From a virus, in the IMG/VR virus record IMGVR_UViG_3300034198_021698, positions 1-21,092 of that record: a stretch of 21,092 nt of DNA; one strand, written 5' to 3'. Of the stretch, positions 1 to 21,092 are shown in pieces. Each line of letters begins with the position of its first letter. The stretch's first letter is position 1. Below the pieces are notes generated by a model. That model was not told the origin of the DNA. It did no database searches and worked only from the letters and a program-made list of their open reading frames with translations. The translations under genes and the position numbers were made by a program.

Positions 1-2187
1 ATAACTTTCCAACTTAACCTTAAATTTTTCTTTTTCTGTAATTTTGGAAGTAGTTAATTTTAACGCACTGGTTCCTTTGTTAAGTAATTCCGACAGCCGA
101 GTGTGTTCTTCAACAGCACTACGAAGTTCCGGAAGATTTGCGTTTGTAATTTCGTTTATTTTTTCTACGATAGTTTGTTGAATTATATTTAGTCGGAGTT
201 CTGCATCCAACTTATCTTCTCCACACTTATTAATAATATTTTGTGCATCGGTGTGTCTTACTCGTAACTTATCTAGGTCCAATTCAATGTCTGGTACAGG
301 ACGTTTTTTGTCTTGCCAATCCTTCAACTTTACATCCAACTGTTCACGTTCCAACTTGATATTATTAAATAATTTATCAACCTGATCGTGTTCATCACGA
401 GCATCATCTAACTTCGTCTGTGTATCGGATAGTGTCTGTGTAAAATCTATCTTCTTAAACTTACGAAGCGCACCCGAAATTTCCTTCATCTCGTCATTTG
501 CCGTATCAGCCAACTTGTCAAAGATACTCAATCCCATAAACTGGATGAGTAGGTCTTTTCGTTCTGAGTGCGACTTATCAATGAATAGAGCATTGCTAGT
601 CTGTCCGCTGAGTGCCGTGAGGACGAAATCTTCATAACTACCCACATAATTACGAATGTTGGCGTTCGTATCACGACGGTCCTCACCGTTCAATGACTCG
701 TGCGTACCATCTTCATTTTCCCGCCAGAACGAGACATCAACCTTAACATCCCCGTTTTTCTTACGAGTTCCAGTTCTACGAATGTAGAATATTTCTTGGT
801 TAATTTCAAATTTTAATTGACAAGTAAACTCATCTTTACGGTTATTCATAATGTGATCACCACGGAATGCTCGCGGCGTCTTATCGTACAAAGTAAAGAT
901 GAGCGCATCCATTGCTGAACTCTTTCCACTTGCGTTCTGTGCAAAGATTCCGTAAATACCCTTCATCTTCCCAAAATTAATAATATTATCCTCGCCATAT
1001 GAAAACATATTTGAGAATTTAAGTTGAAGGGGTCGCCAGTTAACATTACGAGAATGGTCATCGTGGTTAATTTGCGCATTCAGATTCTTATTAACATCAA
1101 GAATCTTTGTCATTAGTGGACGGTCAATTGTATTATCATACTGCCGTTCCAACCAATCTTGAATGAGTTGATTCTGTATATTCAAGTTGTTTACGTCAAC
1201 AATATCTGACCCACTCTTAATCTTATCACGAGTGTTATTATCATGTCGAGACTTGTTGATACTCAATTCAATAATATTATATTGTTTACGTAGTGTCGCT
1301 ACCGCTTTCTTAACACCAGAGTTATCAAGAGTTCCTGTAAACAGTCGCATACGAACATTCTTTGGAACGTCCGTAGGAAACGGTAGTTTTCCATTCTTAA
1401 CTTCCAACGTGTAGTATCCATAATTGTTTTGTAGTGGTTTAAATTCATGCGTACACGCGTTCACATCCCACATACACCAACCGTGATTGTCTAATGTTTC
1501 ACCGTGGTTTTGTTGAATCAACGACGATGCGTAAACTATAATCGGTTTCTTTGCGTGTACATCTCGTTCTTGTAATACTTGATATTTGTGGATATCACCC
1601 AACAAGACCATATCAAATCCATTGAACAAAGATGTTTCAACGTGGCGATTGGTAATGATATATCGTGCATCAGTCTGTGCGCCGTGTACAGGACCATGAT
1701 ACAAAGCAATCTTACGACGACTTTCGCAATCTTTTACAGAAGGCCACTTTTCCTTATCATCCAAAATGGAAAATACGGCAAAGTCCGTATCACCCACTCT
1801 GTATATACCTGAATGTTTGAGGTAGAATAGTTGATCATGATTAATACTTTCAATCAATGGAGTTAAACTATCCAAACGATTCATATTGGACAGATTGAGA
1901 TCATGATTACCTGCGATGACTAACGTAGGAGCAATATTAGCTAACTTCTTTAAAAACTCCGTTGCCAACATCACCATCTCTGGACTCATATCCGTTTTTG
2001 CGTGGAGAATATCACCAGCTACAACAATGACCGAATCCGTTAAATCTTCGTTACGTAACTGGTCATACAATGTCTCAAAACATTCTCTGTACTCATCATG
2101 TCGTTTGAATAATCGAATATGAATATCAGCCAGATGTACGATTTTCTTTAACTTATCAATTCCAGCAAATACAGGTGTATATGTCAT
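1..2187 (-). CDS. Fused SbcD/Mre11 nuclease - SbcC/Rad50 ATPase, 3' end cut by window edge
   Basis: I translated this frame codon by codon: it is open from the ATG at 2187 to base 1, 729 codons with no stop, so the C-terminus lies outside the window. Residues 1-300 carry the calcineurin-like phosphoesterase motifs of Mre11/SbcD/T4 gp47: D21-x-H23, G58-D59, GNHD at 93-96, H164 (YHGPVHG) and GDIH at 197-200. From about residue 380 a Rad50/SbcC/T4 gp46 ATPase lobe starts, with a Walker A-type loop at 416-424 (AQNASGKSS) and a candidate Q-loop glutamine at 529 (LSGQ). From about 545 the sequence is charged and heptad-like, as expected of the Rad50 coiled coil. In T4 and E. coli these are two separate proteins that form one end-processing nuclease complex; here they are one chain. 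The start codon overlaps the primase stop as ATGA, implying coupled translation. The second ATP lobe (Walker B, signature) should lie beyond the left edge. No Shine-Dalgarno precedes Met359, so separate internal expression is not supported. Confidence 0.93.
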   Translation of the reverse strand, partial: MTYTPVFAGIDKLKKIVHLADIHIRLFKRHDEYRECFETLYDQLRNEDLTDSVIVVAGDILHAKTDMSPEMVMLATEFLKKLANIAPTLVIAGNHDLNLSNMNRLDSLTPLIESINHDQLFYLKHSGIYRVGDTDFAVFSILDDKEKWPSVKDCESRRKIALYHGPVHGAQTDARYIITNRHVETSLFNGFDMVLLGDIHKYQVLQERDVHAKKPIIVYASSLIQQNHGETLDNHGWCMWDVNACTHEFKPLQNNYGYYTLEVKNGKLPFPTDVPKNVRMRLFTGTLDNSGVKKAVATLRKQYNIIELSINKSRHDNNTRDKIKSGSDIVDVNNLNIQNQLIQDWLERQYDNTIDRPLMTKILDVNKNLNAQINHDDHSRNVNWRPLQLKFSNMFSYGEDNIINFGKMKGIYGIFAQNASGKSSAMDALIFTLYDKTPRAFRGDHIMNNRKDEFTCQLKFEINQEIFYIRRTGTRKKNGDVKVDVSFWRENEDGTHESLNGEDRRDTNANIRNYVGSYEDFVLTALSGQTSNALFIDKSHSERKDLLIQFMGLSIFDKLADTANDEMKEISGALRKFKKIDFTQTLSDTQTKLDDARDEHDQVDKLFNNIKLEREQLDVKLKDWQDKKRPVPDIELDLDKLRVRHTDAQNIINKCGEDKLDAELRLNIIQQTIVEKINEITNANLPELRSAVEEHTRLSELLNKGTSALKLTTSKITEKEKFKVKLESY

Positions 2188-3095
2188 TTATTCTGTAACC
2201 TATTGTGTATGAAGTCCTTAAATGTTGTTGCCTTTGAGTTGTTTATAAACTCCCAGGTCTTTTGAAATCCAAGGTCGGCGGCGTCGCCACCACTCACCGA
2301 TACTTGTGATACATTAATACCATACGATGTTAATTTTCGTTCAAGATTCAATGCTTCCGTCTTTGCATCATCATCCAAAAGAATATATACTTGTTTGACT
2401 TGATTTTCAAGTAGTGATACTTCTAATTTTTTTGGAAGAAATTTTCCTAGCATTGGAATTGCATTACGACGAACAGATATTGCGTCAAACACACCTTCAA
2501 CCAACACGATTGGTTCGTTCCAATTAATCTGTTCTTCAAATACTACTACATTCTTTGATACAGGTGGATTCTTATATTTCATTCCAGCATCGTGATATGC
2601 CCGCGCTACAAAATAATTTAGTTTACCATCATTTGCGTATGATGGAACAACAATACGTCCACCGTACGTTCCAGATTCACAATACCCCATGCGATAACGA
2701 ATGATATCATATCCAGAAATACCACGTTTTTTTAAATAATTAATAGCATGTTTGTATTCAAATGTATTAACTGGTTTCCATAGTGGTAGAAACTCTTTTG
2801 GGAGATATAAGTCAGAAACTTCCGTTATATCTTCTTTGTAAGTTTTAATGTCATCATCAGAAAGACACTTACGAAGTTCTTTAATCTGTACGGGTGATAC
2901 ATCTAATTTTTTAAACAGTCCTATTAGATTTCCACCCTTTGCGCCACACACCCAGCATTTCCACTTGTTCTTTATAACATTCACCGCAAATTTCTTATTG
3001 TGATGATGGCAAAACGGGCAAGAGAAGTAGTGTTCTCCTTTGCCCATATTGTCATAATTACCGAGTATTTGTGATAAGAGAGAGATTAGATTCAT
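2184..3095 (-). CDS. DnaG-type DNA primase (CHC2 zinc finger + TOPRIM)
   Basis: This 303-aa protein should synthesise RNA primers at the phage replication fork. It has a CHC2-type zinc ribbon at the N-terminus (C26-x2-C29, HHH at 30-32, C47-x2-C50), a DnaG core motif around 121-139 (LKKRGISGYDIIRYRMGYC), a catalytic-core segment RIVVPSY at 147-153, and a TOPRIM domain with E200-G201 and D241-D242-D243 as candidate metal-binding acids. It is shorter than bacterial DnaG and close to phage primases such as T4 gp61 (about 340 aa); no helicase domain is present, so it would need a separate helicase. The start at 3095 is forced, because an in-frame stop lies just two codons upstream (3099-3101) and the next Met is residue 17, close to the zinc finger. 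Its AAGGAG site is 20 bases from the ATG with a hairpin between them. Its stop overlaps the start of the fused SbcDC gene. Confidence 0.92.
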   Translation of the reverse strand: MNLISLLSQILGNYDNMGKGEHYFSCPFCHHHNKKFAVNVIKNKWKCWVCGAKGGNLIGLFKKLDVSPVQIKELRKCLSDDDIKTYKEDITEVSDLYLPKEFLPLWKPVNTFEYKHAINYLKKRGISGYDIIRYRMGYCESGTYGGRIVVPSYANDGKLNYFVARAYHDAGMKYKNPPVSKNVVVFEEQINWNEPIVLVEGVFDAISVRRNAIPMLGKFLPKKLEVSLLENQVKQVYILLDDDAKTEALNLERKLTSYGINVSQVSVSGGDAADLGFQKTWEFINNSKATTFKDFIHNRLQNK

Positions 3096-3097
3096 AT

Positions 3098-3121
3098 GTT
3101 AGAAATCTAACCTCTCTCCTT
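3098..3121 (-). promoter_or_regulatory. Primase leader: Shine-Dalgarno plus hairpin before the start codon
   Basis: On the minus strand the leader reads AAGGAG (3121-3116), then AGAG, then the perfect inverted repeat GTTAGA-TT-TCTAAC (3111-3098), then AT and the ATG at 3095. Linear spacing from AAGGAG to ATG is 20 bases, too long for efficient initiation. Folding the 14-base repeat would cut the effective gap to about 6 bases. A hairpin that shortens Shine-Dalgarno spacing is known for T4 gene 38; the function here is inferred from sequence alone. A second purine stretch, GAGAGG at 3117-3112, is also far from the ATG. Confidence 0.5.
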
Positions 3122-3143
3122 CAAAAAAACAAGTGTTGATTTA

Positions 3144-3488
3144 TTATTGTTTATTTTTAGTTAGTTCGAAAAAATGCTCTGCTTCTACAATAGCATATGT
3201 TTTTGTGTTATTTCTTTTGAAGAATACAACGGGATGGGTATTATCTTTGGTATTCTTTTCTGCTTGTTCCAATGCGGACCAAATATTAACCTTTTCTTGG
3301 TTCTTACATTCTGGTGAATACGGAAACACTTTCCGAGCAGCGGGAGACAATTTAATGTCTGCACCGGAATCACCCATCAACGTAGATACTACGTCATCGG
3401 GTTCTAACTGTGGAAAGTGTTCTAGTATTAGGTCACGAATTGCGTTCTGCAATCGCTTCCCTTTATTTTTTGCGCTACGAGCCTTCAT
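3144..3488 (-). CDS. PD-(D/E)XK-type nuclease, resolvase-like
   Basis: This 114-aa protein has the compact layout of a PD-(D/E)XK nuclease. An N-terminal basic helix (KNKGKRLQNAIRDLI) is followed by G39-D40-S-G-A-D44 and then E60-C-K62, which fit the D...ExK metal-binding core; the downstream segment FKRNNTKTYAIVEAEHFFEL would supply the last strand and helix. Small phage members of this fold are often Holliday-junction or branched-DNA nucleases, which would suit the neighbouring primase and Mre11/Rad50 fusion. The acidic residue usually seen in the first helix is not obvious. The ATG at 3488 follows AGAGG with five bases of spacing. Substrate is unknown: a VRR-NUC-like or other endonuclease role is equally possible. 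The fold call is fairly firm, the resolvase role tentative. Confidence 0.7.
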   Translation of the reverse strand: MKARSAKNKGKRLQNAIRDLILEHFPQLEPDDVVSTLMGDSGADIKLSPAARKVFPYSPECKNQEKVNIWSALEQAEKNTKDNTHPVVFFKRNNTKTYAIVEAEHFFELTKNKQ

Positions 3489-3507
3489 ATAACCTCTTTA
3501 TAATTTA

Positions 3508-3960
3508 TTATGCTGGTGTGTATCCCAATACTACTCCAGCCTTTGTTGAGTTTTGTGTTAAATATTTTTTATTATCGTCTGTTGCGAGATAACGATGTAC
3601 TAATTTTGAATTATAGTTCACACGTAATCCATCTGCGGTGTAACGATAATATGAATCGAATGCTGTATTTGGATTACTTCCAGGTGCACCTGTTGTTGTT
3701 CCTGTGAAGTCCGAATCTTGTGCCGTTGTGGATTTTTGGAATCCCGCCACACTTAAACTTGGTTTGTCAACGTTAAATCCAGTTTGATATGTGTTTGGAA
3801 TAAAATCCACAGCGTTTGTTTGTCTAATTTCTGTCGTAACATCCGATTGTTTACGCACACTAAAATTCTGTGGATTTGCCGTATTTGGCGAATGTGCAGA
3901 AATAGTATTTAGTCTATTGTATACTTGTGAGTTTTGTAATAAATCAACTAACTTTGACAT
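3508..3960 (-). CDS. Small protein of unknown function at the end of the virion-gene block
   Basis: I do not recognise this 150-aa protein. I place its start at the ATG at 3960, which follows GGAG with six bases of spacing; a longer version would begin at a TTG (3984) inside the end of the preceding gene and has no comparable site. It starts with a short helix (MSKLVDLLQNSQVYNRLN), continues with a Ser/Thr/Asn/Pro-rich low-complexity centre (including TGTTTGAPGSNPNT) and ends with a tyrosine-rich segment containing YYRYTADGLRVNY. It has no cysteine, signal peptide or membrane segment. Position directly after two fibre-like paralogues and the disordered, polar composition suggest a small virion or assembly protein. 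The next gene begins the DNA-metabolism cassette, so it marks the border between the two functional blocks. Confidence 0.75.
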   Translation of the reverse strand: MSKLVDLLQNSQVYNRLNTISAHSPNTANPQNFSVRKQSDVTTEIRQTNAVDFIPNTYQTGFNVDKPSLSVAGFQKSTTAQDSDFTGTTTGAPGSNPNTAFDSYYRYTADGLRVNYNSKLVHRYLATDDNKKYLTQNSTKAGVVLGYTPA

Positions 3961-3973
3961 GGGAATCTCCACA

Positions 3974-4909
3974 TTAGGTATCAAACTTTACTATGAAAGT
4001 TTGGTCTACATTTTTTGCTCGTGGTACTGGATTTGCCAACTTAGCAATTGCAAGTAGCTCGTAATTGTTATTATATAACCCAATTGTTGTAACATAAGGA
4101 GTCAATGTACCGGAATCAAATAGTCCAGTTATTGGTTCACCCGAAATTGCTTTTGTGGATGAAGAAATATTTGGAACAAAGTTACTATATGTAACCGTAG
4201 TTGACCCAGACACATAAGAACCAGTTACAGTTTTATAATATCCAACGGTATGATTAAATACCGATGTATTAAATTCAGACGGTCTTAGTTTACATACGAC
4301 AGTATGTTCCGTTAGTTGAAACGAAGATGAAAAATTTACATCTACCGATTTAAATCTTTCTAATCGTAATCCACTAGTTGTTATGGATTGTGTTGGTGCC
4401 GAAGTATTATTTTGTACTACGGCAATTCCATGTTTATAGAATATATTACCAACAACACTTCCAGTATTATTCACATACAATCTACCGTAACCATCATCTA
4501 GTATTGGAGATGAACCAGACACTCGTATACTAAACGTACCTGCTCCGATTCCCTCACCAACTGCATCGTTTACAATATTAAATACGTATAGCGATGCAGT
4601 TGGTGTGTACTTATTTACCGCGATAGACTCTGTACCATATTCAACAATAGACTGTGATGAATAAAATGCACGATTTATTAAACTAAACAATGGATACGAA
4701 TACACACCACTTGCAGAATTATATGTTCCCAAATCAACGTCACTAGTATTTTGATACTTCCAATCACTAGATGGTTGCTCTGCAAAGTCAATAGTTACCA
4801 GTTCTGTGTTTACCGGCGACCCAGAAACTATTGTAAAACTTTGAGATATGTATGCCGTATAATTGTTTCTTGTATACCCATCAGTATTGAGAGGTTTGAG
4901 AGCTCTCAT
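3974..4909 (-). CDS. Virion structural protein, paralogue of the upstream neighbour
   Basis: This 311-aa beta-rich, Ser/Thr/Asn-rich protein lacks cysteines and membrane segments and looks like a phage fibre or baseplate-periphery protein. Its last 41 residues (TTIGLYNNNYELLAIAKL...) match the last 41 residues of the gene immediately upstream (TTIGLYNNNNELVAVAKL...), so the two are likely an ancient tandem duplication that diverged strongly at the N-terminus. That C-terminal signature is one I associate with virion proteins of T4-related and uncultured myoviruses. The start at 4909 is well supported by GGGAGG four bases before the ATG. The gap to the upstream gene is 18 bases. An exact place in the virion cannot be read from sequence. 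Confidence 0.82.
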   Translation of the reverse strand: MRALKPLNTDGYTRNNYTAYISQSFTIVSGSPVNTELVTIDFAEQPSSDWKYQNTSDVDLGTYNSASGVYSYPLFSLINRAFYSSQSIVEYGTESIAVNKYTPTASLYVFNIVNDAVGEGIGAGTFSIRVSGSSPILDDGYGRLYVNNTGSVVGNIFYKHGIAVVQNNTSAPTQSITTSGLRLERFKSVDVNFSSSFQLTEHTVVCKLRPSEFNTSVFNHTVGYYKTVTGSYVSGSTTVTYSNFVPNISSSTKAISGEPITGLFDSGTLTPYVTTIGLYNNNYELLAIAKLANPVPRAKNVDQTFIVKFDT

Positions 4910-4927
4910 AGAACCTCCCTTAGTTCA

Positions 4928-6046
4928 TTAGAAATCAAGTCTGACGCGGATAAGTGCTTCCTTATCAAAACTCTTTTCTAATGGACGACTCAATTTTGCC
5001 ACAGCGACCAATTCGTTATTATTGTTATATAAACCAATGGTTGTTGCGTATACACGTGGATCTTGTACGAAATCTTCGTTCAAGATTTGACCATTAGTAT
5101 TGTTATAGAATGTTGGATTATTTGAGTAATTAAAATCCTTGTTACGTAAACGTACGAAGAAATGTGTTGATGCAATTGTTTCTGCCGAACGTGCTTGGAA
5201 ATCACCACCCAACTTAATAGAACGAACTAAACCATCATGATTACGTTGTTCCTTTGGAGTAGTAGCTACCAATGAACCCGTGTATGGTGCAAATGGTATA
5301 ACAATATTTGTAGTGTCGTAGGAGTAATCTTCCTTTGTACCACATCCAAATCCTGCCGATGCGGATGAGAACCCAACTGTTGGGATAATTGCATCTGGAT
5401 TTAATACGATAATACCCAAGTCTGGATATACCAGTCCAAATCCCTTACCTGCCGACGATGCACTTGTTACTACTGTACTACCACTTACTCCTGTCAATGA
5501 ACCTGAACATACGTTGAAGATTCGACCGGACTTACTGGTTTTTGACTTAGCGCTCAATGTTTGACCACTATCGTCAATAAATGTAAATTTACCAAGTGAT
5601 CCAGAAAGTGTCAATAACCAGTTACCTGGATCTAATTGTTCACGTAATCTTGCACGTTGAATATTAATTACATAGATATGGTTCGCGTTTGTACTACCAA
5701 AGGTAAACAAGTCATCGGATGGATCTAATAAAATATTCTTATATTGTAAGTATGTTGTCTTTGTAGCAAGTACAGACAAATCATCTTGTGCTAATGTTGG
5801 AGAACCACCACCAGAAATATGACCATACGCTACCGCAAATTGAACTTCTGCGGTAGTGTCCGTTGCGGGATTCTTGTCATAACAATCAAAGTAGTATTCA
5901 CCACTTGCAGAAATCTGCGTAGTTGATGTATAAAGAGTCGTTAAACTACCGGTGTCACCAGACCATAAACCGGTAGTTACCGTGGTTTGACTACCACGAA
6001 CGATATCTTCATCTGTGTTAAACGGGACGAAAGTTCTAATTGGCAT
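4928..6046 (-). CDS. Virion structural protein (FNYSNNPTF / GLYN C-terminal module)
   Basis: This 372-aa protein is beta-rich with many SGS turns (for example DTGSLTTLYTSTTQISASG). Near the C-terminus it has FNYSNNPTFYNN followed by the TTIGLYNNNNEL...AVAKLSRPL module and ends KEALIRVRLDF. This combination recurs in structural proteins of large myoviruses; I do not know a residue-level function. The C-terminal module is repeated in the next gene downstream. The ATG at 6046 is preceded by AGGGG eight bases away, and the site overlaps the end of the 209-aa gene by placement immediately after its stop. A role as a wedge-attached or decoration/fibre protein is inferred from context. No enzymatic motif is visible. 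Confidence 0.83.
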   Translation of the reverse strand: MPIRTFVPFNTDEDIVRGSQTTVTTGLWSGDTGSLTTLYTSTTQISASGEYYFDCYDKNPATDTTAEVQFAVAYGHISGGGSPTLAQDDLSVLATKTTYLQYKNILLDPSDDLFTFGSTNANHIYVINIQRARLREQLDPGNWLLTLSGSLGKFTFIDDSGQTLSAKSKTSKSGRIFNVCSGSLTGVSGSTVVTSASSAGKGFGLVYPDLGIIVLNPDAIIPTVGFSSASAGFGCGTKEDYSYDTTNIVIPFAPYTGSLVATTPKEQRNHDGLVRSIKLGGDFQARSAETIASTHFFVRLRNKDFNYSNNPTFYNNTNGQILNEDFVQDPRVYATTIGLYNNNNELVAVAKLSRPLEKSFDKEALIRVRLDF

Positions 6047-6060
6047 ATATTAAACCCCTA

Positions 6061-6690
6061 TTATACTGTTGGCTTTGCAGACACGGTAACTGTAACCGTC
6101 TTTGTTGCACCAGTAAGATTATTGATAATTGTTAACTGAGTTGTGCGGTCAACAGTTAATTCTTTTGCAGCCAAATTAAAACTAAATCCTTGTACCACCA
6201 CAGCGTTTGCCGATGTTGGTTGGTTAACTGCGAAGAATGGTACCGTGGTTCCTGCTGCCAATGGTTGATTTGTAGTTAGTGTTGCTACATTACCATCGTA
6301 TAAAATTGCAGTATAACCAGCGGTTGCCAATTCTGCTGTTGTTGTTGGGCTGACCACAACGGAATCGTTGTAGTTGAGTGAGTATGCCGCGACACCCAAA
6401 GAAATTGTTGGAATTTCTTTTGTTCCTTGGTCGAGAGATACTAGTTTATATCTCATAGCTTGTGTTTCATCCGTGGATGCTTCAAGTACTGGCATACTTT
6501 CAATAAGTGAACCGTAGTATGATGAACCCAATGGATGTGATGTCGTGTAAAGTGTGTAGTCTACTTCATCATCGGCAACAGCAAACTGCGTAATTTCCGC
6601 AGCTGCCTGCTGTCCCTTTGATAGAATTTCTCTACCTTTCTTTGTTAACACCGCATCAACTGTAATCGTTGACTTGTTTAGATATCCCAT
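6061..6690 (-). CDS. Virion structural protein, LTKKGRE N-terminal family
   Basis: This 209-aa protein opens with MGYLNKSTITVDAVLTKKGR and continues with ITQFAVADDEVDYTLY and MPVLEASTDETQAMRYKLVSL. I recognise this arrangement as a recurrent N-terminal domain of structural proteins in uncultured T4-like and aquatic myoviruses, without a characterised function. The C-terminal 100 residues are Thr/Val/Ala-rich and predicted beta, ending in a bacterial-Ig-like run (ATKTVTVTVSAKPTV). No cysteines or membrane segments. The ATG at 6690 follows GGGAGAGG at about eight bases. It lies between the giant wedge/adhesin gene and the two paralogous fibre-like genes and probably belongs to the same tail-tip or fibre assembly. 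Confidence 0.82.
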   Translation of the reverse strand: MGYLNKSTITVDAVLTKKGREILSKGQQAAAEITQFAVADDEVDYTLYTTSHPLGSSYYGSLIESMPVLEASTDETQAMRYKLVSLDQGTKEIPTISLGVAAYSLNYNDSVVVSPTTTAELATAGYTAILYDGNVATLTTNQPLAAGTTVPFFAVNQPTSANAVVVQGFSFNLAAKELTVDRTTQLTIINNLTGATKTVTVTVSAKPTV

Positions 6691-6745
6691 AGTAAGTACC
6701 TCTCCCGACGTAAATTGTCTAATATAAATATGTTATAGTTTGGTT
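6691..6745 (-). promoter_or_regulatory. Largest gap inside the structural block: ribosome site, AT-rich leader
   Basis: These 55 bases separate the giant gene from the 209-aa gene. The 3' part on the minus strand carries a good ribosome site (GGGAGAGG). The 5' part is AT-rich (AACATATTTATATTAG) and could hold a phage promoter, but it does not match a promoter consensus well enough to assign one. I see no terminator hairpin. Confidence 0.3.
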
Positions 6746-9700
6746 TTAGTTCACATTTAGGTTAATTCCACCCAAACTTTCTTCTTGCTGTAATACGTTT
6801 GGCGATACCGTCAAAGTAGTTCCAGCAGTAAATGTTACTTCGACCGGAGATCGCCCGTCCGTTGTTGTATTCTGGGTCTGTAAGCACCCTATGTAGTTTC
6901 TACGTTTTGTTGCCAGTAGATTGTCACGATAGAATCTATAATGTCTTGGTAGATATCCCACCGGTAATTGAATAGGTGCTTCGATGGCAAAATAGTTGAA
7001 AGTAACTATAAATCCATTATTATATGTATTTCCAGCTACCTCATCAATTGTATAATAGATAACAGGACTAGATGTACTTCCTTCATCATTATTGATAATA
7101 GTAACGGGTGGATATAATCCTACGTTTTTATTTACAGAATCATTTTCTAATTTAATATCCAACAACACACCGTGATTATCCAGTGGTTCTATACCAAATA
7201 CACGATTTAAGTCAGCGTCACGAGCATTTGCAGAATCATATAATCTTACACGTATTGCGGGAGTTGGAGTTGTAGATACACCAACATTTACAGAAAATAA
7301 CGTGGCCAACGACTGTAATCTGATAAGTCCTGTTGTACGGCTATTAGCTGCTACCGACCCAAGTGTTAACTTTGTACTATATCGTTTTGGTTCTACAATT
7401 GGACGGCTGATTGATACTCTTGTGGTTGGTAGTTCAAATACCGATTCATTACCACTTGCTTTATTAACATCAAATATTATACGATATGGCGTCTGTACTG
7501 CCTTTCCTGTATAGAATACAGGTGCCCATCTGTTTTTATCCAGTGCTGGATAATTGTAAGAGACAGATGGAGCATCTTGGGCTATATATCTAAATAGTTT
7601 ACCGTTCGATGTTTTTGCCGAACCGCTAGGGGCATCGTATTGGACTACTACATCATTTCTATTATAGGTAGACCCAAACGACCATGTTGCTTGCGTTCCT
7701 GTTAAGAAATTCAATTGATTTTTACCTACTATCTCTTTATATACCGTTTCAAAGTAGTAAATACCATTGGATTTGATATAATAATTTGCAACACTATAAT
7801 CTTCCAAATCAGAACGAGGTGGTATTACATTGATTATATTTGCCTGACTAATGCTATCATTTACACCAATAAGATTACCAATATCAATAATATTACCTGG
7901 TTTATATCCGATTGCTAATTGTTCGGCCTCTCTGAGTGACAACCCCGCATAAGTTCTTAAATATGTAATATAACTTAATTTTTCAATATCGGAGTCGAAT
8001 AATTCAAGTTGAGAAGATACCGATTGCAACTCATTAAGTTTATAACCATCACCATCATAATAGTTAAAATCACCCTTTACTTGACCACCAGGTGTTTCTA
8101 TTGTAACACCATCCAACAAACCAGTAAAGATTTCTCCCATTGGCATGGACTGGGTTACATGCAAAGTATTAGCATTATATGTTGAATATAAAGCTGATCC
8201 AGTTGGTTGTACCGTATTTAATTGCGCATTGAGTGTTAAATTTGCATCACCAGTAGTAACCGTAGATGCGTTTATATCAAAACGTGCACTGTAATCTGTA
8301 AAGTATGCTGTTTGTTTTACCAGCCCACTTGCCGATGGTAATGTAACTTCCGTTGACAACGTAATATCAAAGTCTCGTACGTAGGTTCGTTCAGTTGACG
8401 CAAACTTTTGATTTCTTCTAGTATTTGCACCACTTAACTTCAATGGTTTTTCTGCTGTCAATTTTTTACGTTCAAGAATATTTGGTTCAATAACTATACC
8501 AGTTTGTAGTATAGTTTTTGCAGGCACCAATTGACTTGATTGTTCAAATAATGTAGGCGCCAATTTATCAAAGAAACGAACAAATTGTGGTATATTTACC
8601 GTTGCGTTATAATATTGCTTGTAATAATTTTGTAATGCCTCAATGTCTGCGTATCTTGACTTGTATCTTGGGCCGTAACCAACACGACGCTTTATATCAA
8701 CATTACCTAATGCACGAATGAGTAAGTTATTTACTGCGTCCGTTGGTGATACAAAGAATCCTAAATAATTTTTTGTTTGCTGTTGCTGTTTACGAGATTT
8801 GTTATCAACGATACTTCTATCCTTGTGCAGCATCAATTCTCCACCAGGTGTAACTTCCGTAAATACAGGTGGTGGTGCAATTATAATTTTATTACTACCG
8901 TACGAATATGCCCCTGCGTTTGTGGTATATTGTCTAACCTTTCTACTTACCCGCGTCATACTATACGGATATACTGATTGGTTCTGGAATCCAACCGCAA
9001 TTATATTTACAAGATTTGGTAATAGTGGTAAGGAAGGATCAGAAACACCGTCTTTATTTCTATACGGTGATTCATTTGGAATACTTCCCGATACTAGATT
9101 TCTTGGTGTGTGGAAAGACAATCGTACCCACAAACTCTCGACAGGTGAGGTATAATTATTTCCAACAAAACTACCAGGATCCAAGACTTGTGCCTTGAAT
9201 ATATTGTTGTTTATTTGTTCTCCCCAAACACGAACTTCATCAATATATCCATTAAAATTATTTGTACTTAATGAACCCGAACCACCCAAATAGAAATTCT
9301 TAGTTGCTGGCCATGCGTCCAGCAAATATGATCCAGTAGTACTCATACTCGATGAATACAATATTTGTTCACCATCGGATTGTGCTACTTGAAGATTCAT
9401 ACTTGATGAATCGTAACGAAGCATTACATCAAAATAATCTTCTGTGTCGAACATATCCGCATAACTACTAGACAACAATATACCACCAATATTGTTTGTT
9501 ACTTCAATACGACCATATGGGGATGATGCCGATGGATGTGTTACTAACGATACTACCCAAGAACCCGATGGTACTGCTGTATCACCGACACCAAGTGTTG
9601 TATTTACTCGTGTTGCGTTATTAAATCTAAATTGTAATGTACCTACTGGTCGTTTTGACGATGACATCGGTAATACAAGGTATGAACCTGTATTGAAGTT

Positions 9701-11671
9701 TAGAGCATTTGTAATTTCATCAAATATTTCAAAACTACCCGTTGTTGTTGTGTCGGTTTCTCTAATACCGACAACTTGTTCATTCAATCCAAATATATTT
9801 AATAATGCTTTTAATGCATTAGCAGTACCACGAGTTCTATTCAAATACGGAGCATTGTGTAAAAATCTCTTCCACAGCTCAGTTGTTTGTTCTCGTTTCT
9901 TTGTTAAGCTGGTATCTGTGGTAAAACTATACAACGATGCGGCAGCGTTTGGATTTGTCAATGACAACCCAAATGATTTTGCTACATCCCAAACTAAATC
10001 TTGTGACAGACCTGCCGTTGCAGTAACTTGTCTGTCATAAATTCTTGGTAAATGGTCAACGTATATCTTTACGTTATCAAAGAAGTGCCCAATTAACTTG
10101 GTAAATTTAATAAACTCTTGTGAATTTATGTCATCCAATAGATACGATGGTATTGCATTGGATAATAAATTTGGATTATTTTCATCATATCTTTGTGCAA
10201 TAGCAACTTGTTGATCATACCAAGCAATTGCTTCTGCACTTGTTGGCGGGTATAGGTTTCCTTCCGTATCTCTTTTTGGCCATGTGCCATCCACATGATA
10301 TTCCGTTCCATTCAATTGCCAATATACGCTGGCACTGTATGCACTACCAGATTCGTAGAACAGATATCGTTCGTATCCATCAAAACCACGAATAATATTT
10401 TCTATTTCCAACGCGGACGTTTTTGCTCCTTCTACCAAATATGCTGACGCAGATGGAATTTCATCAGGTGAATAAATGGTAACTATTGAACCTGTGTCAA
10501 TTGTTAACGATCCAGAGTCGGTGATGAGAACAGGACTTGCGTATGTTGTATTTGTTGTAATGAATACATTTGTATCAATAATCGTAGCATCATTACCAAA
10601 GATTGAACTGGATGCAAGTCCGGCAATAAATCGTGACGAGTTTTCTAGTTCACGAATTTTTGTTAATTTTTGTTTAAACGCTTGTAATCGTAGTTCAGCA
10701 GAACTGTATGTAATAAAGTTTGCATAATTTGTATAATCTACGTTAAGTTCTGCTGATCTATAATCATCCGTGTACCATTTACGTAATATATTATTTTCAA
10801 ATGTATATCCACCGTAATTATCACCAGATCCAGTTAAATTAATACCCGCGGTGGTCAGCGTTTGGTTGGATATTGTATGATTATATATGTTAAGTAATTC
10901 AGTATCCGTAATAAAGCTTGCGGGACTTGTATTTTTTGGACGTAACCACAACGATGTATCTGGTTGTGGGAGGAGTTCAAACTTAACAGTATCAATTATA
11001 GAGTTTGCAACTTCTCTACTAAGAAATACATTATTTCCCACATCAAATTGAAAGTCCAGTGGTGACAATAATTTGACTAATAATTTTGTAGCGTCATTAG
11101 GATCTAACTTCCAATTTGTAATAATTCTCTGGGTATCTTCACCAAAGTTTAATAATGTTTTTAGGAAACGATCTCTATCAAAATACTGGCTTACCTTACT
11201 AGAAACTTCCGTAGTAAGTACTTCCAACAATGCAGAACGTAGTGGTACTTCTACAACATCGTATGCTGCAATATTAATACTCAGTGGTAAAACTTTTTCC
11301 GATGGTAGTGCGTCTTGTTCGGAAATGGTTATTATCAATGGTAATGTTTTAACAGAACCATCCAGTGGTGGAATGGAAACTGTTTGTGTTTGGACAAATT
11401 GTTCGGTTGTTGTGATATTTGCAGATACAGATGGAAGTGCAATATTTGGTAATCCACGTAATATAACACCCGGTGCTGCAGCGTCTTCTACACCCGTAAG
11501 TTGTCCATTTTTATACAGTGCTATAATATCTGTACGTTTTGGATCAACAAATACAACACCACCAATTGCAGTTTTTACAGCAACAGCATTTGGAAAGTTT
11601 ACATTTATATTATTAGCTTCTCGTAATGCAGCTATCTCTGCATCTGTAAGTGGTATTGTATTATTTGTCAT
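6746..11671 (-). CDS. Giant baseplate/tail protein with gpI-like segment, LamG-like and CBM-like domains
   Basis: At 1641 aa this is the largest protein here. Residues about 525-640 resemble the P2 gpI/tail-adaptor family: YVDHLPRIYDR, then LWKRFLHNAPYLNRTRGTAN and LLNIFGLNEQVVGIRE. Residues about 655-820 form a LamG/concanavalin-like domain, ending with the typical FNGYIDEVRVWGEQI. Near 1330-1390 a YNRNDVVVQY...LFRYIAQDAP...NRWAPVFY pattern resembles small carbohydrate-binding modules (CBM5/12 type). The C-terminus (RRNYIGCLQTQNTTTDGRSP) has a motif I know from other phage virion proteins. The likely role is a baseplate wedge arm, comparable in place to T4 gp7, that also displays sugar- or surface-binding domains. 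Its ATG lies three bases after the previous stop with only a weak Shine-Dalgarno, so coupled translation is likely. Only one cysteine is obvious. The tail role is fairly sure; equivalence to gp7 is inference. Confidence 0.85.
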   Translation of the reverse strand: MTNNTIPLTDAEIAALREANNINVNFPNAVAVKTAIGGVVFVDPKRTDIIALYKNGQLTGVEDAAAPGVILRGLPNIALPSVSANITTTEQFVQTQTVSIPPLDGSVKTLPLIITISEQDALPSEKVLPLSINIAAYDVVEVPLRSALLEVLTTEVSSKVSQYFDRDRFLKTLLNFGEDTQRIITNWKLDPNDATKLLVKLLSPLDFQFDVGNNVFLSREVANSIIDTVKFELLPQPDTSLWLRPKNTSPASFITDTELLNIYNHTISNQTLTTAGINLTGSGDNYGGYTFENNILRKWYTDDYRSAELNVDYTNYANFITYSSAELRLQAFKQKLTKIRELENSSRFIAGLASSSIFGNDATIIDTNVFITTNTTYASPVLITDSGSLTIDTGSIVTIYSPDEIPSASAYLVEGAKTSALEIENIIRGFDGYERYLFYESGSAYSASVYWQLNGTEYHVDGTWPKRDTEGNLYPPTSAEAIAWYDQQVAIAQRYDENNPNLLSNAIPSYLLDDINSQEFIKFTKLIGHFFDNVKIYVDHLPRIYDRQVTATAGLSQDLVWDVAKSFGLSLTNPNAAASLYSFTTDTSLTKKREQTTELWKRFLHNAPYLNRTRGTANALKALLNIFGLNEQVVGIRETDTTTTGSFEIFDEITNALNFNTGSYLVLPMSSSKRPVGTLQFRFNNATRVNTTLGVGDTAVPSGSWVVSLVTHPSASSPYGRIEVTNNIGGILLSSSYADMFDTEDYFDVMLRYDSSSMNLQVAQSDGEQILYSSSMSTTGSYLLDAWPATKNFYLGGSGSLSTNNFNGYIDEVRVWGEQINNNIFKAQVLDPGSFVGNNYTSPVESLWVRLSFHTPRNLVSGSIPNESPYRNKDGVSDPSLPLLPNLVNIIAVGFQNQSVYPYSMTRVSRKVRQYTTNAGAYSYGSNKIIIAPPPVFTEVTPGGELMLHKDRSIVDNKSRKQQQQTKNYLGFFVSPTDAVNNLLIRALGNVDIKRRVGYGPRYKSRYADIEALQNYYKQYYNATVNIPQFVRFFDKLAPTLFEQSSQLVPAKTILQTGIVIEPNILERKKLTAEKPLKLSGANTRRNQKFASTERTYVRDFDITLSTEVTLPSASGLVKQTAYFTDYSARFDINASTVTTGDANLTLNAQLNTVQPTGSALYSTYNANTLHVTQSMPMGEIFTGLLDGVTIETPGGQVKGDFNYYDGDGYKLNELQSVSSQLELFDSDIEKLSYITYLRTYAGLSLREAEQLAIGYKPGNIIDIGNLIGVNDSISQANIINVIPPRSDLEDYSVANYYIKSNGIYYFETVYKEIVGKNQLNFLTGTQATWSFGSTYNRNDVVVQYDAPSGSAKTSNGKLFRYIAQDAPSVSYNYPALDKNRWAPVFYTGKAVQTPYRIIFDVNKASGNESVFELPTTRVSISRPIVEPKRYSTKLTLGSVAANSRTTGLIRLQSLATLFSVNVGVSTTPTPAIRVRLYDSANARDADLNRVFGIEPLDNHGVLLDIKLENDSVNKNVGLYPPVTIINNDEGSTSSPVIYYTIDEVAGNTYNNGFIVTFNYFAIEAPIQLPVGYLPRHYRFYRDNLLATKRRNYIGCLQTQNTTTDGRSPVEVTFTAGTTLTVSPNVLQQEESLGGINLNVN

Positions 11672-11674
11672 GTT

Positions 11675-13156
11675 TTATACTTCGTATATTTTTCCATCAA
11701 CACAACATCTTGTCAGCTCATCACAGACACGTGTTGGGTCAAAACTACCATCTCTACGATAGAAACAATCACTATTTTGCATACATTCTCCACAAATTCC
11801 CTGTCCACCGCCATTACCCGTACCACGGTCATATGTACATTTGCCGCTATCACGTGTAGCCGATGAATTGTAATTTGTCGCCGTAGGATCCATACATCCG
11901 TAAACTATGGTTTCATATCTACATTCACCGCTATCACGAACAGCATGTGGATTATAATTTATAGCTGATTTATCCATACAACCAGTTACATACATACACG
12001 AATTATCATTTTCCGTTGCATCTGGATTATAATTTATTGCTGTGGAATCCGTACATCCTACTTTTGCTGGTTTTCCTGTATATTCGTCTGTACACGATTC
12101 TCTGCATCCACCAACAATAGTATCTTGAATTAATCTACATACGTTGGTATACGAAGGATCTTGATTATTTGCAGGCCGTGTTTGTGTAATTTTACCAATT
12201 TGTAAACATGGGTCTAACTTTACATCGTATGTACAACAATTTGTACATGATACTAAATTTTCACCTTGCACATAATTGTTTGCTAATGGGTCAGTACATC
12301 CCGTAAACTTACAAGTTCCGTTATCTTTTTCAGCCGCAGGATCATAGTTAAAAGCTTTTGGATTTGTACATCCAACTTTATAATATTGACAACTACCATT
12401 ATCAATTACCGCATATCCATCAAAATTTTTGGCATTTGGATCGGTACATCCAACTGCTAGATCACTAATCTTATATCTGCAACATCCCTCACATATGGTA
12501 TTAGCCAATGGATTATAATTTGTAGCATTTTTATCCATACATCCAATTATAATATCAATACAGCTACCATCATCTTGGGTTGCTTTTGAATTATAATTCA
12601 ACGCATTTTTATTAGTACATCCGAGTATTTCCGCCGGCGGCGCTTTGTATGTACAGCTACCATCTTCCGTATTTGCTCGTGGATTAAAATTTAGTGCATT
12701 GATATTTGTACAACCATATATTTTTGGAATACAAGTACCGTTATCAATAGTTGCACTTGGTGTATAATTTAACGCAGCAGGATCTGTACATCCATATATT
12801 CCAACTGGTTGTGGTGGAAGTGGTGGAGGTGGTGGAGGTGGAGCAACCGGAATTATTACGGGAGTTGCCGTTACCACAAAATTAAGAGAACTATTTAGTA
12901 CCCCGACAGGAAGTGTTTCGAGTGGTGCGGTCTGAAAATTTACCGTTATTTGTTTACTTTCATTGGGTCTTAACGTAATATTATTTGGTGAAACGGACGA
13001 TCCATCTAACGTACTAGATATATTCACTGTTAGTGTATAATTGGATGCCACATTTGTAGCAGTAAAAGTTGCTCCCGAAATAGCACGGGTTCGCAACTTA
13101 TACGGTACTACAAGTTGGGTCTGTGACAGTTGTAAGTAATCTGCTGCATTGGCCAT
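11675..13156 (-). CDS. Ig-like head, polyproline hinge and ten GCTDP-type Cys repeats
   Basis: This 493-aa protein has three parts. Residues 1-103 form a beta-rich Ig-like domain (NYTLTVNISSTLDGSS, ESKQITVNFQT). Residues 104-117 are a polyproline hinge (APPPPPPPLPPQP). Residues 122-443 contain ten units of the form GCTDPxAxNYNPxATxDDGSC; units 4 and 7 end in a CxxCC variant. Residues 445-493 are a separate Cys-rich tail (CGECMQNSDC...CC). Paired cysteines at both ends of each unit suggest disulphide-stapled knobs. Such repeats occur widely in secreted Bacteroidetes proteins and in some aquatic viruses, where they are thought to be surface or adhesion modules. There is no signal peptide, in keeping with a virion protein released by lysis. 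The ATG at 13156 follows GAGG at six bases. It lies next to the LamG protein, so a fibre or adhesin role is inferred. Confidence 0.85.
   Translation of the reverse strand: MANAADYLQLSQTQLVVPYKLRTRAISGATFTATNVASNYTLTVNISSTLDGSSVSPNNITLRPNESKQITVNFQTAPLETLPVGVLNSSLNFVVTATPVIIPVAPPPPPPPLPPQPVGIYGCTDPAALNYTPSATIDNGTCIPKIYGCTNINALNFNPRANTEDGSCTYKAPPAEILGCTNKNALNYNSKATQDDGSCIDIIIGCMDKNATNYNPLANTICEGCCRYKISDLAVGCTDPNAKNFDGYAVIDNGSCQYYKVGCTNPKAFNYDPAAEKDNGTCKFTGCTDPLANNYVQGENLVSCTNCCTYDVKLDPCLQIGKITQTRPANNQDPSYTNVCRLIQDTIVGGCRESCTDEYTGKPAKVGCTDSTAINYNPDATENDNSCMYVTGCMDKSAINYNPHAVRDSGECRYETIVYGCMDPTATNYNSSATRDSGKCTYDRGTGNGGGQGICGECMQNSDCFYRRDGSFDPTRVCDELTRCCVDGKIYEV
11825..12793 (-). repeat. Ten tandem protein-coding GCTDP repeats
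   Basis: The DNA encodes ten degenerate units of roughly 21 residues with variable linkers. Units 1-3, 5, 6 and 8-10 keep the pattern GC[TM][DN]..A.N[YF]...A...[DN].[GS].C; units 4 and 7 have CEGCC and CTNCC endings. Neighbouring units share short identical DNA words around the NYN codons, for example GGATTATAATT on the plus strand, which could promote unequal recombination and change repeat number. Confidence 0.85.
12812..12844 (-). repeat. GGTGGA-type microsatellite encoding the polyproline hinge
   Basis: The plus strand reads as near-continuous GGTGGA/GGT units, giving CCA/CCT proline codons on the coding strand. Slippage in multiples of three would lengthen or shorten the hinge without breaking the frame. 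Confidence 0.75.
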
Positions 13157-13164
13157 ATATTACC

Positions 13165-14043
13165 TCAGATATATCTAATTTGATTTTGTGTGAACAGATT
13201 GATATTATTGTTTACCAATGCATTATCTATTGCTTTTTCGATGAGTGCACGGATTTCACTTTCTTGAAATCTATCAAACTGCTTTGTATTTTTTGTTAAT
13301 TCAACTAAATTTACGAACTCATCATAAATAGCTGCTGATATGAATTCTATGGTAAGATTTAGGTTATCTGGCAAATCTGCTTCTAAATTTATTAGCTGTG
13401 CTTGAAGTTCTGGGTTGAAGTTTAGTAATGAGTCATTTATCATTGAAATGAACTCCTGAACTTGTTGCTCACCTGTTTCTGTTTGGGTAATGGTATCTCC
13501 TTGTCCAACCCCAACAGTTCCACCAACAAGTCCAGCCGCCAACACACGAGGTACACCAGGTTCTATAAACTCAAATAATTCACTTTGTTCCACATCGGTA
13601 AATGTTGTATTGAACCCAAGACGTAATTCCGTTCTGGATGGTGCGACTTCTTCGATTGTTAATTTTCTATCCGTATACGTACCAATTTCATCGGAAAATA
13701 AATTTATAGTAGTAGTATAGGTTCCAGGAGGAATAATCAGTCCCAGTTCCTTCTGTACACGGGTCATATCCACTATAATTTTTTCATCTTTACTACCGTC
13801 CGGTAATATCACGGTTCGTGATGAAAGTATTCCTGTATTTACTGGTATAATTACCGACCCAACCAGTCTATTTACCGAATCGTAAAAATGCATCTCTACA
13901 TTATCGTCTACATCAAAACCAAACTCAGCAGGTAATCTTCCTTCAATAATATCAATATCTGTTTCCGACTCGGCGATACGAGAGACTGAGAATGATTGAG
14001 GATTTCTCGGTATTACTTCAACATAATTTTCTTGATTTGCCAT
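13165..14043 (-). CDS. Virion structural protein with SRTELRL segment
   Basis: This 292-aa protein contains, in its first half, beta strands with a turn pattern common in phage structural proteins (DSVNRLVGSVIIPVNTGIL, IIPPGTYTTTINLFSDEIG), ending with LTIEEVAPSRTELRLGF around 126-143. I recognise the PSRTELRL element from virion proteins of T4-like and uncultured phages, but its role is not known to me. A glycine-rich turn (AAGLVGGTVGVGQGD) separates it from a mainly helical C-terminal half (about 190-292) rich in Leu, Glu and Asn. No cysteines. Its ATG at 14043 follows AAAGGA at ten bases, and its stop is eight bases from the next gene. It probably helps connect fibre or adhesin proteins to the baseplate; this is inference from position. 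Confidence 0.75.
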   Translation of the reverse strand: MANQENYVEVIPRNPQSFSVSRIAESETDIDIIEGRLPAEFGFDVDDNVEMHFYDSVNRLVGSVIIPVNTGILSSRTVILPDGSKDEKIIVDMTRVQKELGLIIPPGTYTTTINLFSDEIGTYTDRKLTIEEVAPSRTELRLGFNTTFTDVEQSELFEFIEPGVPRVLAAGLVGGTVGVGQGDTITQTETGEQQVQEFISMINDSLLNFNPELQAQLINLEADLPDNLNLTIEFISAAIYDEFVNLVELTKNTKQFDRFQESEIRALIEKAIDNALVNNNINLFTQNQIRYI

Positions 14044-14046
14044 AAA

Positions 14047-15261
14047 TTAACAATCCTTTGCTAAGATATCTTGCAACTTTTTCTTCGCACTTTCTAGGCT
14101 GAGTAGTATCTCGTTTTTATTCATACCTACTGTTTTTTTACCTAATAACGATTCCACCGCGGCACCCGGAATGAGAGGTGCCGCTATAACAGCTCCCAGT
14201 AATGAACCTATTGGTCCCGCCTTGCTTGCAAATTTAACAATAGCGCCGGCTGCTTTAGAAAATATATTAACTTTTTGTTTTTTCTTACCGTATCCTGGGA
14301 TTGGCCCCGTTATTGCGTTTTGTTTTGCAATTTCTTCATCAATTTTTTTAATCTTATTTTCTATATCTTTACGTTTTACTTTACGTTCTGATTTTTTACC
14401 AACTCCCAAGAATCCCTTTTTACCCTTTGCAACAGTAATATATTCGCAATTTCCACTTTGATCCACACCTTGTTGTGTGGAATCTTCAACTTTTTGAATA
14501 CCACTGTTAAGTAGTGAAATTGCTTGGTTAATAATCTCCGTTCCCTTAACCTTACCCGCAACTTTTGGAATTGTTTGAATCAAATCTTCTTCAAGAATTT
14601 CTGGTAATGGATTGATAATATCTTGTGCTCCATCAGTTTCACCATAATCATCTGTTAATCCAGCAAAATCCAATGCTCCTAATTCATCTGCTTCCTCTGC
14701 CGTCAATACCTCTGCTGGATTTGGATCTTGTGCGTTAATTGCCGATGCAAATCCTTCATCTAGTGCAGTATTAATAGCCTCGTTTGTTTCTGCAATTGCG
14801 TCAGGATTTCCAGAATCTATTGCTGCATTTAAGTCATCAAGTGCCAATGCTGCCTGCAATGCAGCATCACGTTGTTCACGTAATGTCTGTAATGTAGGAT
14901 CTTCTGGCAACGCCAGATCGTCCGTTAATTCTTGAAAATAATTATCTATTGGTACAACTTGGTACATATCTCGAACTACGGAGTTTGGGTAATATTGTGG
15001 TGTGGTTATATCTACTGCACCAATTGGCATTTTAACCACAGGAATATTATTTGCTGTACGTTCCACCATACTTTCACTTGGTAATCCCAATATGTCCGAA
15101 CGACCAGTTGCAATTAACCGAGGGGTAAAAAATTGCGTTTCTGCGGTAAATTGTATTGTTTCTCCTGATGTCAATGGAATTTGTAATACCAAATCAGAAG
15201 AACCCGTAGTAAAGTCCTTTGCTTCTACAATAGTTTTGTCTATAACATTTAATATAGGCAT
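14047..15261 (-). CDS. Unrecognised 404-aa structural-block protein with C-terminal hydrophobic Gly/Ala segment
   Basis: I do not recognise this protein as a whole. Residues 1-110 look beta-rich and fibre- or baseplate-like (TIQFTAETQFFTPRLIATG). Residues about 120-230 are strongly acidic, alanine-rich and helical. Residues about 275-320 are lysine-rich (KGKKGFLGVGKKSERKVKRK), so charge flips sharply along the chain. Residues about 334-372 are hydrophobic and Gly/Ala-rich (GPIGSLLGAVIAAPLIPGAA) and could be membrane-active or a buried helical hairpin. The only cysteines I see are C272 and the last residue, C404. The start at 15261 follows CGGAAG at nine bases. A tail-tip or membrane-contact role is a guess. 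The gene lies one base after the nucleotidyltransferase stop region, in the same tight operon. Confidence 0.72.
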   Translation of the reverse strand: MPILNVIDKTIVEAKDFTTGSSDLVLQIPLTSGETIQFTAETQFFTPRLIATGRSDILGLPSESMVERTANNIPVVKMPIGAVDITTPQYYPNSVVRDMYQVVPIDNYFQELTDDLALPEDPTLQTLREQRDAALQAALALDDLNAAIDSGNPDAIAETNEAINTALDEGFASAINAQDPNPAEVLTAEEADELGALDFAGLTDDYGETDGAQDIINPLPEILEEDLIQTIPKVAGKVKGTEIINQAISLLNSGIQKVEDSTQQGVDQSGNCEYITVAKGKKGFLGVGKKSERKVKRKDIENKIKKIDEEIAKQNAITGPIPGYGKKKQKVNIFSKAAGAIVKFASKAGPIGSLLGAVIAAPLIPGAAVESLLGKKTVGMNKNEILLSLESAKKKLQDILAKDC

Positions 15262-15262
15262 A

Positions 15263-15988
15263 TTACTTTACTTCCGTTACTGAGAGTTGCTTGTCCGTTA
15301 CTACGTTTTGTAGTTTTGTTAATTTATCCATATACCCAGCTCTTCGTAATAACTTAAATGCAAGATTTTCTGTGGAAAACTCACCACCAAGTTGTAATCC
15401 AGATTGTCTAAATTTACCCAACTTGTCACGGAATTTTTCAATTTTTTTATCCAATCCGTCAAGTTGACCATCTTGAAATTGTTTTACCAATTGATTATAC
15501 ACACTAGTAAAATATCTTACCTTAGTCATTACATCTTGTTCATCATATACCGGTGTTTCTTTTTTTGGTTCTTTAATCCAAGTATCTTTCATCACACTGT
15601 ATAGTCCCGTTGCAACGTGTGGTGACTTTTCATCTTCGACATACACTTCCACATCATATCCCTTGATTGTAATATCATGTTTATCATTCCACTTTGACTT
15701 TGCTAACAAGAAAAATTGTGATAATAATTCGTTATCTTTTCCAAAATCAAATAATAAATGAATATCAACATCGGAGTAGTCTGAGTAGTTGTAGTTTGCT
15801 AAACTTCCGGTAAACACTATGTCTTTGATTTTTGGTTTATTTTCCAACTCAATACTATCATAGAACTCCTTTGCAATTCTCAAAAGAGCTTTACGAATAT
15901 TTGGGTTAAGTTTATTGTCAGATGTCCAGAACTGTCTATTCAGGTCTGGTTGCACCTTAAAGGTTTTAATCAAGTCATCGAAAGTCAT
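15263..15988 (-). CDS. Nucleotidyltransferase-fold protein (Pol beta superfamily) inside the tail operon
   Basis: This 241-aa protein carries the signature of the DNA polymerase beta-like nucleotidyltransferase superfamily: G61-S62 in FTGSLANYNYS, D73-x-D75 in YSDVDIHLLFDF, and a third candidate acid at E114 in GYDVEVYVED. The helix-rich C-terminus (about 125-241, with KIEKFRDKLGKFR) would form the substrate-side domain. Enzymes of this fold add nucleotides to proteins, RNAs or small molecules; the substrate here is unknown. Similar proteins occur among structural genes of uncultured phages, so the placement is probably not an accident, but no function follows. Its ATG directly abuts the previous stop (TAAATG) and no Shine-Dalgarno is visible, so its translation is likely coupled to the DNRLRE-like gene. 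All three acids of the catalytic triad look intact, so it may be active. Confidence 0.85.
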   Translation of the reverse strand: MTFDDLIKTFKVQPDLNRQFWTSDNKLNPNIRKALLRIAKEFYDSIELENKPKIKDIVFTGSLANYNYSDYSDVDIHLLFDFGKDNELLSQFFLLAKSKWNDKHDITIKGYDVEVYVEDEKSPHVATGLYSVMKDTWIKEPKKETPVYDEQDVMTKVRYFTSVYNQLVKQFQDGQLDGLDKKIEKFRDKLGKFRQSGLQLGGEFSTENLAFKLLRRAGYMDKLTKLQNVVTDKQLSVTEVK

Positions 15989-17023
15989 TTATTTTACCAA
16001 GAAGGTAAATACATCAGGAATAATACTTGTGTCGGAATCACCATTATCAATTTGAAGATTTACAGTATAATATCTGTTCTTGTATAAATTTGATGTGTCC
16101 AATACAAAGTATGATCCGGTTGCGTCACAACTTAGTTTTGCACTAGCATCTATTGGGTATACAGGAACATTTGCTTGTTTATCAACCACACTAAAATATG
16201 ATGTTTTTGGTAAGTAGTATATGCTCTTGTATCTGAGTGTTGCGTCGAAATTTTTTCGTGGATATTTGTCTCTTACAATAAGTCTAAGTTTTTCTTTTGA
16301 TCCACGAATGTATGTTTCTTTTGCATTCTTAGGAACCACGGAAATATCCACAGTATTTGGTATAGCTTTTAATGCAGACCCAGTTACAAACATAGAATCA
16401 TCCCACGCAACTTCCAATGTTGGTTGGTGAATTGTATGTGTCTGTTTTGAAAAGAATTTTATATTACCTTCATTGGTATAATCTGCTTCCGATACACTTG
16501 GATATTTAACCAATAATCCATACCAAGGAAGTGATTGCGAAATTACAGGTCTTAATATTGACGATACATCTATACGTAAATCTTGTAGTGGATACTCATC
16601 CAACGTTATACTTTGTGATGGCGTTGTATAATAATCACCACCCACATTACTCCACGATACCGAGGTGGTTGCTTGTCTCCACGTAGCACCATCACCAGCA
16701 TTTTTTGTTTGTTGTACATAGTATCCACTACCTTCGGTCCACGAAGAAGATACTTTATACACCAATAACTGTTGTGAATATGGAAGTTTCTGTGCGTTTG
16801 CTATTTTTAAATTTAAATAATATGACGCGGTTGCCGGGAACGATCCGCTGTTAGATATATTAAAATTTAATAATGTTCGAGCCGCACTAGCGGAGTACGC
16901 AATTTCCAAATCTTCTGGATTTGCTACTTTTCCTACTTCAAGAATTTCATCCAACCCAGCATTGTTTGTTGGATTACGTTGATATAGGGTTGTGTCTGCG
17001 GAGGATGTTAGGAATATTCTCAT
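15989..17023 (-). CDS. DNRLRE/CBM96-like beta protein of the baseplate block
   Basis: This 344-aa protein has an N-terminal beta-sandwich with the hallmarks of DNRLRE (CBM96-like) domains: RTLLNFNIS near residues 49-57, a hydrophobic YYLNLKIANAQ strand, then SSSWTEGSG, GATWRQATTSVSWSNVGGDY and LRIDVSSILRPVIS. The segment WYGLLVKYPSVSEAD...NIKFFSKQ continues the same fold (about 165-195). The remaining third is also beta-rich. Such domains serve as carbohydrate-binding or structural modules. In T4 the gene after gp6 belongs to the wedge, so a wedge or fibre-attachment role is plausible, though no sequence match to T4 gp7 or gp8 is claimed. The ATG at 17023 follows AGGAAG at nine bases and overlaps the gp6-like stop as ATGA. 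Confidence 0.8.
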   Translation of the reverse strand: MRIFLTSSADTTLYQRNPTNNAGLDEILEVGKVANPEDLEIAYSASAARTLLNFNISNSGSFPATASYYLNLKIANAQKLPYSQQLLVYKVSSSWTEGSGYYVQQTKNAGDGATWRQATTSVSWSNVGGDYYTTPSQSITLDEYPLQDLRIDVSSILRPVISQSLPWYGLLVKYPSVSEADYTNEGNIKFFSKQTHTIHQPTLEVAWDDSMFVTGSALKAIPNTVDISVVPKNAKETYIRGSKEKLRLIVRDKYPRKNFDATLRYKSIYYLPKTSYFSVVDKQANVPVYPIDASAKLSCDATGSYFVLDTSNLYKNRYYTVNLQIDNGDSDTSIIPDVFTFLVK

Positions 17024-18963
17024 TGTCTTGCACTTCCTACGATATCATCTTCTGGATAACGTATTTCAAAAATACAAGGATCCAGTGATGGGTAAATTAC
17101 ACCATTATCTGTTGCTTCTGTTATATCGTATCTATAAGGTTTGTAATCTCTACCATCCTTATAGAAATATTTGTTAACAATTTCTAATTTATTTACACTT
17201 TGTACACCATCTTGTGCTTGGAGTAATAGTTGCAAGTCTCCCAAACGAATTGGTTGGTTGATGTTCCACTTATCAATGTCAAAATAATCTTTTATAGCAC
17301 CCAGACATACAGTAACTACATCACTCATATTATAATTTTTGAACACGGTAATGTCAAAGTTTACACCGATGTTCACAACGAACGCGTCTAAAATGTTTAC
17401 CTGATCAGTTAACATTCTATATTCGGATAAGTATTTTTGAAGATTTGATTTTACCAATTGATTTAGATTTGTAATCTTCTTATTTTGATTGTATCCCAAC
17501 ACATATAAGTTGATTGCGTTTGGTTTTGGATTATCATCAACAAACTGTCTAATTGTCTGATCAACTTGTTGTGGTGTTACTTGTGCTTGAATTTTTGATT
17601 GTAATGTATCTGAGATAGCAAATACCTTAGCAACCGCGCCGTATTTAGCTGGCATTGCAAGTGTTCTAGCTTCGTAGTCTCTACGTGTAACAACACGATT
17701 TTGTGCGGAGAATGATGCTAATGCACGTTGTCGAATTTCTTCGACAGTTTCACCATCCAATCCACCTGTTGCTGGCATTTCATTATATACGGTAACAGTA
17801 CTTACTATGTCGTTAAATAAAGCTAATTCGGTAGAATTGAATTCCGTTGTTCTATTTATGATATTTAATTGACCAACTTGGGTTATAGTACCAGATGCTA
17901 CGTTACTATCAACTCCGCCACCAGTAACATATTCAACAGTTAAATCTGTGTTTGCAGGAGCGATACCAAAGTTGTCTGTGTCTAATAAATCTGTATTACT
18001 TAATGATACACTTGCTAAATTTGTACCATAATCGGAGTTTGCAACTTGTTGTGAGTCCAAATATACAATATCTTCCGAGACATTACCACGACCAGAACCA
18101 AATACCAATTGTGTAGATTTATCAGTTGTTAATCGTGTAACATATCTTCTGGGAACAGATCTATATGTTATGGAATACGATGGACTAATGGATTCACTTA
18201 CACTTGCTTTGTAACTAACTGATCTATCATCAATAATAGTATCTTGTGCTAGATAATCTACCTCGTACCAAGGATATCCATCGGAATCAGTTACTTTTGT
18301 AATTGCTGTTACGTTCTTATCCCCAATAGTAATGGTAGAAAATTTTGCAGGATCACCAATAGTGAACGTTTCCTGTTTTACATCACCAGCAATTACTTTC
18401 ACTTTTTTAGTTACTAAATAGGTAACAGGTAATAGCGTTGTTGAATCCAACTGTCGTGGTACTATCGCTCTATCAATTGGGTCGTTAAAATCTACCATAT
18501 CTTTTGTTCTAAACGAAACAATATTTGGACCTTGTGTAGATATAGTAGAATTTCTATCTATTTTTAAGAAATAATTTGCATCCGGTATGTACCCATCACT
18601 GGCTCCTAGTGCGGGAACTATTTGTGATATGAGTACTTCTGCCGTAGCCGGAACAATCACTTTTGGTTTATATCCCATTGCCTGTGCTATACTAATTATA
18701 TTTTTTTCTTCTTCTGCGTAGGCCAATAGATTTTCTTTAAATTGATTATCCACATAGAATGACAATACATCGCCAACATATGCAGCTAATTCCAACATAA
18801 TCATACCCGGATTGGCTTCGTTAAAATCCGTCCAAGTTGTTGGGTAATAGTTTTTAATAAACGTGATGAGGTCACCCTTAAAATCAACAAATGACTTGTT
18901 AAGGTATCTTACCTCTTTTGGTGCCACGGATAGTTTATTTAATACATTATTGGTTGTAGCCAT
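17020..18963 (-). CDS. Baseplate wedge protein, T4 gp6 / P2 gpJ family
   Basis: At 647 aa it is nearly the length of T4 gp6 (660 aa), whose dimers form the ring of the baseplate wedges. The N-terminus has the typical signature FKGDLITFIKNYYPTTWTDF, then NPGMIMLELAAYVGDVLSFY, and an IAQAMGYKPK segment. The central and C-terminal part carries the baseplate-J hallmark GLDGETVEEIRQRALASFSA followed by VVTRRDYEARTLAMPAKYGA and KVFAIS. The last 150 residues (YNMSDVVTVCLGAIKDYFDI, PIRLGDLQLLLQAQDGV) also fit gp6-type C-termini. It directly follows the gp25-like gene, and gp25 binds gp6 in the T4 wedge core. The start at 18963 has only a weak purine stretch upstream, 12 bases after the gp25-like stop. 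The stop overlaps the next start (ATGA). Confidence 0.93.
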   Translation of the reverse strand: MATTNNVLNKLSVAPKEVRYLNKSFVDFKGDLITFIKNYYPTTWTDFNEANPGMIMLELAAYVGDVLSFYVDNQFKENLLAYAEEEKNIISIAQAMGYKPKVIVPATAEVLISQIVPALGASDGYIPDANYFLKIDRNSTISTQGPNIVSFRTKDMVDFNDPIDRAIVPRQLDSTTLLPVTYLVTKKVKVIAGDVKQETFTIGDPAKFSTITIGDKNVTAITKVTDSDGYPWYEVDYLAQDTIIDDRSVSYKASVSESISPSYSITYRSVPRRYVTRLTTDKSTQLVFGSGRGNVSEDIVYLDSQQVANSDYGTNLASVSLSNTDLLDTDNFGIAPANTDLTVEYVTGGGVDSNVASGTITQVGQLNIINRTTEFNSTELALFNDIVSTVTVYNEMPATGGLDGETVEEIRQRALASFSAQNRVVTRRDYEARTLAMPAKYGAVAKVFAISDTLQSKIQAQVTPQQVDQTIRQFVDDNPKPNAINLYVLGYNQNKKITNLNQLVKSNLQKYLSEYRMLTDQVNILDAFVVNIGVNFDITVFKNYNMSDVVTVCLGAIKDYFDIDKWNINQPIRLGDLQLLLQAQDGVQSVNKLEIVNKYFYKDGRDYKPYRYDITEATDNGVIYPSLDPCIFEIRYPEDDIVGSARQ

Positions 18964-18975
18964 TATCTATCTCTA

Positions 18976-19419
18976 TTAAAAATTTCTTGATGTAATTCTA
19001 CCCGATACCGCCAATCCACCCGTGGGGGTTGTTCCTAACAACAACTGTACTTGTTCTGACACCAGTGGGTTATTTGCAAAGCCATAACGAACATATAAAT
19101 TAATATTGTTGTCATTTACAAATGTATCTAGGTTCATAACACGAATTTCTTGTAAAATCAGATACGGCATGAAAGCATCGACTGCTTCCACGACATACTG
19201 TTGTGCTTTTTCTTGAATTTCTCCGTCCTTTTGTTCAAACAATAAACGCCACAAATCACATCCAAAATTAGGATTTGCTACACGTTCACCCTTCTTGGTC
19301 AAAATTAAATTAATAAACTTTGATTTTTCATTTTCCAATGGGTCGGGAGTAGTTTGGAAATACCCACGATTGTTACGTTGTAATGGTAGAGTTGACCCTA
19401 GATATACTGTTTTTGCCAT
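18976..19419 (-). CDS. Baseplate wedge protein, GPW/gp25 family
   Basis: This 147-aa protein matches the gp25/GPW family, which is close in length (T4 gp25 132 aa), helps nucleate the sheath and links the wedge to the tail tube. The family core is clear: INLILTKKGERVANPNFGCD (about 36-55) followed by LWRLLFEQ, a helix EKAQQYVVEAVDAFMPYL and the strand motif LQEIRVMNLDTFVNDNNINL. The C-terminal 25 residues extend beyond the family core. The gene precedes the gp6-like gene, in the same W-J order as phage P2. Its start at 19419 lies three bases after the previous stop without a strong Shine-Dalgarno, so coupling is likely. Confidence 0.93.
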   Translation of the reverse strand: MAKTVYLGSTLPLQRNNRGYFQTTPDPLENEKSKFINLILTKKGERVANPNFGCDLWRLLFEQKDGEIQEKAQQYVVEAVDAFMPYLILQEIRVMNLDTFVNDNNINLYVRYGFANNPLVSEQVQLLLGTTPTGGLAVSGRITSRNF

Positions 19420-19422
19420 AGA

Positions 19423-19794
19423 TTATTTTGACAATCCCATCTTTTTCATCAATGCGCTGTAATCCTTTGTGATGGCGTCCACAGCTGGTTTTACGGATGG
19501 GGAATTTAAATCGACACCTTGTGGGATTGTGTCTGGGAGCACTACGTTGCTTGTGGTAGCCGTAATAGTGTCTCCGTGACGTTCCAATCCCATCAATTGA
19601 GCCAGTCTGGAACGGTCCAATGCGGGTTTCTTTGGTACGGAGACATTTTCGTTAACTTGTTGCATACCTTTGATTTCTGCAATGGCTTCCCCAAGAACCT
19701 CAGGTAATATCTTTTTAACAGCCTTTTCAACAGATTCTTCAATCTGTTCTTTGACCAGTTCTTTTACATATGCTCTAAATAATGCTTTATCCAT
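19423..19794 (-). CDS. Small helical protein of unknown function upstream of gp25-like gene
   Basis: I do not recognise this 123-aa protein. The first 45 residues form an amphipathic, highly charged helix (FRAYVKELVKEQIEESVEKA). The middle is polar and Pro/Thr-rich and contains RSRLAQLMGLERHGDT; the end is helical (PAVDAITKDYSALMKKMG). No cysteine or membrane segment. The ATG at 19794 has a very good Shine-Dalgarno, AAGGAGA, at five bases. The helical ends joined by a flexible middle suggest a small assembly partner or linker; its constant location next to the wedge genes would be the best test. Confidence 0.8.
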   Translation of the reverse strand: MDKALFRAYVKELVKEQIEESVEKAVKKILPEVLGEAIAEIKGMQQVNENVSVPKKPALDRSRLAQLMGLERHGDTITATTSNVVLPDTIPQGVDLNSPSVKPAVDAITKDYSALMKKMGLSK

Positions 19795-19865
19795 AAAATT
19801 CTCCTTAAAAAAGTAACCAATTTACCCCTCTATTTAAATATCAAAAGATATTGAATTTAAACGAT
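19795..19865 (-). promoter_or_regulatory. 71-base intergenic leader with weak hairpin and AT box
   Basis: This is the longest gap in the window. Reading the minus strand, a 6-bp stem AATATC-TTTT-GATATT (19858-19843 region) is followed by TTAAATAGAGGGG and, close to the next gene, AAGGAGA. The AT stem is too weak to call a terminator with confidence. TTTAAATA resembles the AT-rich core of T4-type late promoters (TATAAATA) but is not a match, so a promoter here is only possible. Confidence 0.3.
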
Positions 19866-21092
19866 TTATCTGCCCCAAGTAGCAGTTGCAGTTGTCTGGT
19901 AATATACTTTGTTATCTATCACCAATATTTTGTTAGCAAATGTCGCAAATCCACTATTTGTTGTGATATACGTAAATCCCAGTTCAGTAGCTTTTCTACG
20001 ATTCAACTCCAATGCTATTGAAGAAGCTATTCCAGAATCCAATTTTGTAGTAGTAGACGTAATTGTAGTTCCATTGACCGATACCTCATCGGCAGGTATT
20101 GATGTTCTTATATTTGAAGTTGTGGACGATGCGGCAGCTGTACTAGCTGCCATAGTTGTACTTCGTTGTGCCGAACTGATAATTCCCGAGGTTAGTTCGG
20201 CGCCGATAGACTTATTGTTTAACGTTGACGCTATGTTGGATACAGAGTTTATTGCCGAGGTTGTAGCATTATTTAATTCTCTAGCTTGATTTACTGTTGC
20301 GGAAATTGCCGCAGAACCAGAAGATATAATATTATTTAATTTTGAAGATCCTGTTGCTATTAAGTTTGAACCGGATGCCTTTGCGTTTTGATACTGTGTG
20401 AGTGCCTTTTGTTGTTCACGTAGTACACTATTACTGACATTTCTGACATTCTGTATTAGTTCTGTTCTTGCTCTATTTACTGCTTCTGTACGGATTGCTT
20501 GTGATTGTTCTAATTTTGCCCGTGCCTGACGTAGTGAGTTTCTAGCTTGCGTTAACCCTCGTTGAATTTTATCTTTATTTGGGTCAACAATTTCGAATCC
20601 AGCTTGTTCTACCGCTTTTGCATACGATTTTTGATAAAATTCACCATCTTTTTTCTTCAAAGCTTCCAATGCTTTTTTATATTTTGCATAAAAGTTTGCT
20701 TTCGTAAAAGTAACTGTTGGTAATTTAGGAAATTTTGGGTATAATCGAATTCGTGGTATTTCTTTAAGACTTAATATCTTCTTCAAAATATCAATGTTTT
20801 CCTTTAACTTTTTCTTGGCTTTTGGAATATCTTCAAACAATGCTTTCATAATAGCTTTCTTTGTAGCTTTATAAGCTCTAATAACTAACTCCAATGCTGC
20901 TTTTGCTTTGTCATATGCGTTCTGCAAACTTTGTAATTTATCTATCAATACTGTTAGTGCGGCGGCGGCTGCAGCATCGGGTAAATTTACCAACGCATTA
21001 AATAACGCAGTAAGTCTATTAATTTGATCTTCTAATTTTTTAGTTAACTTATCTAATTTATCTTTTACTGATGTGAGTTTTGTTAAATCTTC
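19866..21092 (-). CDS. Coiled-coil, Ala/Ser-rich virion-block protein, 5' end cut by window edge
   Basis: The frame is open to base 21092, so at least 408 aa are present and the start lies outside the window; the TTG at 20993 is not a credible start because the same frame continues upstream with coiled-coil sequence (KLTSVKDKLDKLTKKLEDQI). The first half is Lys/Ala/Leu-rich coiled coil (KAKAALELVIRAYKATKKAI, KKLKENIDILKKIL), with further helices (RQARAKLEQSQAIRTEAVNR). The second half is Ala/Ser/Thr/Asn-rich and low in complexity. The C-terminal 60 residues look like a small compact domain (ELGFTYITTNSGFATFANKI...VYYQTT) with aromatic residues. No cysteine is seen. Placement before the gp25-like wedge gene suggests a tail-internal or hub-adjacent protein. 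A tape-measure or chaperone-like role cannot be ruled out, but I do not assign it. Confidence 0.75.
   Translation of the reverse strand, partial: EDLTKLTSVKDKLDKLTKKLEDQINRLTALFNALVNLPDAAAAAALTVLIDKLQSLQNAYDKAKAALELVIRAYKATKKAIMKALFEDIPKAKKKLKENIDILKKILSLKEIPRIRLYPKFPKLPTVTFTKANFYAKYKKALEALKKKDGEFYQKSYAKAVEQAGFEIVDPNKDKIQRGLTQARNSLRQARAKLEQSQAIRTEAVNRARTELIQNVRNVSNSVLREQQKALTQYQNAKASGSNLIATGSSKLNNIISSGSAAISATVNQARELNNATTSAINSVSNIASTLNNKSIGAELTSGIISSAQRSTTMAASTAAASSTTSNIRTSIPADEVSVNGTTITSTTTKLDSGIASSIALELNRRKATELGFTYITTNSGFATFANKILVIDNKVYYQTTATATWGR

Follow-up and report, generated by a model that had tools for sequence, protein, structure and literature searches.

A tailed-phage gene encoding an Mre11-like nuclease and a Rad50-like ATPase in one chain, and a related branch in which the gene may have been cut again

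Does this phage locus really encode the two enzymes of an Mre11-Rad50 (SbcD-SbcC) complex as one protein, or are two adjacent genes joined here by an error, and what would such a protein do? The window, that is, the whole stretch of DNA analysed, is a virus record of 21,092 bases carrying tailed-phage genes. On its minus strand, a frame starts with ATG at 2187 and runs without a stop up to the window edge. A sequence-only reading had proposed a natural fusion of both enzyme halves in an open frame of 729 codons, and this was borne out by reading of the open reading frame and by the Pfam and PHROG profiles. Pfam assigns residues 15-202 to Metallophos (E 4.4e-11) and residues 389-611 of the same chain to AAA_23 (E 4.2e-9), and PHROG recognises SbcD at 14-349 (7.7e-24) and SbcC at 279-723 (8e-21); the Mre11-like nuclease comes first and the Rad50-like ATPase follows in a single open frame. 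The gene and its parts are as follows.

1..2187, minus strand: Mre11-Rad50 fusion gene of 729 codons, truncated at its 3' end by the window edge (about 1060 codons in relatives).
1429..2148, minus strand: Mre11/SbcD phosphodiesterase core, residues about 14-253, motifs I-V (Pfam, invariant columns, model).
1255..1422, minus strand: Mre11 capping domain, residues about 256-311 (modelled secondary structure and alignment to nuclease-plus-capping structures).
1186..1254, minus strand: low-confidence loop, residues about 312-334 (pLDDT below 50 at 316-329).
1072..1185, minus strand: two helices matching the Rad50-binding helix-loop-helix of Mre11/SbcD, residues 335-372 (335-349 and 356-372; model).
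1039..1071, minus strand: linker between the nuclease and ATPase halves, residues about 373-383, the gap from the last Mre11 helix (ending at 372) to the first Rad50 strand.
499..1038, minus strand: Rad50/SbcC N-terminal ATPase lobe, residues about 384-563 (AAA_23, models).
919..942, minus strand: Walker A loop AQNASGKS, residues 416-423, with alanine in place of the first glycine.
601..603, minus strand: candidate Q-loop, Gln529, in a column conserved in at least 90% of sequences.
1..498, minus strand: first coiled-coil arm, residues about 564-729 (modelled as long helices in the relative L025).

The nuclease half carries all five phosphoesterase motifs that had been named from the letters alone, namely D21-I-H23, G58-D59, GNHD at 93-96, H164-G165 and GDIH at 197-200. 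The metal ligands of Mre11/SbcD are present, with one ligand histidine replaced by aspartate, and D21, H23, D59, N94, H95, H164, D198 and H200 are invariant across 48 aligned sequences. Residues 1-386 of the window's own protein were modelled with a mean pLDDT of 86.0 and a pTM of 0.77, and the nuclease-half model aligns with SbcD 7dog_B (Z 25.3, rmsd 3.2, 275 aligned residues).

The Walker A loop, the candidate Q-loop and the coiled coil expected after the nuclease were likewise found. The Rad50/SbcC assignment relies on Walker A and the Q-loop in the window, and on the CxxC hook, signature, Walker B and H-loop in full-length relatives only. The search with the window protein gave 19 loci, in which whole genes are of about 1060 residues and end with a CxxC hook, an SSGMER-like signature, a Walker B DEG and an H-loop SHLD. 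One further contig is 100% identical in protein over residues 1-529, and the missing 3' part was read from relatives, the nearest of which is 85% identical. A second ATPase lobe, predicted by the earlier reading to lie past the left edge, was found in relatives, where nearly all complete frames contain the signature and Walker B and the L025 protein folds as a whole Rad50 head. The full-length L025 model, built with 48 sequences, has a mean pLDDT of 80.8 and a pTM of 0.43; its Rad50 half, from residue 381, aligns with E. coli SbcC from residue 1 onward (7yzo_D, Z 27.6, rmsd 3.9, 347 aligned). Variant forms of the Rad50 motifs are characteristic of the group, since the signature is SSGMER in most sequences, not LSGGE, and alanine replaces the first glycine of Walker A. 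The alanine-first pattern was matched in 68 of the best 79 of 348 loci and gave no match in the other 11, among which L081 has glycine.

These 348 loci came from a search with a ten-sequence alignment, which matched 373 stretches, 348 of them encoding a relative; the best 79 were kept, and many of their contigs recur from the search with the window protein. Among these best 79 of 348 IMG/VR loci, the gene is complete in one frame in 68, open to the contig end in 10 and broken in one (L064). The 68 complete relatives within that set are of 1055-1096 residues, and crude patterns matched nuclease motif II in 59 of them, motif IV in 58, the signature in 65 and Walker B in 65. In the alignment of 48 sequences, the hook cysteines, the SGME signature, the DEG of Walker B and the SH of the H-loop stand in columns conserved in at least 90%. 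Selection was estimated as pN/pS from 54 pairs of 75-97% identity (47 pairs for the C lobe), and the values are 0.13 for the nuclease core, 0.16 for residues 300-390, 0.15 (0.146) for the linker, 0.31 for the coil and 0.07 for both the N and C lobes of the ATPase. The junction is under purifying selection. Among plasmids, tblastn found four records, none covering 80% of the query. The genome search gave two relatives, both on short contigs of metagenome-assembled genomes and assumed to be phage contigs. A relative of 74% identity (L104, SHWS01000037.1) lies on a 7.2-kb contig binned in a Pelagibacteraceae genome from Lake Baikal, and this binning is a weak hint at the host.

The surroundings of the gene are those of a tailed phage.

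2184..3095, minus strand: DnaG-type primase, directly upstream, overlapping the fusion start by four bases (ATGA).
3144..3488, minus strand: Holliday-junction resolvase-like gene (PHROG 244, E 3.6e-19), in the same order in the relative L017.
17020-18963 and 18976-19419: baseplate wedge proteins (Pfam, PHROG).

A primase precedes the fusion in 69 of 69 testable loci, i.e., those with at least 1.2 kb before the gene, and 19 of the 20 starts examined begin with ATGA, as does that of the window, where the primase stop overlaps the fusion start. A RecA-family gene is present in 8 of 12 long records; the four others are contigs of 86-97 kb and are perhaps fragments. Separate SbcD- or SbcC-like genes were not recognised with PHROG profiles, which a diverged copy could escape, in 11 of the 12 long records. 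The sole exception is the huge phage LR756501, in which a diverged fusion coexists with separate SbcD- and SbcC-like genes. The absence of a diverged second copy is insecure, because the PHROG SbcD profile overlooked an existing nuclease in 2 of the 12 records; short weak matches to the SbcC profile occur elsewhere in three, namely those of Mel-JY01, L017 and LR756501. Two other genes of the window may be mentioned. A 493-residue protein with many repeats of the GCTDPxAxNYxPxAxxDxGxC type (11675-13156) lies among structural genes and has no PHROG match, and a nucleotidyltransferase-like gene (15263-15988; Pfam NTP_transf_2, E 3.7e-4; PHROG 36119, E 1.4e-40) lies among the baseplate-side genes.

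The structure of the junction differs from that suggested at first. A linker had been placed at residues 300-378, and this segment proved to be mostly folded, consisting of the end of the capping domain, the low-confidence loop and the Rad50-binding helices, while the linker proper occupies only about residues 373-383. In the L025 model, residue 380-381 corresponds to residue 1 of SbcC/Rad50 (three are added for the window numbering). The structure alignment extends past residue 370, through the helices, in 7 of the 50 matches listed, and this is a part which the aligner itself flags as barely tested. The lowest rmsd among these seven is that of E. coli SbcD 7yzp_B, aligned over 14..378 (Z 22.6, rmsd 4.5, 308 aligned), followed by 7yzo_B (14..373, rmsd 5.6, 318 aligned) and 6s85_B (rmsd 5.6). 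Looser matches through the helices are E. coli SbcD 6s6v_A (rmsd 10.5), 3av0_A (rmsd 8.3) and two of T. maritima Mre11, 3tho_B (14..375, rmsd 10.4) and another with an rmsd of 21.5. In one contig, read twice as L010 and L035, 13 linker residues are missing in frame in comparison with near-identical contigs; this deletion may be natural or an assembly flaw.

Such a frame could be an artefact, with two neighbouring genes joined through faulty sequencing or assembly or through a stop lost recently, and a probable case of this kind was met in Listeria phage LMTA-57 (L120:1741-4770). Its product is annotated as one chain of 1009 amino acids, the ATPase part of which still has an ATG of its own together with a strong ribosome site, and in the relative LP-048 there are two genes with a gap; the one-chain annotation of LMTA-57 is probably a recent or erroneous join. 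The gene of the window is different, since a single open frame covers the match in 78 of the best 79 of 348 loci, two fixed columns flanking the junction are 42-46 residues apart in all 48 aligned sequences, the junction pN/pS is 0.16, and just 2 of 48 sequences have an in-frame Shine-Dalgarno (SD)-like site with a start at the junction. In view of the many independent contigs and the constrained junction, we rejected the artefact and the lost stop as extremely improbable, and the proposal of a genuine one-chain protein stands. One argument used for it was of less value: no ribosome site precedes the ATPase part within the window, as had been stated, but this says little about the age of the fusion, because only 9 of 48 sequences have an SD-like site ahead of the start of the gene itself. 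It is also conceivable that the chain is cut after translation, or that internal initiation additionally yields a free ATPase, so that the working complex consists of separate subunits. Low-confidence segments do flank the Rad50-binding helices at 316-329 and 376-386 (the latter being the end of the modelled piece), a methionine occurs within residues 365-386 in 8 of 48 sequences, and an SD-like site stands before an in-frame start near the junction in 2 of 48. However, the linker is constrained (0.146), no start is conserved there, and the first conserved methionine is situated within the first Rad50 strands (FSNMFSYG), where a start would no longer give a complete lobe. Cleavage or internal initiation is therefore regarded as rather unlikely.

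We also considered whether the protein has moved from replication to conflict, acting for instance as a nuclease of Lamassu-like or anti-defence kind. The Rad50 half is matched by the PADLOC model of LmuB (E 3.5e-25), and Foldseek gives Lamassu structures among its matches. LmuB, however, is related to Rad50/SMC proteins itself, and such a match is expected; Mre11-Rad50 and SMC-type entries outrank Lamassu in Foldseek, and the neighbours are primase and resolvase-like genes. The LmuB match was taken for ordinary Rad50 kinship, and a defence role, in our opinion very improbable, was set aside. The preferred reading is that of a phage Mre11-Rad50 complex made as one polypeptide.

The sequence-only reading had implied that such a fusion was new. 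In fact, Mre11/Rad50 fusions were described in 2011 for Mimivirus R555 and twelve other sequences (Yoshida, Claverie and Ogata, PMC3175470), and R555 was later termed an 'Mre11/Rad50 fusion protein' (PMC6466248). The phage gene is not new in kind and belongs to the fusion class of 2011. According to the 2011 description, aquatic viral metagenomes are rich in R555-like genes, some of which were suggested to come from phages, and phage primases are among the genes on R555-like marine scaffolds (PMC3175470). Most of the fusions described there keep the capping domain and the helix-loop-helix and have 9-12 extra residues before Rad50, an estimate made from the T. maritima complex, the Bacillus phage fusion being the exception (PMC3175470). 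The protein of Bacillus phage 0305phi8-36 is one of the fusions which that paper names. The window gene shares with the R555 type, as published, an Mre11-like part followed by a Rad50-like part, a linker of about 9-12 residues and a phage primase nearby; here also the capping domain and helix-loop-helix (by the helix match in 7 of 50 listed structures) are kept and about 9-12 extra residues stand before Rad50. It differs from R555 in belonging to a tailed phage, with baseplate genes in the same window, and in length, its relatives being of about 1060 residues against the 1351 given for R555, so the coiled coil is probably shorter than that of R555. In R555, Asp242 stands where Pyrococcus has His206 in motif V (PMC3175470). 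The window has the same aspartate, D198, matched by motif and invariant in the 48 sequences. It does not single out an R555-like branch, because the split Vibrio phage 70E37.1 (GDLH) and other jumbo-phage fusions (GDIH) share it. Giant viruses supply the best structure matches in BFVD, namely proteins of 970-1390 residues annotated as DNA repair exonuclease or similar, from Tupanvirus (25% identity), Harvfovirus and Catovirus, which rank above Tenacibaculum phage proteins; judged by their length and span, these matches would be fusions.

Fusions are found in cultured phages as well. One-chain genes are annotated in Tenacibaculum phages PTm1 and pT24, Sphingomonas phage PAU, Chryseobacterium phage MA9V-1 and Microcystis phage Mel-JY01, while for Tenacibaculum PTm5 and Chryseobacterium MA9V-2 the evidence is from tblastn only. 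The Mel-JY01 fusion, directly preceded by a primase-like gene, shares 36% identity with the relative L001; the Tenacibaculum, PAU and Chryseobacterium fusions are of about 1300 residues and form their own group in both domain trees. In T4 and cyanophage S-CAM1, gp47 and gp46 are the same two enzymes in the same order, but encoded by two genes with small genes between them, and gp47 has GHFH in motif V in contrast to GDIH in the window. Their own records support the earlier statement that T4 gp47/gp46 and E. coli SbcD/SbcC are encoded separately, and the window gene is not a pair of this kind. E. coli SbcD/SbcC and cellular Mre11/Rad50 share the fold of both halves with the window protein, but their genes are separate, and E. 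coli SbcC alone has 1048 residues, which means a coiled coil much longer than in the fusion.

Each domain tree comprised 24 rows, 17 fused and 7 split; the nuclease piece of LR756508 was omitted from the Mre11 tree, the window from the Rad50 tree, and Mimivirus and cellular fusions from both. Split rows, T4 and S-CAM1 included, lie on one side of a branch in both trees with supports of 99/96 (Mre11) and 97/93 (Rad50); the roots and deep branches are unsure, and the E. coli, Vibrio and Staphylococcus rows are long. A single fusion origin among the sampled phages would be compatible with these trees, and for the wider sample of 2011 several fusion events were favoured (PMC3175470).

A further search, started from the one broken locus, concerned genes outside the window. 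It gave 474 candidates, of which the best 80 were kept, with some contigs already among the 79; this sample leans to the split state, because the query itself is a split piece. In the best 80 of 474, the frame runs on into Rad50 in 49 loci, runs on without a match to the Walker A pattern in 3, reaches the contig end in 3 and stops in 25. In these 25, the stop comes soon after nuclease motif V, following a GW-containing tail, and a second piece always follows; it measures 859-871 residues between stops in 22 loci and is truncated by the contig end in the other 3. In all 15 cases read, it starts with ATG and a short head. In 23 of 25 loci the pieces are separated by an ORF of about 295-330 residues; L147 has a 103-residue ORF there, and L122 (the same as L064) only 69 bases. 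The 13 of the 23 insert ORFs that were inspected are alike, and to us these ORFs of about 300 residues look glycosyltransferase-like; two of them gave in Pfam only a weak match to DUF354 (E 0.0013 and 0.0016). Examples of split loci are L152:4001-8178 and L022:5962-10184. In the 484-kb phage LR756508, a TnsA-like endonuclease ORF occupies the same split site, and a search for an Rfam RNA element there gave two matches with E<1, both far below gathering scores.

The pN/pS is 0.35 for both the tail and the head (55 and 54 pairs from 11 loci) versus 0.16 and 0.14 for the flanking pieces, so that both segments are under constraint, but more weakly than the pieces beside them. As a conjecture from sequence, tail and head could be the two parts of a split mini-domain. 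A fused gene would then have been cut again in the nuclease after motif V, and the conserved beta-alpha-beta tail would pair with the short beta head and hold the enzyme together; the path would lead from two genes to one chain and then to two new pieces, with the window phage as the intermediate. We put this forward tentatively, as a possible course of events and somewhat doubtful as a whole. Phage genes split by homing endonucleases and yet functional are known. In a limited full-text literature search, which did not cover the insert genes, no paper on the second split was recognised by title or abstract opening, and the re-split finding is more novel than the fusion itself.

As separate subunits, too, Mre11 and Rad50 function in a 2:2 assembly; the fusion keeps the ratio of 1:1 and does not, as had been supposed, impose a new one. 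It is very probable that the gene specifies the Mre11-Rad50 (SbcD-SbcC) complex as one polypeptide, a DNA-end processor similar to gp46/gp47, whose assembly, activity and role we infer. The chain would begin with the nuclease core and capping domain, continue through the Rad50-binding helices and a linker of about ten residues, and end with a whole Rad50 ATPase whose coiled coil bears a CxxC zinc hook. By analogy with separate-subunit complexes, two chains most likely dimerise through nuclease-nuclease, ATP-driven head-head and hook contacts, and the nuclease helices would grip the coil root of their own or the partner chain, between which the model, with its pTM of 0.43, cannot tell. The fold and motifs were computed, and the role is drawn from SbcCD and from T4 gp46/gp47 (record notes and the discussion in PMC3175470); the T4 record gives gp46/gp47 as required in recombination and host-DNA degradation. 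As T4 gp47/gp46, the enzyme may open and resect DNA ends, giving 3' single strands for a phage recombinase of RecA/UvsX type, and resection would lead to recombination-dependent replication alongside the primase and junction resolvase. Breakdown of host DNA may be a further function of the fused enzyme.

With both halves in one chain the partner is fixed in cis, and such a complex would lend itself to structural and single-molecule study of nuclease motion relative to the ATPase heads. Phage records may label such genes merely as 'AAA domain containing protein' or 'metallo-phosphoesterase'. With full-length tailed-phage genes, a conserved neighbour and structure models, the suggestion of 2011 that R555-like fusions are carried by phages gains a concrete candidate.
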